From contig JAJQRF010000013.1 in assembly GCA_021228405.1 (NCBI GenBank), positions 11,903 through 75,902 on the forward strand: DNA of 64,000 bases. The letters are read 5' to 3'. The translations under genes and the position numbers were made by a program. The stretch comes from Pyrinomonadaceae bacterium (GTDB lineage Bacteria; Acidobacteriota; Blastocatellia; Pyrinomonadales; Pyrinomonadaceae). This document shows positions 1-64,000 of the stretch, piece by piece (the stretch's first letter is position 1; every line of letters starts with the position of its first letter). Under the pieces are notes generated by a model. It saw nothing but the letters and a program-made list of their open reading frames with translations, was not told the DNA's origin and ran no database searches.

Positions 1-30
1 GTTTCAATTCCAGATTGGTTCAATTAAAAG
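1..30 (-). CRISPR. Leader-proximal CRISPR repeat; array continues left of window
   Basis: Read on the minus strand this 30-base unit begins CTTTTAATTGAACC and ends GGAATTGAAAC. The ATTGAAAC end is the usual 5' handle of crRNAs in type I-A/I-B systems. It lies directly beyond cas1 and a leader-like region, with handle orientation the same as the cas operon. Only one copy is in the window, so it is called a repeat from its ending, length and position, not from visible repetition. The array and its spacers would lie at lower coordinates outside the window. Confidence 0.8.
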
Positions 31-259
31 GCTCTGTTTTTGGCAGAACATTTGTTGATTTTATAGAAGTTACATTTTTTATTCAATCCTAATTTTGGTG
101 TTGCTGTCGTCAGGCGGGAATAATGCTGAAACTACGGTAGGTTGACGACATCCGCTAAATAAAGAAATTATGCGATTTAGCCGATGTCGTCGATTTTAGG
201 AACTGATGTTTTGATGATGTTTTCGGGGCGGTAAATTTGCGTTGACGACGTTTGAAGTT
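31..259 (-). promoter_or_regulatory. CRISPR leader
   Basis: The 229 bases between the end of cas1 and the first repeat hold no gene and should be the leader that starts array transcription and directs spacer insertion. The part next to the repeat (31-100) is AT-rich. The middle holds a strong hairpin (144-191). The motif TTGACGAC occurs at 142-149 and again at 241-248, and GTCGTCA lies near 108. No clear sigma-70 promoter was identified. Confidence 0.6.
144..191. repeat. Long inverted repeat in the CRISPR leader
   Basis: GACGACATC (144-152) pairs with GATGTCGTC (183-191), and GCTAAAT (154-160) pairs with ATTTAGC (175-181). There is a single C-C mismatch between the two stems and a 14-base loop. 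No T-run follows on either strand, so it is not a standard terminator. It could be a protein-binding palindrome used in adaptation or in leader transcription, or a structure at the end of the cas1 message. Confidence 0.7.
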
Positions 260-1453
260 TTACCACCAGGCGCGAAAGCCTTTGTATTCTTCGACTTCCG
301 TCAAATGTTTGACTATTTTATAGCATTCCAGTCTGATCAGTCTTTCATAGCTGACCTTTCTTTTCAGACGGCGATGCTCAATGGTTGTTTGAAGTCTTGC
401 ATCCCATTCCTTCAAAACTATCTTACGTCCCGACTCCTTCAGATAACAGCAATTCAAATCCTGGGCGAAATGTTTTTCCGAAAGCTGCCCGTTATTAAAA
501 AGGCGAAAGATCAGTCGGTCGGCTAAAACTGGTTTGAATATCTCCGCAATGTCGAGTGCCAGCGAAAATCGGCGGAATCCCGGTTCGTGCAGAAAAGAGA
601 TCGTCGGATCGAGTTGACTGCGGTAAATTTGCGTCAAAACGGATGAGTAAACCAAGCCGTTGGTAAACGAGATCAGCGCGTTGACCATATTGTCGGGCGG
701 ACGGCGAACGCGCTTTTTGAATTCGACATCGCGCTTGATGATCTTCTCGAATGCGTGATAATATGCCGCCCGCGCTCTGCCTTCGCACGCCATCAGTTCG
801 TTGATGGTCTTGACCGCTTCGAGCCGCAAAACTTCCGTCTGGACGACTTCGGTTTCCTTCATCAATTCGGCACCGCGCGAATCACGGTAGCGCAGATTCC
901 GCAAAATATTGTGTAGTGCCGCACCGATTAGTTCTTTGGCGATCTTCAGCCTTTTCAGATTTGAACTATAATGTTTGACCTGTTTGACGAGCAGAAATCC
1001 GGCTTGCAGATATTCGCGCGGGTAAAACGAACCGCTGTAAAATCCGTAATAATTAAAAAAATGCACGGGAATTTTCTTTTGCGCGAGAAAATTCAGCACC
1101 CGCGAATTCAGTTCCAATTCACGAAAAGACCAGATCGAATCGACATCTTCGACCGGAATCGTCCGTTTTTCTTTAACTTTAACCGGCGTTTTCGTTTCCG
1201 TATCACTTTCATTCCCGAATGCTTTCACCTGATCGTCAACTTGCGTTTCGAGATTCAGGTCGCCCAGAAAATCTTCGCCGATATTTTGTCCGATCGTTGC
1301 CGAGATTGCTTCGATAAAGTCGCGGTCAAGCTCGCCTTCGACCGAATTTCCGGCTGTTTTATCGTCTTCGTTTTTTCCCGAAAGTTCAAATTGAAGAGTA
1401 TTGTCTTTACGGCGCAATCTGCCGGAACGAGTCAGATAGTAATGTCGTGCCAT
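260..1453 (-). CDS. cas1: Cas1 integrase with N-terminal insertion
   Basis: Cas1 is the metal-dependent integrase that, with Cas2, inserts new spacers at the leader end. The C-terminal helical domain has the expected catalytic residues: Glu224 in CEGRARAAYY, His289 in LHEPGF and Asp301 in SLALDIAEIF. The N-terminal beta domain starts normally (YYLTRSGRLRRKDNTLQFE) and resumes normally at about residue 98 (RTIPVEDVDSIW). Between them lie roughly 70 extra, mostly acidic and charged residues (about 25-97), which explains the length of 397 against about 330 for the family. ATG with AGGAGG about 11 bases upstream supports this start. It is the last cas gene before the leader. It is unlikely to be a pseudogene because the frame is intact. 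Confidence 0.96.
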   Translation of the reverse strand: MARHYYLTRSGRLRRKDNTLQFELSGKNEDDKTAGNSVEGELDRDFIEAISATIGQNIGEDFLGDLNLETQVDDQVKAFGNESDTETKTPVKVKEKRTIPVEDVDSIWSFRELELNSRVLNFLAQKKIPVHFFNYYGFYSGSFYPREYLQAGFLLVKQVKHYSSNLKRLKIAKELIGAALHNILRNLRYRDSRGAELMKETEVVQTEVLRLEAVKTINELMACEGRARAAYYHAFEKIIKRDVEFKKRVRRPPDNMVNALISFTNGLVYSSVLTQIYRSQLDPTISFLHEPGFRRFSLALDIAEIFKPVLADRLIFRLFNNGQLSEKHFAQDLNCCYLKESGRKIVLKEWDARLQTTIEHRRLKRKVSYERLIRLECYKIVKHLTEVEEYKGFRAWW

Positions 1454-1645
1454 TTTTTTGAGCCTCCTATAATTTTTTGCAGTTTCTGGTATATATATTC
1501 CAATAAATTTAGATAAAAACGGTTACAGATAAGTTATGAAACATATCTCTCCGAAAAAGAACGAAAGGGATATAGGCAAAAAAGAATCAATGGGAAATGA
1601 AAAAAGAAAATAAATTGTCAAAGAACCGAAATTATGAGAAAGGCT

Positions 1646-2146
1646 TTATCCCCAACATAATTCGGCAAAACTGCAAGAACGGCAGATCTTCATAAATTCG
1701 ACTGCGGGCGGTCTTTCATTTGATACGATATTCTCCATCTCATCTATTGCCGCGATCAAACGGGATTCCTTTTCGGGCGATAGTTCGACTTCCTTTGTTT
1801 GCCGCAGTTTCGGATAATCGATCTGCCCGGTCAGACCTTCGACTCCTTTTTGTTTCAGATAATAGATGTAATAAAGCAGTTGAAATTCGTGCGCCTCTTC
1901 CATACTGTCGGACAGTTTGACTTCGTGGATTACGCCGTCCGCTTGCCAATCGAGCACGATCTTGCCGTCGATCGAGATTTCCTTTTTCTTCCGTTCGTAA
2001 GAATTTTCGTGAACGAGTTTGCCCAACTTCACACGGTCGGATTCGGTTTCCATCTGAATCCCGTGATGAAACCACCACAGTTTCTTCCGGCAGATAAAAT
2101 AATATCCGACCTCCGTTCCCGTAAATTTTGTCAGGTGTTCATTCAT
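1646..2146 (-). CDS. cas4: Cas4 RecB-like Fe-S exonuclease
   Basis: Cas4 trims and selects prespacers by PAM for the Cas1-Cas2 integrase. The RecB-type nuclease motif is visible as Asp, then EVKLS with the catalytic Glu and Lys (WQADGVIHEVKLS), and a conserved His lies in GKLVHE. One Cys in the N-terminal YYFICRKKLWWF and three in the C-terminal ICRSCSFAELCWG form the usual four-Cys iron-sulfur site. The frame is open upstream to a TTG at 2206, but the ATG at 2146 (MNEHLTKFTGTEVGYYF) matches the normal family start, giving 166 residues. The 192 bases between this gene and cas1 contain nothing recognisable. Confidence 0.93.
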   Translation of the reverse strand: MNEHLTKFTGTEVGYYFICRKKLWWFHHGIQMETESDRVKLGKLVHENSYERKKKEISIDGKIVLDWQADGVIHEVKLSDSMEEAHEFQLLYYIYYLKQKGVEGLTGQIDYPKLRQTKEVELSPEKESRLIAAIDEMENIVSNERPPAVEFMKICRSCSFAELCWG

Positions 2147-2238
2147 CTTAACGAAATATTCACGACTCTTCTTCAAATCTCGGACGTAAATATCTGACCG
2201 TTTCAATCAATCCTAATACCCAATTGCTGTCTAAATCT

Positions 2239-4668
2239 TTAAATAAAATTACTATCATCCAATTTGTCAGATGCTAAACCTTTATCTTTTGAATAAGCTA
2301 AAGTAACTATGTATTCACGTAATTTTTCATTTTTTTGAATAGCTCCCATCTTTTCTGCTTTGAAATATTGTCCTCGACGAATAGGAACAAGCAAGGTCCT
2401 AGCTTGGATAGATTGATTTTGGTTCATTAAATCCGTAAATTCGGTTAATAAAGACTGTGGTAAAACTTCGACCTGAAAATCATTTTCGTCAAATATTGGA
2501 CTTTTCCAATCATTATGCGTTCCGGCAATAATCTCATTAACAAAATTTGCAATCACTTTGTTTTTCAATGCGTTTTCAAATTCTTGTTGTGCTGCAAGTG
2601 AATAGCCGTTTTCATAGACCTTATCAACGATTTCAGTTAATTCCTGCTCTGACAATTCGCCTTCTATATTTCTCAATAATTCAACTGTTTTGTTCGTTGT
2701 TTCTTCATCGTAAAGATAACCATTTGTCGGTTGGGAAAAGATGAAAATATCGGCGCAAATTAAATTGTTGTTTTCATCTTTTTGGCTTCCGCTTCGATTA
2801 ACTCTGCCTAGTCTTTGACCGAGCGCATCTGCCGGAGCAGGTTCGCTGTAACCGCGTTCGTAATCAATATCGAGCGAAACTTCGACGGCTTGTGTAGCTA
2901 CTAAAATCGGAGTTGCCAGTGAATTTTCCTTAATTTTATTTCTGAGTTCGGCTTTTTCATTTTTATTCAATTTTCGCGTGATTTTTTTCTCGATTTCAGT
3001 TCTATCTCGCCCATTAAAACGCGAATGTAAAAGTGTTACATTGCTAAATCCGTATTTTCTAACTTCATCATAAACTTGCTGACTTGTTTTTACGTGATTG
3101 CAGAAAATAAGTGTTGATTGTCCAAAATTCCTAATTTCGGAAACAATTGTCGGCAGATTCTCAAACAAATTTCCTTCGCAGACATTTATTTTATGTCGTT
3201 TCTTATCGGTGATTTTCCTGTCTTGTTCATCATTCGGATTCGGTTCGATAATGTGAAGTTCGTCAATTTCTAAATTTTCCCTGATGATTTTCTCTAGAAA
3301 TTTCGGGATTGTCGCAGATGTGAAAAGGATTTTGGTGTTAAATGGCTCGCTTTTCAAAAGTTTTGCGGTAGCTAAAGTCAGTCCTGTAATCAAAGGTTCA
3401 AAAGCGTGAACTTCATCATAAACGATACAACTATTGACAAACTCCGCCAAGCCCGTTTCCCAACCGCGTCCACGCAATGCAAATCGTAAAATTTGATGCG
3501 GCGTAGAAATGCGAATCGGATGATACATTTCCTTAGCTAAACTTTTCAAGTGTTTTGCCTGTCGGTTTTTCACTTTCAGACTCATTTCGTCTTTTTCCAT
3601 TAAGCGAAACAGATAATCGGCGTTTTTGTGATGTAAAACTCCGACATTTTTTTCATCGAAGATTTCACTAAATCGCCGTGCCATTGCATTGATACTGGCA
3701 GTAAACGGCAAAACGTAAAAGAAACGTCCGTTTTCAGATTGATTTCGACAAACCCAAAGTAAAGCTGCAAGCGTTTTTCCCGCGCCCGTCGGAGCTTTCA
3801 GAATGGTATTTCCGATTGTCTCGGATGCTCTGATTTGATAAGGCAAAATAGAGTGTTCGCCAAGTTCTTTTTGTTTAATTTTCGCTTCTAAATCAATCAA
3901 GTTTGGAATGTCTAAAATCTCTGGGTGATCTTTTTCCTTGCGGTCATTTGCGGAAGCCAAATGATCGCTCGTTATCAGTAATCCGCGCAAAAGACTCGCC
4001 TGCCAACGATTTTCTTTAGAAATGCGTTTAATTTGTCCGTTTCTGCCTAAACTACGATCAAGCCAATCATCTGAAATTCCTAAATAAAGCAATTCATCAG
4101 TAATTTCAACTTTCGTCCAGTCAAAACTGAATTTCTCTGCTAAATCTTCGAGAAAATCTTGGAAAACCATCCAATTTTCCCGCAAATGCGTAAGCATTTC
4201 TTCCCATTGTGCCGTTTCATTTGTGTAATAAAAATTTGGCGGTAATTCTCCCGTCGGCAAAACGCTTTTTTCATTTGCGCCGTTCTCGAAAGGAATGTCC
4301 TTATGATGTGTAAGAATCGCAAATAAAGCTGTTTCCTCAAGATTTGGATTTAAGATACAAGCCAAAGCTGTTGAAAGAGTTTCGTGACGATGTCCCCAAC
4401 CGCCGCCAGCACGAATAGTTGCTAAATCAGTTCGGAGCATTTTTTGAAAACCGCTTGCCGCTTTTCCAATGTCGTGCAATGCGCCAACTTCAACTAAAAT
4501 CTTCGCAAGTCTTTTTCGTTCGTCGGTTGGAAACGGCAAACGATCACAGATTTTTTTCGCATTTTCGGCAACATTGACCGAATGACGGAAAAGACTTTCG
4601 CCTTTGCCGTCATTGTCAATGTCTTCATCTACGCTTTTCGCCCAAAGAATGTCGTGAGATTGATTCAT
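2239..4668 (-). CDS. cas3: Cas3 HD nuclease-helicase
   Basis: Cas3 is recruited by target-bound Cascade and unwinds and degrades the invading DNA. The N-terminal HD nuclease domain has His29, His65-Asp66 in GALHDIGKA, HRH at 93-95 and HH at 121-122. The SF2 helicase follows, with Walker A APTGAGKT (291-298), DEVH at 417-420, the TSAT motif III and RLGRVNRSG as motif VI. Length of 809 residues is normal for a fused HD-helicase. The start is 5 bases beyond the cas5 stop, so the two are probably translated from one message. A 92-base gap separates it from the chosen cas4 start. Confidence 0.97.
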   Translation of the reverse strand: MNQSHDILWAKSVDEDIDNDGKGESLFRHSVNVAENAKKICDRLPFPTDERKRLAKILVEVGALHDIGKAASGFQKMLRTDLATIRAGGGWGHRHETLSTALACILNPNLEETALFAILTHHKDIPFENGANEKSVLPTGELPPNFYYTNETAQWEEMLTHLRENWMVFQDFLEDLAEKFSFDWTKVEITDELLYLGISDDWLDRSLGRNGQIKRISKENRWQASLLRGLLITSDHLASANDRKEKDHPEILDIPNLIDLEAKIKQKELGEHSILPYQIRASETIGNTILKAPTGAGKTLAALLWVCRNQSENGRFFYVLPFTASINAMARRFSEIFDEKNVGVLHHKNADYLFRLMEKDEMSLKVKNRQAKHLKSLAKEMYHPIRISTPHQILRFALRGRGWETGLAEFVNSCIVYDEVHAFEPLITGLTLATAKLLKSEPFNTKILFTSATIPKFLEKIIRENLEIDELHIIEPNPNDEQDRKITDKKRHKINVCEGNLFENLPTIVSEIRNFGQSTLIFCNHVKTSQQVYDEVRKYGFSNVTLLHSRFNGRDRTEIEKKITRKLNKNEKAELRNKIKENSLATPILVATQAVEVSLDIDYERGYSEPAPADALGQRLGRVNRSGSQKDENNNLICADIFIFSQPTNGYLYDEETTNKTVELLRNIEGELSEQELTEIVDKVYENGYSLAAQQEFENALKNKVIANFVNEIIAGTHNDWKSPIFDENDFQVEVLPQSLLTEFTDLMNQNQSIQARTLLVPIRRGQYFKAEKMGAIQKNEKLREYIVTLAYSKDKGLASDKLDDSNFI

Positions 4669-4673
4669 AATTA

Positions 4674-5357
4674 TTACAAAATAGAATGCATGTAAACTGC
4701 TTTGGAATCGTTTATTTTGAAAAGATTACTGCGCGAAATGTTTGAAGCATTTTCATATTTGACCGCAACAAATTTTGAAGTTTTGCCGGTGCATCTGGTA
4801 TGACCTCGTTCGTCGTTATAAAAATACTCAGGCAAATTTAAAATCTGCCCGCCTATATCATTTTGCGGAAACGGCAATAATGTGCCGCCGATTTTTGCTT
4901 CGCCAACGCTTTCAGCTTCGATAATTTCAGTATATCTTCTTAACCCGTCTGAATTCTTAATCACTTCAATCCAAACTAAATCTTGCGAACGCCCAAGCGA
5001 AGGCACATTACGCGGATTTTCAAAATATTCCTGAAAATCTAAATTGTCCAAATAAATATCAAGTGCCGGATTAAGATGAAACTGCCGTTTGACTATGCCT
5101 TTTTCCTGTGGCGAAAGTTTATTACTAGACATTTTCAGCCTTTGCGTGGTTTCCATATCAATCGCCAAACCCGAACTTTTGAAAATGTAACCGATTCGCG
5201 TTTCGTGCGGTTTGATTTCACGCGCCGCCAAATTACCGATAAAACCGAGAATTGTGCTGTAAGGCGGAACAGGCGCAGTCAAACCTGTTCCCGAATACAG
5301 CAAAGGCATCCGAAACGTCGCTGTCCAACCGACGATTTTGGCGTGTAATAATTTCAT
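4674..5357 (-). CDS. cas5: Cas5 Cascade subunit (type I-B)
   Basis: Cas5 is the RAMP protein that binds the crRNA 5' handle and caps the Cascade complex. The N-terminus (KLLHAKIVGWTATFRMPLLYSGTGLTAPVPPYSTILGFIG) is the typical Cas5 start, with the conserved PPYSTILGFIG helix. Length of 227 residues fits I-B Cas5 (Cas5t-like). It lies 14 bases after cas7 and 5 bases before cas3, an arrangement usual for type I-B operons. Confidence 0.92.
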   Translation of the reverse strand: MKLLHAKIVGWTATFRMPLLYSGTGLTAPVPPYSTILGFIGNLAAREIKPHETRIGYIFKSSGLAIDMETTQRLKMSSNKLSPQEKGIVKRQFHLNPALDIYLDNLDFQEYFENPRNVPSLGRSQDLVWIEVIKNSDGLRRYTEIIEAESVGEAKIGGTLLPFPQNDIGGQILNLPEYFYNDERGHTRCTGKTSKFVAVKYENASNISRSNLFKINDSKAVYMHSIL

Positions 5358-5371
5358 TTTTACCTCGCGTC

Positions 5372-6520
5372 TTAACCGACTTTTTCAAGTTCGGCGGTTA
5401 ATTGGTTGACTGCTTCAATAGGACTCGACAAACGCACAATATCGCTTTTTTCTTGAGCAAAAGACTGCAAGTCGGTTTCATTAGTCGGATGTAAATAACC
5501 TTTTCTAATTCCGATAAACACGTGCGTTGTCAAACGGTTTCGATAGTCGTTGATAATATCTTTAAGCGCATCGAGTTTAATGACAGGCTGACTTTCTTTT
5601 TCTTCAAACAAATCATTAAAGATCAGATTCCCACAATTCAATCCGGCGACAACAATCGCTTTTGGCGTTACGTCCGTTCCAAATTGCGCCTGCTTCGCGC
5701 CGCCGCGCAAAACCGCTAAAGCTTTCAAAATCATCGTTGCCCGTTCGCGCCGTTTGTTATCGGTTATTTCATAAATTCCCGTTTCAGTTTCACGAATCGT
5801 GCCGTCAGCCGCGTATTGTTTGACAAAATTCTCATCAAGTTCGATGCGGTCGCCATCATTTCGGAAAACGCCCAAGCGCGAATAGTTTAAGCCGAAGATT
5901 GCCTGTAACTGCGTGTTATAAAATTTTGTTTTATACGGCAAAGGCGAACCTTCTTTAAGATGAACAAATCCCTCGTCATCGCTAATCGTCGCGGCTTTGC
6001 GGATTGACTTCAGAATCGAAGAACCAAACGGCGACGGACGCATTACGGCTTTTGTTTTTTCGGTTTTCGGTTTCGTTTTTGTTTCTTTGTTTTCGTCTTC
6101 CCGTTCGGCTAATTCAAGCATTTCATCTTCAGTCAAAGTTTCAGGTATTTCAGTTTCCTTACCTTGACCTTTGGCGGCTCGCATATAACCGAAAATATCG
6201 TCTTCGGCAAATTCAACCGGATTCATTTCCGTTCCGATTTTATTAGTTGTTCCTTTCGCGCTTTTGTCCAACGCTTTTAATTCAGTTCCCGGTTCGTTCG
6301 GATTTTCTTCTTGAAAAGTCATCCGTAGCCAACGCCGCCAAGCCTGAGCCGATACATATGGAACGCGAATTCCTCTGCCGTTTTTGTCATAATCCAAAAA
6401 AGTTTTCGGAATCACCGCGTTTCTATCTTCGCCCGTATCAAGTCCCGCACCGTTCAAAAACGCGCCTTCGGCTTGAATTAAAAATGTTCCTGCAATATGT
6501 GTTAATTTATTTTTGCTCAT
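5372..6520 (-). CDS. cas7: Cas7 Cascade backbone (Cst2/DevR family)
   Basis: Cas7 polymerises along the crRNA spacer to form the Cascade backbone. The N-terminus THIAGTFLIQAEGAFLNGAGLDTGEDRNAVIPKTF and the RVPYVSAQAWRRWLR segment are typical of the Cst2/DevR type of Cas7. A low-complexity acidic and lysine-rich stretch (about residues 125-160, KETEIPETLTEDEM to KTKPKTEKTK) looks like an inserted loop. The open frame begins at a TTG at 6532, but the ATG at 6520 has AAGGAA just upstream, so 382 residues is the better call. The gene is preceded by a 343-base non-coding region that separates it from cas8. Confidence 0.93.
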   Translation of the reverse strand: MSKNKLTHIAGTFLIQAEGAFLNGAGLDTGEDRNAVIPKTFLDYDKNGRGIRVPYVSAQAWRRWLRMTFQEENPNEPGTELKALDKSAKGTTNKIGTEMNPVEFAEDDIFGYMRAAKGQGKETEIPETLTEDEMLELAEREDENKETKTKPKTEKTKAVMRPSPFGSSILKSIRKAATISDDEGFVHLKEGSPLPYKTKFYNTQLQAIFGLNYSRLGVFRNDGDRIELDENFVKQYAADGTIRETETGIYEITDNKRRERATMILKALAVLRGGAKQAQFGTDVTPKAIVVAGLNCGNLIFNDLFEEKESQPVIKLDALKDIINDYRNRLTTHVFIGIRKGYLHPTNETDLQSFAQEKSDIVRLSSPIEAVNQLTAELEKVG

Positions 6521-6557
6521 AATTTCCTTCAAAAATGTTTAGAAATATCTGTTAAAT

Positions 6558-6585
6558 TTGTCTGAGTAGAATCTGAGCTTATAAT
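6558..6585 (+). promoter_or_regulatory. Sigma-70-like promoter for antisense RNA
   Basis: TTGTCT (6558-6563), a 16-base spacer and a perfect TATAAT (6580-6585) face away from cas7 on the plus strand. The predicted start is near 6592, the first base of a structured RNA. The bases just upstream and over the -35 (6542-6560) resemble the pseudo-spacer of the minus-strand crRNA-like element. Confidence 0.6.
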
Positions 6586-6591
6586 AAATAA

Positions 6592-6710
6592 GGCGGCGAG
6601 GGCTAAGTCTTTTTCAACTTAGCGGAGACGGTTGAAAGCCATCTTTGATACCTCGCCATAAACGGAATGCGACGAGTAAAGGGCTTCCAAATCCATCTCG
6701 TCGTTTTTTT
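6592..6710 (+). ncRNA. Candidate structured small RNA antisense to cas8-cas7 junction
   Basis: An RNA of about 119 bases is predicted between a consensus promoter and a terminator. GGCGAGG (6595-6601) pairs with CCTCGCC (6651-6657) and closes a junction. The junction contains a hairpin GCTAAGT/ACTTAGC (6602-6608 with 6617-6623) and a smaller GACGG...CCATC stem. A second domain is the terminator stem. It lies opposite the message that joins cas8 to cas7. A short frame starts ATG CGA CGA at 6667, inside the terminator stem. I do not recognise the RNA as a known riboswitch. Its position resembles creT genes, but function is inference. Confidence 0.5.
6670..6710 (+). terminator. Rho-independent terminator of the antisense RNA
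   Basis: CGACGAG (6670-6676) pairs with CTCGTCG (6697-6703), followed at once by seven T (6704-6710). The loop is 20 bases, longer than usual. The T-run is on the plus strand only, so minus-strand cas transcription should not be stopped here. Confidence 0.65.
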
Positions 6711-6724
6711 ATTGATTTTAAGAA

Positions 6725-6831
6725 AAGAGTGCTGGTTCAATTAATTTTCAAGATTAACCAGATATTTCAATACCGTTGCACTCTCTTCACAAAATCTCAT
6801 TGCCTCAATCAATATTAATCAGATAGGCAAT
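6725..6831 (-). ncRNA. Candidate crRNA-like (CreA-type) RNA with two degenerate repeat units
   Basis: Read on the minus strand, GGTATTGAAAT (6764-6774) matches the end of the CRISPR repeat. After a 19-base pseudo-spacer (6745-6763), TTAATTGAACCA (6733-6744) matches the start of the repeat exactly for 12 bases. This is the layout of a mature crRNA. A second diverged copy of handle plus pseudo-spacer lies upstream (6809-6835); its 17-base core differs from the first (6748-6764) at two positions. An outer stem AGAGTGC/GCACTCT (6725-6731 with 6779-6785) followed by a T-rich tail may end the RNA. A good minus-strand promoter lies directly upstream. The role as an antitoxin-like guide is inferred. 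Confidence 0.5.
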
Positions 6832-6837
6832 AACGAG

Positions 6838-6867
6838 ATTCTACAAAGTATTTTTTTAGTTAGTCAA
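6838..6867 (-). promoter_or_regulatory. Sigma-70-like promoter overlapping the cas8 stop
   Basis: On the minus strand TTGACT (6862-6867), an 18-base spacer and TAGAAT (6838-6843) each match the consensus in five of six positions. The -35 overlaps the cas8 stop codon. Transcription would start near 6831. It could serve the crRNA-like element, the downstream cas7-cas5-cas3-cas4-cas1 genes, or both. Confidence 0.55.
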
Positions 6868-8732
6868 CTCAATTCATTACTTTTCTCCCGATAAAGATTT
6901 CCTAATTCCAATCTAAATTGAAACAGCAATTCGCCAACCGCTAAATTTCCCCATTCATCCCGGCAAAAAGTATCCCAATCCTCATTTGAGTAACCTTCTT
7001 TAAATTCACTCAAACCGCCAAACCATTTTCGTAAATCAGCAACGGTCATTTTTCCTCTCGAAAAACCGTTTATAATAACTTTTTTAATCCATTCAAGACC
7101 TTTTTGTTTGTCAACTTTGCTGTGTTCTGCAAATTTCCATTCAAAAACATCCTTCGCAAATTCTTTTACTTTCGGATTTGTGAACATTACTATTTCTTCT
7201 CCTGATAAATTGCTTTCTAAAATTTTTTCCTCGTCAAAATTCAACGTGCCGTTTTCAGCGTGATGAAAATAAAACCAAAATAAATCCCAACCCTTATTTG
7301 TACGCCGAATTGCTTCACCTTTAGGCGTTTCGTTTGGTTCATATGGTTTCCAAATTTCCAAAGCACGTTCAATTGTTAAATTTTCGATGCTTTGTAAATT
7401 CGCTACCGGAAAAAGTGCGACATAATTATCGAGTTTTATTTTTCCTTCTTCGGCAAATTCGATCAGCATTTTTCGCAAGCCGACGCGAATTTTAGGGTCT
7501 TTCACCAAGCGCGGATTTTCCTTCAAAATTTGTTCGTAAAACTTTTTGCGGTTCTTGTCATTTTCAGCTTCGCTTTGAAGTTTTTCGTGAGCCAACTTTG
7601 CAAAAAGTTTCGCGCTGTCGAGCGTAAACTGCGTTCGCTTCAAAACTTTTGTTTGATAAAGGTCAAACAATCCAACCGTTGCAATTTGTGATTTTGCTTC
7701 GCCTTTTTTCGCTTTTTGAGGATAAAAACCTAAATATTCTCTCTGCTGTTCAATCGCTGACAACAGATGTGTTGCGGGCTTTTTCGGGTCTTCGCGCTGT
7801 AAGATTTTTTCGAGTTCGGTTTTGTGCTTCAAGCCGTCCCAAAAGAATTGGAGCGAAGGATTCGGAATTTCAAAAAAATCACTGTCAGCACTTTGTCCGG
7901 CATTGCTGAATGTCCAAATGTTAAGCGTTACCGTTTCCGGCAAGTTGTTTCGTTTTCTTTGATAATTAAATTGATTGATCGTTTCAAACAAAAGCTGTCC
8001 TAAAGATTTCTTCGATTTTCCGCTTTTGGCTTCATCACTTGAAAATGAAATTGATAATTTTTCATTGACCGGAGTTGTGTCCAGTTGAGAACGATTCCGT
8101 TCATAAATACTCTGAGTTAAATCCTGCGTGAGAATTGGCTCGGTAAATTGAAAACAAGCTAATCCACGATTGAAAACGCCCGTTCCGAGCGGCAACCAAT
8201 GAACCGCCAATAAACAAAGCGGACAAATTTTCGGCGCACGACTCGCCGCCGGTAATGCTTGCGCGTCGTTCCCGATACTTCCCGCCAACGGAAAATAATC
8301 GCGTCCGATTGAATCTAAATTCTGCGTCGCTTTTCGCTCACCACACGATTCACACAAAATTTCATTACCAGAAAGTTCGCTTTCTTCATTTTTAATTAGT
8401 TCGCTACTTAGTTCTTGCAACTTTGCGACATAGTTTTGCCAACCCGAATCTATTTCATCGAGTAAACCGTAGTTCTTTGACTTGTTCATCGCTTTATTAT
8501 TGCTAGGATTAACTAAAGCAGAGTTTGTGCCGACAACCATAAAAAAAGATTTAAGCTGCCGATTCGCCCGCGCTAACCATTTCGCAAAACCGTCTTTGCT
8601 TTCAAATGCCTTTTTGACATCTTCAACTTGCAAAACCTCTTTCGGCTCGCTGCCTAATTCTCTGGCAAGATGCGCTTTAATTGTGAAAATTCCGGTATCT
8701 ACAAACGGATTTCCCGTTAAATTTATTTCCAT
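6864..8732 (-). CDS. cas8: Cas8 large Cascade subunit (Cst1, CXXC-CXXC type)
   Basis: The large subunit of type I-B Cascade recognises the PAM and stabilises the R-loop. Two CXXC pairs, CESC at 127-130 and CPLC at 170-173, are the zinc-binding signature of the Cst1 (CXXC_CXXC) group. The segment after the second pair (LLAVHWLPLGTGVFNRGLACFQF) also fits that family. Length of 622 residues is typical. It starts 6 bases after the cas6 stop and its stop overlaps an internal promoter. Of the Cascade genes it is the only one separated from its partners by a long non-coding gap. Confidence 0.88.
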   Translation of the reverse strand: MEINLTGNPFVDTGIFTIKAHLARELGSEPKEVLQVEDVKKAFESKDGFAKWLARANRQLKSFFMVVGTNSALVNPSNNKAMNKSKNYGLLDEIDSGWQNYVAKLQELSSELIKNEESELSGNEILCESCGERKATQNLDSIGRDYFPLAGSIGNDAQALPAASRAPKICPLCLLAVHWLPLGTGVFNRGLACFQFTEPILTQDLTQSIYERNRSQLDTTPVNEKLSISFSSDEAKSGKSKKSLGQLLFETINQFNYQRKRNNLPETVTLNIWTFSNAGQSADSDFFEIPNPSLQFFWDGLKHKTELEKILQREDPKKPATHLLSAIEQQREYLGFYPQKAKKGEAKSQIATVGLFDLYQTKVLKRTQFTLDSAKLFAKLAHEKLQSEAENDKNRKKFYEQILKENPRLVKDPKIRVGLRKMLIEFAEEGKIKLDNYVALFPVANLQSIENLTIERALEIWKPYEPNETPKGEAIRRTNKGWDLFWFYFHHAENGTLNFDEEKILESNLSGEEIVMFTNPKVKEFAKDVFEWKFAEHSKVDKQKGLEWIKKVIINGFSRGKMTVADLRKWFGGLSEFKEGYSNEDWDTFCRDEWGNLAVGELLFQFRLELGNLYREKSNELS

Positions 8733-8738
8733 AAATTT

Positions 8739-9434
8739 CTACTCCTTCAAACTTCCAAAGCACGTTCCAGTACCGTTGCCGATGCCGACATTCCACGCAA
8801 ATTGTATGGCTTTGTTAGTGCCTTCAATGATGATCGGGCAGACGCTCGTTTTGTGGTCGATGTTTTTGATCCGCACGAGTTTTATTTTCGGGCTTTGAAA
8901 TTCTCGGTCAAAAGTCACTTTTACCTGTCGGTCGGTTTCGGTGAAACGTATTTCTTTAGCTTCTTCGTTGGCGACGCTCATTTTGTGAAGCAGAGTTTTG
9001 GTCATCAGTTCGTCCGCTTCGAGTTCGTTAAAAAGATAATGATGCGGCGGTTTACCGTTTGCCGGCATTTTGCCTTTAACAAAAACCGGGCTGGCGACTT
9101 TGAAACGGTATTTTTCGCCGAAGTCGGGCGTAATTTGTTGTTCGATCCGTGTCACGCGCATTCCACAGAACATTTCGGGATCGTTCAATGCGCCGTGAAC
9201 GAGTTTTTCGGCAAATTCGTCCTCAAAGAAACTAACGAACCATCTTGCGCCGTTTGAAAAGTCGAGCCGGTTGCGGACGCGGCGGCTTCCGTCGAGCCAG
9301 GCAAGCGAATAAAGACTGATCTTGTCGTGCAGATCATTGTTTTCGAGCCATTTGTGAAAAACTCCGGTCAGCCGATGCTGATAAGCAAAAGGCACGGGTT
9401 TGATGTTCGGCGATAAAGTAAAATGTAATCTCAT
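8739..9434 (-). CDS. cas6: Cas6 crRNA-processing endoribonuclease
   Basis: Cas6 cuts the pre-crRNA inside each repeat, leaving the 8-base ATTGAAAC handle. The double ferredoxin-like RAMP fold ends in the diagnostic glycine-rich loop (AWNVGIGNGTGTCFGSLK). His20 and His27 near the N-terminus (FAYQHRLTGVFHKWL) are candidates for the catalytic His. The frame is open to a TTG at 9449, but the ATG at 9434 (MRLHFTLSPN) is the usual family start. It is the first gene of the cas operon after the WYL regulator, 97 bases away. Confidence 0.93.
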   Translation of the reverse strand: MRLHFTLSPNIKPVPFAYQHRLTGVFHKWLENNDLHDKISLYSLAWLDGSRRVRNRLDFSNGARWFVSFFEDEFAEKLVHGALNDPEMFCGMRVTRIEQQITPDFGEKYRFKVASPVFVKGKMPANGKPPHHYLFNELEADELMTKTLLHKMSVANEEAKEIRFTETDRQVKVTFDREFQSPKIKLVRIKNIDHKTSVCPIIIEGTNKAIQFAWNVGIGNGTGTCFGSLKE

Positions 9435-9531
9435 CTCGGTTTTCAGCAATGATATTTCAAAGTTTACAACTACTAAATGTCAAGGTTTGGGCTGAATCGG
9501 AAAAATTATCCGATTTTTTCAAAAATATTTT

Positions 9532-10536
9532 CTAAAAACTCTTCAAACTTTCTATTAAAATCCGGTTTATATTTTCATGGACTTCTTTCGGTGAGATAAC
9601 TTCGATGTCGGGAAGCCAGCCGAGTATGAATCTTTCCAAGCCGCGACCGCTTGCGACCGTCATTTCGATGACGATGGTTTCGGGCGATGCGCCGCGTTTA
9701 TGTTTGCGTTCGATTATTTTTTGCGACGGATGAAAACTGCGTTCGGCAAAGATGCGCGCTGTGATGCCTTTTGCCTTCAGTCGCACGGTGACGGGTTTGC
9801 CGTGAATTCCGTTAAAACAATTGTCGCGTAAATAACTGCTAAGATCGAAATCTGCGGGGCGGATAAAATTTTCGTTCGTTTCGATCAAATTGGAAATGCG
9901 TTCGACCGAGAAAACGCGAATTTCGCCGTGGGTCGCGTCGAAAGCGATCAGTTTGAGCGTTGCGCCGTCCGGGTCGAAATAAACGCTGTATGGCGCGATC
10001 CTGCGTGAAGAATCACGGTCACGGTTTAAGGAATGATAACGGATTTGGATAACTTTCAGTCGGACGGCGGCGAAAGCAAGCCGGTCGATCACGGCGGCGT
10101 GGGCGGAAAAGTTCTTCGCCGGGATGATCGCCGAGCCGTAAACCTTGGAAAGTGCGTCGAGATTGGCTTTAACCGAACGCGGAAGTGATGACCGGACCTT
10201 GCCGATCAGTGAATTTGCCTGCGCTGAATAAAATGAGTTTCCGGCAGTAATGCCGATACCGGCAATCGCTTCCTGAGCAAGCAGCAGCGTTGCCAGTTCT
10301 TCGATCTCGATCTGCGGAAAGTCAAATTTGAAATCGTCGGAGAATTTATAAAAAACCTCTCTGCCGCGTTTTTCTTCGATGATCGGATATTCGAGTCCGA
10401 GTGCGTCGAGATCGCGGCAGATGGTTTTATGATTGACCCCGAACTCACGCGCCAGTTCCTGCCGCGAATGCGCCCGCCGGATGAGTTTGAAAAGAATTCT
10501 GATGAGCCGCTCGGTGAGAGCCTGACGATAACTCAT
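9532..10536 (-). CDS. WYL-domain transcriptional regulator of the cas locus
   Basis: A 334-residue DNA-binding regulator. The N-terminal winged helix-turn-helix (about 20-48, RRAHSRQELAREFGVNHKTICRDLDALG) is followed by a WYL domain (about 165-235). The WYL domain has the RRIAPYSVYFDPDGATLKLIAFD strand, which in this family senses a ligand such as nucleic acid or nucleotide. A C-terminal WCX-like part follows. WYL proteins next to cas operons commonly regulate them. Here it sits between cas6 and the divergent cas2, so it could control both directions. Palindromes in the gap to cas2 are candidate operators. Confidence 0.88.
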   Translation of the reverse strand: MSYRQALTERLIRILFKLIRRAHSRQELAREFGVNHKTICRDLDALGLEYPIIEEKRGREVFYKFSDDFKFDFPQIEIEELATLLLAQEAIAGIGITAGNSFYSAQANSLIGKVRSSLPRSVKANLDALSKVYGSAIIPAKNFSAHAAVIDRLAFAAVRLKVIQIRYHSLNRDRDSSRRIAPYSVYFDPDGATLKLIAFDATHGEIRVFSVERISNLIETNENFIRPADFDLSSYLRDNCFNGIHGKPVTVRLKAKGITARIFAERSFHPSQKIIERKHKRGASPETIVIEMTVASGRGLERFILGWLPDIEVISPKEVHENINRILIESLKSF

Positions 10537-10688
10537 AGTTTGCCTTGATAAAGAATTATTACGAAAAAATGTGCTATGTTTATAACATAATATTTATAAA
10601 TTACAAAGATATATTTAACAAGCTTTTGTATTGGCATTACCCATAACGATCTGAATGTCGGCGCAAGGCTTTTTCTAAACACTGTATT
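10537..10688. promoter_or_regulatory. Divergent control region between WYL regulator and cas2
   Basis: This AT-rich gap of 152 bases separates the two divergent genes. It contains a palindrome ATGTT-TAT-AACAT (10576-10588) and, three bases further, the perfect palindrome ATTTATAAAT (10592-10601). Their spacing and position suggest operators for the regulator. No strong ribosome binding site is seen for cas2. Confidence 0.4.
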
Positions 10689-10952
10689 ATGTATGTATTG
10701 ATCGTTTACGATGTGTCGGTCGAGCGCGTGAGCAAAGTTCATAAATTTCTCAAACAGTTTCTGCACTGGCGGCAAAACTCGGTTTTTGAAGGTGAATTGA
10801 CCGACGCACAGATCGAAAAGGTAAGGAACGGTCTGAAAAATATCATTGATGCCGAAGCCGATTCGATCCTGTTTTATATTGCCCGCGACGAAAAATGGCT
10901 CAAGCGTGAGCATTTGGGGAAAGACGGCAAGTCTGTGACAAATCTGATATGA
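10689..10952 (+). CDS. cas2: Cas2 adaptation protein
   Basis: Cas2 forms the dimeric core of the Cas1-Cas2 spacer integrase. The 87-residue product has the ferredoxin-like start MYVLIVYDVSVERVSKVHKFL with the conserved Asp8. The WRQNSVFEGELTDAQ segment is characteristic of Cas2 from I-B and related systems. Oddly it is not next to cas1: it is about 9.2 kb away, beyond the entire operon and the WYL gene, and on the opposite strand. It must have its own promoter. Confidence 0.95.
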   Translation: MYVLIVYDVSVERVSKVHKFLKQFLHWRQNSVFEGELTDAQIEKVRNGLKNIIDAEADSILFYIARDEKWLKREHLGKDGKSVTNLI

Positions 10953-11332
10953 AGGCAACCTTAAATGGATAGATTTCTTACGATTCTGCAAAGAGTTCGT
11001 AATTTTTCAAGCATTTTGTATATCCTCGAGAATCTGCCGATCTAAATTATGTAAACACAAAGTGCTTTGTGCCTGGCTCATTTCGTAAATCAGATAGGAA
11101 ATAATATTTGATTATAAATAGGAATATGCACCAAACCCATTCATAAAATGTGTCACGCAATGATAAATCATTTTCTAATAACAGCTTATGTATTAAATCT
11201 TATTTTCAGCCTGCGACATATCATAAAATTTCTCTTTTATGATATACTTTTCTCTCAAAACAGGACAAATTTCACAAAAATATCAATAAAAACCGCGATT
11301 CTACTGAGTTTTATTGAACAGGTTGAAGAAAA
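10953..11332. other. Intergenic region between cas2 and the integrase, with an 11-bp inverted repeat
   Basis: The 380 bases are AT-rich and have no convincing gene. A perfect inverted repeat ATATCATAAAA (11218-11228) / TTTTATGATAT (11235-11245) with a 6-base loop lies about 90 bases before the integrase start. TATACT (11243-11248) overlaps its right arm and may be a -10 box, so the palindrome could be an operator. No tRNA or attachment site duplication was recognised. Confidence 0.45.
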
Positions 11333-12319
11333 ATGGAGAAATTAACGGTCATTCGCATTCCCGAATCCCAAATCTTAACCCCAACGGGTGAATTCGATAC
11401 CCGTCTGAACGGTCGAATCGTTGCACAGTTCATCAATAAATCGAATTCCGAGCTGACGCGCAAGAATTATCTTTCCAATCTGCGGCAGTTTATGTTGTTC
11501 TCCGGTAAAAAAGATGTCTTGGATGTGCAGGTCGAAGATATTTTAGCGTGGCGTGAATCGATGGAAAAACGCGAACTCGCCCCCCATACTATCGCAACCA
11601 AGCTTGCGACCTTAAGTGCGCTGTTCGCTTACTTCAGAGATTACGGCGTGATCAACCGCAATCCTGCAACCACCAAAATGGTGCCGCGTCCTGCCCAGCC
11701 TTTGCAGAGTCCGAAGGGAAAATCGCTGACCGTCAAAGAAGTCCGTTATCTGCTTTACACGATTCATCGCAACAATCCGATCGATCTGCGCGATTTTGCG
11801 ATCATTTACTGCATTTTACGGCTGAGTTTGCGAGTTTCCGAGATTTGTCATTTGCGAGTTTCCGACATCAAAAAAGACGGAAAGCATTGGGTGATCGATT
11901 ACCGCTCGAAGGGCGGACGCAAAGAACGTCAGCCCTTACCAAAGGATGTCAAAGCCGTCATCGACGATTATCTCGAAGCCGACCGCGTCAACCGTAAAGA
12001 TACAAAGACGGGCGGCGACAACACTTTTATCTTTCAAGCCGAATTCACCAGAAGAAACTTCGGCGCGCCCGCACCGCTAACGACCCGACACATCTGGCAC
12101 ATCGTCAAACGCAAAGGCGAACTCGCCGGACTCGGCAAACTTGCACCGCACGATCTCAGGCGCACGGCAATTACCAAAGCCTTTCAGCAAAATGTGCCGG
12201 TGACTTCAATCTTAAATATGAGCAAACACAAATCGGTGGAAACTCTGATGATCTACAACAAAGGACTGGATAACTTGGAAAATAATGCCGTTCACACCCT
12301 CAATTACGACTCCGATTAA
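11333..12319 (+). CDS. Tyrosine recombinase / phage-type integrase
   Basis: A 328-residue site-specific recombinase of the XerC/XerD-like tyrosine family. A SAM-like N-terminal core-binding domain (about 30-120) precedes the catalytic domain. All active-site residues are present: Arg167 (LRVSEI), Lys193, His273-x-x-Arg276 (APHDLRR), His299 (SKHKS) and nucleophile Tyr308 (MIYNKG). It lies alone between cas2 and convergent glycosyltransferases. It is not clearly tied to a phage or integron in the window. It may be the integrase of a mobile element that brought neighbouring genes. Confidence 0.9.
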   Translation: MEKLTVIRIPESQILTPTGEFDTRLNGRIVAQFINKSNSELTRKNYLSNLRQFMLFSGKKDVLDVQVEDILAWRESMEKRELAPHTIATKLATLSALFAYFRDYGVINRNPATTKMVPRPAQPLQSPKGKSLTVKEVRYLLYTIHRNNPIDLRDFAIIYCILRLSLRVSEICHLRVSDIKKDGKHWVIDYRSKGGRKERQPLPKDVKAVIDDYLEADRVNRKDTKTGGDNTFIFQAEFTRRNFGAPAPLTTRHIWHIVKRKGELAGLGKLAPHDLRRTAITKAFQQNVPVTSILNMSKHKSVETLMIYNKGLDNLENNAVHTLNYDSD

Positions 12320-12494
12320 TCAATGGGAGATGAAATGTTTAACTTAATCAGCACATACTGGGACAGATTTCAGTTATCTCGGTTGTCCCCCAATTCCGAA
12401 TCCCGAATTATTGAACCAATACATCGACAGTTATTCTTAACTCAAGCTAACGTGAAAATATATAATTCATATCAATTCAAAATAAATAAAGACG

Positions 12495-13682
12495 CTAAAA
12501 TTCATTCGACGCAACGGCGGGATTGCCGAAAACTTTTTCGACGATGACTTTTTGACCGGATTGATGCCAAGTCTGTCGAATGTTGCTTCGCAGACTTTCA
12601 AGGGCATTATCATTCGATTTATTTAACATTTCGGCGGTAAACTGCTTCAATTTCGATTGTTGGTTTTCGAGAATGAAAATCATTCTTTCGACCGCCGCTT
12701 CGATCGGCTGTTCGAGATTCTCAAAGTCATCGAGCGACGTGGGAAAAGCCAGTTTTTCGTTAAAACGGCTAAATGCCATCGTCAGAGATTCGCCAATTTG
12801 CTGGCGATAAATCTCGCTCAAGACAGCTTGGCTGTCGTTTTGAGGAAGCAGAAAACCAAGCGGGGTTTTCAGGGCGACGGCTTCGAGTGTTGTCGTGATG
12901 CCGGGTGCGGTCAGTAAAAAACGCGACTCGGCGAGCTTTTGTAAAAATTCCGGCTTCGGTAGAAATCCGATTTTTACAGATGACCGCGAAAACCGCATTT
13001 TTAATTGTTCAGCTAAAGTTTGGTTGACACAGATTTCGATTTCTTCAAACTTCTCCGACGCTTCATCGTCTATTATTTTTGAGAGTGTGGCAACGTATAT
13101 TTCATAAATTTTTGAATTCACATATTGATTTGAACAACCTGAAAAATTGACGAGCAGGCGATTTTTCCGCTCGTTTACCGGTATCAGGGAATAATCGTGC
13201 TTGGGCAGTATGCCGATTGGGGGAACTGAGATTATCCGAAGTGTTTCACTCCATTTTTCGATGCGCGCGGGTGTGGCGAGATAATCCTGCACAAAATAAA
13301 TTTCCGCATTTTCCGCTCCTCTGGGCGGCTCGCGCCACATCCACACTAGAGAATCGACGAAATAAAGACTGCCGAAACTTTTTCGCCAGAGCGGGAGCAA
13401 AGGTAAATTCAGCACGGAAAAAACGGCATCGTAATTTTTCAGTTGCGGAATGATTTTTTTGACTTGAGCGGAATCGTCAACTTCCGCCTCGATCAGCAAA
13501 TCAAATGCTTTTGAAAGCTCGGCAAATCGGAGGGTGAATCGGTCGCCGAAAAAATGCGTTTCCATCTGCGGCAATCGGCGTTTGATTTCTCCGGCAATCG
13601 CCGCGGCTTTTGAAACCGGACCGAAACCGAAGCTTGAAGACACAAAGGCGCATTTCGTTTTTTGAAAATCTCCGACAGTCAT
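12495..13682 (-). CDS. GT-B fold glycosyltransferase-like protein
   Basis: A 395-residue cytosolic protein. The N-terminal segment CAFVSSSFGFGPVSKAAAIAGEIKRR is the glycine-rich acceptor-domain start of GT-B enzymes, and the C-terminal half has a donor-binding-like region (FLLTAPGITTTLEAVALKTPLGFLLPQNDSQ). It vaguely resembles enzymes that transfer sugars to nucleosides, but the substrate cannot be named. It lies 57 bases downstream of another GT-B gene and probably shares its message. The end converges on the integrase. Confidence 0.6.
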   Translation of the reverse strand: MTVGDFQKTKCAFVSSSFGFGPVSKAAAIAGEIKRRLPQMETHFFGDRFTLRFAELSKAFDLLIEAEVDDSAQVKKIIPQLKNYDAVFSVLNLPLLPLWRKSFGSLYFVDSLVWMWREPPRGAENAEIYFVQDYLATPARIEKWSETLRIISVPPIGILPKHDYSLIPVNERKNRLLVNFSGCSNQYVNSKIYEIYVATLSKIIDDEASEKFEEIEICVNQTLAEQLKMRFSRSSVKIGFLPKPEFLQKLAESRFLLTAPGITTTLEAVALKTPLGFLLPQNDSQAVLSEIYRQQIGESLTMAFSRFNEKLAFPTSLDDFENLEQPIEAAVERMIFILENQQSKLKQFTAEMLNKSNDNALESLRSNIRQTWHQSGQKVIVEKVFGNPAVASNEF

Positions 13683-13739
13683 TTTTTCATTTTACAGCCA
13701 TATCAGCCGAAATCTTCTCTCAAATCGAGCAAAATCCGC

Positions 13740-14849
13740 TTATTTCGGCGAAAGATAACCGTTGAATAAATACTGTGCAATCTCCGAAGCGTGATTACGG
13801 GAAACGAATTCCCGGGCTTTTTGCGAGAGTTTGAGTCGTGCGTCAGCGTTTGTGCACAAAGTTTCGATCAAATCCTTTATTTCATTTGTTAGCGACGGTT
13901 CTTCAAATAAAAACGCCGCACCTTTTTGCGCGGCGCGGCGGGCGCGCCTCAGTTGATCGTCAGCCCATTTACGTTGCGGAAAAAAGACGGTCGGAACGCC
14001 CGTGAAGAGAAGCTCGTGAAAGGAATTGTAGCCTGCCGCAGAGATCGCCGCGTCAAAGCCCGGCATCATTTCAAAAGCGTTTTCGTCGGAAAGCCAGACG
14101 ACGTTCGGCGCGTAAATTCTGCTCCCGCCGTAAAGTGCGCCCGCACCGATGACGATGCGAACATTAGAAATCCGTGACACTAGTTTATAGAACCGGGAAA
14201 TATCGGTTTCGGCTTGCAGGTCGCCGCCGCCGCCCATACTCAGATAGATCAAAAATTCATTCTCTTTGACGTTTAGTCTGCGCCGCACCGTTTTTCGGTC
14301 AAGCAGTTCGCCCTTTTCACGGCACAGAACCGCGCCGAAATATTCGGTTTTACTTGCGATCTCTGACGGGATTTTCGCGTCGAACGAGGCTTCGCTTTCG
14401 GGAACGATGATCGATTCATACCGCGCCAGATTTTTGTAAAAGGTCGTGCGGTCGAGATTGTCAAACTTCAAAGAACGGTGAATAACCGCAGATGCGCGGC
14501 AAAAGCTGAGATTTTCAAGAAGTTCGTCATAGTATCCGGCGGGAAAGGTGTCGACCAGCAGTAAATCGGGCTGAAGAATTTTCAAGGTTTGCGCCGTCCA
14601 TTGACGGGCAATTTCGGCAAATACTTTCGTTTCGATCCCCGATTTTGCCAGGGCTTCGCGCGACGGCACCTTAAAAGCGGCGAAGTTTTCCGCAAAAAGT
14701 AAATGCGAAGCCTCACTCGATGTCAAGAAAAAAATTTCGAGCGGCGCGGATTTTTCATTGGCGATGCGACGCAGATGACGGGCGATCGCCGTCAGGCGTT
14801 TCAAATGCCCGATACCGCTTCCGTTGACCGCGTAACAAACGACCCGCAT
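13740..14849 (-). CDS. MurG/GT28-like glycosyltransferase
   Basis: A 369-residue GT-B protein. It begins MRVVCYAVNGSGIGHLKRLTAIARHL, the GxGHxxR-type acceptor loop of MurG-like enzymes. The donor domain contains LSMGGGGD, GFDAAISAAGYNSFHELLFTGVPTVFFPQ and a terminal QxxRA element. These fit UDP-sugar binding in GT28-type transferases. It sits 33 bases after the GH2 gene and 57 before a second GT-B gene, suggesting one glycan-related operon. The acceptor is unknown. Confidence 0.75.
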   Translation of the reverse strand: MRVVCYAVNGSGIGHLKRLTAIARHLRRIANEKSAPLEIFFLTSSEASHLLFAENFAAFKVPSREALAKSGIETKVFAEIARQWTAQTLKILQPDLLLVDTFPAGYYDELLENLSFCRASAVIHRSLKFDNLDRTTFYKNLARYESIIVPESEASFDAKIPSEIASKTEYFGAVLCREKGELLDRKTVRRRLNVKENEFLIYLSMGGGGDLQAETDISRFYKLVSRISNVRIVIGAGALYGGSRIYAPNVVWLSDENAFEMMPGFDAAISAAGYNSFHELLFTGVPTVFFPQRKWADDQLRRARRAAQKGAAFLFEEPSLTNEIKDLIETLCTNADARLKLSQKAREFVSRNHASEIAQYLFNGYLSPK

Positions 14850-14882
14850 AAACAGATTTTACCAATAAAAATTAAAAAAGCT

Positions 14883-17567
14883 TTATTTTGAAACCAGACG
14901 GCGCAGACGAAGCGCACTTAAAATCGTTTTGCCGGTTGCCGCCGTAAAATCGAGCGATAATCCTTTACCGCCGTTCACACGTATTTTGAAAGTTTTGGAA
15001 ATCGCGCTCAAAGGCGTAGATTCACCGCGCAGATCAAAATTTTCAAGTAGTGATTTACCGTTTGCCGAAACATTAAAAACGCGTTCACCGACCTTGCCGA
15101 TAAACGGCTCGGCAAAACGTAATTCGATTTCATACTCGCCGTCCGTTACGTCAAAGCGGTAACCCGAAAATCCTGTCCGAAAAGTTTGATAAAGCGGGTC
15201 GTCCGACGTGTTCAGAATATTTAGCTCGATTCTTTTGTCAGCCGTTTCCGACTGCCCGACAAATCCCCAATCGCCCGTTGTGTAGGCACGGTCGGCTTCC
15301 CAAAGCGTTCCCTGATCGTCGAGATATTCGGCTTCGCTTCCGACCTCGACCGCCAATTCGTCGATCGCCAGTTGATTGCCATCTTTATTTTTACGATGTG
15401 CTACGAAATCGATTTCCGCTTTATCCGCGAAGACTTTTCCGTCTTTCAGCCCGCGTGCTTCGAGGCGGTTTATGCCGCGCTGTAAGTTTGCTTCCCAAAC
15501 TATCGTTCCCGCATCTCCGATCTGCTTTTTACCGAGCGATTTCCCGTTCAGAAACAGTTCGACTTCGGGCAGATTCGTGTAGATTTTGATCGGTTGTTTT
15601 GTATCCTTTTCCTGTTTATTACTAAAAAATTCCGCCCGTTTGCGCCATTCGCGCGCGGCGATGTGAAGAACGGGCACAGGAGTAAATTTTGCCTGATAAA
15701 AATAGGCGATGTCCTTCGGTTCGCGGTCAAATTTGTAAATTCCTTTTTTGTTGACGTGCGGAACGCTTTCGCCGCGTGTTTCCGAACCGAAATCGAAAGT
15801 ATTCCAAACCGCAAAGCCGCCCAGATACGGTCGGGAGATCATTTGCCCGACATATTTTTCGTGATGGTTTTGCGCCCATTCGGTCGAATAATCCTTCATT
15901 TTCGGATTCACTGAATGAATGCGGCTGTCGCTGTCCGCGCCGTATTCGCTGATGAGCAAACGCCTTTGCGGAAAGCGGCGGTGATAATCGTCCAAAAAAC
16001 CGCCCAAATCTTCAAGCTGTCCGTAATACCAACCGAAATAAAAATGCCACGCGACCACATCGGGTATCGCGGTCAAGCCGGATTCTTCATTGACATCGTT
16101 TGCCGTATATGGACGATTAAAAGAGATTACCGTCAGGCGATTCGGGTCTTCGCGTTTGGCGGTTTCTTCCAGAAGCCGCGCCAATTCGACCGTTTTCGGG
16201 ACGTAATCTTTTTCCTTTTTTATCCGCAGGAAAATCTCGTTCATATAGCACCAGAAAACGAGCGAAGGGTGATTGTAATGCTGGCGGATCATTTCCGTGA
16301 GCATTTGCACGGCGGTTTTCGTGTAAAGCGGCGAAGTGCTGATCTGCCGCAAAATCGGTGCTTCCTCCCAAACGATCAATCCCAAACGGTCTGCCGCTTC
16401 CAACACTGCCGGATCGTGCGGGTAATGGGCGAGCAACACCCAGTTCATTCCGCTCTTTTTGATGATTTCGAGGTCTTTTTCGTGTATTTCGTTCGGCAAT
16501 GCGTTGCCCAGTCCCTGATAATCCTGATGACGATTTCCGCCGACGAGCTTGAGCGGTTTACCGTTTAGAAAAAAACCTTTTTCTGCATCGAAATTGAACC
16601 AGCGAAAACCGAGCGGATTTTTGACTGCGTCGATCAAACGGTTGTCTGCGTCATAAATTTCGGTCGAAACATTGTAGAGGTAAGGCGATTCGGGCGACCA
16701 GAGATTCGGCTTTTTAAGCTCGGTAATCATCTGCTCGAAATTCAATTCTTTCTGCGGGTCGATCTCAATATTCGATTCGGTTTCGCCAACTTTGACGTTT
16801 TCTTTGTTGAAAATCGTGTTTTTGACCTTGAGTTTTTGCGGTGCCTGAGAATCGTTGATTATTTTTCCGCGAATTCTGACCGATGCCTTTTCATCGGAAA
16901 CCAGCGGCGTATCAATGTATATTCCCGAAGAAGCATAATCCGTCAATGAAATATGAACCGGATTGACGGCAATTAAATAAACGTCGCGGTAAATGCCGCC
17001 GTAAAAATTGAAATCGGCGGTCGCAGAAGGCGGAATATTGTCGGTTGGCTGATTGTTGACGCGCACGGCGATTATGTTTTCAAAATCGGGCGCAGTGCGA
17101 ATGATAAAGTCCGTGATGTCAAAGACAAATGCCGTATAACCGCCGATATGATTGCCCGCAAACCTTCCGTTTACAAAAACATCGGCAACTTGCCCGACTC
17201 CTTCAAAATATACAAAAAGCCTTTTACCGGCTAATTGCCCGTTGATCTTGATCTTTTTTCGATACCAGCTCGGACCCTGGCGATAACCGGGAGTTTCATC
17301 AAAAGCGTCTTCCGCGTTCCAGGTATGAGGAAGATTCAAACTTGCCCACTCCGAATCGTCAAGACCGACGCTTTCCGAACCGCGTTTATTCTCGGCGGAA
17401 AATTTCCAATCTCGATTTATGGAGATTTTCGTTCTGGTTTCAGTCTGAAGTTGTTTGGCTGACTTGTCTTGTGAAAAAATTTGAAGAGTAAATGCAAACT
17501 GAAAAAGAAAACTAAAAGTGATTGCAATTAATATTTTTTTCATAATGTTCGGCTTAGATAAATTCAT
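14883..17567 (-). CDS. Secreted glycoside hydrolase family 2 (beta-galactosidase-like)
   Basis: A large exported GH2 enzyme that should hydrolyse beta-linked sugars outside the cytoplasm. A signal peptide (MKKILIAITFSFLFQFAFTLQIFSQ) is followed by the sugar-binding jelly roll (WASLNLPHTWNAEDAFD...GPSWYRKK), an immunoglobulin-like domain and the TIM barrel. The acid/base Glu is in FWCYMNEIF and the nucleophile Glu in LLISEYGAD. The C-terminal part has a DUF4982-like domain and a malectin-like module (RFDVTDGEYEIELRFAEP...). The ATG at 17567 has GGAG upstream; the ATG at 17543 at the signal peptide is an alternative. It leads a likely operon with two glycosyltransferases. Confidence 0.88.
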   Translation of the reverse strand: MNLSKPNIMKKILIAITFSFLFQFAFTLQIFSQDKSAKQLQTETRTKISINRDWKFSAENKRGSESVGLDDSEWASLNLPHTWNAEDAFDETPGYRQGPSWYRKKIKINGQLAGKRLFVYFEGVGQVADVFVNGRFAGNHIGGYTAFVFDITDFIIRTAPDFENIIAVRVNNQPTDNIPPSATADFNFYGGIYRDVYLIAVNPVHISLTDYASSGIYIDTPLVSDEKASVRIRGKIINDSQAPQKLKVKNTIFNKENVKVGETESNIEIDPQKELNFEQMITELKKPNLWSPESPYLYNVSTEIYDADNRLIDAVKNPLGFRWFNFDAEKGFFLNGKPLKLVGGNRHQDYQGLGNALPNEIHEKDLEIIKKSGMNWVLLAHYPHDPAVLEAADRLGLIVWEEAPILRQISTSPLYTKTAVQMLTEMIRQHYNHPSLVFWCYMNEIFLRIKKEKDYVPKTVELARLLEETAKREDPNRLTVISFNRPYTANDVNEESGLTAIPDVVAWHFYFGWYYGQLEDLGGFLDDYHRRFPQRRLLISEYGADSDSRIHSVNPKMKDYSTEWAQNHHEKYVGQMISRPYLGGFAVWNTFDFGSETRGESVPHVNKKGIYKFDREPKDIAYFYQAKFTPVPVLHIAAREWRKRAEFFSNKQEKDTKQPIKIYTNLPEVELFLNGKSLGKKQIGDAGTIVWEANLQRGINRLEARGLKDGKVFADKAEIDFVAHRKNKDGNQLAIDELAVEVGSEAEYLDDQGTLWEADRAYTTGDWGFVGQSETADKRIELNILNTSDDPLYQTFRTGFSGYRFDVTDGEYEIELRFAEPFIGKVGERVFNVSANGKSLLENFDLRGESTPLSAISKTFKIRVNGGKGLSLDFTAATGKTILSALRLRRLVSK

Positions 17568-17628
17568 CCGCCCCAACTCCAACAAAGTGGATTTCGCTAA
17601 ACAATAATTTTCTATCTCTTTCTCCTGT

Positions 17629-17775
17629 TTATGCTCTAGATTTCATAGAACGATACTTCGATGTCACACCGAGCGGTTTCGTTTCGCCTTCGATGCGCAG
17701 TTCCAAAACATCGTCGGCAAGCCGTGAAAACGTCTGCGTTGTCGTTTGCTCATTATAACTCAAAACCCGGTCGCT
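17629..17775 (-). pseudogene. Remnant of Rhs Hint module (fifth downstream copy)
   Basis: The frame reads DRVLSYNEQTTTQTFSRLADDVLELRIEGETKPLGVTS, nearly identical to the middle of the Hint domain at the end of the large Rhs protein. It then breaks off into unrelated codons and a stop. It has no toxin tip. It marks the far end of the cassette array and shows that cassettes decay. Confidence 0.8.
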
Positions 17776-17824
17776 CTATTTGATTTATTCAATCTGATTT
17801 TATTTTAAGCAGCTAAATAATGTG

Positions 17825-18244
17825 TTAGATTCTTAACATATTTTGGAACTCTTTATCTATATCTTGCTTGAATCTCTGAAACATTGCTTGTTCAATCTGT
17901 CCGCCATTAATCAGATTTTCATAAAATAAATCATTAGTGCTCCACTCTTTTGGTAAGATTGATGCCGGATGAATTCCAAACTCCCAGTTTAATCGCCAAC
18001 AGGTAAAAAAACTTGAATCTACAATTTCAAAAAAACCTCCGAAATGTGGGCGCGGATAATAATCAGTTTCTTCTTCGCAAATGTAATACCAAGGTAAACC
18101 TTCGCGAAAGATAATTCCATATGGAATATACTCTTTTCCAATTTCTAAAGGGACCTCAGATAAGTGCAAATGTTTGCTAATTGCGATTAAAATATCAGAG
18201 TCAGTAATTTTTGATACCTTATTTAAGACACATTTAAGAAGCAT
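17825..18244 (-). CDS. Putative immunity protein of toxin cassette 4
   Basis: A 139-residue cytoplasmic protein of unknown family, directly downstream (27 bases) of an orphan toxin tip. Position is the argument for immunity function: in Rhs systems each tip is followed by the gene that neutralises it. It has aromatic-rich strands (GLPWYYICEEETDYYPRPHFGGFFEIVDSSFFTCWRLNWEFG) and no signal peptide. I do not recognise the fold. Confidence 0.6.
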   Translation of the reverse strand: MLLKCVLNKVSKITDSDILIAISKHLHLSEVPLEIGKEYIPYGIIFREGLPWYYICEEETDYYPRPHFGGFFEIVDSSFFTCWRLNWEFGIHPASILPKEWSTNDLFYENLINGGQIEQAMFQRFKQDIDKEFQNMLRI

Positions 18245-18271
18245 ATTTAACCTTCCAATAACAATTCTATT

Positions 18272-18775
18272 TTAGGGAATTTCGCCTGTGCTATGCTTAG
18301 TAAATTTGAAGTCCATTAATTTTCCTGTTGCAGGATCTCTGACGTAATGAACAACTGAATCGTTACCGTTTTCAGATTTTACTTTGTATTCCCATTTTTC
18401 CATTCCCTTAAAATTCGGGTCTCCTAAATTATCAATGATTTTTTGCCCTGCACCATTTTCAGCAGCTTCTAAAGTCATTTCATCTTGTAGACTTTTCGGC
18501 ACTCTACTCCAACACTTATTAGTATTATGAGTCAGCAACCTCAAATCGCCGACAAAATAGTTATGATTCTCGGCAACCGTGAAGTTGTAAACTCTTGCTT
18601 CACCTTTTGGTCGAATCGAGAGAATCTTCACCCATCTGCCCTGCGATGTTCTGATCTGATCGCCCGCTTGCAGAAAGAACGGATGCTCGCTTGTGACACC
18701 GATCGGCTTCGCTTCACCTTCGACTCTTAATTCCAGCACGTCGTCGGCAAGTCGCGAAAACGTCTGCGTTACCTT
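18272..18775 (-). CDS. Orphan Rhs cassette 4: partial Hint plus toxin tip
   Basis: The frame opens just after the preceding gene and copies the Hint end (VTQTFSRLADDVLELRVEGEAKPIGVTSEHPFF). It skips about 30 residues present in the full Rhs, then continues LQAGDQIRTSQGRW to LLTHN. A new tip of about 80 residues follows (CWSRVPKSLQDEMTLEAAENG...GKLMDFKFTKHSTGEIP), whose toxic activity I cannot name. There is no clear start codon or ribosome binding site, so it is probably silent until recombined into the Rhs gene. Confidence 0.7.
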   Translation of the reverse strand, partial: KVTQTFSRLADDVLELRVEGEAKPIGVTSEHPFFLQAGDQIRTSQGRWVKILSIRPKGEARVYNFTVAENHNYFVGDLRLLTHNTNKCWSRVPKSLQDEMTLEAAENGAGQKIIDNLGDPNFKGMEKWEYKVKSENGNDSVVHYVRDPATGKLMDFKFTKHSTGEIP

Positions 18776-18780
18776 TTTAA

Positions 18781-19041
18781 TTATCTATAAATAAGCGGAA
18801 TGTTTTCAATTTGACGCTCCAAATTCCAGTTTTTAGGTTTTAATTTTTCATTGAACCATTTTCCCCCCGCTTGTATCCATTTTTCTCTCATTTTACGAAT
18901 TCCATATAACGAAGAATCTTCATATCCGAATTCGACACCACAGCAATCACAAATGTCGAAAGTAGGTTCGGTTCCGCTCTCTCCCCAAGGAAGTTGCGTT
19001 TGAAGGAGTCCGCAAACTCTACAAAAATAATTATCGTTCAT
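18781..19041 (-). CDS. Cysteine-rich putative immunity protein of cassette 3
   Basis: The 86-residue product has two Cys pairs, CRVC near residue 7 and CDCC near residue 31, in the pattern YFCRVCGL...PTFDICDCCGVEFGYED. This matches the CPCC-type small cysteine-rich proteins found beside polymorphic toxins. Its ATG overlaps the stop of the toxin tip by four bases (ATGA), so the two are translationally coupled. This supports a toxin-immunity pair. Confidence 0.7.
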   Translation of the reverse strand: MNDNYFCRVCGLLQTQLPWGESGTEPTFDICDCCGVEFGYEDSSLYGIRKMREKWIQAGGKWFNEKLKPKNWNLERQIENIPLIYR

Positions 19042-19514
19042 TGTGCATTAAAATAATCTAAATTTGTTGGATACCCGTGTCGAGCAGGATTTGGTCTAAA
19101 CATTGTAGCTGGTGCACCTCCACGTCCAACTCCAAAAGTATTAGTTGCGGCATCGTAAACCAATACATCTCCATTTGCCCTTGTTTTTGTAAGCGCACCA
19201 GTCGGAGGAGAGTCAATGAATTCTTTGGCAGTTTCTGCATATTCTTTCGCATTATTTAATTCTGGAAACTCTGCCTTATGATTTTTCCAATGCGAAAAAG
19301 CATTCTCTACTGATGTCTTACTATTTGTAGAAGTCCAGCACGGACCCGCATTATGAGTCAGCAACCTCAAATCGCCGACAAAATAGTTATGATTTTCGGC
19401 TACCGTGAAATTGTAAACTCCTGCTTCACCCTTCGGTCGGATCGAGCGAACTCGTGCCCATCTGCCCCAGGAAGTGCGAATCAAAGCACCTGCTTGCAGG
19501 TTGACCGCTTTAAT
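19038..19514 (-). CDS. Orphan Rhs cassette 3: Hint 3' end plus nuclease-like tip
   Basis: The frame starts after a TAA with KAVNLQAGALIRTSWGRWARVRSIRPKGEAGVYNFTVAENHNYFVGDLRLLTHN, the last third of the Hint domain. The tip of about 100 residues (SVENAFSHWKNHKAEFPELNNAKEYAETAKEFI...GAPATMFRPNPARHGYPTNLDYFNAQ) recalls tips with a RelE/colicin-E5-like RNase fold, but I rate that as a guess. No proper start codon is seen; TTG at 19484 is unlikely to be used. It ends in overlap with its immunity gene. Confidence 0.7.
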   Translation of the reverse strand: MKAVNLQAGALIRTSWGRWARVRSIRPKGEAGVYNFTVAENHNYFVGDLRLLTHNAGPCWTSTNSKTSVENAFSHWKNHKAEFPELNNAKEYAETAKEFIDSPPTGALTKTRANGDVLVYDAATNTFGVGRGGAPATMFRPNPARHGYPTNLDYFNAQ

Positions 19515-19540
19515 TTAATGCTAATTTTTTCAATAAAAGA

Positions 19541-19774
19541 TTAAGTTCCATCTTCCCACACTATTTCAAGATTTTCGTCCTTAAAGTATTCTATCAATGA
19601 TTCAAAACTATCTACCCAATCGTCAAATCCTTCATCCAACCCGCCAACAAAATTATGGTTCTTACAATAAAAGATATAAAAACCTTTTGCCTCTGACATA
19701 TCAGGTTCTACTTTGACATACCAGCCTTTTTCACTACCTCTTATTATGCGCCCGATTTTTCCGATAGTTATCAT
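19541..19774 (-). CDS. Small putative immunity protein of cassette 2
   Basis: A 77-residue acidic protein (MITIGKIGRIIRGSEKGWYVKVEPDMSEAKGFYIFYCKNHN...). The ATG at 19774 has GGAGAG upstream and is preferred to the ATG at 19789. It begins 16 bases after the toxin tip. An SH3-like beta barrel is suggested by the strand pattern, which is typical of several immunity families, but the family is not identified. Confidence 0.6.
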   Translation of the reverse strand: MITIGKIGRIIRGSEKGWYVKVEPDMSEAKGFYIFYCKNHNFVGGLDEGFDDWVDSFESLIEYFKDENLEIVWEDGT

Positions 19775-19790
19775 TAATTCTCTCCACATT

Positions 19791-20441
19791 CTAATAATTA
19801 ATAATCGGGACGTGATTATTAACAGCAGGTTTACTTAAATTAGTCGGACTAAATTTCTCGTAATGAACGTGCGGTACATTTGGAGAATGCGCCCCTCCAA
19901 TTGAACCGGGATCCATACGAAACTGACGCAAACCATCATCACTTCTGTAAACACCATTTCCCAAATCTTTATAGTTTGGTCCGAGAAATTCTTCGGCTGT
20001 ATCAAGTGCATCGTTCGCATCTAAGGTATGTTTACTTGTTATGTTCTTTTTCGTAGCATTAACGGTTTCATCTATAACGTCAAGTCCAGTTTGGCTACAG
20101 CCGGCATTATGAGTCAGTAGCCTCAAATCGCCGACAAAATAATTATGATTCTCGGCAACCGTGAAGTTGTAAACTCTTGCTTCACCTTTTGGTCGAATCG
20201 AGAGAATCTTCGCCCATCTGCCCTGCGAAGTGCGAATCAAATCACCTGCTTGCAGATTGACCGCTTCCAGCCACTCGCCATCTTCACCAGAAGTGTCGCT
20301 TCGGGTTTTCAGATTCGATTTTCGTTTGACAAAGAACGGATGCTCCGATGTGACACCGAGCGGCTTCGCTTCACCTTCGATTCTTAATTCCAGCACATCG
20401 TCGGCAAGCCGCGAAAACGTCTGCGTCACCTTTTGATATTC
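19791..20441 (-). CDS. Orphan Rhs cassette 2: long Hint segment plus toxin tip
   Basis: This is the most complete orphan cassette. After a TAA the frame reads EYQKVTQTFSRLADDVLELRIEGEAKPLGVTSEHPFFVKRKSNL, then continues through LLTHN, covering most of the Hint domain without internal loss. The tip (about 105 residues) ends NGVYRSDDGLRQFRMDPGSIGGAHSPNVPHVHYEKF..., with clustered His residues that could be catalytic. The activity is unknown. Possible translation start is GTG at 20429, but no good ribosome binding site is seen. Confidence 0.7.
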   Translation of the reverse strand, partial: EYQKVTQTFSRLADDVLELRIEGEAKPLGVTSEHPFFVKRKSNLKTRSDTSGEDGEWLEAVNLQAGDLIRTSQGRWAKILSIRPKGEARVYNFTVAENHNYFVGDLRLLTHNAGCSQTGLDVIDETVNATKKNITSKHTLDANDALDTAEEFLGPNYKDLGNGVYRSDDGLRQFRMDPGSIGGAHSPNVPHVHYEKFSPTNLSKPAVNNHVPIINY

Positions 20442-20472
20442 TTAAGGTTTACCAACCTTAATGAAAATGAAA

Positions 20473-21087
20473 TTAAGAAATACCTGAGTAGAGTTGTCCG
20501 CATAAAGAAACATAAACTTCAATATCTGAAACCTCTAAATTTTCTAAAGTATCCTGACCGCCTAGAAATAGTGGAGTCTTGTATCCTACACATTTGTTGA
20601 ATTCCAAAGGTATTTTTTCCTTATTTTTCCATTCATTAAAAAAATTTGAAGCTAATGCGGCATCAGAGTAATCAATAAGTTCTCGTTCCAAAAATCCTTC
20701 AAAGTTTTCGGGAACTTCAAGCATTTCTCCTGTTCCCGGTTCAAGAATGGTCACTAAAGGCTCATTATTTTCAACTCTTGTAAAGTCAAGAGAAATCTGC
20801 CGTCCAAGCCAATCATAAGCAAAAACAAATTTTCTCCCCCACTTTTCCCAATCAGAAATCCATCCGTTGGGCGCATTCCAAATTAACAAAGACGGGTTTG
20901 TTTGTGGAAGTAAAAATCTAATTAACCCACCTGAATATGAACTTCTTGCCGTTTGAGTAAGAAACTCAAAGTAACTCTTAGGTAATTGCTCATAAATAGA
21001 TTTAATACCGCTGTGTTCAAGTGAATTATTATTCCATCCTATTGATTCAGCATCAGGTTTAAATTTAATATTAAAATTCTTAAACAT
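20473..21087 (-). CDS. Putative immunity protein of cassette 1 (SMI1/Tdi1-like)
   Basis: A 204-residue protein. The middle (WGRKFVFAYDWLGRQISLDFTRVENNEPLVTILEPGTGEMLEVPENFEGFLERELI) and the end (FLGGQDTLENLEVSDIEVYVSLCGQL) resemble SMI1/KNR4 and Tdi1/DUF1851-type immunity proteins that protect against secreted nucleases and ADP-ribosylators. It starts 2 bases after the toxin tip stop. Together with the HNH-like tip it forms a recognisable toxin-immunity pair. Confidence 0.72.
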   Translation of the reverse strand: MFKNFNIKFKPDAESIGWNNNSLEHSGIKSIYEQLPKSYFEFLTQTARSSYSGGLIRFLLPQTNPSLLIWNAPNGWISDWEKWGRKFVFAYDWLGRQISLDFTRVENNEPLVTILEPGTGEMLEVPENFEGFLERELIDYSDAALASNFFNEWKNKEKIPLEFNKCVGYKTPLFLGGQDTLENLEVSDIEVYVSLCGQLYSGIS

Positions 21088-21089
21088 AA

Positions 21090-21602
21090 TTATCTATTCG
21101 TTATGGTCACACTGTTAATTCTAGTTCCAACTGTCAAATCTTTTAATTGAAGTTGTATTTGTTTGCCTAAAGAACGATTAACACTTGAATTTAATGGGGA
21201 CATATTGCTAACTTCATCGGCACCACCTAGTTGTAAATCTCTAATATGATCTACGTCAGATCCGCTGGGAACTGAATTTCCGGCGTTTTTATACCGAGTG
21301 GAGGCTGATGTACTGCCTCGGTTCGGAAGTGTTTTAGCTAGATCCCCGCTTTCTGCTAAATCGTTTAAGGCGGCTACTTTACGATCAGCTTCTGCAATTT
21401 GTTGCTCTGTCCAACCAGCTTTGTACTTAAGATTAAGATCACAGTTATGAGTCAGCAGCCTCAAATCGCCGACAAAATAGTTATGATTCTCGGCAACCGT
21501 GAAATTGTAAACTCTTGCTTCACCTTTTGGTCGAATCGAGAGAATCTTCGCCCATCTGCCGTGCGATGTTTGATGTGATCGCCCGCTTGCAGATTAACCG
21601 CG
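21090..21602 (-). pseudogene. Orphan Rhs cassette 1: frameshifted Hint end plus HNH-like nuclease tip
   Basis: The Hint portion (about 21440-21602) is homologous to the full Rhs. One base is missing near 21570, where the intact copies read AGA-ACA, so the AVNLQAGD part and the VYNFTVAENHNYFVGDLRLLTHN part are in different frames. The tip itself is intact (21090-21464). It contains SGSDVDHIRDLQLGGADEVSNMSPLNSSVNRSLGKQI, an HNH/endonuclease VII-like motif with the DVDH core. The tip is probably a DNase when joined to an active Rhs. Confidence 0.75.
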
Positions 21603-21614
21603 TTATCCTACACC

Positions 21615-22157
21615 CTAAAAGGGTTTTAAATAAACTTGAACACTTCGAAATTTAAAGAAATGATTTTCATTAGACCTACACCATTCTATGGCATTTTTAC
21701 CGGCTACAACATTTTTGGGAGCTTTATTCAAAATATCAGCCGAATCCAAATCAACTACAATCAAATTTTTTGAAGTAATTTTATTTAGACTGTTCCATAG
21801 TATTTTTATAAATTCAAACATTTCTTTTGCTTTATTTTGATCTTTACTTATATCAACCGATAAAAATCCGGAAGCAATAAAATTATCTTTCTCTAGTTTT
21901 GAAGTCGGGTCGCGATTGCTAGATTTTTGAAAGTAAGCAAAAGTCGTTTCACCATACTCAATGTTTGGGAACAAGTTCTTGTTCCATATCCTAATAAAAT
22001 CACTATCACAATGCTCAATAGACGATTTTTCAAAAGGGGTTTTTGTTGTTTTATCGAACCCATCTATAAAAGCGATATTAGAAGTTGTTTTATTAATTTC
22101 TTTAGAAAACAACTCTTCATCAATTTTTGTTAGAAAAAAGTCAATTCGTTTCTTCAT
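21615..22157 (-). CDS. Putative immunity protein for the active Rhs toxin tip
   Basis: A 180-residue cytosolic protein of unrecognised family. Its ATG overlaps the stop of the 2721-residue Rhs protein by four bases (ATGA). Such translational coupling is the usual arrangement for a toxin and its cognate immunity gene. The sequence is lysine-rich with a predicted alpha-beta character and no membrane segment, consistent with neutralising a cytoplasmic nuclease. Confidence 0.7.
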   Translation of the reverse strand: MKKRIDFFLTKIDEELFSKEINKTTSNIAFIDGFDKTTKTPFEKSSIEHCDSDFIRIWNKNLFPNIEYGETTFAYFQKSSNRDPTSKLEKDNFIASGFLSVDISKDQNKAKEMFEFIKILWNSLNKITSKNLIVVDLDSADILNKAPKNVVAGKNAIEWCRSNENHFFKFRSVQVYLKPF

Positions 22158-25100
22158 TGCGGTTTTTTGAGCAAATAAATTGGTTCTCCTGTTTGCTGAT
22201 AAATTCTATAAGCATTGGTTAATTCTCGATCAGTAGGAATACCTGTCCTTTTATAATAATCAACTGTGTTTATTCTAACCCGACTGCCATCAGGAGCTTG
22301 AAAAGTTAAGTCAGGATAAGAGCCTCCTTTCGTGCCGCCATCTAATGGTTTAAGATACTCTTCAGGTATTTTATTACCTGAAATCGCATCTCTTCCGCCA
22401 CCCACATGTGTATAGTCAGGATTATCTTTGATGAACTGATCTCTAATTCGATCAAGCTGATCTCTAGTAGCTTTGTTCCCCCTTCTTCCGCAGTTATGAG
22501 TCAGCAGCCTCAAATCGCCGACAAAATAATTATGATTTTCGGCTACCGTGAAGTTGTAAACTCTTGCTTCACTCTTTGGTCGGATCGAGAGAATCTTCGC
22601 CCATCTGCCTTGGGAGGTGCGAATCAAATCACCGGCTTGCAGATTGACCGCTTCCAGCCACTCGCCATCTTCCTCCGCAGACGTATCGCTTCGGGCTTTG
22701 AGATTCGATTTTCGTTTGACAAAGAACGGATGCTCCGATGTCACACCGAGCGGTTTCGCTTCACCTTCGACTCTTAATTCCAAAACATCGTCGGCGAGCC
22801 GCGAAAACGTCTGCGTTACTGTTTGATATTCATTGCGTCCCGTCTGCTCATTGTAACTCAAAACCCGGTCGCCTTCTCTGATCTCTTCGATCGGTTTCTG
22901 CCCGTCGGCGGTTTCGACTTCCGTTCCCGCCTCGAAACACAATATGCAGTTTTTCGCCAGCTTCGCCGCATCGTCGGTGTAATGTTCGGCACCCTCTTTC
23001 AATGCCTTTTTGAGTGCGTGTTTACCGCCCGATTTAACAATCCCACCGACACCTGTGATAATATCGACCGCCACCGAGGTCCATTCGCCGGCTTGATACC
23101 AGCCCGAACATTGCAGGCTCGGATCGTCGATCCCTTGCCACTGCCGGATATAGCGCGTGATTCCGCCGCTCGCATTATCGCCGAAACCAATCACGAATTC
23201 GATCGGTTTCGCCATTGCATCGATCACGGCTTGCTCGGCGCGCCATTTCTTTTCCTTCGCCGCTTCCCAAATGTTTCGCAGATCGTCGCGCCAATCCATT
23301 CCTAACGGGTCGCGGCGGGAGATCGGGTTGCCGCCCGTATATTCATACAGATTACTGCCCGCCGCCAAACCTTTCGGGTCTTCCGAAATAAATCTGCCCC
23401 GCGCCGGGTCATACCAGCGGGCGCGGTTGAAGATCAACCCGGTCAAATTATCCTTTTCACGTCCGGCATAACCGAAACGGGTCAGCGATCCGGCAAGATT
23501 GCTCTCTCCGTAAGGCGTATAACGCTGCCATTCGACGACTGTTCCGGCGGCGTTCGTCAAACCTTGCGTCGAACCGATCTGATCTTGCAGAAAATACAGA
23601 TCGCCCGTCGCCTGACTTCGCATCCGCAGTTTATTGTCAATGCCGCCGCCGTTCAGGTAATCGACCTGATTTCCGTTCGACTCCTGATCCTGCACCACGT
23701 CCAGACCGTCATACAAGAACTTTGTAATGTTGCCGTCAACGGTCGTCGAGGCTCTGCGTCCGAGTGCGTCATAGCTGTAGCCGACAGCCTGACCGTTCGG
23801 CAAGATCGCGCCAGCCAATCTGCCGCGCGCGTCCCAACTGTATGTGGTTGCGCCTTGTGCATCGCTTTTCGACGTATTTTGTCCGCGCGCATCGAAAGTG
23901 TAGTTGGCATTGCCGAATTGCGTGATGCGGTTTGCCGCATCGGGCTGACCCGCCGTTTTTGCCGTCGGCGAAAGATTTGCCGAATTCAGCGTCGTGACCT
24001 GGCTGATCTCGTCATTGATATTGTAGGCAAAACGATAATCTTCCAAAGTTCCCGAAGTTCCCGTATGTGTCATACGTTCGAGCCGATCGACGACATCGTA
24101 ATTGAACGTCGTCGTCACACCGTTCGGACGACTGAGATTTGTCAGCCGCGAAAGCGTATCGTAAGCGTAGGTAAAATCCTCTGCGCCCTGCGTGATCTTC
24201 TGCAATCTTCCGGCTGAATCGTAGAAATAGCCGACGGGCAATGTGTTCGGCACGGTCATCGATTCCCGCTGTCCGGCGGCATTATAGGTATATGAAACCG
24301 TTCCGTTCGCCGTCGTTTCACTCGTCACACGGTCGCGTGCATCATAAGTCCACGAAATCGAACCGCTTTGCGAATCGGTGACTTGCGTCAGGCGGCTCAA
24401 CACGTCAAACGTATAATTAACCTGCGCGTCAGGGTAGTTGATCGCCGTCGTGCGGTCGAGCTCATCGTATGTATAAGTCGTGCGTCTGCCGAGTGCGTCG
24501 GCTGTTTCGGAGATTTTTCCTGCCGCGTTGTATTTAATGGTCGATGTTTCGCCGAGCGGATTGCGAGCCGTCGTAACGCGATCCATCAGATCGTAAACAA
24601 AGGTCGTCGCAAAACCTCGTTTGTCTTTATAAGACACGAGATTACCGCGAAAATCGTAAGTGTATTTTATTTTCTCGCCGCTCGGGTCGGTTGATTCGAT
24701 AATTTGTCCGCGTGCGTCATAAACGTATTTGACCGTTCTGCCCGATGCCGCCCGCGCCGAAAGTAAATCGCCCTCTGAATTGTATGTAAACGTTGCGGCA
24801 CGGTTGAGCGGGTCGGTCGTTTCGATCAAACGGCTTCCTCCGTCATACTTCATCCGCCATTGCCGCCCGAGTTGATTGGTGACTTTTACCAAATTACTGC
24901 GCGTGTCGTATTCAAAAGTAGTCGTTGCACCGCTCGGATCGGTCGTCGAGATTATCCGGTTCGCCGCGTCGAAAACGTTCGTGGTTCGTCTGCCGAGCGG
25001 GTCGATCGAAGCCGTCTGGTTGCCGATGATGTCGTATTCGTATGTCCAACGCGCTCCCGTGCGGTCAACGAAGGCGGAAATATTTCCGTAATCATCATAT

Positions 25101-28100
25101 TCAAACCGCGTCGATTGCCCGAGTGCATTTCTCACTTCCGTCGGTCTGCCGAAACCGTCGTAAAAATTTTCAAAAGTTTGGTTTTTAGCGTCCGTGTAGG
25201 TCTTCAGATTGCCGTTCGCGTCATAGGTCATCGTCGTTAGCCGACCTAATTTGTCCTTGACGCTCGTAATGTTGTTAAACTGCGGCTCGTAGGTTATTTC
25301 AACCGTTTTGCCGAGCTTGTCCGTGACGGTCAAAGCATTTCCTTTCTCGTCGAAGGTTCTGCTTTCCACACAGCCGGAAGCTCCGACGTTTCTGATCGGA
25401 AAGTTTCTGAAATCTCTTTCGGTTCTGGAAATCTGTCCCAACGGATCGACCGCTTCGATGACATAGCCGTTGCCGTTAAAGCGTTTTGAAGTTTTTCCTC
25501 CCTGCGGACTGGTGATTTCGGTTTTTACGACCAAACTTCCTGCCAGTTCGTAGGTATATGTTTCAACTCCGCCGTCTGGAAACTGCTGACGGATAACTCT
25601 GCGTTGCGGGCTATATGTGATCCGTTTCACCATCGTGTTGTTCGGATAACGAGCCTCGGTCAGCAAATTGTTGTCGTCATAAACATATGTGGTAAATCTT
25701 CCTAAAGGTTCTGTTACGTTTGTCAGTCTGCCGCGCGAATCGTAACCGTAATTCCAGGTTCTGCCCTTGGGATCGGTAGCTGAAGAAATAAAATTGTTCG
25801 CCCCATAGCTCAAATTTATAGAACGTCCGACCGCATCGGTTATCCGGGTCAATTTTGAGTTTGAATAAGACAAACTCGTAACATTGTCATTACGGTCGGA
25901 AATTTTGTCGAGCCGATAACCGTTTGACGTGACCCCGTCGGGAACAAAATATAAAGTGCTGCCGTCAGCACGCCGGTAACTGACATTTCCGTTTGATGCC
26001 TTCACGACCACATCGCCCTGAAATTCCATGGTTTGACCGCTTTTGAAATAAACATTTCCATCGTTCAAACCGCGTCCGGCATAGCTGAACATTCTGCCCT
26101 GCGTATCTTCGGGGGTCAGCAGAAACGCAAAACCTGTTTCCTGTCCGTTGCTGTTAATTCCTACCGTAACGGTCATTTGGAAATCGTAACCGCTCTTGGT
26201 TCCCAGTCCGAAAAGCCCGCTAACTCCCCGGTTGCCCATCTCGCTCGTATAAGTCCGGTTTAATGCGATACCGCCGCGGCTTCCCAAAACTCCGATGTCG
26301 GTGTTTGATTCGATCTTCATTCCGGTCGAGAAATCGACCGGATTGTTTCCGCGGTTGCCGCCGCCGCACGGGTCTCCATCACCGTTTCCTCCACCCGGTC
26401 CGCCGCGCGGATTTCCCTCGGGTCCGCCGTCCGCAAAATACCATGAAAAATTGGTGATGCCATACGGACTTCCGGTCGCAGGGTTGATTTCGGGCTCAAT
26501 TCTTTTTCCGTCCGAACTCACTCTTCCGTAGCCGTAGATATACCACTGCACATTATCGTGATCGAAGGCATAAAGCGGAAATCTGGTGTCAGGCTCGGCT
26601 CCTAAAGAATTCGGAAAAACGACGGGCATCGGAACGTCTGAAATCGCTCCGCCCGGCTGAATCGTAAATACTTGCGCGGTTGTCGCATCCGTTGGCAAAG
26701 GTGTCGGGGTTCTGTCGATCGGCAGAGAAGTGATCGAAACCCTTGTCACGGGCGAACCGTCTCTGTTTCTTAAATTCGCGTTCGCCGGAATTGTTACCGT
26801 CATATCCGGCACTTTCGGCGTTTCCACAATGGTCGTTTGTCCCGGAACTATCGTTACCTCATTTTGAATATCGATCGCGGGAAGGTAGAAAATATACGGC
26901 ACTTGATTAGCTTCTCCGGCGACGATGTTCGCAGGTTCGGTAATCACCGGATAAGTCCGGTTCGGTGCATTTGCCGTGCGTCCGTCTATTTGCAAAGGTC
27001 GTGCAGTTCCCGCCGTTACGCCCGAAAGCGTAAACGTCCCGGACGAATCGGTTGCCGTGCTGATGCCGTCCAAAGAAATCGTCGCACCGATGACGGGTTC
27101 GCTGTCGGTATTCAAAACCCTTCCGGTCAGCGTTGTCTGTCCTGCTGCGATAATACTCAATGAAACATTGGCTTCCTTTACTACTTCGTGCCCGTCAATT
27201 AGAGCAGTTGCTTTAACGGTAAAAGGATAACTGCCCGAAGAAAGAGGGGCATTAGCCAGATTCAAGTGAAGCGTCGAACTGCCTCCTGAAGTGATTTGCT
27301 GAGGCGCAAAACTTGCGGTTACGCCGGACGGCAGGTTGGTCGCCGAGAGTTGTGCCAGTTGGGTAAATGATGCGTTCGGGCTATTCAGATATACGATGCC
27401 CGTCCCGTGCGTCCGCTCGACGGCTTGGATGGTTGACGGCGCAACCGTTATCTGAAATTCCTGCGTATCATCGACGACAAACTCCTGAGGCGATTGCGTA
27501 TTTCCCCAGGCGGTTGCCAGTTCAATAAAGCCGGTGACCGCGCCGTTCGGAACTAAAACGTTAACTTCGTTCGGGGTGGCTGAGTTTACCAGAGCATTCA
27601 GCCGATCGTTACCCGACCCTTTAAAGGTGACAAGCGGATTTGTGTTACCAACCTTTAAATCGGTTCCGAGAAGTCTTACACTCGTTCCGACTTGTCCGCG
27701 CCGCGGAGAAAAATCGGTAATGATCGGAGCCGGATTTTGCTGGACGGTAAAATCTTCCGCACTCGTCGTGCTACCGTCGGCGGTCGTCACGGTAACTCTG
27801 CCCGTCGCCGCCTCAGCGGGCACAACGACCGTCAACTGCGTGACGGTCGCGCCTGTCACTGCGGCATTAACTGTTCCGCCGCCGTTTTTGGCAAAAGTGA
27901 CAATGTTTTTATTAGTGCCGCGCCCGTCGAAATTTTCGCCGTAAATTGTTATCGTGTCGGCAACTCTGCCCGAATTCGGGGAAAAAGAAGTGATCTGCGG
28001 CGGCAGACCGATGCGCCGCAATGTCCGATTGCCCGTGTCGGCAACGAAGATCGCACTCGAACGCCCGATTGCCACACCGCGCGGTAAATTGAAACGGGAA

Positions 28101-30319
28101 ACACTTCCGTTACCATTTACGCTTCCGCGTTCACCCGCACCGGCAACGGTCGTTACCGCCGACGGCGAATTACTGACCGACAGATCAGGCGACACGGCAC
28201 GAATCAGTGAATTGATCGTATCGGCAAGTATCAAACGTCCCGTCCCGTCAACCGCGATACCCGTCGGTTCGGCAAATCTTGCTTCCGTCGCCGCACCGTC
28301 GGCAAAACCGCGTTCTCCACCCGTTAAGGTCGTCACCGCCCCGCTCGAATCGAGTCGTCTGATACGATGATTTGCGCCGTCGGCAATGTAAATATAGACA
28401 TTATTTCCGTCAACCGTGATTCCTGCCAAACCGTTAAAGCGGGCGTTTGGCGAATCCGTTGAACCGACCGTGCCGTCGCCCGCAATGGTCGTGACGTTGC
28501 CGTCAGTATCAATTCTTCTAACCGCCGAATTTCCGTTATCGGCTACAAATATCACGCCGGCATTATCAACTGCGATTCCGCGCGGGTTGTTAAATCTTGC
28601 CGCGGTGCCGTTTCCGTCTACAAATCCGGCGGTGCTCCCGCCCGCGATCGTGCTGACCGTTCCGTCAGGTAAGATTTTGCGAATTCGATTGTTATTAGTG
28701 TCGGCAACATAAAACGAGCCGTCCGGCGCGACTGCTACGCCTTGCGGATTGTTGAATCTTGCCTGCGCTGCCGTTCCATCCAGATAACCGGCGGTGCCGT
28801 TACCCGCAAGCGTTTGAACGCTCCAACTGCCGTTGGTTTGCTCCGTTGCCACACGGATGCGATGATTGCCTGCATCGGCAATATAAACGGCATCATTTCC
28901 GCCAACGGCTAAACCAGCCAGATCGCTGAATTTCGCCTGCACTCCGGTTCCGTCGGCAAACCCGCTTTGCCCGGCGTTTCCGGCAATTGTCGTGACATTG
29001 TTTTGAGAACTGCCGGGCGGCGCGACCGGCGCAACGACAAACACGTCGTTAAGTAAAACTTCTTCAGTTTGGTTATTCGCCAACTGCGTGACGACACGCA
29101 CATTACGCGGCGCAAGGGCGGCTTTCGGATTAATTAACAAATCAGCGGTTGCGGTGGTCGGTCCGGTAACGCTTATCAAACCAAGATCGCCTTCGGGGGC
29201 ACCTCCGACTGAAATTTCCCCTCCGAAGGAAACACGCGTCTGCCCGGAAACCCAATTCGTATTTCTACCTGTAAGTGTGACCTGAATCGTTTGCCCTTGC
29301 AGAGCGCGATTCGGATTAACCGCGTCAAGCGACGGGACGGCAGTACAGCCTGTTCCGTCCGAGGCACAGGTATCACCCGTTACCGTTCCGCCGTTCAATG
29401 TGAAAAAGTTTGCCCAGACGATTCCACGCACACTGGCGGTCGAACTGTTCAAAGTCAAAGTTCCGTTGGGAACTCTCACCGATGCGTTGATTTCGCAATT
29501 TGCGTTGACATTCGCAGACGTTCCCAAAATGTTGAGTTTGACATCCGAAGGAAGAGTGTTCGCGCCGAGCAGAAATTTTCCTGCGTTTAGATTGATGGAT
29601 TGGCGCAGGTTGATCGCCGTCGCGCCGGTCGATTCGATTCGGCTATTGTTGTTAAGCGTCAGAGTGTTGCTGAAATTATAAGTTCCGGCTGAAAAGCGAA
29701 GCAAGCTATTGGAATTGAGGGTGATCGAGCGGTAGTTTCCCGGCGGAACACTGATCGTTAAGTTGCTGACATTAACCGTCAAATCGGCGAGTGTCTGCCA
29801 ATTGCCGATGTTCGCAATGTCGGTTGGACTGTTGATAAAAACCGAACGGGTTCCGGTGGGGTTCGGCACGGAAGCCGGAATATCAGCAGGAAAAGCTATA
29901 GGATCAGCCTGTTTGTGAATTTTGCCGCTGATCGTGCCGCCGTTCATGGTCATTCGGTAATTTGTCGGTGTGGTTGCGCCGCCGTCGCTGACAATGCCGC
30001 CGTTCGTACCGCCGTTAAAGGTAAAGGACGGCGTGCCAGGAAGTAGGATTTCCGACATCGCGATACCGCTGTTGACACTGAAATTTTCGCCTGTCTGAAG
30101 GCGCAGACTGCCGACAATGTTTCCGCTGTTGAGCGTCGGGCGGCGATTCGTGACGACCGCCGGAATGATCGGTTGATTTGGCAACGTCGGATTTCCGCCT
30201 GCCTTACCGGGTAAGGGCAAAAACAACATTTGCAACAACATTGCGTAAATTATTGTGCAGATGATCGGGCATTTTGCATTCGATGACGTATTAGTCATAT
30301 TGTCATTTCGGTTTCGCAT
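22154..30319 (-). CDS. Giant Rhs/YD-repeat polymorphic toxin with Hint autoprotease
   Basis: A 2721-residue secreted toxin. A signal-like N-terminus is followed by a repetitive beta region, IPT/TIG domains, a run of NHL repeats (about 435-775; VAVAPDGSFYVADTNNNRIRKI type), further IPT/TIG and carboxypeptidase-regulatory-like domains. The YD/Rhs cage then spans about 1370-2390 and ends in the Rhs core (YTPYGESNLAGSLTRFGYAGREKDNLTGLIFNRARWYDPARGRFISEDP). A pretoxin linker leads to a Hint domain running from CFEAGTEVETADG to LLTHN-Cys, which should self-cleave to free the tip. The tip (about 110 residues, SYPDLTFQAPDGSRVRINTVD...PTDRELTNAYRIYQQTG) looks nuclease-like but is unproven. It is coupled to an immunity gene and followed by orphan cassettes. 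Confidence 0.93.
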   Translation of the reverse strand: MRNRNDNMTNTSSNAKCPIICTIIYAMLLQMLFLPLPGKAGGNPTLPNQPIIPAVVTNRRPTLNSGNIVGSLRLQTGENFSVNSGIAMSEILLPGTPSFTFNGGTNGGIVSDGGATTPTNYRMTMNGGTISGKIHKQADPIAFPADIPASVPNPTGTRSVFINSPTDIANIGNWQTLADLTVNVSNLTISVPPGNYRSITLNSNSLLRFSAGTYNFSNTLTLNNNSRIESTGATAINLRQSINLNAGKFLLGANTLPSDVKLNILGTSANVNANCEINASVRVPNGTLTLNSSTASVRGIVWANFFTLNGGTVTGDTCASDGTGCTAVPSLDAVNPNRALQGQTIQVTLTGRNTNWVSGQTRVSFGGEISVGGAPEGDLGLISVTGPTTATADLLINPKAALAPRNVRVVTQLANNQTEEVLLNDVFVVAPVAPPGSSQNNVTTIAGNAGQSGFADGTGVQAKFSDLAGLAVGGNDAVYIADAGNHRIRVATEQTNGSWSVQTLAGNGTAGYLDGTAAQARFNNPQGVAVAPDGSFYVADTNNNRIRKILPDGTVSTIAGGSTAGFVDGNGTAARFNNPRGIAVDNAGVIFVADNGNSAVRRIDTDGNVTTIAGDGTVGSTDSPNARFNGLAGITVDGNNVYIYIADGANHRIRRLDSSGAVTTLTGGERGFADGAATEARFAEPTGIAVDGTGRLILADTINSLIRAVSPDLSVSNSPSAVTTVAGAGERGSVNGNGSVSRFNLPRGVAIGRSSAIFVADTGNRTLRRIGLPPQITSFSPNSGRVADTITIYGENFDGRGTNKNIVTFAKNGGGTVNAAVTGATVTQLTVVVPAEAATGRVTVTTADGSTTSAEDFTVQQNPAPIITDFSPRRGQVGTSVRLLGTDLKVGNTNPLVTFKGSGNDRLNALVNSATPNEVNVLVPNGAVTGFIELATAWGNTQSPQEFVVDDTQEFQITVAPSTIQAVERTHGTGIVYLNSPNASFTQLAQLSATNLPSGVTASFAPQQITSGGSSTLHLNLANAPLSSGSYPFTVKATALIDGHEVVKEANVSLSIIAAGQTTLTGRVLNTDSEPVIGATISLDGISTATDSSGTFTLSGVTAGTARPLQIDGRTANAPNRTYPVITEPANIVAGEANQVPYIFYLPAIDIQNEVTIVPGQTTIVETPKVPDMTVTIPANANLRNRDGSPVTRVSITSLPIDRTPTPLPTDATTAQVFTIQPGGAISDVPMPVVFPNSLGAEPDTRFPLYAFDHDNVQWYIYGYGRVSSDGKRIEPEINPATGSPYGITNFSWYFADGGPEGNPRGGPGGGNGDGDPCGGGNRGNNPVDFSTGMKIESNTDIGVLGSRGGIALNRTYTSEMGNRGVSGLFGLGTKSGYDFQMTVTVGINSNGQETGFAFLLTPEDTQGRMFSYAGRGLNDGNVYFKSGQTMEFQGDVVVKASNGNVSYRRADGSTLYFVPDGVTSNGYRLDKISDRNDNVTSLSYSNSKLTRITDAVGRSINLSYGANNFISSATDPKGRTWNYGYDSRGRLTNVTEPLGRFTTYVYDDNNLLTEARYPNNTMVKRITYSPQRRVIRQQFPDGGVETYTYELAGSLVVKTEITSPQGGKTSKRFNGNGYVIEAVDPLGQISRTERDFRNFPIRNVGASGCVESRTFDEKGNALTVTDKLGKTVEITYEPQFNNITSVKDKLGRLTTMTYDANGNLKTYTDAKNQTFENFYDGFGRPTEVRNALGQSTRFEYDDYGNISAFVDRTGARWTYEYDIIGNQTASIDPLGRRTTNVFDAANRIISTTDPSGATTTFEYDTRSNLVKVTNQLGRQWRMKYDGGSRLIETTDPLNRAATFTYNSEGDLLSARAASGRTVKYVYDARGQIIESTDPSGEKIKYTYDFRGNLVSYKDKRGFATTFVYDLMDRVTTARNPLGETSTIKYNAAGKISETADALGRRTTYTYDELDRTTAINYPDAQVNYTFDVLSRLTQVTDSQSGSISWTYDARDRVTSETTANGTVSYTYNAAGQRESMTVPNTLPVGYFYDSAGRLQKITQGAEDFTYAYDTLSRLTNLSRPNGVTTTFNYDVVDRLERMTHTGTSGTLEDYRFAYNINDEISQVTTLNSANLSPTAKTAGQPDAANRITQFGNANYTFDARGQNTSKSDAQGATTYSWDARGRLAGAILPNGQAVGYSYDALGRRASTTVDGNITKFLYDGLDVVQDQESNGNQVDYLNGGGIDNKLRMRSQATGDLYFLQDQIGSTQGLTNAAGTVVEWQRYTPYGESNLAGSLTRFGYAGREKDNLTGLIFNRARWYDPARGRFISEDPKGLAAGSNLYEYTGGNPISRRDPLGMDWRDDLRNIWEAAKEKKWRAEQAVIDAMAKPIEFVIGFGDNASGGITRYIRQWQGIDDPSLQCSGWYQAGEWTSVAVDIITGVGGIVKSGGKHALKKALKEGAEHYTDDAAKLAKNCILCFEAGTEVETADGQKPIEEIREGDRVLSYNEQTGRNEYQTVTQTFSRLADDVLELRVEGEAKPLGVTSEHPFFVKRKSNLKARSDTSAEEDGEWLEAVNLQAGDLIRTSQGRWAKILSIRPKSEARVYNFTVAENHNYFVGDLRLLTHNCGRRGNKATRDQLDRIRDQFIKDNPDYTHVGGGRDAISGNKIPEEYLKPLDGGTKGGSYPDLTFQAPDGSRVRINTVDYYKRTGIPTDRELTNAYRIYQQTGEPIYLLKKPQ

Positions 30320-30474
30320 AATTAATCAGCTATATCTTGCTTACAACTTATTCAATTCATTCAAACGAAAAATTCGGCGACATCATTTATAAATTCAAAG
30401 AAATTGATCGTTTTGTCGACGTTTGATGCCTTTCTTTAGTCCGACTTCAATACTCTTTCCGACCCGGTCAGACA

Positions 30475-32631
30475 TTATTGAGAACCGGGTCCGCCGATAC
30501 AGGTTTTCAGGAAAATTAAATCCTGAACTTCACCGTCAGGAGCAACTTCTATTCGGTAAGTGCCGCTTTCGGGTAGGGTGACATTGCAGATGCCTGCATT
30601 GATCGGCGCGGAAATCAAAGCTGTTCCGTCCGGGTTATAAAGGGTTATCGTCCCGCCCGTAAAACTAAATGTTGTTTGAATTTGATTAGGCGAAAAACTG
30701 AATTGTTCGTCCATTGTGCCGTTGTAAAAATAACTTGCGCTCGGCACTGCCAAATTGGAAGTTTGCGGCATTGTATTATTCTTTTCGCCTTTTTGTTTAA
30801 CGGAAACTTTCTTTTCCGTGTTTATCCCATTCTGAAAACCTGCCTGTATCAATGAATTAAAATAAGTATGTATATATTCAAACTGGGTGTTCGAGATGAA
30901 AATGTTAGCGTCCAGACCGCGAAGCGTTATGCTGCCGAACTGATTGGGAAAATTCGGCTGTAAATAGATCGTGTAATTTCCTGTTTCGGGCAGATTGTTC
31001 ACGTCAATAACGGCATTTTCATCGAAATTGCTCAATGCCAGTAACTGACTGCCGCTCGGTTTCGTGATGGTCAGTGTAAAGCTGTAAAAATCGGTTGTCG
31101 CGGCTTTAAGATTAAATCTCTGTCCTTGATTTCCCGCAAAGATTATACGGAAAGGCTGACCCGGCAAGTTAGAATTAAACGTTGCCGGCGGGTCGTTAAT
31201 AACGAGCGTCCCGCCGACTTCGTTGAGAAGATTCAATGAAAACGTGGCGGAGCCGATTGCTCCGAACAAAGGAGCAAAACGAATTGTGTAAACTCCATCG
31301 ACCGGCGTGGAAAACTGAAAAAATGTTCCGCTGAAAAAAATGTCGATAAAGTCTGACGTTAAAATACTTCCGTCCGGTTTGATGATGGACACCGTACTCG
31401 GTCGGGCAGTCGCATTTGAAACCTGCAGAGTAAAGTTTTGCCCGGCATTCGCGGAAAATGTCAGACCTGCCGTTTCATCTCGCCTGAACAGATCAACCCT
31501 CACGGGAGTTCCGTCAGTTGGAATCGTTAAAGGTTCAAGGCTCAATGAAACACCGCCCGTTGCCGCCTCTGAAGGATCGAAAATAAGCGTAAAATCTCCG
31601 GTCAAACCGTGTAGAACTTCCGGCAAGGAATTAATCGGGTAAATCAATTGACCGTCGGAATTTCGCACCAGACTGATTGTGTAATCATCAATAGTCAAAC
31701 TCGGCGCACTTAATCGGTAACTTGCTCCGGTCCCGGAAAATTGAAGCCGCGCGTATTGACCCGGATAAGAAATGGAAGCACTTGCAGGTGTGCCGTCCGA
31801 TGGCAAACTGACGGAAACATCTTCAAATTCAAACAGAGAAAAATCGAAATTTCCTGTTTGATTACCGTTTGTGCTAAGACTGACAAAGTATGTTCCGCTT
31901 TCAAATAATTGTGTCCGGTCAATAAAAATCCGCCCGTTTGCAACTGAATAAGTTTGTGAAATTAACAGGTTGCCCGAAGGACTCGAAACCTTCACATTCA
32001 ATGAAGTAAGATTCGCGTTTTCAAGCAAAATGCTGATATTTTTATTGATCGTTCCTTCAAAACATAACGAAACAGGCTGACTGCCATTAACAATACTGAA
32101 ATTTTGCGGCGCGCTGTTAGGTAAAATACTGCCGGGTAAGGGCAAACTCAATTGTTTTTCGGCTGTCCCGTTAGCATTTGACACCCGTACCGTTCCGCTG
32201 GAAAAATCAACCGGAACCGAAACTATAATTTCGTTTTCAGTGGCAGAAGTTAGCGTTGCCGCAAAGCCGTTGAAAGTTACCGAATTTTGAGTTAAATCGG
32301 GGATGAAGCCGCTTCCCGAGATAGCCACGCTGGAAATTGTCGCTGAGGCACAATCCTGACGATTAAACGTAATTGAATTAATTGAAACGATCGGGTTATT
32401 CTGCCGCACGATCGAAATGTTGTTGCCTGCTGCATCATATTCATAAACGGTTGTTTCTCCGTTTGGCGCAATGACCGCTTTCAGACGACCGTTTTCGTCG
32501 TAAACATATTGAGTAGTGCCGCTTTGAGCGGACGCGGACAAAACTAAAACTATTATCAGCCCGAAGATTAATAAAATGTTTTTGAATGTGTTCTTCATTT
32601 TGTTTTTCCCTGATCGTTTCTTTGAAATCAT
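30475..32631 (-). CDS. Secreted YD-repeat, IPT and PPC-like domain protein
   Basis: A 718-residue exported protein. It has a signal peptide (NTFKNILLIFGLIIVLVLSASAQ) and two YD units (TQYVYDENGRLKAVIAPNGETTVYEYDAAGNN). An IPT/TIG domain follows (SINSITFNRQDCASATISSVAISGSGFIPDLTQNSVTFNG), then several pre-peptidase C-terminal-like beta domains. Its ATG overlaps the stop of the upstream cytochrome gene (ATGA), and the Rhs gene starts 155 bases downstream. It may help export, anchor or chaperone the Rhs protein, but this is inferred from the YD units and position. Confidence 0.7.
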   Translation of the reverse strand: MISKKRSGKNKMKNTFKNILLIFGLIIVLVLSASAQSGTTQYVYDENGRLKAVIAPNGETTVYEYDAAGNNISIVRQNNPIVSINSITFNRQDCASATISSVAISGSGFIPDLTQNSVTFNGFAATLTSATENEIIVSVPVDFSSGTVRVSNANGTAEKQLSLPLPGSILPNSAPQNFSIVNGSQPVSLCFEGTINKNISILLENANLTSLNVKVSSPSGNLLISQTYSVANGRIFIDRTQLFESGTYFVSLSTNGNQTGNFDFSLFEFEDVSVSLPSDGTPASASISYPGQYARLQFSGTGASYRLSAPSLTIDDYTISLVRNSDGQLIYPINSLPEVLHGLTGDFTLIFDPSEAATGGVSLSLEPLTIPTDGTPVRVDLFRRDETAGLTFSANAGQNFTLQVSNATARPSTVSIIKPDGSILTSDFIDIFFSGTFFQFSTPVDGVYTIRFAPLFGAIGSATFSLNLLNEVGGTLVINDPPATFNSNLPGQPFRIIFAGNQGQRFNLKAATTDFYSFTLTITKPSGSQLLALSNFDENAVIDVNNLPETGNYTIYLQPNFPNQFGSITLRGLDANIFISNTQFEYIHTYFNSLIQAGFQNGINTEKKVSVKQKGEKNNTMPQTSNLAVPSASYFYNGTMDEQFSFSPNQIQTTFSFTGGTITLYNPDGTALISAPINAGICNVTLPESGTYRIEVAPDGEVQDLIFLKTCIGGPGSQ

Positions 32632-34919
32632 CTTTCGGCGGCGGCATCTTCACCTGTAATTTCGGCTCTTTCAGGTGATTCGGAACTATATATTTTGCCC
32701 GGCACGCGGACATCCGACCATTCAGGATGCGCCGCGTAAAAGCGGTTTGCAACCACATCCGACTGCGGGTCATCGCGCCACAATAAATAGTTTTTCTGTG
32801 CTTCTTGCGCTTCTTTAATTAATCCCGAACCTGCGAAAAGCGGCGACAGGAATTGATATGCGCCCGCATCGGTCGGATCGATGCGGTTGATCGTCAGAAA
32901 AGCAATCCGCGCTTCGTCAAATCTGCCGAGTCGATACAGCGTCTGTCCGAACTGACGCTGAACCTCGCGGTCGTTCGGATATTCGAGCGCGAGTTTTGCC
33001 AGTATTCCGGCGGCTTCTTCTGTTGCCCCTTCGCTGCGTCTGACCAGCGCAAAGTAATATTTCGCACGGTTGTTTTCAGGTGCTGTCGCTAACGCTTTTT
33101 CGAGCAATTCTTTGGCTTTGCCGAGTTGTGTCAGTTCGGGACCGTAGCGTTCCGTCTGGAGTTCGGCAATCGCCGCATTGACGAGTAGATTCGCATCCGA
33201 CGGGTCAACTTCGCTCGCTTTGCGAAAAGCTTCGGAAGCCGCTCCATACTGCATTTGCCCGAGTAGCCCGATGCCGTAATCATTCCACCGGCGGGCGAGC
33301 AGTTTGACTGCTTCACGCGCTTCTTTCTCGTCCGCAAGACGCACATTTTTCTTGTTTTTTTCTCTACCCGCTTTTGCCGCGTTCGTCTTCGGCAGGTTTT
33401 CAACCGCAATCAGACAAGCTTCGCTTTTCGCCATTTCAACGGTGGGATTCGGCATCGCCTCTTTAAATTTACCGGCGACATAATCTGCGTATTCTTTGAT
33501 AAAACGGCGGTAATTGACCTTCGCGCGAAGCACTATTTCGGTTGACGGAATATCCGTCGGAACACGAAAACGATAACGAACCAGATCGGAACGCCCCGGC
33601 GGAATGAATGCGTCATATGCTTTTGCCGTGCCGAGCCAGACTTGATGACGTGTAAACGGCTTACCGAGTTCATCTAGGAGAACAGCTTTATAAACGTGTG
33701 CTTTTTCATCCAAAGTGCCGTCCGCTTTGATAAACCCGCTGTGAAAAATCTTTTTGCCGCTCGTTTTTTCAAACGCTTCAAACTCGACCCACGGTTCATA
33801 AAGATCGCGTAATTCAGGCGGAAAACTGTGTGCCGCGCCGCGATTGAAAATTACTACGTCCGTGACGATTTCCTCACCTACCGACAGAACAACCGAATTA
33901 CTCGTATTTTGTATAAGCGGCGCGATGAGTTCGCCCGTTGCAGTGCGGCGAATCGCGAAGATGTCCACGCTTAAAACATTATCTTTCAGAAATTTTTCGG
34001 TCAGTTCGGCTTGTTTTGTATGACCGTAATAAAGCGGAACGGCAGTATTTGCGCCGAGCCAGCGGTGTGATTTGATTTTTCCGTCTTTTGTTGCCGCATC
34101 TATTGCAGATTCGGTCGACGGCATATGGCAGGAGCGGCAATCGAGCCGTTTGTCTTTCGCATAGAACGGAAGCACGGTTTCGCGCGACGCGCCCGACTGC
34201 TGCCATTCGTCATAGGTTGAATAACCTCGAATGAATTTATAATTATTTAGTTCGGGCGGCGCGTTCGATTTATGACACGCTCCGCAAAATTCCGGTTTTT
34301 TCAAAACCGGATTCATAACGGCGCGTTTATGGTCGGAAATATTTTCTAAAATTTGTTTGTCGGTCGCTTCATTTCCGATGGCGCGTCCCGTTTCGTCGAA
34401 AAGCAGATACGGCTGGCGGATGGTGTAGCTGCTCGTGCCGAGCGGATTCGCTTCCGTGATCGAATGACACACGGCACAGCTCACGCCTTCATCGTCGAGC
34501 ACCCGTGTTTCCTTGCTGCCGGTTACTAAAGCCCCTGTAAACATCGTCGCGGGCGAATGACACGACTCACAATGCTGGATAAATTCAATACCGCGTTTCT
34601 TCTCCAAAATATTGACGCTTGCTTTATAAAACGGTTCGCGTCCCGCGTTACGGTGCAAAGACTCCGACCATTGACTGTGCGTTTCTTGATGGCAGGAACC
34701 GCAGCGCGCCGACGGAATGAATTTGTCGCTTGAAATATAACCGCCGGTTTCGGTTTTAGAATTGGAAGGGCTGAAAATTCTCGTCGGGTTTGGCGGAACA
34801 GGGCGCATCCGAAGGTTATTCGATTGCGACGAAACAAAAGTCCCCGCGCAGAGAAAGACGAATACCCCGATTATAAAGAGTTTTAAAACACTGGTATTTA
34901 GGCGAAAACGTGTAAGCAT
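32628..34919 (-). CDS. Pentaheme c-type cytochrome with TPR domain
   Basis: A 763-residue exported electron carrier. After a signal peptide (LFIIGVFVFLCAGTFVSS) there are five CXXCH heme sites at residues 73-77, 117-121, 148-152, 212-216 and 261-265, in a cytochrome c554-like arrangement. A beta-rich central part and a C-terminal TPR region (about 575-735) follow. Such proteins occur in multiheme redox systems of acidobacteria and other groups. It is translationally coupled to the YD/IPT gene, which is an odd partner for a cytochrome. The redox substrate cannot be told from sequence. Confidence 0.85.
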   Translation of the reverse strand: MLTRFRLNTSVLKLFIIGVFVFLCAGTFVSSQSNNLRMRPVPPNPTRIFSPSNSKTETGGYISSDKFIPSARCGSCHQETHSQWSESLHRNAGREPFYKASVNILEKKRGIEFIQHCESCHSPATMFTGALVTGSKETRVLDDEGVSCAVCHSITEANPLGTSSYTIRQPYLLFDETGRAIGNEATDKQILENISDHKRAVMNPVLKKPEFCGACHKSNAPPELNNYKFIRGYSTYDEWQQSGASRETVLPFYAKDKRLDCRSCHMPSTESAIDAATKDGKIKSHRWLGANTAVPLYYGHTKQAELTEKFLKDNVLSVDIFAIRRTATGELIAPLIQNTSNSVVLSVGEEIVTDVVIFNRGAAHSFPPELRDLYEPWVEFEAFEKTSGKKIFHSGFIKADGTLDEKAHVYKAVLLDELGKPFTRHQVWLGTAKAYDAFIPPGRSDLVRYRFRVPTDIPSTEIVLRAKVNYRRFIKEYADYVAGKFKEAMPNPTVEMAKSEACLIAVENLPKTNAAKAGREKNKKNVRLADEKEAREAVKLLARRWNDYGIGLLGQMQYGAASEAFRKASEVDPSDANLLVNAAIAELQTERYGPELTQLGKAKELLEKALATAPENNRAKYYFALVRRSEGATEEAAGILAKLALEYPNDREVQRQFGQTLYRLGRFDEARIAFLTINRIDPTDAGAYQFLSPLFAGSGLIKEAQEAQKNYLLWRDDPQSDVVANRFYAAHPEWSDVRVPGKIYSSESPERAEITGEDAAAER

Positions 34920-35284
34920 ACAACTTAGGCAAAAACCGCTTTTCGGGTGCTGTTGAAGTAAATATATTTACTTGCAGAGTTAATCGAGAATACTTGCAAG
35001 TGAAGTCCGTTCGGGGTAATCGGAAATTCACTAAACCTGCAACAACTTTGACCGCCTTGCTCAAGAAATCTCCAGAATAAAGAGAAAGTAAAATTTATAT
35101 AATTAAAGATGAACGAAATAAAGATAAATTAGTTTTCGGTATTTGTCAAAATATTTTGCCGCTATCTGAGAGATTTTCGGAACGGCGAAAACTAACAATT
35201 ATAGAGTGCATTTTCCATAAGTTCCTGATATTTTTTGTTCGCGCAACGCTCGAAAATATCTTTAAATCAAACACTGACCGGCAA
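34920..35284. other. AT-rich non-coding flank of the putative replication origin
   Basis: No gene is supported in this stretch. Bases 35080-35240 are strongly AT-rich and could be the unwinding region of an origin. A short direct repeat ACTTGCA occurs at 34969-34975 and 34992-34998. No clear DnaA box was found by eye. Confidence 0.4.
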
Positions 35285-35574
35285 CCGTAGTTCCAGGGAA
35301 AAACTTGCGGTTTCTATGGCAGAAGACCGCTCAAGCGACCGTAGTTCAAGGGAAATTGCGGTCGAGCCGACCTGCATAAACAACCGTAGTTCAAGGGAAA
35401 TGAGTCGCTCGCAAGCAGTCGAACTGACCGTAGTTCAAGGGAAAAACAATGGTAAATCGTTCGCCTACGACCGTAGTTCGAGGGAAGAAACACCGTAGTT
35501 CGAGGGAAGAAACACCGTAGTTCGAGGGAAGAAACACCGTAGTTCGAGGGAAGAAACACCGTAGTTCGAGGGAA
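35285..35574 (+). repeat. Iteron array, nine copies of a 16-bp core
   Basis: The core CCGTAGTTCNAGGGAA begins at 35285, 35339, 35384, 35428, 35471, 35493, 35515, 35537 and 35559. The last five are exact 22-base tandem units (core plus GAAACA). The earlier ones are spaced 54, 45, 44 and 43 bases apart, close to two units, so most sites lie on the same helical face. N is C or A in the spaced copies and G in the tandem ones. Lying 277 bases before a RepA-type initiator gene, they are best read as its binding sites in a plasmid-type origin. Confidence 0.85.
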
Positions 35575-35850
35575 GTCACTGATCTTATAAAAACTGTGCT
35601 TACAATAATTTAACTACTTCCAAAAGTGTTTCCAACAGTATTAGACATATTTTAAACAGTATTAGATATATTCAGACAGGCAAAGCCGCGCAGAAATCCA
35701 GCAGATCGTGACCGGAAACAGAAGATTGTTGTTGTGATTTTGTTTCATCTATGCAAAAATCTTTATCTGAACGAATACATTTAAGAATCACTCGAAAAGA
35801 TATGTGAACAATCAGCTTAGGCAAGATTTCTGAAACGTCAGGAGCGATCT

Positions 35851-37380
35851 ATGAAACGCAAAAAAAAGGAAGCGGCTGAACTCAAATTGCCGTTCGATCT
35901 TCCCCCCGCGGACAACGCCGCAAAAATAACAATGAATTCATCTGCCGAAATGCAGGAGGAGAACACGAATAAAATACCCGATTCACACGTCAGCAACGAT
36001 TCGGAAAGCCTCGAATTAACCGAGCCCGAATTCGTCCGTATGGAAAAGAACATCGCCGCTTTCGGTTTTTTTACTCCGACCAGCAAACGTTCTAAGGATG
36101 CGCCGCCGAAGATTATCAAATTCACACAAATCATTGACGGGAACCGTGCCGAGGCGAAAGTCACGATTGCCGGCAACACGCTTTACGGGATGCCGACGAC
36201 CGCCGATCAGGACAAGTATCTCGCCTTTCAGAAAATTCTTGAACGAATCAAGCGCGAAAAGGGAAAAATCGAGAACCCGATCGCCTTTACGAGTGCCGAA
36301 CTTCTGCAACTACTGGGGCATTCAGATGGCGGGGCGAATTTCCGCGAGGTCGAAGAGTGGTGTGACGTGATGGCATCGACCTATATTAAATCCGAGGGCG
36401 CGATGTGGATCGCCGGTAAGCGGAAATTTGCCTCCGACAGCTTTGTCATCTTTCAGCGTGTCCGTCGGACCGGGCAGGAACTCGAAGACGGCAGCGTCGC
36501 CGACCGCAATTATATCTGGTTGTCGGACTGGTATCTCGAAAACATCAATTCCTATTACTTGCTGCCGATTGATTTCGACACGTATAAACAGCTAAAAAAC
36601 AATATTGCCAAGGCACTCATCCCGCTCTTACAAATCTGGCTCTACGCAAGCCGCGAACAGGGCGTTTTCGAAAAGCGTTACGACGAAATCTGCCAGATTC
36701 TCAACATTACACAGTATGCTTACCGCTCGAAGATCAAGGAAAAGCTCGCCCCCTCGCTGAACGAACTAATTCGCCAGGAATATCTCTCGTCGTGGGAGGT
36801 CGGTGAACTGAGCGGGGAAGCGGGCTACAAGTTGGTGTTTTATCACGGCAAGAAGTTTTACCAGGATCAAGTCAAGCGGCTACGCAAGGCACAGCTCCTG
36901 GATCGGCACGAACTGACCGAAACGACCACCAAGGCGGCGGACACGGCACCGTCGCGCAAAAAAAATTCGTCCCGAAAATTATCGCCCGCCGAAAATAAAT
37001 TGGTCGGACATCTCACCCGTGACTTTTCAGTGTCAGCGAAAAAGGCGCGCGAACTCGTCCTCAATTTCGGCGAGGACCGCGTGCGCCGGCAGATCGATGC
37101 CTTTCCCTTCCGCCGCGATTCCGTCCAAAGCATGGCGGGCTTCCTGATCCGGGCAGTCGAACAGGATTTTTCGCTACCCGAAGGCTATCTCGAATCGCTC
37201 AAAAAGAACGAGCGTGCGGCGGCGGAGAAAAAACGCGCCGAGTTGATCGCCGATTGCCGATTCTGCGACGAGAGCGGTTATCGAAACCTAAAAAGCGATC
37301 GGGATCCTTTCTACGGGATATTGCACGAATGCACGCACGATGCCTCAACCGAAGAGCAATTTGAAGAACATACTCTTTGA
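35851..37380 (+). CDS. RepA-type plasmid replication initiator
   Basis: A 509-residue protein resembling the replication initiator protein A family. It should bind the upstream iterons and open the origin. The middle shows two winged-helix-like parts (KIENPIAFTSAELLQLLGHSDGGANFREVEEW and the KNNIAKALIPLLQIWLYASREQGVFEKRYDEICQILNITQYAYRSKIKEKLAPSLNELI segment). An N-terminal charged, low-complexity tail and a C-terminal Cys/His cluster (CRFCDESGYRN...HECTHD) flank them. Codon use appears more GC-rich than neighbouring genes, consistent with transfer. The ATG follows AGGAGCG. It may still be active or be a relic of an integrated plasmid. Confidence 0.8.
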   Translation: MKRKKKEAAELKLPFDLPPADNAAKITMNSSAEMQEENTNKIPDSHVSNDSESLELTEPEFVRMEKNIAAFGFFTPTSKRSKDAPPKIIKFTQIIDGNRAEAKVTIAGNTLYGMPTTADQDKYLAFQKILERIKREKGKIENPIAFTSAELLQLLGHSDGGANFREVEEWCDVMASTYIKSEGAMWIAGKRKFASDSFVIFQRVRRTGQELEDGSVADRNYIWLSDWYLENINSYYLLPIDFDTYKQLKNNIAKALIPLLQIWLYASREQGVFEKRYDEICQILNITQYAYRSKIKEKLAPSLNELIRQEYLSSWEVGELSGEAGYKLVFYHGKKFYQDQVKRLRKAQLLDRHELTETTTKAADTAPSRKKNSSRKLSPAENKLVGHLTRDFSVSAKKARELVLNFGEDRVRRQIDAFPFRRDSVQSMAGFLIRAVEQDFSLPEGYLESLKKNERAAAEKKRAELIADCRFCDESGYRNLKSDRDPFYGILHECTHDASTEEQFEEHTL

Positions 37381-37559
37381 CGGAACGCCGATCTTACCGA
37401 ATATAACGATATTAGGAACTGCCCCAGACAAGCCCGGATGTAAGCCTATCCGACTTTTAATCCGAATTCGTCCCCGATCAAAATGCTTAATTCCGCCAAA
37501 TTCAATTCATTTTGCGCGTCTAATCGATTTCTCAAATACTCGTGCATCTCCGCAGTCAG

Positions 37560-37982
37560 ACGCGGCTTCCTTTTATCGAATCAATCTTTATCTGATCGAT
37601 GCCAAACCGATTCTGCTGTGCCAGGCGGCGCGTCACCGCCGAGAAGAAGGGTGGCGGCTGCATTTTGACACCCGGCAATTAGGCTGACCGCTCCGTTGCC
37701 GAAGCTTTGACGGAATTTTTGAGTTTTCAGACGATGATCGGCGATGCCGGTTATGGCGGCGCAAAACGGCAAGCCGAAAGGTTTGCAGAAAACCAAAGTT
37801 TGTTGATGACAAAACAGGATGCCAAGAAAAGAAAACGCCGGTTGCCGCCGGTCAGACGACGCATTGAAGCTTCGTTTTCTATTCTCCGGCATCAGTTCAT
37901 TGATCGGATATTTTCGCGCTCGTGGATTGGTTTATGGAACACGATTCTTTTGAAACTTTTGTTCTTCAATCTTTTTCGCTAA
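37560..37982 (+). pseudogene. Broken IS transposase (IS982/IS5-like DDE fragment)
   Basis: Two overlapping frames carry pieces of a DDE transposase. The first has NLYLIDAKPILLCQAARHRR. The second (from about 37707) has TMIGDAGYGGAKRQAERFAENQSLLMTKQDAKKRKRRLPPVRRRIEASFSILRHQFIDRIFSRS, matching the D-x-GY and terminal Glu region of IS982/IS5-type enzymes. The N-terminal half is degraded or missing, and no terminal inverted repeats were identified. The fragment lies between the rep gene and the AspRS leader. Confidence 0.75.
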
Positions 37983-38100
37983 TCCAATGCGCGACCGGAG
38001 TTGATTGTTAAAAGCTTGATGGAGTGTGTTTCGGGGTCAAACTTGATTTATAAAATGCAAAATGTTATTTGTATTTTAACTCTACGAAAAGGAAAGACCC

Positions 38101-38269
38101 CTTGGAGAGGCTCATCCGAAACAGAAGTTGGTTGGTCGATAGGCTGAAATAGGTTGAGACGTGATGCTACGAAACAGTGTAAATTAAGAGCTGACAAACC
38201 TTGTCAGAAGCTGGATGGTACCGCCGCCCATCGTGGTTCCAGCGAATACAAAATAATTTACAGTAGGAG
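38101..38269 (+). promoter_or_regulatory. T-box-like leader of the AspRS gene
   Basis: The sequence GGATGGTACCGCC (38213-38225) matches the T-box consensus. GCTGGA (38210-38215) pairs with TCCAGC (38238-38243), and the seven-base bulge TGGTACC (38216-38222) would bind the tRNA acceptor end as in known T-boxes. A short hairpin CTGACA/TGTCAG (38191-38207) sits just upstream like stem III. No T-run follows, while AGGAG (38265-38269) lies 20 bases after the element, so control would be of translation. I could not assign a specifier loop in 38101-38190. Confidence 0.55.
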
Positions 38270-38274
38270 TTGTT

Positions 38275-39579
38275 ATGGCATCAACAACCAATCAACGCAT
38301 TTTTATTAAAGACATTAATCAATTTGTCGGGCAGGAAATCTTCATTCGAGGATGGGTTTTCCGTTTGCGTCAGCTTTCAAAAACGTCCTTTGTCGTTTTA
38401 AAGGATTGTTCCGGGGAAGTTCAGTGTGTAGCAGATACGGAACTGCTCAAGGATCAACGCCTGAAATTAGACGATGCGATTGAAATTTCGGGACGTGTGC
38501 GCCTTGAAGCTCGTTCCAAACTGGGTTACGAAGTAGATATTGTTAGCGTCAAAATTCTTAACCCGTCGTCGAATAATCTTCCTTTTAATACTTCTTCAAA
38601 TATCGAATCAGTCGGTCCTGAAACTTTGCTGGACTATCGCCCTTTAGCGGTGAGAAACGAAGCGGTCGGCAATATATTTCGGATACAGGCTGCCCTTCTG
38701 AAATATTTTCGGGAATATTTGAACAGTCAGCTTTTTACCGAGATCATTACTTCTAAAATAGTCGCTTCCGGCACTGAAGGCGGGACTAATCTGTTTGAAA
38801 TAAAATATTTCGACCGTGTTGCGTATCTTGCGCAGAGCCCGCAATTTTACAAGGAGCACGGGGTTGCGGGTTTTGAGCGGGTTTACGAAACGGGACACGT
38901 TTACCGAGCCGAACCGCACGCGAGCAGTCGCCATCTGACGGAATATTACTCGCTCGATTTTGAGTTGGGTTTTATAAACGGACCCGAGGACGTAATTCAG
39001 ATCGAACGGGAACTTTTGACATATATTTTCGAGCGGATCAACAGCGAACACGCGGACGTTCTTAAAAGTTACGACCGCCCGCCGCTGCCTTCGATGCTCA
39101 ATGTGCCTATCTGGGAGTTTGACGAATGTCTTGAACTTCTCAAGAAGGAATTCGACAGAAACGATCTGATAGACGATCTGGACCCGGAAGGCGAACGGCA
39201 ATTATGTAAAATCGCCGAAAGAGAAACAGGTCTGGCGGCGGTTTTCGTCATCGGCTACCCGCTTGAAAGCCGTCCGTTTTACACTGCTCCGCGCGGAACG
39301 AACGGCGCGGCGAACAGTTTCGATCTTTTGTATAACGGTTTGGAAATAACGACCGGCGGGCAAAGACTCCACCGCCGGGAAGATTTGGAATCTGCGTTGT
39401 TGAACCGCGGCATCGAGCCTGTAAACTTTGAATCGCATCTCAAAATGTTTGAATTGGGAATGCCTCCGCACGGCGGATTGGCAATCGGTCTGGAAAGGCT
39501 GACAATGCAGGTTTTGGGACTGAGCAATGTCAGACAAGCGGTTCTTTATCCGAGAGACAGATATAAAGTTACGCCTTAA
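38275..39579 (+). CDS. aspS: Aspartyl-tRNA synthetase, archaeal/short type
   Basis: Class II synthetase that attaches aspartate to tRNA-Asp and possibly to tRNA-Asn. The N-terminal OB-fold (about 18-100, [31 protein letters not shown]) binds the anticodon. The catalytic domain has motif 2 ([29 protein letters not shown]) and motif 3 ([17 protein letters not shown]). The length of 434 and lack of the large GAD insertion mark the archaeal-type AspRS rather than the usual 590-residue bacterial enzyme. [10 protein letters not shown] favours AspRS over AsnRS. AGGAG precedes the ATG by 5 bases. A T-box-like leader suggests control by uncharged tRNA. Confidence 0.88.
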
Positions 39580-39587
39580 TTCGGCAT

Positions 39588-39670
39588 CGGGCTTTAGACG
39601 AAAACGCGCTGTTGGAACACGTTGGATTTGCAGAAAACCGGGAGCCTGAGTCGTTTTTGTCTAAAGCCCG
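39588..39670. terminator. 19-bp inverted repeat between convergent genes
   Basis: CGGGCTTTAGACGAAAACG (39588-39606) pairs with CGTTTTTGTCTAAAGCCCG (39652-39670) with one mismatch, around a 45-base loop. It starts 8 bases after the AspRS stop and ends 4 bases before the MFS stop. It may act as a terminator for both convergent genes, although the loop is long and the T-runs are inside the stem. It could also be a small mobile repeat. Confidence 0.5.
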
Positions 39671-39674
39671 AAGT

Positions 39675-40970
39675 TTATGTTTCCATTTGAGAAACGGATC
39701 GAATTTGAATGGATTGTCCCGTGCGGATATGTTTCACGATCTGAATGGCGACCGTGACGGCGAGAAAAGTGTAAAGCGTGCCGCAAACGGCTATTGTATT
39801 AAAAACTCCTATGTATGTGGCTAACCAACCGTTAAGCAAAACGCCGCACGGGGTCAACCCCATCAAAACAAGGACATAAAACGACATCAAACGTCCGCGC
39901 ACTTCGTCCGAAGCCAGTAATTGAATCATTTTATTTGCCGAATCCAATTGAACAACCTGCGCAAATCCGATCATAAAAAGCAATGCCGCCGATAGTTCAA
40001 AGGAGTTTGTAAACGACAACAAAATCAAACCCGCGCCGAAAATCACCGAGCAAAGCAAAATCCAATTTCCGAGCCCTTTGATATTACTGTAGCGGGCAAA
40101 GGAGAAAGCCGCGATCAACGCGCCCGCTCCCATCGACCCGATCAAATGACCGAGTCCGTTTGCTCCCGCGTTCAAAATTTTGTCCGACAAGATCGGCAGA
40201 AGAATCGTAAACGACATTCCGACAAAACTGAGAAGCGCGGTTAAAAATAAAAGATTGCGGATTATCGAATGTTCACCCGCAATTTTGAAGCCTTCAATGA
40301 CGTTATCGATAATCGAACTGCGTTGCTTTGTTTTATTTTCCGTTATTTTCTTCATCAGTAAGATCGCGATGATCGTCGGGACAAAGCTGACGGAATTTAT
40401 AAAAAAGCACCAACCCTCGCCCCAGTTGACAATGATGATTCCGGCTAAGGTCGGACCGATGATACGGGTTAGATTTATGAGGAGCGAATTTAAGGAAATG
40501 GCATTCATCAAATCCTTTTTTTCGACAATATCAGCCAAAAATGCCTGATGTGTCGGAATATCGAAAGCATTGATGATGCCCGTAACAGTCGCGAACAAAA
40601 AGATTTGCCAAACCTGCAAATTTTCGGAAATCGTTAATATTGCCAGGATGAGCGAAGAAATTACCGCTAAAGTTTGCGTGACGAGCAAAATATTCCGGCG
40701 GGAAAATCGGTCGGCAAGTGCGCCGCCGACAGGTGCCAACAAAAAAATCGGGATGTTTCCGGCGAAACCTAAGAATCCGAGCATTACTGACGAATCGGTA
40801 AGTTTGAGCAAAAGCCACGATTGCGCAACCCATTGCATCCAGATTCCTGTCAGCGAGATAAAAAATCCAAAGAATAAAAGACGGAAATTTCGGCTTTTTA
40901 AGGAACTTGTAAAGGCAGAAACCTCGATTTTATCGACTGCTTTTCGGAGAAATTTCCGTTTATTGGGCAT
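39675..40970 (-). CDS. MFS exporter (EntS-like)
   Basis: A 431-residue inner-membrane protein with about 12 hydrophobic segments. The N-terminal SLKSRNFRLLFFGFFISLTGIWMQWVAQSWLLLKLTDSSVMLGFLGFAGNIPIFLLAPVGGALADRFSRRNILL is typical of the MFS_3/EntS-like group, with the GALADRFSRRN loop between helices 2 and 3. Members export siderophores or drugs; the substrate here is unknown. It is convergent with the AspRS gene. Confidence 0.88.
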   Translation of the reverse strand: MPNKRKFLRKAVDKIEVSAFTSSLKSRNFRLLFFGFFISLTGIWMQWVAQSWLLLKLTDSSVMLGFLGFAGNIPIFLLAPVGGALADRFSRRNILLVTQTLAVISSLILAILTISENLQVWQIFLFATVTGIINAFDIPTHQAFLADIVEKKDLMNAISLNSLLINLTRIIGPTLAGIIIVNWGEGWCFFINSVSFVPTIIAILLMKKITENKTKQRSSIIDNVIEGFKIAGEHSIIRNLLFLTALLSFVGMSFTILLPILSDKILNAGANGLGHLIGSMGAGALIAAFSFARYSNIKGLGNWILLCSVIFGAGLILLSFTNSFELSAALLFMIGFAQVVQLDSANKMIQLLASDEVRGRLMSFYVLVLMGLTPCGVLLNGWLATYIGVFNTIAVCGTLYTFLAVTVAIQIVKHIRTGQSIQIRSVSQMET

Positions 40971-41067
40971 TTTTTTTGTCCTAAGGATTTAGGCTGATAT
41001 TTTAGATTTTATTCCAACGACTAACTGTAAACCGCAATTTCCGCGTGATGATCTTTGCAGGAAACAT

Positions 41068-41838
41068 TTAGCTTGTTTCGGCTGAATTACGTTTTATCAA
41101 ACAAAGAATAATTCCGACCAAAATGAGCGCGGAACCGATGCCGCCGACCAGCGAGGCTTGTTCGGGAATGATAAAAGCCCCGATCAGCCATGCCAGAACG
41201 GAACTTATCACTATCATCCAGGCTCCCCAAACGCCTAACCTGCTCTGCGGCTGATCTAAATCCGATTCGTCCATAACTTCCCAGTATAATAATCCGAGCG
41301 ATTCGACACGTTTATAAATCAAACGAAGAAAAATAACCGCAAAAAGACCGATCAGAAAATCCTGAACGCCGATCAGATTAACCAAAAAGCTGAACGGAAC
41401 AAGACCGAGCAGGTGCATCGGAAACGAGATTATTACGGCTGTCGAAAATGCCGCTCCGAGGGCGACAAAAAAATATAAAAACCAGTAACGCGCGGAGTTA
41501 AACCTAATATCGCGTTTGCCGTCGGAGAACGGACTGAGTCGCGTCCAGAGCAAATAAGGAGTGATTCCGAGGACAAAATTTCCGATAAATCCGAACAACT
41601 GGTTGATCGAAAATTCACCCGTTACCAGCGAACCGATCACCGAACCGATCGCAATTCCCCAGGCTCCGGCAGGTCCGAACATCAGGCTTAAGGGGATTGG
41701 AAAAATCTGGCTGATCGGGACGATTGAAACTGGCGGCGGAAATCTTAAAACGGCGATGCTGGCGGAGTATAAAGCGGCGACAATTGCTGTTAAAACAATC
41801 ATCCGGGTATATTTCCAGAGGGCTATGGAACTTTTCAC
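41068..41838 (-). CDS. QueT-like / ECF-S-type membrane transporter subunit
   Basis: A 256-residue membrane protein with about seven hydrophobic segments. The N-terminal part (ALYSASIAVLRFPPPVSIVPISQIFPIPLSLMFGPAGAWGIAIGSVIGSLVTGEFSINQLFGFIGNFVLGITPYLLW) resembles QueT-type proteins, thought to take up queuosine precursors or other vitamins. The C-terminal pair of helices is an extension. No energising ATPase genes are nearby, so the function is tentative. Confidence 0.6.
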   Translation of the reverse strand: MKSSIALWKYTRMIVLTAIVAALYSASIAVLRFPPPVSIVPISQIFPIPLSLMFGPAGAWGIAIGSVIGSLVTGEFSINQLFGFIGNFVLGITPYLLWTRLSPFSDGKRDIRFNSARYWFLYFFVALGAAFSTAVIISFPMHLLGLVPFSFLVNLIGVQDFLIGLFAVIFLRLIYKRVESLGLLYWEVMDESDLDQPQSRLGVWGAWMIVISSVLAWLIGAFIIPEQASLVGGIGSALILVGIILCLIKRNSAETS

Positions 41839-42208
41839 ACGTTTTTAATCCTTATCTGAAACTCAAAAATATCCGACGCAATGGTTTAATCTTTCAAATT
41901 ATTAAACCTATTGTTGCCGATGCACTCGTTTTTCAAAAACGCTGTGCAACAAAATATTGATTTTATTCTAAAATCAGAGGAAATTTTATCGGATTGTCGG
42001 CTATAAAGCAAGATTTTGTCCGCAGACCTGAAAAGGCTGATAAAGGCATTCATTTGGAATTTAACTTGATGTAAGGTTTGGCAGTTTTTCAACATATATA
42101 GATGAGATAAAAATTCTGACTAAAATTATTCCCGGATCAGGTAAAAATTTAGGGATTCAATAGCCGGATTCCGAAACAATCGAATATTAATCGGCAGGAA
42201 CTAAGTAA
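41839..42208. promoter_or_regulatory. Divergent intergenic region between QueT-like gene and CHAT gene
   Basis: The 370 bases are AT-rich and should contain the promoters of both divergent genes. A perfect inverted repeat GGTTTAAT (41883-41890) / ATTAAACC (41901-41908) lies about 45 bases upstream of the QueT-like start and could be an operator or a small hairpin in its leader. I see no preQ1 riboswitch consensus and no other gene. Confidence 0.4.
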
Positions 42209-43582
42209 ATGAGATCAATTAATTCAAAATTTTATTTTCGACATTTGGCGGCAGCTGTTTTTTTATTGAGCACACTGTTTTATTTACCTCTTTTCGGACA
42301 TAACACGAAAGTGGCTGAACCGAAAGACGGAGCGGATAAGGAACCGCCTGTTTCTGATGTCGTCAAAATGCAAGCTGTTTTGAAACAACTCAATTCGGCA
42401 ACGAAACAAAAAACTGCGGCTCTTTATACTCTCATCGGCGAAAAAAAATTTTACGTTTTTTTGATCGCGTCGGAGGGAAAAGTGAAGGTTTTTGATTCGT
42501 CCATAAACAAACAGGATTTTAACGAAAAGCTCATTCAGCTATACGTGCTTTTACAGAAATCGGCTTATGATCCGAGAATTTTGAGCGAAGAGCTTTATAA
42601 GATCATCTTTCCGCAAAAGCTTGAAGATGAGTTGAAAAAGGAAAAGATCGAAACTTTGATGTGGCAACTGGACGGGAATCTTCGTTATATTCCGGTGGCG
42701 GCTTTGTGGGACGGTGAGAAATATCTGGTGGAAAAATATCAAAACATCGTATTGACACGTGCCGATTCGCAAAGATTATTGGAAAAAACCCAACCTGTCT
42801 GGACTGGAGTCGGTTTTGGAACTGCCGAAGATCAGCAGATCGATCTTTTAAAAGATAAACATACCATCGAATTTAGGGGTTTATTCGGGGTCAGAGAAGA
42901 GTTATCAAATATTTTTATTACCGATAAGAGGGATCAGGGAATCCTGAAAGGCGAAGTTTACGCCGATAAAAATTTTACGAAAGACAAATTTTATGAAGCC
43001 TTGAAAAAACGCCGTCAGGTTGTTCACATCTCTTCACATTTCAGATTTTATGAAGGAGATTCCGCTCTTTCATTTCTGGTTTTGGGCAATGGAAAAGCCC
43101 TTACTCTTAATGAAATGAAAGAGCAGAAAGGTCTTTTTGAAGGTGTCGAGCTACTGACGCTTTCAGCCTGCGAAACGGGTGCGGTTTTGCCGAATGCCGA
43201 CGGACGTGAAATCGACGGTTTTGCTGAACTGGCACAAAGACTCGGGGCAAATGCTGTGATGGCGACATTGTGGCAGGTTCCCGAATTCAGCACGTCCGAT
43301 CTGATGACGAAATTTTACTCGAACAAACAAAAAGGAAAAATGAACAAAGCGAAGGCTTTAAGACTCGCTCAACTTGGTCTGATTCGCGGAACAATTCAGA
43401 GCAAAACAAAAAACGGAGCCGAAGAAAACCTCAAGGGAGATGAAAGCCGGAAAGATACTTACCTTAAAATTTACAACAAAATAGATAAAAAATATCGCCC
43501 TTTCTACGAACCGCCTCCCGGAACAAGTTATGCACATCCGTATTACTGGGCTCCGTTTATTCTTTTCGGAAACTGGAGATAA
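42209..43582 (+). CDS. Secreted CHAT-domain (caspase-like) protein without TPRs
   Basis: A 457-residue CHAT peptidase. After a signal peptide (HLAAAVFLLSTLFYLPLFG) comes the usual CHAT lead-in (TKQKTAALYTLIGEKKFYVFLIASEGKVKVF). The catalytic domain follows, with His277 in VHISSHFRF and Cys321 in LLTLSACETGA. It ends YYWAPFILFGNWR as intact CHAT domains do. In most homologues TPR repeats precede CHAT in the same protein; here the TPRs are absent. Two TPR proteins that lack CHAT are encoded immediately downstream on the same strand (52 bases), so a split sensor-protease is likely. Confidence 0.85.
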   Translation: MRSINSKFYFRHLAAAVFLLSTLFYLPLFGHNTKVAEPKDGADKEPPVSDVVKMQAVLKQLNSATKQKTAALYTLIGEKKFYVFLIASEGKVKVFDSSINKQDFNEKLIQLYVLLQKSAYDPRILSEELYKIIFPQKLEDELKKEKIETLMWQLDGNLRYIPVAALWDGEKYLVEKYQNIVLTRADSQRLLEKTQPVWTGVGFGTAEDQQIDLLKDKHTIEFRGLFGVREELSNIFITDKRDQGILKGEVYADKNFTKDKFYEALKKRRQVVHISSHFRFYEGDSALSFLVLGNGKALTLNEMKEQKGLFEGVELLTLSACETGAVLPNADGREIDGFAELAQRLGANAVMATLWQVPEFSTSDLMTKFYSNKQKGKMNKAKALRLAQLGLIRGTIQSKTKNGAEENLKGDESRKDTYLKIYNKIDKKYRPFYEPPPGTSYAHPYYWAPFILFGNWR

Positions 43583-43633
43583 ATTTCCCGGACAAACAAT
43601 CGATTATTAAATAACTTAAAAGTTCAAGAATAT

Positions 43634-46600
43634 ATGAAATATCGAAATTCATTCAGCAAATCTTTAGCATTTACAATACTGATTTTTGCAGGTTTTCACT
43701 ATTCGTTTGCCCAAATGAACAGGTCGGATAATGAAGAATTGAAACCGGACCAGACGCTTGAACGGGAAATGTCCGGGAAGCAAACCGATGTTTATAAGAT
43801 CAGCTTGCAGAAAGACGATTTTCTGCAAATTCAGGTGATGCAAAAAAGCGTCGACGTTTTGCTCGAACTGATCGGTTCGGACGGAAGCAGTTTAGCCAAA
43901 ATGGATAGTCCGAACGGCACGGAAGGCTCCGAGATTTTGTCTTATATTGCGGACAGGTCAGGTAAATTCACCCTGAAAGCAACGAGTTTTGATGAAACGG
44001 CAAAAAAGGGAACTTATACGATACGGCGGGAAATTCCGCGCAAAGCAACTGCGGCGGATAAAAAAAGAGTCGAAACCGAACGTTTGTTTATGGAAGCAAT
44101 GGCACTGCGCGACATTCCCGATCAAACCGAAACAGCCGTTAATAAATTTGAAGAAGCTTTAAAGGGTTGGCAGGAATTAAAAGACGATTATTTGAGTGAT
44201 CTGACTGCTCAGGAAATAAAAGATATAAAATTTTTATCTCAAAGATTGCCGATCGGAAAAGAAATAGAGCTTGAAATAAAAGACGGCGAGCGTCATACAT
44301 TTGTCGTTCAACTCAAACAAGGGCAAATATTAAAGATCGAAGGAGAAGAAAAGGGAAGCGATATACTCCTTGTGCTGTATCGTGTTGCAGATGACCGAAT
44401 CCTTAGTTCCGTTAGCTTCAGTTCCGGTTATGGACGGGAGGTTTTGACATATGAAACGGAACAGGAAGGTAATTATTCCGTGCTTATTATTCCCCAACAG
44501 GTAACTTCCGGCAAAAGTTACAAAATGATTGCCAACCTTCTGGAAAGCAATCCTAATGTTCAATCGCAAATAAAGGCGGAACAACTGCTCGTCGAAGGAT
44601 TGAAATCAAGCAACAAAGGCACTGTCGAAGATTCACGGGAAGCTATTGAAAAATGGAAACAGGCACTGGAAATCTGGCAAAAATCAGGTGATAAATATTG
44701 GGAAAGTTATATTCACAATTATCTTGGAACGATTTACGCCTCATTCGGTGAAAATCAAAAGGCGTTAACGTCTTTTGAAAAATCCTTATTTCTGAGCAAA
44801 GAGATAAATGATAAAAATAGTCTTGCCATAACGCTCAATAATATAGGTTTTATCTTTAACTCATTAGGCGAAAAACAAAATGCTCTGGAAATCTATAAAA
44901 AAGCATTGGAACTCAGAACCGCAGTCGGCGACCTCGCCGGACAAGCGACGACCCTGACGAATATCGGGAGCGTTTACAACACTCTCGGCGACAACCAGAA
45001 AGCTCTGGATTATTTCAACCAAGCTTTTCTTTTAGCCAAACAAATCAACGATAAAAAGGGAATCTCGGCTCTGTTGACCAATCTCGGCAAAGTCTATTCT
45101 GATTTAGGAGAAAATCAAAAGGCACTGGATTATTTTAATCAGGCATTGCCGTTGTTGAAAGAATTAGGCGATATTCGTTCGGAAGCCGTAACTTACAATA
45201 ATATGGGCAAGGTTTATTCCGATCTGAGCGACAAGCAGAAAGCTTTAAATTATTATGAGCAAGCCCTGACTTTACGCCGGAAGATCGGAGATAAAAGCGG
45301 TGAAGCTACCACCCTTAATAATATTGCACAGATATACGCCCTTTCAGATGAAAATCAAAAAGCCCTCGAATATTTTTTTCAAACTCTGGAAATCAGGAAA
45401 CAAACGTCGGATAAGTTCAACGAGGCTTCGGCACTCAACAACATCGGCAGTGTGTATCAATCATTGGGAGAAACTCAAAAAGCATTAGATTATTATAATC
45501 AGGCATTTAACCTCAACAAACAGCTTCAAAATCCGAAAGGACAAATGACGAGCTTGACGAATATCGGGAGCGTTTACAACACTCTCGGCGACAACCAGAA
45601 AGCTCTGGATTATTTCAACCAAGCTTTTCTTTTAGCCAAACAAATCAACGATAAAAAGGGAATCTCGGCTCTGTTGACCAATCTCGGCAAAGTCTATTCT
45701 GATTTAGGAGAAAATCAAAAGGCACTGGATTATTTTAATCAGGCATTGCCGTTGTTAAAAGAATTAGGTGACATCCGTTCGGAAGCGGGAACTTATAACA
45801 ATATGGGCAAGGTTTATTCTGATCTGAGCGACAAGCAGAAAGCTTTAAATTATTATGAGCAAGCCCTGACTTTACGCCGAAAGATCGGCGATAAAAGCGG
45901 TGAAGCCACGACCCTTAACAATATCGGAAATATTTATAGCGTTTTTGGTGAAAATCAAAAAGCCCTCGACAATTTTAATCAGGCTTTTTCGATAGCCAGG
46001 GCAATAGGTGCCAAAATAATTGAGGCTAAAGCACTTGGCAATATTGGTCTGATGTATTCCTATTTCAGTAATCCTCAAAAAGCACTGGATTATTTTAATC
46101 AAGCCTTGATCTTGAGCAACTCAATCGGCGATAAGTCTGAAGAAGGCACGACCATTAACAATTTGGGGACGATCTCTAATTCGCTTGGCGAAAATCAAAA
46201 AGCCCTCGATTATTTTAATCAAGCCTTTACCATATTCAGCCGGATCGGAGATAAGCAGGGCAGTGCGGTTGCCTTGAGCAATTTGGGAAAAATTTATCTT
46301 GATATAGGCGAAAGCGATAAAGCTTTGTTATATCAAAATCAATCTCTGAAAATCAGAAGAGAGATCGGCGACAAAACCGGCGAAGTCGCTGCACTTAGCA
46401 ATATCGGGAGTGTTTATAACAGTCTGGGAGAAAGTGCCATTGCACTAAAGATTTTTGAAGAGGCTTTAGAATTAAGCCGAAAAATCGGAGATAAACGAAA
46501 TGAAGTTTTTCTGTTGAATAATATCGGCGGCACTTATGAATCATTAAAACAGGAAACAAAAGCTCTTGATTTTTTCAGGCAGGCATTGGAATTAAGTCAA

Positions 46601-47422
46601 AAAATCGAAAACAAGGACTTAATCGCCACCGCACTAAATAATATCGGCAGTGTTTCCGATACTCTGGGAGAACGGGCAACCGCACTTGATTATTTCAAGC
46701 AAGCACTAAAGTTGAATCGTGCCATTTCAGACCGAAAAAGCGAGGCGATCTCATTGAATAATATCGGATACCTGCTTACTTTGCTCGGTGAAAAACAAGA
46801 AGCTTTGAACTATCTCAACCAGACTTTTCTCCTGAGCAGAAGAGTTGATGATAAGAAAAACGAAGCTCTGGCTCTTAGCAATCTGATGCTTTTTTTGAAT
46901 TTAAATAATCAACGGAAACAGGCAATTTTCTTCGGGAAACAAGCTGTGAACCGGATGCAGAAACTTCGCGGTTTAGCCCGCTCGAATCGAATTGAAAATG
47001 CTACTCAAAAATCCTTTCTCAAAAGTATCGAGTCGCATTACACTTATCTCGCAGAATTATTGATCGAACAGGGCGAATACGATTTGGCGATAGAGATTTT
47101 GAATCTTTATCAGGATCAGCAGTTTTTCGATTTTAATTTCGATCCTTCCTCGCCCGTCAAACAGATCAAACTCAATGTTCGTGAACAGGATTTCGCCGCT
47201 CGTTATGAAGCGGCGGCTGATCGGGTTGCGCTTATCTCATCGCAGATAGAGGAAATCAAACGGCAAGCCGGAGAGTTTCCCGAAGATGCGGAAAGAAAGA
47301 AATTGGAGCAACTCGGCAATGAATTGAAAACAGCCGAAGCGGAGTATCTGAAAGTGTTCAGGGAAGCGGAAATCACACTCACCGAAAAGTCCGGAGGAGA
47401 GCAGAAGGCAAAAGGAGAATAA
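43634..47422 (+). CDS. Exported TPR-repeat protein lacking CHAT
   Basis: A 1262-residue protein with a signal peptide (LAFTILIFAGFHYSFAQ) and two PPC-like beta modules (about 35-130 and 200-300). Roughly 20 Kinesin-light-chain-type TPRs of 40 residues follow (LNNIGxVYxxLGExQKALDYFNQAL). The C-terminal segment (YLAELLIEQGEYDLAIEILNLYQDQQFFDF...KTAEAEYLKVFREAEITLTEK) is the linker that normally leads into a CHAT domain, but the gene stops there. It contains a nearly exact 600-base internal duplication. It likely scaffolds or activates the CHAT protein encoded upstream. Confidence 0.85.
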   Translation: MKYRNSFSKSLAFTILIFAGFHYSFAQMNRSDNEELKPDQTLEREMSGKQTDVYKISLQKDDFLQIQVMQKSVDVLLELIGSDGSSLAKMDSPNGTEGSEILSYIADRSGKFTLKATSFDETAKKGTYTIRREIPRKATAADKKRVETERLFMEAMALRDIPDQTETAVNKFEEALKGWQELKDDYLSDLTAQEIKDIKFLSQRLPIGKEIELEIKDGERHTFVVQLKQGQILKIEGEEKGSDILLVLYRVADDRILSSVSFSSGYGREVLTYETEQEGNYSVLIIPQQVTSGKSYKMIANLLESNPNVQSQIKAEQLLVEGLKSSNKGTVEDSREAIEKWKQALEIWQKSGDKYWESYIHNYLGTIYASFGENQKALTSFEKSLFLSKEINDKNSLAITLNNIGFIFNSLGEKQNALEIYKKALELRTAVGDLAGQATTLTNIGSVYNTLGDNQKALDYFNQAFLLAKQINDKKGISALLTNLGKVYSDLGENQKALDYFNQALPLLKELGDIRSEAVTYNNMGKVYSDLSDKQKALNYYEQALTLRRKIGDKSGEATTLNNIAQIYALSDENQKALEYFFQTLEIRKQTSDKFNEASALNNIGSVYQSLGETQKALDYYNQAFNLNKQLQNPKGQMTSLTNIGSVYNTLGDNQKALDYFNQAFLLAKQINDKKGISALLTNLGKVYSDLGENQKALDYFNQALPLLKELGDIRSEAGTYNNMGKVYSDLSDKQKALNYYEQALTLRRKIGDKSGEATTLNNIGNIYSVFGENQKALDNFNQAFSIARAIGAKIIEAKALGNIGLMYSYFSNPQKALDYFNQALILSNSIGDKSEEGTTINNLGTISNSLGENQKALDYFNQAFTIFSRIGDKQGSAVALSNLGKIYLDIGESDKALLYQNQSLKIRREIGDKTGEVAALSNIGSVYNSLGESAIALKIFEEALELSRKIGDKRNEVFLLNNIGGTYESLKQETKALDFFRQALELSQKIENKDLIATALNNIGSVSDTLGERATALDYFKQALKLNRAISDRKSEAISLNNIGYLLTLLGEKQEALNYLNQTFLLSRRVDDKKNEALALSNLMLFLNLNNQRKQAIFFGKQAVNRMQKLRGLARSNRIENATQKSFLKSIESHYTYLAELLIEQGEYDLAIEILNLYQDQQFFDFNFDPSSPVKQIKLNVREQDFAARYEAAADRVALISSQIEEIKRQAGEFPEDAERKKLEQLGNELKTAEAEYLKVFREAEITLTEKSGGEQKAKGE
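44956..45910 (+). repeat. Recent 600-bp duplication inside the TPR gene
   Basis: Bases 44956-45156 are repeated without difference at 45556-45756, and similarity stays high to about 45310 and 45910. The period of exactly 600 bases equals five 40-residue TPR units, so the frame and superhelix are kept. The near identity at synonymous positions points to a recent duplication or to gene conversion. Confidence 0.9.
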
Positions 47423-47487
47423 ATTCTATCAATATTCTTTTATCGATTCTAAAACTCGGATTCAAAATATCATTAGTTTTAACGTTA

Positions 47488-49644
47488 ATGATTTTTGTAG
47501 GTTTTCGCGCTTCCTTTGCTCAGAATGATAACTCGACCGCAAACGTTAAAAATAACGTGCTTTCCATCTCTATCGGAGAAACTGTTGAAAGCGAAATAAG
47601 TGGCGGCGAAAAGAATTCATACTCCATTTATCTCAAACAGGGACAAATATTAAGGATTGATTTAGAGGAAAATGGTATTGACCTTGTCGTAATACTTTAC
47701 AAAGCCGAAAACAACGAAATGATTTCAAGAGCAGATTTCGGCTCAGGATTTTTGCGTGAAGTTTTAACCGGCAAAATTTCAACAGACGGTGACTACAAGG
47801 TGGTTATAGAACCTCAACAGTCTGTAAAGAAAGGCAAATACAAAATACTTATCAGCGTCAGAGAAAACGAAAACCTGAACGATATTAAGCAAATAAAAGC
47901 AGAAAGGTTAATGTCGGAAGGCTTTACACACATAAACAAAGATACGGCGGATGGAGCGAAGGAAGCTGTAAAGCTATGGACGGAAGCACTAAATATCTGG
48001 CAGGAATTGAATGAATCTTACTGGATAAGTTATACGAAAAATGCTCTCGGTGCGGCTTTTTATTCATTAGGGGAAAATACAAAGGCATTGGATTTTTACA
48101 ATGCGGCGTTAGCAAGCAATAAAACCGCCGGAAACGATAGTTTAGAAGCTACGATAGTGAATAATATCGGCGTGGTATTTTCAGATACGGGCGAAAGAAA
48201 TAAAGCTCTGGAAAATTATTTTAAATCATTGTCGCTTAAAAGAAAGATCGGCAACAAAAACGGAGAAGCCACAACTCTCAATAATATCGGGGAGATTCTT
48301 TCCGATACTGGAAAAAAAGAAGAGGCTTTGAAGTATTTCAAAGAATCGTTAACTGGCAAAAGAAGCCTCGATAACAAGGAAGGTGAAGCCATCGTTCTCA
48401 ATAATATCGGGGGAGTTCTTTCTTCGCTCGGCAAAAAACAGGAAGCTTTGGAATGTTACGATCAGGCTTTAGAAATAAATAAGAGCATTGATAATAAAAG
48501 CGGACAGGCAACTGCGATCTTTAACATAGGAGCGGTTCAAAATACATTAGGGGAAAAACTGAAAGCCCTGAATCTTTACAAACAAGCTTTGACCCTCTAC
48601 GAATCTGTAGATGATAAGCCCGGAATTTCCCTAACAAAAATCGGTTTGGGTGAAATTTATTTTTCATTCGGAGAACGCCGGGAAGCCTTGAAATATTTTG
48701 ACGAAGCCTTGCAAACTGCCGCATCCGTCAATTACAAAAAAGCCCTTGCTTTAGCCCTCAACAATCTTGGAAGCGCGCATTCGGCTCTTGAAGATAAAAA
48801 GGAAGCATTGAAATATTACAGTCAGGCTTTAGAACTGCTTCGATCTTTTGAGGATAAAAAGGGCGAGGCGAATGCGCTTAACAACATCGGGTCTGTTTAT
48901 CTGGATATGGATGATGTTTCCAGGGCGGTAGATTTTTTCGCACAATCTTTATTAAAGAGTAATGAGATAGGTGATCGTCAAGGACAAGCCGTAACGCTTG
49001 GTAATATGGCTTATATCTCCAGTATTTGGGATGAAGATCGAAATGCCGCTCAGTTTGTCAGTAAATCATTGGCACTGTTAAGAATTACCGGGGATAAAAA
49101 CGGAGAAACCCTGTTGCTAAGTAATTTAATGTTCACCTGGAATAAGCTTGGCAATCGGCGTTTAGCGATCTTTTTCGGTAAACAATCGATCAATAAATCT
49201 CAATTGCTTCGCGCCTTGGTTCGTTCGTCCGAGATTGACAGCGCGACTCAAAAATCCTTTCTTAAAACAGTTGACGACAGATACAGATTTCTTGCCGAAC
49301 TATTGATCGAACAGGGCGAATACGATTTGGCGATAGAGATTTTGAATCTTTATCAGGATCAGCAGTTTTTCGACTTTAATTTCGATCCTTCCTCGCCCGT
49401 CAAACAGATCAAACTCAATGTTCGTGAACAGGATTTCGCCGCTCGTTATGAAGCGGCGGTTAATAAAATTGCCCGAATCGTTTCGCAAATAGACCAAATC
49501 AAAAGACAAGCCGGAGAGTTTCCCGAAGATGCGCAAAAAAGCAGTTCGGAGCAACTCGGCAATGAATTGAAAACAGCCGAAGCGGAGTATTTGAAGTTGT
49601 TTAAGGACGCAGAACTGGCATTCGCCGAAAACCGAACAAAATGA
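47488..49644 (+). CDS. Second exported TPR-repeat protein lacking CHAT
   Basis: A paralogue of the preceding gene: one PPC-like module (about 15-115), about ten TPRs and the same C-terminal linker. The DNA of the linker is almost identical to the first gene. The annotated ATG gives MIFVGFRASFAQ, too short for a signal peptide. The frame is open upstream to 47422, and the codons there (LGFKISLVLTL) complete a good signal sequence with a Lys. The true start therefore probably lies near 47428-47434 at an unusual codon, with AAAGGAG at 47411-47417, or the sequence has an error. It ends facing the minus-strand operon. Confidence 0.8.
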   Translation: MIFVGFRASFAQNDNSTANVKNNVLSISIGETVESEISGGEKNSYSIYLKQGQILRIDLEENGIDLVVILYKAENNEMISRADFGSGFLREVLTGKISTDGDYKVVIEPQQSVKKGKYKILISVRENENLNDIKQIKAERLMSEGFTHINKDTADGAKEAVKLWTEALNIWQELNESYWISYTKNALGAAFYSLGENTKALDFYNAALASNKTAGNDSLEATIVNNIGVVFSDTGERNKALENYFKSLSLKRKIGNKNGEATTLNNIGEILSDTGKKEEALKYFKESLTGKRSLDNKEGEAIVLNNIGGVLSSLGKKQEALECYDQALEINKSIDNKSGQATAIFNIGAVQNTLGEKLKALNLYKQALTLYESVDDKPGISLTKIGLGEIYFSFGERREALKYFDEALQTAASVNYKKALALALNNLGSAHSALEDKKEALKYYSQALELLRSFEDKKGEANALNNIGSVYLDMDDVSRAVDFFAQSLLKSNEIGDRQGQAVTLGNMAYISSIWDEDRNAAQFVSKSLALLRITGDKNGETLLLSNLMFTWNKLGNRRLAIFFGKQSINKSQLLRALVRSSEIDSATQKSFLKTVDDRYRFLAELLIEQGEYDLAIEILNLYQDQQFFDFNFDPSSPVKQIKLNVREQDFAARYEAAVNKIARIVSQIDQIKRQAGEFPEDAQKSSSEQLGNELKTAEAEYLKLFKDAELAFAENRTK

Positions 49645-49722
49645 GCCGGATTTCAGCAAATTTATTCGCATCTGATGCAAAATTGAACGGTGAGTTTTTT
49701 CAAAAATCCTGCGCGAAAGCAA

Positions 49723-50670
49723 TCACCTGTCACAGGCAAATTTGGGCAGCGGAGAGCCGAGATCGATAAGCTTCCGGCACAGTATTTTAGTCCGCTCGGT
49801 CTGCATCGCCTTATAATTTGAAGTCGCGGCAAGCGTTAATATTTTAGATAAAGCCTTATTCTTTCTGCCCATTTTCATAACTTCGGGAAGTGCCAAAACC
49901 TTTTCCATTTCCTGCGCGGATTCGGCGTATAGTCTGTAATTTCCCAATATCAAAGCTCGCCCGCTGAGTTTGAAAATTTCATCCGTTTCATCTTCGAGCA
50001 ACTTTAATTTCTCATTCAGAGATTTTTCTTTTTCGGATAAAAGAAGTATGAAATTTCGGATTTGAGGTTCTTTGAGTTTAGTTTTTTTATCACCGGGTTC
50101 GGTCAGTATAATATTAAAACTGAATTCACCGACGGCTTGCGCCTCTTTTAGCTTTTTCAGCAACCCGGCAGATTCATACATTCCCTTGGAGCCGTCGATT
50201 TCCTTCTCGTGGTAAATTTCTTCTCCCAGATCGATCTCGACGGTCAGCTCGAGTTTGACCGAAGGTTCGAGCGGTTTCCATCTGATCGAAAAATTCTGAA
50301 GTCGAAGAGTTTCAGATTGATTTGGATAAATAATAATATCTTTTTCGGATTTGGGTTCGCCCGCGATTCGTCCGCTGGTGGCTTTACAGGGAAAATGAAG
50401 AATGAGGCTCCAGGTATCCTTTATTTTGTTGTCCGGCATATTTTGACAATAGGAGATTTCCAATGCCCTGCAACCTTTGCCTCGATCGCATCTGACGCTT
50501 TGACCTGCAAATAAACGCTCTTTTTTTACCAAAAGTTTCGTATCTCCGTCGTCACCCGTTTTTATTTCCGCTTTACCTTCCAGACGGGTCACGACCGCAA
50601 TAGGTTTCTTTTGCGCATTTACCAGGTTGATTGTAAAAACTGTTAACAGTAAGCTTATAAAGATTTTCAT
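49723..50670 (-). CDS. Secreted FecR-like protein of the EAD operon
   Basis: A 315-residue exported protein. The ATG at 50670 gives the signal peptide MKIFISLLLTVFTINLVNAQ and is 1 base after the CHASE2 stop, with GGGAAAA upstream; the longer frame to 50736 is rejected. The first domain (PIAVVTRLEGKAEIKTGDDGDTKLLVKKERLFAGQSVRCDRG) resembles FecR-type beta barrels. A long helical region (ILLLSEKEKSLNEKLKLLEDETDEIFKLSGRALILGNYRLYAESAQEMEKVLAL) follows. It is the third gene of an operon with the EAD-trypsin and EAD-CHASE2 proteins; its exact role is unknown. Confidence 0.65.
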   Translation of the reverse strand: MKIFISLLLTVFTINLVNAQKKPIAVVTRLEGKAEIKTGDDGDTKLLVKKERLFAGQSVRCDRGKGCRALEISYCQNMPDNKIKDTWSLILHFPCKATSGRIAGEPKSEKDIIIYPNQSETLRLQNFSIRWKPLEPSVKLELTVEIDLGEEIYHEKEIDGSKGMYESAGLLKKLKEAQAVGEFSFNIILTEPGDKKTKLKEPQIRNFILLLSEKEKSLNEKLKLLEDETDEIFKLSGRALILGNYRLYAESAQEMEKVLALPEVMKMGRKNKALSKILTLAATSNYKAMQTERTKILCRKLIDLGSPLPKFACDR

Positions 50671-50671
50671 T

Positions 50672-52354
50672 TCATTTTCCCGTTTGTAAAAACATAAAAA
50701 TTCTATTCGTAAACTTTGAATATAGAAAAGGTGCAAATATCACCAACAAAAAATCGAGCCAGAGAAGATTGTAAATCCTGACGATCAAAACTCCCGAAAA
50801 AAGAATTAGCGCAATAAAGATCAATAAAAACACCAGTTCCCATCTTTGATTTGATTCGCCCTTAAACCACTTTTCAAAGCGGAAGATAAAAAGCCCGGAA
50901 ACCAACAATCCGCCGGTGAGAAGATTTGCGGTTATTGCAAACCAGGATTTTAGTTCATAAATCGGATCGCTGACCAATGTGTAAGCCGCCATTGTCGGAA
51001 TAAAAACTCCCGGCACAACATCATTTCTACCGATGATTACATTAGTCGCAGCGGTTTTTCCGAGCTGAGTTTTTCCGATTATTACTATTTTATCTCTGAA
51101 CTTGTTATATGCCTGTAAAACAGCTTCTTTCGTAAGCGCAGGAATGGCGGTGCTTTCCATTTGTTCGAGTTTCGTATAGTTTACGGGCATCAAAGCCTTT
51201 TGGCAGGAAATTTCATCGCCGTTTCGTTCAGTCATTCGGATTTGGCGCAGATTTTCTTCAGCTTCATAATCTTTAAGCAGAGGTTTGAGCCAGAATGGAG
51301 GTTGCGGCTTATCTTTAAAAACATTCGCCGGAGCCGCGCCGATTGAATAAAGTTTCGGGTATTCTCCGCATTTGATCCACATCGGAACTTCACTCAAATT
51401 CTCACACCTTTCAGTTTCACAAAGTGTTAGATCGGCGGCAAGGTCCTGATATTCAGGCATCCCGAGCCAGGTTTCCGGTTCCGCGTTAAATTCACTGACT
51501 CCTAAAAAAACAGGATTTCCTTTGTTCCTTTGTTCAAGAAGATAATCGAAAAAATCAAAATCACCGTCGTTTCTGAGTGACGGCGGTTCCTGCGGTTTAG
51601 CAGAATCAGACCGCGGAGTAAAATTGATATTTATAGCAACTGCTTTCGCCCCGCTTTCAAAAAGTCCCTCGACAATTTCTCGTAATTTATCGGGAGGAAC
51701 CGACCCGTTTGAACTTAAAGGCAAATCGGAAATATCCAGAACCACGACCGGAAGTTCAGTGGTATAGGAACCAAGGGAAACGGATTGTAAAAATTCATAA
51801 GTCATTATGTTTGTCTTATGTCCAAAGTTACTCTGATCGAACAAAACTTTGAGGAAGATCAACAAAACAACTGCTAATGTTCCGAAAAACAGAAAAAGGA
51901 ATGCCTGTCGTCTGACCTGCTTACCGAAAGCCGTTTCGGGTTTTTCGCCGGTAATTAAAACCTCTGTTTCCGCGAAATTAGTGCGAGGTGGAGAATTTTC
52001 TTTAACCGGCGGGTTATTTGAATCTTCGATAGTGACCTTTTCTATGAGTTCGTTGAAATTTACGTTTAGCTGAAGAGGTTTCAGCCGATGTTCGGCGACT
52101 TTTAACCAAAGCCGCAGGGGAATTTCTTTATCCGATGTTCGGTGTTTTTTATTATTTAAGACCCGCAGATCACTGCGAAGCTGGTCAATCGGGTCGTTGC
52201 CGACCTGCTTAAGAAAATTTGCACTAAACTGCTTATTGATCTCATTCAAGAAATGTTTGCGCTCTGCCTCATTATATTCGAGCAAACCGTTCACAAAAAT
52301 TTCTATGATTGCGTCGATCTCTTCTTTGTCCAAATAGAAATTTCGATAGATCAT
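50672..52354 (-). CDS. EAD-CHASE2 membrane sensor protein
   Basis: A 560-residue membrane protein. The N-terminal 95 residues (YLDKEEIDAIIEIFVNGLLEYNEAERKHFLNEINKQFSANFLKQVGNDPIDQLRSDLRVLN) are homologous to the start of the trypsin-like protein encoded just upstream. Both look like effector-associated domains (EAD), adaptor modules that self-associate. A TM helix (AFLFLFFGTLAVVLLIFLKVLF) leads to an extracytoplasmic CHASE2 sensor (VVVLDISDLPLSSNGSVPPDKLREIVEGLFESGAKAVAININ). Two or three further TM helices form the C-terminus. No kinase or cyclase follows, so the signal probably passes through the EAD to partner proteins. It starts 10 bases after the protease stop. Confidence 0.8.
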   Translation of the reverse strand: MIYRNFYLDKEEIDAIIEIFVNGLLEYNEAERKHFLNEINKQFSANFLKQVGNDPIDQLRSDLRVLNNKKHRTSDKEIPLRLWLKVAEHRLKPLQLNVNFNELIEKVTIEDSNNPPVKENSPPRTNFAETEVLITGEKPETAFGKQVRRQAFLFLFFGTLAVVLLIFLKVLFDQSNFGHKTNIMTYEFLQSVSLGSYTTELPVVVLDISDLPLSSNGSVPPDKLREIVEGLFESGAKAVAININFTPRSDSAKPQEPPSLRNDGDFDFFDYLLEQRNKGNPVFLGVSEFNAEPETWLGMPEYQDLAADLTLCETERCENLSEVPMWIKCGEYPKLYSIGAAPANVFKDKPQPPFWLKPLLKDYEAEENLRQIRMTERNGDEISCQKALMPVNYTKLEQMESTAIPALTKEAVLQAYNKFRDKIVIIGKTQLGKTAATNVIIGRNDVVPGVFIPTMAAYTLVSDPIYELKSWFAITANLLTGGLLVSGLFIFRFEKWFKGESNQRWELVFLLIFIALILFSGVLIVRIYNLLWLDFLLVIFAPFLYSKFTNRIFMFLQTGK

Positions 52355-52364
52355 ATAGTAGTTT

Positions 52365-53564
52365 TCAAATACTCTGTGATGATTTGATCTGTTTCCACAC
52401 TTCGGCTATTTTTTCGTCTGTTTGCGCAAGTTTATTCAAAGAAGCGAGGATAGAATGAATTTGAATGCCCTGATTGATATAGCCGAGTTTTCTTCCGTTA
52501 AACTCCGTCTGTTTGGGAATAGCCGCCCGGTGAAGTCCGATCACCTGCCACGAATCATTAAAGACGGGCGAACCGGAAGAGCCGCCGAGTGTGTCCGTGT
52601 AATAGTGAAGCAAAGGATATTCGGCAGAGTAAACAAGATTATTTCTAAGCGCGATCCGCTTTGGTCCGCCGCCGGGATGCTGAATGATGTTTACCGCCAA
52701 AGGTTTGACCGCCTTTCGTTTGTTCAATTGGCAAGTTTTGGGCAAAACTATTTCCTGATTTAAGACAGGCAGAAGCATAACGTCTTCCAATGTTTCCGAC
52801 AATTTCAGAATCGCAAAATCCTTGTCGGAATCTTTATTGAAAGCGATCAATTCACAGACGCGAATATGCTTTCCCTGAAGGTCTTCACTGTCGAAAAAGA
52901 ATTGCGCTTCCGAATTTACCACCTGTTTTTGCAGGTCTTCCTCGGAAATATTATCTTCCCATTCAGCCCGGTTTTCGATAACGTGATAATTTGTGATGAG
53001 GTAATTATTACTAATCAGCCATCCCGTTCCCGAACTGATGAAATGAGTTCCTTCGTTCGTGAGTCTTCTTTCCCCTTTTTCAAAACGCGGCACCAGGATT
53101 TTAGCAACACCTGCAACCCTTTCCGCGCCTTTTGAAAGAAAGGCGACTTCCTGAAATTCATCGGTTTCGCCTGTGATTATCTCTTCGATTTCAAATCTTG
53201 GAATATCTGCATCTCTGAGGATCACTTCGGGCGTTCGGCAGACCTGTTCGATCTTAGTCAGTGCTTCCTGAATGATATTAATTTGGGTAAACGGGTCAAA
53301 TAGACGGAGCGCGTTATTCAACCATTGTTTAAGCGGAATGCTTCCATCGATCAGGCGTTCGACGCGATTTAACGTCATCAGGTCTGAGGCTAATTGTCTA
53401 TTCGGATCACTGCCTACGATTCTCAAATGATTGCTGACGAACGTTCTGTTTAAACCTCTCATTAACAGTTTTCGGGTCGTTGCATCATATTCAATATCGG
53501 TTTCCATAAATGCGTCGATAACATTATTTTGTTCCTCAAAAGTCAGATATTCGAAAGGTATCAA
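52365..53564 (-). CDS. EAD-linked trypsin-like serine protease
   Basis: A 399-residue protein without signal peptide. Residues about 5-90 form an effector-associated domain shared with the CHASE2 protein. The C-terminal half is a trypsin-like fold with the catalytic triad His194 (LITNYHVIE), Asp249 (SDKDFAILKL) and Ser330 (LGGSSGSPVF). EAD-protease fusions are known effectors in bacterial conflict and cell-death-like networks. It is first in an operon with the EAD-CHASE2 sensor and a FecR-like protein, and is divergent from a sigma factor gene across a 282-base AT-rich gap. Confidence 0.85.
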   Translation of the reverse strand: MIPFEYLTFEEQNNVIDAFMETDIEYDATTRKLLMRGLNRTFVSNHLRIVGSDPNRQLASDLMTLNRVERLIDGSIPLKQWLNNALRLFDPFTQINIIQEALTKIEQVCRTPEVILRDADIPRFEIEEIITGETDEFQEVAFLSKGAERVAGVAKILVPRFEKGERRLTNEGTHFISSGTGWLISNNYLITNYHVIENRAEWEDNISEEDLQKQVVNSEAQFFFDSEDLQGKHIRVCELIAFNKDSDKDFAILKLSETLEDVMLLPVLNQEIVLPKTCQLNKRKAVKPLAVNIIQHPGGGPKRIALRNNLVYSAEYPLLHYYTDTLGGSSGSPVFNDSWQVIGLHRAAIPKQTEFNGRKLGYINQGIQIHSILASLNKLAQTDEKIAEVWKQIKSSQSI

Positions 53565-53846
53565 TTTTTTATTCTCCTACAAGTTCTCTTGAATTTTTTT
53601 ACGCAAATATATTTGAGCCGGCATATTTTCTCAAATCGGGTTTCGATTAATTTTTTGGTTTATTAAAGTTATTTTTGTCGGGTATTGCAACCTGGTTTTG
53701 AATTGCTTTCATAAACCTATCGTCAATAACAGCAAATAATTATATAATATTTATTTCAAACTGAATCTTCCGGCAAAGAGTTTGTTCCGGTTGTATAAAT
53801 TTTACGAGCGGTTTTTTTATTAGCTCTCGTTAACCTACAATAATAT

Positions 53847-54536
53847 ATGTATTTGGAGCTTGAAACATTACAAAATACCGGAAATTTAAAATTGATCCGG
53901 TTGATTAAAGAATATGTTTATGATAACAAATCAAGAAAGGCAGTCACTAAACCCAAACCGATGAAGAAAACGCTTCAGCCCCGAAAAGAAGATTTCGACG
54001 CATTTTTAAATTGGCTTTCACCGGATTCGGAAGAAGCAGGGAAGGAGTATGAGCAAATCAGGAAAGGTCTGATCAGATTTTACGACTTTCGCGGGTGTTC
54101 AGACCTCGAGTTTTTGGCTGATGAAACAATAAACCGGGTGATCTGGAAATTTTCTTCCCTCGACCTCTCTAAAAATACCAGGAAGATCACAATTTTTTAT
54201 AATTTCGGTTTCTATGTTTTCCGTGAATACATCAAGCACTTTACCGAAAAGGAAGTTCAGCTCGATCCCGATTGGGAGGTCGAAGATAATAATCCGCAAT
54301 ATCCCGAGGATTCTGACAATAACGGCTTAAATTGCCTTGATAAATGTCTTGATAAATTATCTCCAAATGAAAAAAGACTCATCCTGACGTATTACAGCGA
54401 AGAAAAATCCGCGAAAACTCTGGTCAGGAAAAATCTCGCTAACGAATTGAATATCAAATTGGAAACTTTACACGTCAGAGCCTGCCGCATTAAGGAATCT
54501 TTGAGAAACTGTGTGGAGGAGTGTGTGAAAAAGTGA
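53847..54536 (+). CDS. ECF-like RNA polymerase sigma factor
   Basis: A 229-residue sigma-70-family factor. The sigma-2-like region covers about 60-150 (FYDFRGCSDLEFLADETINRVIWKFSSLDLSKNTRKITIFYNFGFYVFREYIK). Region 4 is at about 170-225 (LDKLSPNEKRLILTYYSEEKSAKTLVRKNLANELNIKLETLHVRACRIKESLRNCV), with the helix-turn-helix for the -35 element. Its gene is followed after 47 bases by an anti-sigma gene. It should direct a regulon that probably includes neighbouring EAD or CHAT genes, but no promoter motif is assigned. Confidence 0.85.
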   Translation: MYLELETLQNTGNLKLIRLIKEYVYDNKSRKAVTKPKPMKKTLQPRKEDFDAFLNWLSPDSEEAGKEYEQIRKGLIRFYDFRGCSDLEFLADETINRVIWKFSSLDLSKNTRKITIFYNFGFYVFREYIKHFTEKEVQLDPDWEVEDNNPQYPEDSDNNGLNCLDKCLDKLSPNEKRLILTYYSEEKSAKTLVRKNLANELNIKLETLHVRACRIKESLRNCVEECVKK

Positions 54537-54583
54537 GCTTGTAATGAATCGCTGATAAATCTCATAATTTATAGGAGTCTTTT

Positions 54584-55399
54584 GTGTATATGATCGAGGA
54601 AGTGGAAAAATTAAAGCAATATTTACTGGGGAATGTTTCGGAAGAGGAGAGCAGAGAAATCGATCTATCGCTTATCTCCGACGACTCACTGACGGAAAAA
54701 CTCCTGATTGCTGAAAACGAATTGATCGAAGATTTTCTCGAACGAACGCTTTCTGCAAAGGAAATCGATTTGTTTCACAAAAATTTTCTCATCACTCCGA
54801 AAAGAAAACAAAAAGTGATCCATCTCGCCGAACTGAGAAAATACGCGAAAAATTCAGTTAGGGAAAACTCGAAATCAGCTTCCGCTTTGGTGCAGGAAAA
54901 TCCAAAGAAATGGTTTCGGTATTTGATTCCGGCTTTTGCAGTTACCGGTATCTGTCTGGTTTGCGGATTGATCTGGATGTATTATTACAGGACTTCAACC
55001 TCTCTAAATCCTTTGGAAGCAGAGTATGCACAACTTAACAAAAAAGGATTGGATAAGGCGGAAAATGACAAAACGCTAAAGCGCATAAACTTAAAAACCT
55101 CGATAAATCGGAGCTCAGGTAAAAAAAGCAGTTTTACGGTAAATAGTCTGACGGATAAAGTGTTGTTTAATCTGGAGCTTCCGGCGGGCACGAACCCTGA
55201 TTCGTCATTTAAGGTCGAATTACTTAGAAATCAGGAAAAAATATTCACTCTGAACGAACTTCCGGTCTATAAAAATCCGAACGGTGAGGTATTAACGTTT
55301 CTTCTTCCCAAAGAAATATTGGAAAATGGAAATTACATCATCAAAGCGACCAGCAATCAGGAAAGCGTTCAAATCATATATTTGTTTCTTTTGGAGTAA
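54584..55399 (+). CDS. Membrane anti-sigma factor
   Basis: A 271-residue protein. The cytoplasmic N-terminal helical part (EEVEKLKQYLLGNVSEEESREIDLSLISDDSLTEKLLIAENELIEDFLERTLSAKE) resembles anti-sigma domains that hold ECF factors. One TM helix (about 107-127, RYLIPAFAVTGICLVCGLIWMYY) leads to an extracytoplasmic beta domain. It lies directly after the sigma gene, as expected for a cognate pair. Its stop codon abuts the stop of the convergent TPR-CHAT gene with no gap. Confidence 0.8.
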   Translation: MYMIEEVEKLKQYLLGNVSEEESREIDLSLISDDSLTEKLLIAENELIEDFLERTLSAKEIDLFHKNFLITPKRKQKVIHLAELRKYAKNSVRENSKSASALVQENPKKWFRYLIPAFAVTGICLVCGLIWMYYYRTSTSLNPLEAEYAQLNKKGLDKAENDKTLKRINLKTSINRSSGKKSSFTVNSLTDKVLFNLELPAGTNPDSSFKVELLRNQEKIFTLNELPVYKNPNGEVLTFLLPKEILENGNYIIKATSNQESVQIIYLFLLE

Positions 55400-58300
55400 T
55401 TATCGCTTGAGCAGATATTTATAGCCCGTGTAAGTTCCGAACAAAGCGAAGATCACTAAAATTATTAACAGATAACCGGTGTAATTAAAACGGGTGGAGA
55501 GGCGCGGTCTGTTCTGAAAATCCCCGTAAACCGTAAAAGCCGCCCAGTCGATCGGCGATCTGGACTTTTGATACATATTTATTTGTGCGGTGCGTAAGGC
55601 TTGCGAAGGCGTAACCCGTTCGTTTGCCAGTGATTTGTAAAAGTAAGACATCAGTTCCAGCGACGCGAAATCATCAATTTTCCATTGGCTGGCGATAACG
55701 GTTTTTGCACCAGACTGCAGGAAACCGTTCGTTAAACTCATCAATCCTTCGCCTTTGATCTCCTTTCCGATTCCCGTATCACAAGCACTGAGCACGACAA
55801 GATCGGTCGCGAGATCGAGATTGTAAATGTCCTGTAACCAGATAAGCCCGTCACGCTTGTTGCCCTGTTTGTCGTATTGTGAGAGAACGATTCCTGAAAG
55901 CTCGGGTTTTTCTTCATTTAATAAGCCGTGAGTCGCCAGATGAATCACCTTGTAGTCTGCAACATTTGTTTCCAGAAATGTTTCCCGATTTGCCGAAAAC
56001 CCGGAAATGACCATAGTTTTTTCTGCTTTGAAATTTTGCAGGATAGTGTCAGGCTCGGAGCCGGAAGCTTCCAAACGTTCCAGTGAATTCAGCGCATTCA
56101 TCGAGCGAAAATTGCTCCAGATGGTTTTTGTTTCGGTCGGGTAGATTTTGTTGATCTTACTTTCTTCGGCTTGCGAAAATCTGGAGTCGTTTTTTGAAAA
56201 AACCGGATCAGCCAGCACCAGAAAATCCTTTGAAGGCGTGTTGGCTGGAGTATGCGTTTTAATGAAATTTAGAGTGGTAGCGGACGGTTCGTAAACGATC
56301 TCATTTTTCAGCAAAAAAGGCTTGTTGACTGTAAAATCATTTTCGTCACCCGGTGTCGGTAGAGCAAGAATCGGGAAAAAGTGCAGTTTTCCGTCAGGAA
56401 CGATAATCAATTTTTTCTCACCTATTTGCCCGGCGAGTGCACCGAACAACTGATTGCTTAATATCTGCGCTCTTTTCCAGTATTCCGCTTCCGCTTCCGC
56501 TTTCTTTTTCTGATAGTTTTGAATTTCCTCGTTATCTTCGGATTCGGGCGGCAAAAGCAATTGCCGAAGTCGGTCGATCTGGTCGTTCAATGTCTGGCGG
56601 TCGGGTAATATAAAGACGGTCAGATTATTTTTGCTTACAGCCCAAACATAACTCGCTTCCTCACCGAAAGAAAACTCTAAAAGCAATGTGTTTTCGTCTA
56701 AAATATTTTTTTGAAACTCACTAACCTGAAATTCGGGCGGATTTTTTATTACCGAATAAAGCGGGCTTTGCTCCTTCAACAGAGCTTCCGTCGCTTCCAG
56801 TTGATTTGTTAAATTAAGAATTTCTGCATTTAATTTTGAAGTTTCGGCTTCGGAACCGTTGGTTTGCAGATTTTGTGTAAGCATTTCGGCTTTCACATTG
56901 AGCAAAGAGCCGATTTCACGTTCTTGTTGGATGATCTTCGGATCAGCGTCTTTTATAACGCCGGACATCGTGAGGCGTAATTTTTCAAGCATCGAGCGCG
57001 AACGGGATTTTTCGTTGGCTTGAAGAGCTTCCTTTTCAAAGTTCTTACCGGGAAATTGCTTGTGAAGTTTCATCAGCAAACCGATATAGAATTCATATCT
57101 TTTATACGCATCGGCAAAATAAGTGCGGGTGAGTTTGGAATTATTGAAGTTTGAAGAGATTTCCTCGGTGATTTTGATCGATGCTCTGATGGCTTCGAGG
57201 GCTTGGTCGTATTCGTTTTTAAGAAGGTTTTGTCTTGAAATATTGTAAAGAACGTTCGCTTCGGCAAATTTATCGCTGGTTTCGCGGCTAGTTTTCAATG
57301 CGGAATCGTAGTAAGCCTGTGCGGTATCATACTGATTTCGACGTTGATAAATGGTTCCGAGATTGTTTTCGATCAACGCCCTGTCTATTTTGGATTCAAA
57401 TTTTTTGAGAACTTCGAGAGTTTTTCGATAATATTCGACCGCTTCATCGTCCGTCTGCTTCTCAAAATAGTAATCGCCGATTTGTTTGTAGGTGATCGCG
57501 ATAAAGAATGTATCTTTCAGTTTTTTGGCGACTGCCTGAAGCTCGGAATAATAATTCGACGCATTCTGTTCGTTTCCGGTGACATAGCTTAATTTCACCA
57601 AACTCGGAAGAGTTGCCAACTGTCCCTGCGGGTAATTATCTTTTTTGAACAGAAGTAAAGCCTCTTCGCGTTGTGCCAGAGATAAATCCCATTCCTGAAA
57701 ATCTTCGTAGATGTTGCCCATTCCATTGTGCAGACGGGCTTTCTCGATAAAGTCCATATCTTCGGGAAAACCTGCTTCGGCAAGGCGATAGGCATTTAAC
57801 GCGGATTGTTTTTCGTCGATCGTGGAATATATGTTGCCCAGGGCAATGCGGGTGACGGACATTCCACGGCGGTCTTCGATCTCCTGAAACTTTGCATAAG
57901 CGAGATACAAGGCATTTAAAGCACTTAACGGGTCGTTGATCGCCATCAAAAAATAGCCGTAATCAACTAAGGTTTGGGCATTGCCGCCGATGTTATCCGT
58001 TTTTGCCCAGAAGTTTAGAGATTGTTCGTAAAATTGTGAGGCGTTGGAAAAATCACGCTCGAAATAATAATATTCAGCTGCACTGCTCGAAGCCGTCGCG
58101 TTGGAAATCTGATCCTGAGTTTGAGAACTTAACGCGAGTGCTTCATCGATAAGGATTTTACTTTCCTTTTTATTGCCGATCTTTAAATAAAGTCTGGAAA
58201 GCGAACTGAGAGATTTGATTTTCCCGTCGATGTTTCCGCTCGTTTGATCTATTTCCAGGGCGGTTTTTACTTCCGCAAAAGCCGCCTCATTGTTGCCGAG

Positions 58301-58621
58301 TAAATTTTCCGCCTGGGCGATCCGGCGAAAACATTCCGAGGCTTTCCGGGGATCGTTTATTTCCTTCCAGATTTCGGCGGCTTGCCTGTAAAGATCAACG
58401 GATCGCCGCATCGAACTGCCGTTCCAATCTTGAAATGCTCTGCCGGCTTGGGATTCCAGATTCAGCGCGGTTTGTTCGCGAGTTTCAATAATCTGCGCTT
58501 GAATCAGGCTCGTCAGGCATAAAAAGATCGCCGAAAATCCGATTTTGAGAAATATTTTAATCGGCAAATTAAATGAATTATTCCTTTGTATCATCAAATT
58601 TGACTTCATCTGTATATCCAT
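55400..58621 (-). CDS. TPR-CHAT protease with C-terminal membrane anchor
   Basis: A 1073-residue exported protein. The signal peptide (IFLKIGFSAIFLCLTSLIQAQ) is followed by about a dozen TPRs (60-520), a coiled linker (DPKIIQQEREIGSLLNVKAEMLTQNL) and the CHAT domain. The CHAT dyad is His898 in VIHLATHGLL and Cys947 in LVVLSACDTG. A final TM helix (GYLLIILVIFALFGTYTGYKYLLKR) anchors the C-terminus. Possible starts at 58621, 58609 and 58594 all overlap the clostripain gene end, so translation is probably coupled. Confidence 0.88.
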   Translation of the reverse strand: MDIQMKSNLMIQRNNSFNLPIKIFLKIGFSAIFLCLTSLIQAQIIETREQTALNLESQAGRAFQDWNGSSMRRSVDLYRQAAEIWKEINDPRKASECFRRIAQAENLLGNNEAAFAEVKTALEIDQTSGNIDGKIKSLSSLSRLYLKIGNKKESKILIDEALALSSQTQDQISNATASSSAAEYYYFERDFSNASQFYEQSLNFWAKTDNIGGNAQTLVDYGYFLMAINDPLSALNALYLAYAKFQEIEDRRGMSVTRIALGNIYSTIDEKQSALNAYRLAEAGFPEDMDFIEKARLHNGMGNIYEDFQEWDLSLAQREEALLLFKKDNYPQGQLATLPSLVKLSYVTGNEQNASNYYSELQAVAKKLKDTFFIAITYKQIGDYYFEKQTDDEAVEYYRKTLEVLKKFESKIDRALIENNLGTIYQRRNQYDTAQAYYDSALKTSRETSDKFAEANVLYNISRQNLLKNEYDQALEAIRASIKITEEISSNFNNSKLTRTYFADAYKRYEFYIGLLMKLHKQFPGKNFEKEALQANEKSRSRSMLEKLRLTMSGVIKDADPKIIQQEREIGSLLNVKAEMLTQNLQTNGSEAETSKLNAEILNLTNQLEATEALLKEQSPLYSVIKNPPEFQVSEFQKNILDENTLLLEFSFGEEASYVWAVSKNNLTVFILPDRQTLNDQIDRLRQLLLPPESEDNEEIQNYQKKKAEAEAEYWKRAQILSNQLFGALAGQIGEKKLIIVPDGKLHFFPILALPTPGDENDFTVNKPFLLKNEIVYEPSATTLNFIKTHTPANTPSKDFLVLADPVFSKNDSRFSQAEESKINKIYPTETKTIWSNFRSMNALNSLERLEASGSEPDTILQNFKAEKTMVISGFSANRETFLETNVADYKVIHLATHGLLNEEKPELSGIVLSQYDKQGNKRDGLIWLQDIYNLDLATDLVVLSACDTGIGKEIKGEGLMSLTNGFLQSGAKTVIASQWKIDDFASLELMSYFYKSLANERVTPSQALRTAQINMYQKSRSPIDWAAFTVYGDFQNRPRLSTRFNYTGYLLIILVIFALFGTYTGYKYLLKR

Positions 58622-60230
58622 TTATTTCCCAGTGCATCTGAAAGTTTTTGAAACGTCCGAAGTAAAACAGATATTCGCCGATCTCTCCTTTGTTCCAGTG
58701 CGGATTATCCTTGTTCCAGTGCGGATTATCCTTGTTCCAGTGCGGATTATCCTTGTTCCAGTGCGGATTGTCCTTGTTCCAGAGCGGGTTCTGCTGATTC
58801 CAGAGAACGCTCTTTTTACTGAAATCGTCCAGCATCGAAGTTTGTCCTTTGGCATTTTTTCTCAATTTTCGGACAGTGACCTGAGTAACATAATTTTCCA
58901 GAAACTTGTTCCAATCCTTGCCGACTCCTTTCGGATTGTTAACGTCTTCGTTATAACTGCCGTCATCATCTTTTCCCTGATTAAAGATCAAGCGTTGATA
59001 TTTATCCTGAGTGAGGTAATAGGTAACATATGTCCACGGAAAATAAAGAGAAATCCCGTTGGAAAACTGATACTCTTCGCCGCTGTAGCCGCATTTTAAG
59101 ACGCAATCATCGATTGCCTTGATTACGTCTTTGGATTTTTCCGCAATTGCTTTGAAAAATCTGGCGTTTTCCGTATTTTCCATATACTTGCATTCGATAA
59201 TTAACCGCTGGCAAAAATCCTTGAGGTCGATACATTGTTCGCGCATATAGGTTTGCGCCTCAAAATGACTTTGGAGAATGATTTTTTTCAATTCCTGATA
59301 AACGGCAATATCCCGATCGGTTAATTCGCCGGCGTTTATCTTTTCAACCAGGTAAAGATGTTTATTAAGCTCTTTGGCTAAATCATTCAAGTTTTCAGCA
59401 ACGGGATCGATCTTTGCCAAATCCCAGGAAGCAATGTCGACCGACCGACCGCCTATCGCGAGATTTTTGTATTGCGTGATAAATGCTTTCACAAAGCCCC
59501 GGGCGGCGGCTTTGACATATTCGGCGGTCGGTAGGATAGGCATTTGCGATTCCCTTTGCTCTTTGCTGAAAGAGGCGACAAATTCCTTTAACATCGGCGC
59601 GTAACTCCAACCGGAATTCGGAAGACTTCCTTCGGAGGCGACCAGCGTTTGCGCAACATCTCTTAATTCGTAGCCGACTTCGAGCATACTCATAACGCAA
59701 CTGTCGAAACCGAGAATGGCAATTTTTTCCTGCGGTTCGAGATACTGACTGTTAATTTGTTCCAGAGTTTTCCTGAACGTTGACAAAGTCATAAAGGAAC
59801 CCGAAGTTTCATCCCTTAAAAAACTCGTTCCGTGAAATCCGAAACTGTGTGCTGAAAAAATAAGCGCATAGTTTTTAGCGGTTCGCTTTCGTTTTTTCAA
59901 ACACCAGTGGACAAAATTGAGAATGGAATAAGCCGAAGCCGAATCTTCCTGAGAAGTGAAATGTGTTTCAGCTTCTACACTTTTATGAATGCGGTCATTT
60001 TTTTCAATCGGATGACGGTAGGTTTCCGCTTCGGAATAATCGATATAATGCGTCGGAGCGGTCAGCGAACTGCTGTCGAAATATGCGAGCAGATTTACCT
60101 GATCCTGTTGATTTAAGCGTCTTAAATCGGTCGAAGAAATCTCCAGTCCTTCAAGCGAAAAAGCCATATTTTCGCTCAAATTATTATCCCCAGCCATATA
60201 AACCATTATCGTCCATTCCTTCATTTCCAA
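58578..60230 (-). CDS. Clostripain-family (C11) cysteine peptidase with repeat tail
   Basis: A 550-residue cytoplasmic caspase-like peptidase of clan CD. The start KEWTIMVYMAGDNNLSENM is the C11 signature. The dyad is His128 in ALIFSAHSFGF and Cys178 in AILGFDSCVMSMLEVGYE. The C-terminal part carries four exact WNKDNPH heptads plus variants on both sides (about 505-540), an unusual tail. Its 3' end overlaps the TPR-CHAT gene by up to 44 bases, so two clan-CD proteases, C11 and CHAT, are made from one message and may act as a cascade (inference). Confidence 0.85.
   Translation of the reverse strand: MEMKEWTIMVYMAGDNNLSENMAFSLEGLEISSTDLRRLNQQDQVNLLAYFDSSSLTAPTHYIDYSEAETYRHPIEKNDRIHKSVEAETHFTSQEDSASAYSILNFVHWCLKKRKRTAKNYALIFSAHSFGFHGTSFLRDETSGSFMTLSTFRKTLEQINSQYLEPQEKIAILGFDSCVMSMLEVGYELRDVAQTLVASEGSLPNSGWSYAPMLKEFVASFSKEQRESQMPILPTAEYVKAAARGFVKAFITQYKNLAIGGRSVDIASWDLAKIDPVAENLNDLAKELNKHLYLVEKINAGELTDRDIAVYQELKKIILQSHFEAQTYMREQCIDLKDFCQRLIIECKYMENTENARFFKAIAEKSKDVIKAIDDCVLKCGYSGEEYQFSNGISLYFPWTYVTYYLTQDKYQRLIFNQGKDDDGSYNEDVNNPKGVGKDWNKFLENYVTQVTVRKLRKNAKGQTSMLDDFSKKSVLWNQQNPLWNKDNPHWNKDNPHWNKDNPHWNKDNPHWNKGEIGEYLFYFGRFKNFQMHWEINGYTDEVKFDDTKE
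58690..58794 (-). repeat. 21-bp tandem repeat encoding WNKDNPH heptads
   Basis: Five 21-base units start at 58690, 58711, 58732, 58753 and 58774. The first three are identical, the fourth has one change and the fifth several. The number of units may vary between strains because such exact tandem copies slip in replication. The reading frame is kept with any unit count. Confidence 0.9.
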
Positions 60231-60712
60231 TTTTCTCCTGATTGTGTCTTTAATTTACTAAAGTAACATAAGCCTGATAAAGCGTGATAAATAAAAATAT
60301 TTACATACTTAAACAAATTGTCGTTTGCAAAATATTGAAAAAGTAATTTATAGAATAAAACTATGCCGTCAACTCAGGTATTAAGCTCTTAAAAGGCTTC
60401 CGGCTTACTCTATAAAACTCGATCCCGCTAATAATTAATGAGAATAAGCCGCGCTTCCTTACAATAAATTATGATTCCGCCGAAAAAAATGAGTATAAAG
60501 TTCTGCAAGCTGACTGAAATCTCAGTCTGCAACAAACCACCGTTGAGGTGACAATTTCCAGGTTTGCTATTTTCAGGCATTCGATCGGCGAAATTATGCG
60601 GACGGGACGGGTGAGAAACATCGAGCCATATTTTCAGAGGCGCGAAATATCTACTCTTGACTTTGGTTTCCAGTTATGAAGAATATATAATTTTTGTTTC
60701 AAACGATTATTT
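60231..60712 (+). promoter_or_regulatory. Intergenic region and promoter upstream of pheS
   Basis: The 482 bases have no supported gene. A promoter-like pair TTGGTT (60663-60668) and TATAAT (60686-60691) with a 17-base spacer lies just before pheS, leaving a leader of only about 15-20 bases. Further upstream GACTGA/TCAGTC forms a small hairpin near 60511-60526. No T-box or other attenuator was recognised. Confidence 0.5.
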
Positions 60713-61732
60713 ATGAATGAGCTTAACGATCAAATCAATCAGATAAAAAATCAGTTTTTCGACCAGTTGCAGGAAACGCGAACGGAAGCCGAATTATTTC
60801 AGGTCGAGAAAAATTTTCTGGGAAAGAAAAGCGGACCGGTTACTCAACTGCTCAAAAAACTCTCGGAACTGCCGCCCGAAGAAAGACCCAAGTGGGGACA
60901 ATCTGTCAACGAACTTAAAAAATTACTGGAACTCGAACTTGCGCAAAAAAGACAAAATCTGGTCAATACGGATGAGCCGCAGTTGTGGTGGGATTATACC
61001 CTCGATAAATTTGCCGTCGGGCGCGGACACTGGCATCCGATCAGCCTTGTGCTGAAGGATATGGTCAACTTTTTCGCCTCGATGGGCTTTGAGGTGGCAC
61101 AAGGTCCGGAAGTGGAAACCGAGTTTTATAATTTTGATGCGTTAAATATTCCGTCCAATCATCCGGCGCGCGATGTTTGGGACACTTTCTACTTAAAAAC
61201 GGGTGAAGTTTTGAGAACGCACACCTCAAGCGTGCAGATCAGAACCCTGATGCAACGAACACCGCCGCTCCGGGTCATCTCGCCCGGACGTTGTTTCCGC
61301 TATGAAGAAGTCGACGCGACGCATCTGGCGGTTTTCAATCAGATGGAAGGGCTGATGATCGATAAAAATATTTGCCTTTCCGATTTGAAGGGAATCCTTC
61401 ACAAAGCGATTGAGTTTATCTTCGGAAACAGCTTAAAGACGCGTTTTCGTCCGGCTTTTTACCCCTTCGTCGAACCCGGCTTAGACCTCGACTGCCAGTG
61501 TATTTTCTGCGGCGGAAGCGGATGTTCGGTCTGCAAGCAAACCGGCTGGATCGAGCTTATTCCCTGCGGTATGGTTCATCCTAACGTTATTAGAAACTGC
61601 GGACACGACCCGGAAGTTTACCGCGGCTTTGCTTTCGGAATGGGCTTTGACCGGATCGTGATGTTGCGCTACGGCATCAACGATATGCGCTTGCTTTACA
61701 AAGGAGACCTTAACGTTCTTTCACAGTTCTAG
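60713..61732 (+). CDS. pheS: Phenylalanyl-tRNA synthetase alpha subunit
   Basis: The catalytic subunit of the alpha2-beta2 enzyme that charges tRNA-Phe. An N-terminal coiled coil (1-90) precedes the class II core. Motif 1 is in HPISLVLKDMVNFFASMGFEVAQGPEVETEFYNFDALNIPSNHPARD, motif 2 in RVISPGRCFRYEEVDATHLAVFNQMEGL and motif 3 in GFAFGMGFDRIVMLRYGI. A four-Cys knot (CQCIFCGGSGCSVCKQTGW) lies between. Length of 339 is normal. pheT follows after 67 bases. Confidence 0.97.
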   Translation: MNELNDQINQIKNQFFDQLQETRTEAELFQVEKNFLGKKSGPVTQLLKKLSELPPEERPKWGQSVNELKKLLELELAQKRQNLVNTDEPQLWWDYTLDKFAVGRGHWHPISLVLKDMVNFFASMGFEVAQGPEVETEFYNFDALNIPSNHPARDVWDTFYLKTGEVLRTHTSSVQIRTLMQRTPPLRVISPGRCFRYEEVDATHLAVFNQMEGLMIDKNICLSDLKGILHKAIEFIFGNSLKTRFRPAFYPFVEPGLDLDCQCIFCGGSGCSVCKQTGWIELIPCGMVHPNVIRNCGHDPEVYRGFAFGMGFDRIVMLRYGINDMRLLYKGDLNVLSQF

Positions 61733-61799
61733 GGTCGGTCATCTACGGCGAAACGATAAGATATTGTAACTTTTAACGCTTTTTTGAGGAGTAAAAATT

Positions 61800-64000
61800 T
61801 TGTTAATTTCTACGGAATGGATTAAGGATTTTGTTGAGTGGGACTCTGATCTCAAATTATTGCAGCAATTATTGAACAATCGGGTAAGCGAAGTCGAGGC
61901 GGTCGAGTCTTTCGGAGCGGAAAAGGACTTTTCGCAAATAGTTGTAGGTCAGGTCGTTAAAATCAATTCAAACGAAGGCACTGATCTGGCGGATGTAAAT
62001 ATCGGCGGGAAAACAATTCAGGTTCCCGTGAACGGCGACGTTGTTGAAGGAAAAAAATACGCCGTTGCACTTGAAGGTGCAAACCTGCCCGTCAGCCAAG
62101 ACTTGGTAGAATGGCTCGATTCAAGTCCGGCTGAAAAGGGAATTTTTTGCAGTGAGCGCGATTTGAAACTCGGTGAAAGCGGAGCGTTGGTCGTCATTTC
62201 CGATGATGTCGATGTTTCAACCGAAGTTTATAAAGCGTTGAGTTTGAACGATACCGTTTTTCATTTCGACCTCGAACCGCATCGACCCGATCTTTTTTCA
62301 CATTTGGGATTTGCCCGCGAAGTTGCGGCTTTACACGGCACTCGAATTAGAAATTTGCAGACCGCGGAGCTTCGGTGGGTTAACGAATCGGAAGGTCGGC
62401 AGTTCAAATTAAATGTTGAAGCTCCCGAACTTGTTAACCGTTATGCGGCGGTTAAACTTAAGAATGTTCAGGTCGGAAGTTCGCCGCAATGGATAAAAAA
62501 CCGTCTGAGAAGTGTCGGCTTGCGTCCGCGCAACAACGTTGTCGACATCACTAATTACGTGATGCTTGAATACGGACAGCCGCTTCACACCTTTGATTAT
62601 TCACAGATCGGCGGACAAACAATTACCTTGCGCCGTGCCCGCGCCGGTGAAAAGATGACGGCACTCGACGGAAAAGAGCACACTCTGGACGAAGAGGTTT
62701 TGCTCGTGGCGGACAGTGAAAAGGCAGTTGCCATTGCCGGAATTATCGGCGGTGAAAACAGCGGCATCACGGATGCGACGACCGAAGTTTTGCTTGAATC
62801 GGCAAACTTCAATATGACGAGCGTTCGCCGCACGTCGCGGACATATGCGGTTCGCACGGACGCTTCACTGCGGTTTGAAAAAGGTCCCGATCCTAACCTG
62901 GTCAGAGAAGCATTGGAGCGGGCAGTTTTGCTTTTGCAAAAATATGCCGGCGCGGAAGTTGAAGGCGATGTGCTCGATTATTATCCGAAAACCAACGAGC
63001 CGAAAAAATTATCCGTATCGCTTGCGAAATTAAACGATTATTTGGGAAGTGATATAAGTTTGTCCGAAGCCGAAAAAATACTGCACGGACTCGAATTTCA
63101 AACCGAGCCGGTTGATTCGCAAACCATAGTTGTGTCGGTTCCGACCTTTCGCCCGGACGTGAGTATTTTTGAGGATATTGTCGAAGAAGTCGGGCGGATT
63201 TACGGTTACGATAATATTCCTTACACACTGCCGTCGGGAACGATCAATCCGGTGATCGGCGACGAAAATACCGTTTGGCAAAATTTCTGCAAGAGTGAAC
63301 TCATCAGATGCGGTTTCACGGAATTGCGCACCGATCCGTGGATGGGAAGCGAGGATGTGGAGAGTTTGGGGCTTGCTTCCGATCGGCTTCTTGAAGTTCA
63401 GAATTATATCTCTTTATCACAAAATTATCTGCGGACTTCTCCGTTTCCTTCTCTTTTGAACGTCATCGGGGAAAGTCTTAAGAAGCACGACTACATTAAA
63501 GTTTTTGAATTAAGTAAAACCTACGAAAAGCAGTTCGATGACGAACTCAAAAAAGTGTCGCCCGCCGATGAAAAATACTTTTTGGCTGGAGCCGTAACGC
63601 TCGGAAACAAAAAGTTTAAGGAAGGCGACGAATTCTATCACCTGAAATCGGCGTTGAATTTTCTCTTCGAGAGCGGAAACATCGATGACGTGCAAATCAT
63701 CCCGGCAGTGGAGGAAAAGAACGAACTTTTAACCGCTCACTGCGGCTCGAATCTTTTTGAAAAAGGAGCCGATCTGGAAATACTGATCGATGGAAAAGCG
63801 GTCGGATCGATGGGTTATCTTTCAAAAGCCGTTTCCGCTAAATACGGAATCAAAGCGGTAACGGTCGTTTTCTTTTTATCTTTTGATCGTCTGGTCGGTT
63901 ATTTCAAGCCGTGGCGACGTTACCAACAGCCTTCAAAGATGCCGTCCGTCCATTTTGACATCAATCTTTTGGTTGACGATCGCACGTTGGTCGGCGATTT
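61800..64000 (+). CDS. pheT: Phenylalanyl-tRNA synthetase beta subunit, cut by window edge
   Basis: The frame from TTG at 61800 is open to the right edge, giving more than 730 of about 790 residues. GAGGAG (61786-61791) is 8 bases upstream and supports the TTG start. The B1, B3/B4, B5 and catalytic-like domains are recognisable (LLISTEWIKDFVEWDSDLKLLQQLL; PHRPDLFSHLGFAREVAALHG; GLRPRNNVVDITNYVMLEYGQPLHTFDY; RRTSRTYAVRTDASLRFEKG). The EMAP-like tRNA-binding domain near residues 40-150 is shorter and lacks the usual PNADKL-type motif. Confidence 0.95.
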   Translation, partial: MLISTEWIKDFVEWDSDLKLLQQLLNNRVSEVEAVESFGAEKDFSQIVVGQVVKINSNEGTDLADVNIGGKTIQVPVNGDVVEGKKYAVALEGANLPVSQDLVEWLDSSPAEKGIFCSERDLKLGESGALVVISDDVDVSTEVYKALSLNDTVFHFDLEPHRPDLFSHLGFAREVAALHGTRIRNLQTAELRWVNESEGRQFKLNVEAPELVNRYAAVKLKNVQVGSSPQWIKNRLRSVGLRPRNNVVDITNYVMLEYGQPLHTFDYSQIGGQTITLRRARAGEKMTALDGKEHTLDEEVLLVADSEKAVAIAGIIGGENSGITDATTEVLLESANFNMTSVRRTSRTYAVRTDASLRFEKGPDPNLVREALERAVLLLQKYAGAEVEGDVLDYYPKTNEPKKLSVSLAKLNDYLGSDISLSEAEKILHGLEFQTEPVDSQTIVVSVPTFRPDVSIFEDIVEEVGRIYGYDNIPYTLPSGTINPVIGDENTVWQNFCKSELIRCGFTELRTDPWMGSEDVESLGLASDRLLEVQNYISLSQNYLRTSPFPSLLNVIGESLKKHDYIKVFELSKTYEKQFDDELKKVSPADEKYFLAGAVTLGNKKFKEGDEFYHLKSALNFLFESGNIDDVQIIPAVEEKNELLTAHCGSNLFEKGADLEILIDGKAVGSMGYLSKAVSAKYGIKAVTVVFFLSFDRLVGYFKPWRRYQQPSKMPSVHFDINLLVDDRTLVGD

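What the first reader, a model, noticed from the sequence alone, without database searches (positions are those of the whole stretch)
6538..6867. Degenerate mini-CRISPR and facing RNA gene inside the cas operon: candidate CreTA-type RNA pair
Seen: between cas8 and cas7 the minus strand carries a repeat-end match (GGTATTGAAAT), a 19-base pseudo-spacer and a 12-base exact match to the repeat start (TTAATTGAACCA), i.e. the outline of a mature crRNA. It sits behind a near-consensus promoter that overlaps the cas8 stop. A second diverged unit (6809-6835) repeats handle and pseudo-spacer. The first pseudo-spacer plus the last handle bases match 15 of 19 positions at 6542-6560, next to and over the -35 of a plus-strand promoter for a small terminated RNA. 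Known: in CreTA modules a crRNA-like RNA guides Cascade to repress a toxic RNA promoter within cas operons. Inferred: this is such a guard module, with no sequence relation that I recognise. Caveat: the match runs into the handle, the PAM-side bases are AAT, and seed pairing is only five continuous bases.
Basis: partly seen in the sequence, partly recalled or inferred. Interest (0 to 1): 0.87.

Follow-up and report, generated by a model that had tools for sequence, protein, structure and literature searches.

The report
CRISPR-guarded tRNA-like gene module
Inside a bacterial CRISPR operon sits a tiny decayed CRISPR that appears to aim the CRISPR machinery at its own promoter, next to a tRNA-like gene; in relatives that gene is a tRNA with a mismatched anticodon, possibly a poison that CRISPR keeps silent.

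Summary
The "second diverged unit" is the protospacer. On the minus strand, CCT|ATCTGATTAAT lies 10 nt beyond the -10 of the promoter at the cas8 stop and matches the pseudo-spacer at seed positions 1-5 and 7-11 (10/10). Three other genomes of the same family (G001, G012, G109) carry the same arrangement: promoter match, seed match of 9, 10 and 10 of 10, degenerate repeat(s), A-run plus hairpin, tRNA-like element. The PAMs, CCT and CCA, CCT, CCG, all fit CCN. Random 12-mers reach 9/10 with a CC flank in 0.2% of trials or fewer per locus. In G001 and G012 the last element is an intact tRNA with a tRNA-Leu-like body but an Arg (UCU) or Glu (CUC) anticodon; in G109 a shortened tRNA-like with alanine's G3:U70; in the window a 63-nt tRNA-shaped RNA that ARAGORN and Rfam do not recognise. 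My reading: a CreTA-type guard in which Cascade represses a (mis-charging) tRNA-like toxin. The main rival is CreR-type autorepression of cas genes. The system's PAM, transcription and toxicity are inferred, not shown.

The parts
6864..8732 (-). cas8 (Cas8b1/Cst1), upstream gene
   Evidence: NCBIfam TIGR01908
6838..6867 (-). promoter match: -35 TTGACT 6862-6867, -10 TAGAAT 6838-6843, overlapping the cas8 stop
   Evidence: 10 of 12 consensus; the relatives have 11/12 (L014), 9/12 (L179) and 10/12 (L190) just before the target
6825..6827 (-). putative PAM CCT
   Evidence: the relatives have CCA, CCT, CCG
   Evidence: null
6764..6793 (-). degenerate repeat psiR1; putative 8-nt 5' handle ATTGAAAT at 6764-6771
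6748..6763 (-). pseudo-spacer psiS ATCTGGTTAATCTTGA
6718..6747 (-). degenerate repeat psiR2; exact 12-mer TTAATTGAACCA at 6733-6744
6722..6788 (-). inverted repeat (6778-6788 with 6722-6732) closing the guide RNA into a stem-loop
   Evidence: predicted fold; coordinates; not compared among relatives
6670..6710 (.). A-run plus hairpin; terminator-like on the plus strand; a similar feature lies between guide and tRNA-like in the other three loci
   Evidence: read by eye; the tool reports it only in L190; coordinates
6595..6657 (-). tRNA-like three-arm RNA (GGCGAGG...CCTCGCC): 7-bp acceptor-like stem, 6-bp arm with loop CUUUCAA (6632-6638), arm stacked on the acceptor, no D arm; G at the position of base 73 (6594)
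   Evidence: fold z -6.0 for the 64-nt piece; ARAGORN and Rfam negative; same place as the tRNA of L014
5372..6532 (-). cas7 (Cst2), downstream gene
   Evidence: NCBIfam TIGR02585
   Evidence: not clearly conserved
1..30 (-). first repeat of the genomic CRISPR array, which continues to the left of the window

Best explanation
The cas8-cas7 gap holds a CreTA-type guard module. A promoter at the cas8 stop drives a minimal, decayed CRISPR (creA-like). Its crRNA-like RNA would be cut by Cas6 and loaded into Cascade, which then binds a CCN-flanked, partly matching site just downstream of the same promoter and represses it. Downstream on the same strand lies a tRNA-like RNA gene, which I take to be the toxin. 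In relatives it is a tRNA with a Leu-like body and an Arg or Glu anticodon, or a shortened tRNA-like with the alanine signature. Such RNAs could be charged by a synthetase that does not read the anticodon and would put the wrong amino acid at Arg, Glu or Trp codons. Loss of Cascade would derepress it and harm the cell, making CRISPR addictive. Shown by sequence: promoter match, degenerate repeats, CC-flanked seed match and tRNA-like element, together in four loci. Inferred: transcription, Cas6 processing, PAM recognition and Cascade binding, read-through of the hairpin into the tRNA-like gene, charging, toxicity.
For: Four loci share the anatomy. The best seed match within 350 nt of the guide, with no PAM condition, is 10, 9, 10, 10 of 10 and CC-flanked in 4 of 4 (window, L014, L190, L179); it starts 49-61 nt upstream of psiS. 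A scan of 19 stretches with one rule gave 6 hits, 4 of them these modules. Nulls: >=9/10 with a CC flank in 7 of 3813, 7 of 3881, 2 of 3676, 5 of 3877 random 12-mers; 10/10 in 0, 1, 0, 0 (window, L014, L190, L179). Degenerate repeats exceed Markov sequences. Pairing at 1-5 and 7-11 and repression of its own operon promoter are reported for H. hubeiense CreA (PMC8501985, results parts 1-2 of 3). tRNA-like element in four of four: intact tRNAs in L014 and L179 (62.5 and 58.5 bits) with TCT and CTC anticodons, closest ordinary isotype among 24 G001 tRNAs compared being Leu (60 identities each); a 70-nt tRNA-like in L190. ARAGORN finds no tRNA in 11 other stretches fetched for cas genes or arrays, some of them partial. 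Bacterial identity sets without anticodon bases: Leu, Ala, Ser (PMC9976931 Table 1).
Against: No RNA or phenotype data. The window's own element is not called a tRNA by ARAGORN or Rfam. L014's tRNA also has A20, C35 and U36, which ArgRS uses (Table 1; positions assigned by eye), so it may be charged correctly. The hairpin between guide and tRNA-like could end the sense transcript. The same promoter may also drive cas genes, which fits CreR. CCN is not confirmed as PAM: one G001 spacer matches a phage methylase gene (32 of 36, and 86% in another phage), but the flanks are CAA and CGA; other matches were partial or, for a perfect self-match, flanked by AGC. Shuffled letters of L179's T-rich pseudo-spacer reach 9/10 in 21 of 2000 trials (0-3 of 2000 in the others; none reaches 10/10). 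Two 9/10 background hits arose in the scan.
Confidence: 0.5

Rival explanations
1. CreR-type autorepression: the guide lets Cascade repress an internal promoter that feeds cas7-cas5-cas3-cas4-cas1, tuning Cas levels to crRNA load. The tRNA-like element is a processing signal that cuts guide from cas mRNA, or is incidental.
For: Self-targeted promoter upstream of Cascade genes in all four loci; weak or no T-run after the hairpin on the sense strand (by eye), so read-through into cas genes is plausible; CreR guides are described as crRNA-like RNAs that repress cas promoters, generally without a toxin gene (review PMC12737573, passages).
Against: Does not explain why a tRNA or tRNA-like lies in the same place in four of four modules while 11 other stretches have none, nor the foreign anticodons. 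L190 and L014 have a further promoter match between the tRNA-like element and the next cas gene.
Confidence: 0.33
2. One reading: the guide represses a plus-strand promoter (6558-6585) for a small terminated toxic RNA facing it.
For: Plus-strand promoter 10/12, hairpin with T-run at 6670-6710 (by eye), 9/10 seed match at 6547.
Against: Flank AAT equals the end of the degenerate repeat and was non-functional as a PAM in C. difficile I-B (PMC8406132); no second site of 9/10 or better in the three relatives; in L014 this strand is the antisense of a tRNA.
Confidence: 0.08
3. A decayed relic: a mini-CRISPR captured in the operon that no longer acts, beside an unrelated tRNA insertion.
For: The repeats are degenerate and the window's tRNA-like element is not a recognisable tRNA.
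Against: Seed, CC flank and promoter match are present in four loci although psiS sequences and positions in the operon differ, which decay would erase.
Confidence: 0.09

Closest known systems
CreTA (type VIII toxin-antitoxin RNA pair), Haloarcula hubeiense type
   Same: Minimal CRISPR with two divergent repeats next to a type I cas operon; seed pairing 1-5 and 7-11 to a PAM-flanked site at the promoter of its own operon (PMC8501985, results parts 1-2)
   Different: The characterised CreT RNAs carry a mini-ORF and sequester a rare tRNA, or depend on a start codon and hairpin (PMC8501985; PMC10097628 passages); here the companion is itself a tRNA or tRNA-like element and lies after the guide
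CreR (cas-regulating RNA)
   Same: crRNA-like guide aimed at a promoter of its own cas operon (PMC12737573 passages)
   Different: Generally not coupled to a toxin gene; no tRNA-like companion in the passages seen
nev-tRNAs of nematodes and other mistranslating tRNAs
   Same: tRNAs with a variable arm and a foreign anticodon; nev-tRNAs accept leucine in vitro (PMC4300185, abstract)
   Different: Eukaryotic, not linked to CRISPR, no detectable mistranslation in C. elegans

Membership tests
CreTA | one or two degenerate repeats outside the array, near cas genes | tested here: met
   window, L014, L190 two; L179 one
CreTA | pseudo-spacer partly matching a PAM-flanked promoter site | tested here: met
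   10/10 seed, CCT; CC flank in 4 of 4 loci; that CCN is this system's PAM could not be confirmed
CreTA | guide processed by Cas6 and used by Cascade to repress | not testable with these tools
   needs RNA-seq and cas mutants
CreTA | repressed gene is a toxic RNA | not testable with these tools
   tRNA-like candidate only
CreTA | mini-ORF with paired rare codons or strong start in the toxin RNA (as in characterised CreT) | tested here: inconclusive
   looked at by eye in the leaders of window and L014 only: short ORFs can be read, none with two consecutive AGA or ATA codons; L179 and L190 not examined
CreR | guide targets the promoter of its own cas operon | tested here: inconclusive
   target just beyond the internal promoter before cas7; whether that promoter feeds cas7 is unknown
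CreR | no toxin gene attached | tested here: inconclusive
   tRNA-like element in four of four modules, function unknown
mischarging tRNA (anticodon-blind synthetase) | body of tRNA-Leu, Ala or Ser with a foreign anticodon | tested here: inconclusive
   L014 and L179: Leu-like body. L190: A73, G2-C71, G3.U70, G4-C69 read by eye. Window: G73, C72, G2-C71, R4-Y69, G30-C40 of the Ser set by eye, but no D arm, so no C11-G24, and no normal T arm. Charging itself not tested
tRNA (window element) | recognised as tRNA | tested here: not met
   ARAGORN 0 genes in the window; Rfam no tRNA hit up to E 5 in 6480-6900

The most novel reading that the evidence does not exclude
A new class of RNA toxin: tRNA-like RNAs with leucine-, alanine- or serine-accepting bodies and foreign anticodons (Arg UCU, Glu CUC, Trp CCA, Glu UUC), kept silent by a CRISPR-derived guide. 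Losing or blocking CRISPR would then trigger genetic-code-wide mistranslation.
Probability: 0.35. Interest if true: 0.95.

Novelty: new variant of a known kind. Interest (0 to 1): 0.78.

Why it matters
If right, CRISPR addiction modules need not sequester tRNAs with mini-ORFs: they can hold a rogue tRNA in check. It would add tRNA genes to the list of toxins, bring CreTA-like modules to an acidobacterial family with type I-B and Csp-type systems, and explain 'tRNA genes' with odd anticodons inside cas operons. It also gives a search rule: a CC-flanked seed match about 50-60 nt upstream of a degenerate repeat end, followed by a tRNA-like element. Even under the CreR reading it is a self-targeting guide inside, rather than before, a cas operon.

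Tried and rejected
Plus-strand target at 6542-6560: flank AAT, no second site of 9/10 or better in the relatives.

Rfam on the window gap: one chance hit, SNORD124, E 1.9. In G109 the best Rfam hit is the tmRNA model (32.4 bits, below its cut-off of 47), but ordinary tRNAs score as high with that model, so I do not claim descent from tmRNA; G109 has a separate full tmRNA.

PAM from array spacers (44 listed from the window array, 34 from L014): blastn of the two arrays against phages and plasmids and of the window array against 118 family genomes. One L014 spacer matches a DNA methylase gene of Rhizobium phage RR1-A (32 of 36) and Pseudomonas phage PA8 (86%), flanks CAA and CGA: a conserved gene of phages of other hosts, but not CCN. 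One window spacer matches its own genome perfectly, flank AGC; two more match over 24 and 27 nt. Seven exact scans of viral contigs, with parts of six further spacers and of the methylase spacer, gave hits for two, all with 5-6 of 10 seed bases. A plasmid hit in Runella was not examined.

Other members: cas7 in 119 family, 162 class (E 1e-3) and 396 phylum genomes (E 1e-20): 3, 5 and 2 matches counting G000. cas1 in 158 class (E 1e-50) and 396 phylum genomes (E 1e-90): 14 and 8. csp1 in 396 phylum genomes: 0; G012 and G109 appear not to be in that draw, so this shows little. Of the 34 cas7 loci I measured, in 32, the distance from the preceding 100-codon frame to the match: 389 nt in L015 (the same contig as L014), 74 nt or less in the other 31. 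A 10/10 seed search over 38 loci, L015 among them, found none; it misses 9/10 modules. Where no array was at hand the scanner used a default repeat, so modules can have been missed.

tRNAs elsewhere in fetched loci: one search also found a Ser(gga) tRNA in L018 and a Pro(tgg) tRNA in L023, both on the opposite strand and far from cas7, and tRNAs on two array contigs (L180, L186).

Rare-tRNA supply: G001 has a separate ordinary tRNA-Arg(tct), and AGA is about 10 per 1000 codons in the G001 frames sampled.

Full report
Setting. The window holds a type I-B (Cst/Cas8b1) operon on the minus strand: cas6, cas8, [gap 6533-6863], cas7, cas5, cas3, cas4, cas1, then the array, whose first repeat is window 1-30 and which runs on to the left. 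The ORF at 10689-10952 on the plus strand I read as cas2 (no family search; similar stretches in relatives at 48-68% identity); it lies apart from cas1. The repeat is CTTTTAATTGAACCAATCTGGAATTGAAAC.

What is in the gap. Reading the minus strand from the cas8 stop: promoter match TTGACT-18-TAGAAT; CCT|ATCTGATTAATATTGATTG; a degenerate repeat ending GGTATTGAAAT; the pseudo-spacer ATCTGGTTAATCTTGA; a second degenerate repeat with the exact 12-mer TTAATTGAACCA; an A-run and hairpin; a three-armed RNA closed by GGCGAGG/CCTCGCC; cas7. The two repeat halves are more than chance: 1 of 5000 Markov sequences reaches their score (0 of 5000 for L014, 3 of 5000 for L190, 1 of 3000 for L179's single repeat).

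The target. I scanned the pseudo-spacer against the gap and flanks on both strands. In C. difficile type I-B, CCN was functional as a PAM and AAT, the 3' end of a repeat, was not (PMC8406132, passages). Pairing at 1-5 plus 7-11, and targeting of the operon's own promoter, are reported for H. hubeiense CreA (PMC8501985, results parts 1 and 2 of 3). I could not confirm the PAM from array spacers; two near-full matches of one G001 spacer in phage genes have flanks CAA and CGA.

Relatives. A cas7 search gave one close relative, G001 (70% identity; in another collection its contig is Acidobacteria bacterium 13_1_20CM_3_53_8, L015), with a long gap at the same place. A search with the array DNA brought in G012 and G109, whose repeat and cas4-cas1-cas2 are similar but whose effector is Csp type. 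Both carry the module: G012 between cas6 and cas5, G109 between an N-terminal cas6 remnant (69% to G001's cas6 over 77 residues) and a different cas6. Each of the four has a 9-11 of 12 promoter match just before the target. With no PAM condition, the best seed match within 350 nt of the guide is 10, 9, 10 and 10 of 10 (window, L014, L190, L179) and its flank is CCT, CCA, CCG and CCT; the only other site of 9 or more is the window's AAT site. In L179 (G012) the target is on the opposite strand. A scan of 19 stretches (the window, the three modules' loci, and 15 other stretches fetched for cas genes or similar arrays, several of them from one genome) with one rule gave six hits: these four, and two 9/10 hits elsewhere at +92 and +84. 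With random 12-mers, at least 9 of 10 with a CC flank occurs in 7 of 3813, 7 of 3881, 2 of 3676 and 5 of 3877 trials; 10 of 10 in 0, 1, 0 and 0 (window, L014, L190, L179). With shuffled pseudo-spacers the 9-of-10 counts are 2, 0, 3 and 21 of 2000, and none reaches 10.

The companion gene. In G001 the stretch between hairpin and cas7 is a tRNA with anticodon TCT; in G012 the same place before cas5 has a tRNA with anticodon CTC. Both have a long variable region and A73. Compared with 24 tRNAs of G001 and one of G000, their closest ordinary isotype is tRNA-Leu (60 identities each); the G000 tRNA, itself odd with a TAT anticodon, scores higher for L014 and second for L179. G012's own tRNAs were not compared. 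G001 has a separate ordinary tRNA-Arg(tct), so this one is extra. In G109 a 70-nt tRNA-like (ARAGORN: Trp, cca) has a complete acceptor and T arm, with A73, G2-C71, G3:U70 and G4-C69. In the window the element is 63 nt, folds well (z -6.0 for the 64-nt piece) and has a 7-nt loop CUUUCAA like an anticodon loop, but lacks a D arm and a normal T loop; ARAGORN and Rfam do not call it. ARAGORN found no tRNA in 11 other stretches fetched for cas genes or arrays, some partial; tRNAs found elsewhere in other loci are told under Tried and rejected. Leu, Ala and Ser are the bacterial families whose listed determinants (PMC9976931, Table 1 in section 6) include no anticodon base; PMC11415595 (passages) notes that anticodon changes in these tRNAs can therefore cause mis-incorporation. 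A caution: the G001 tRNA also carries A20, C35 and U36, which ArgRS uses, so it could be charged with arginine.

Mechanism. Most likely Cascade loaded with the decayed-CRISPR RNA sits just downstream of the promoter and represses guide and tRNA-like together; loss of Cascade would release the tRNA-like RNA, which I propose is harmful by mischarging or by occupying a synthetase. The guide and self-targeting part I hold at about 0.85; the toxin role at about 0.5. The main rival is CreR-type autorepression of the downstream cas genes (PMC12737573, passages); the two could be combined.

Literature. Searches of the held library for CreTA, CreR, CreT with tRNA and mistranslation, tRNA-like with CreA, tRNA gene with cas operon, toxic or mistranslating tRNA with toxin-antitoxin, and mini-CRISPR showed, among the papers listed (at most 20 of up to 699 per search), none whose title or shown abstract describes a tRNA as CreT. 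Of PMC9458426 I read one results section. The main report on CreR and the first CreTA paper are known to me from memory and were not read.

Noticed in passing
L179 about 12803-12900: G012 has a second mini-CRISPR of two imperfect repeats around one spacer in the cas3-cas4 gap; the scan reported no CC-flanked self-target within 200 nt.
   Followed up: partly
L158 565-650 (-), G000:C7 about 1135065-1135149: The window's own genome has another long-variable-arm tRNA, close to the L014 tRNA (65 identities), with a TAT (Ile) anticodon; I saw no degenerate repeat near it by eye.
   Followed up: partly
G000:C19:317760-317810 (L176): One spacer of the genomic array matches its own genome perfectly over 37 nt, with 5' flank AGC, which is not CCN.
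   Followed up: partly
L009 array, spacers W0 and W2: Two spacers match the same sequence on opposite strands.
   Followed up: no
window 10689-10952 (+): cas2-like ORF, divergent from and far from cas1, beyond the regulator gene at 9532-10536.
   Followed up: no
L190 2705-2935 (-): N-terminal remnant of a G001-type cas6 just upstream of the module in G109, before a different, full cas6: a sign of effector swapping.
   Followed up: partly
L165 (G015:C254:11253-11285): Another genome of the family has a 33-nt stretch 94% like the window's repeat plus adjoining bases; array or lone repeat not examined.
   Followed up: no
L146 (G001:C9:132300-134400): Cluster of 17 tRNA genes, several of unusual length for their isotype.
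   Followed up: no
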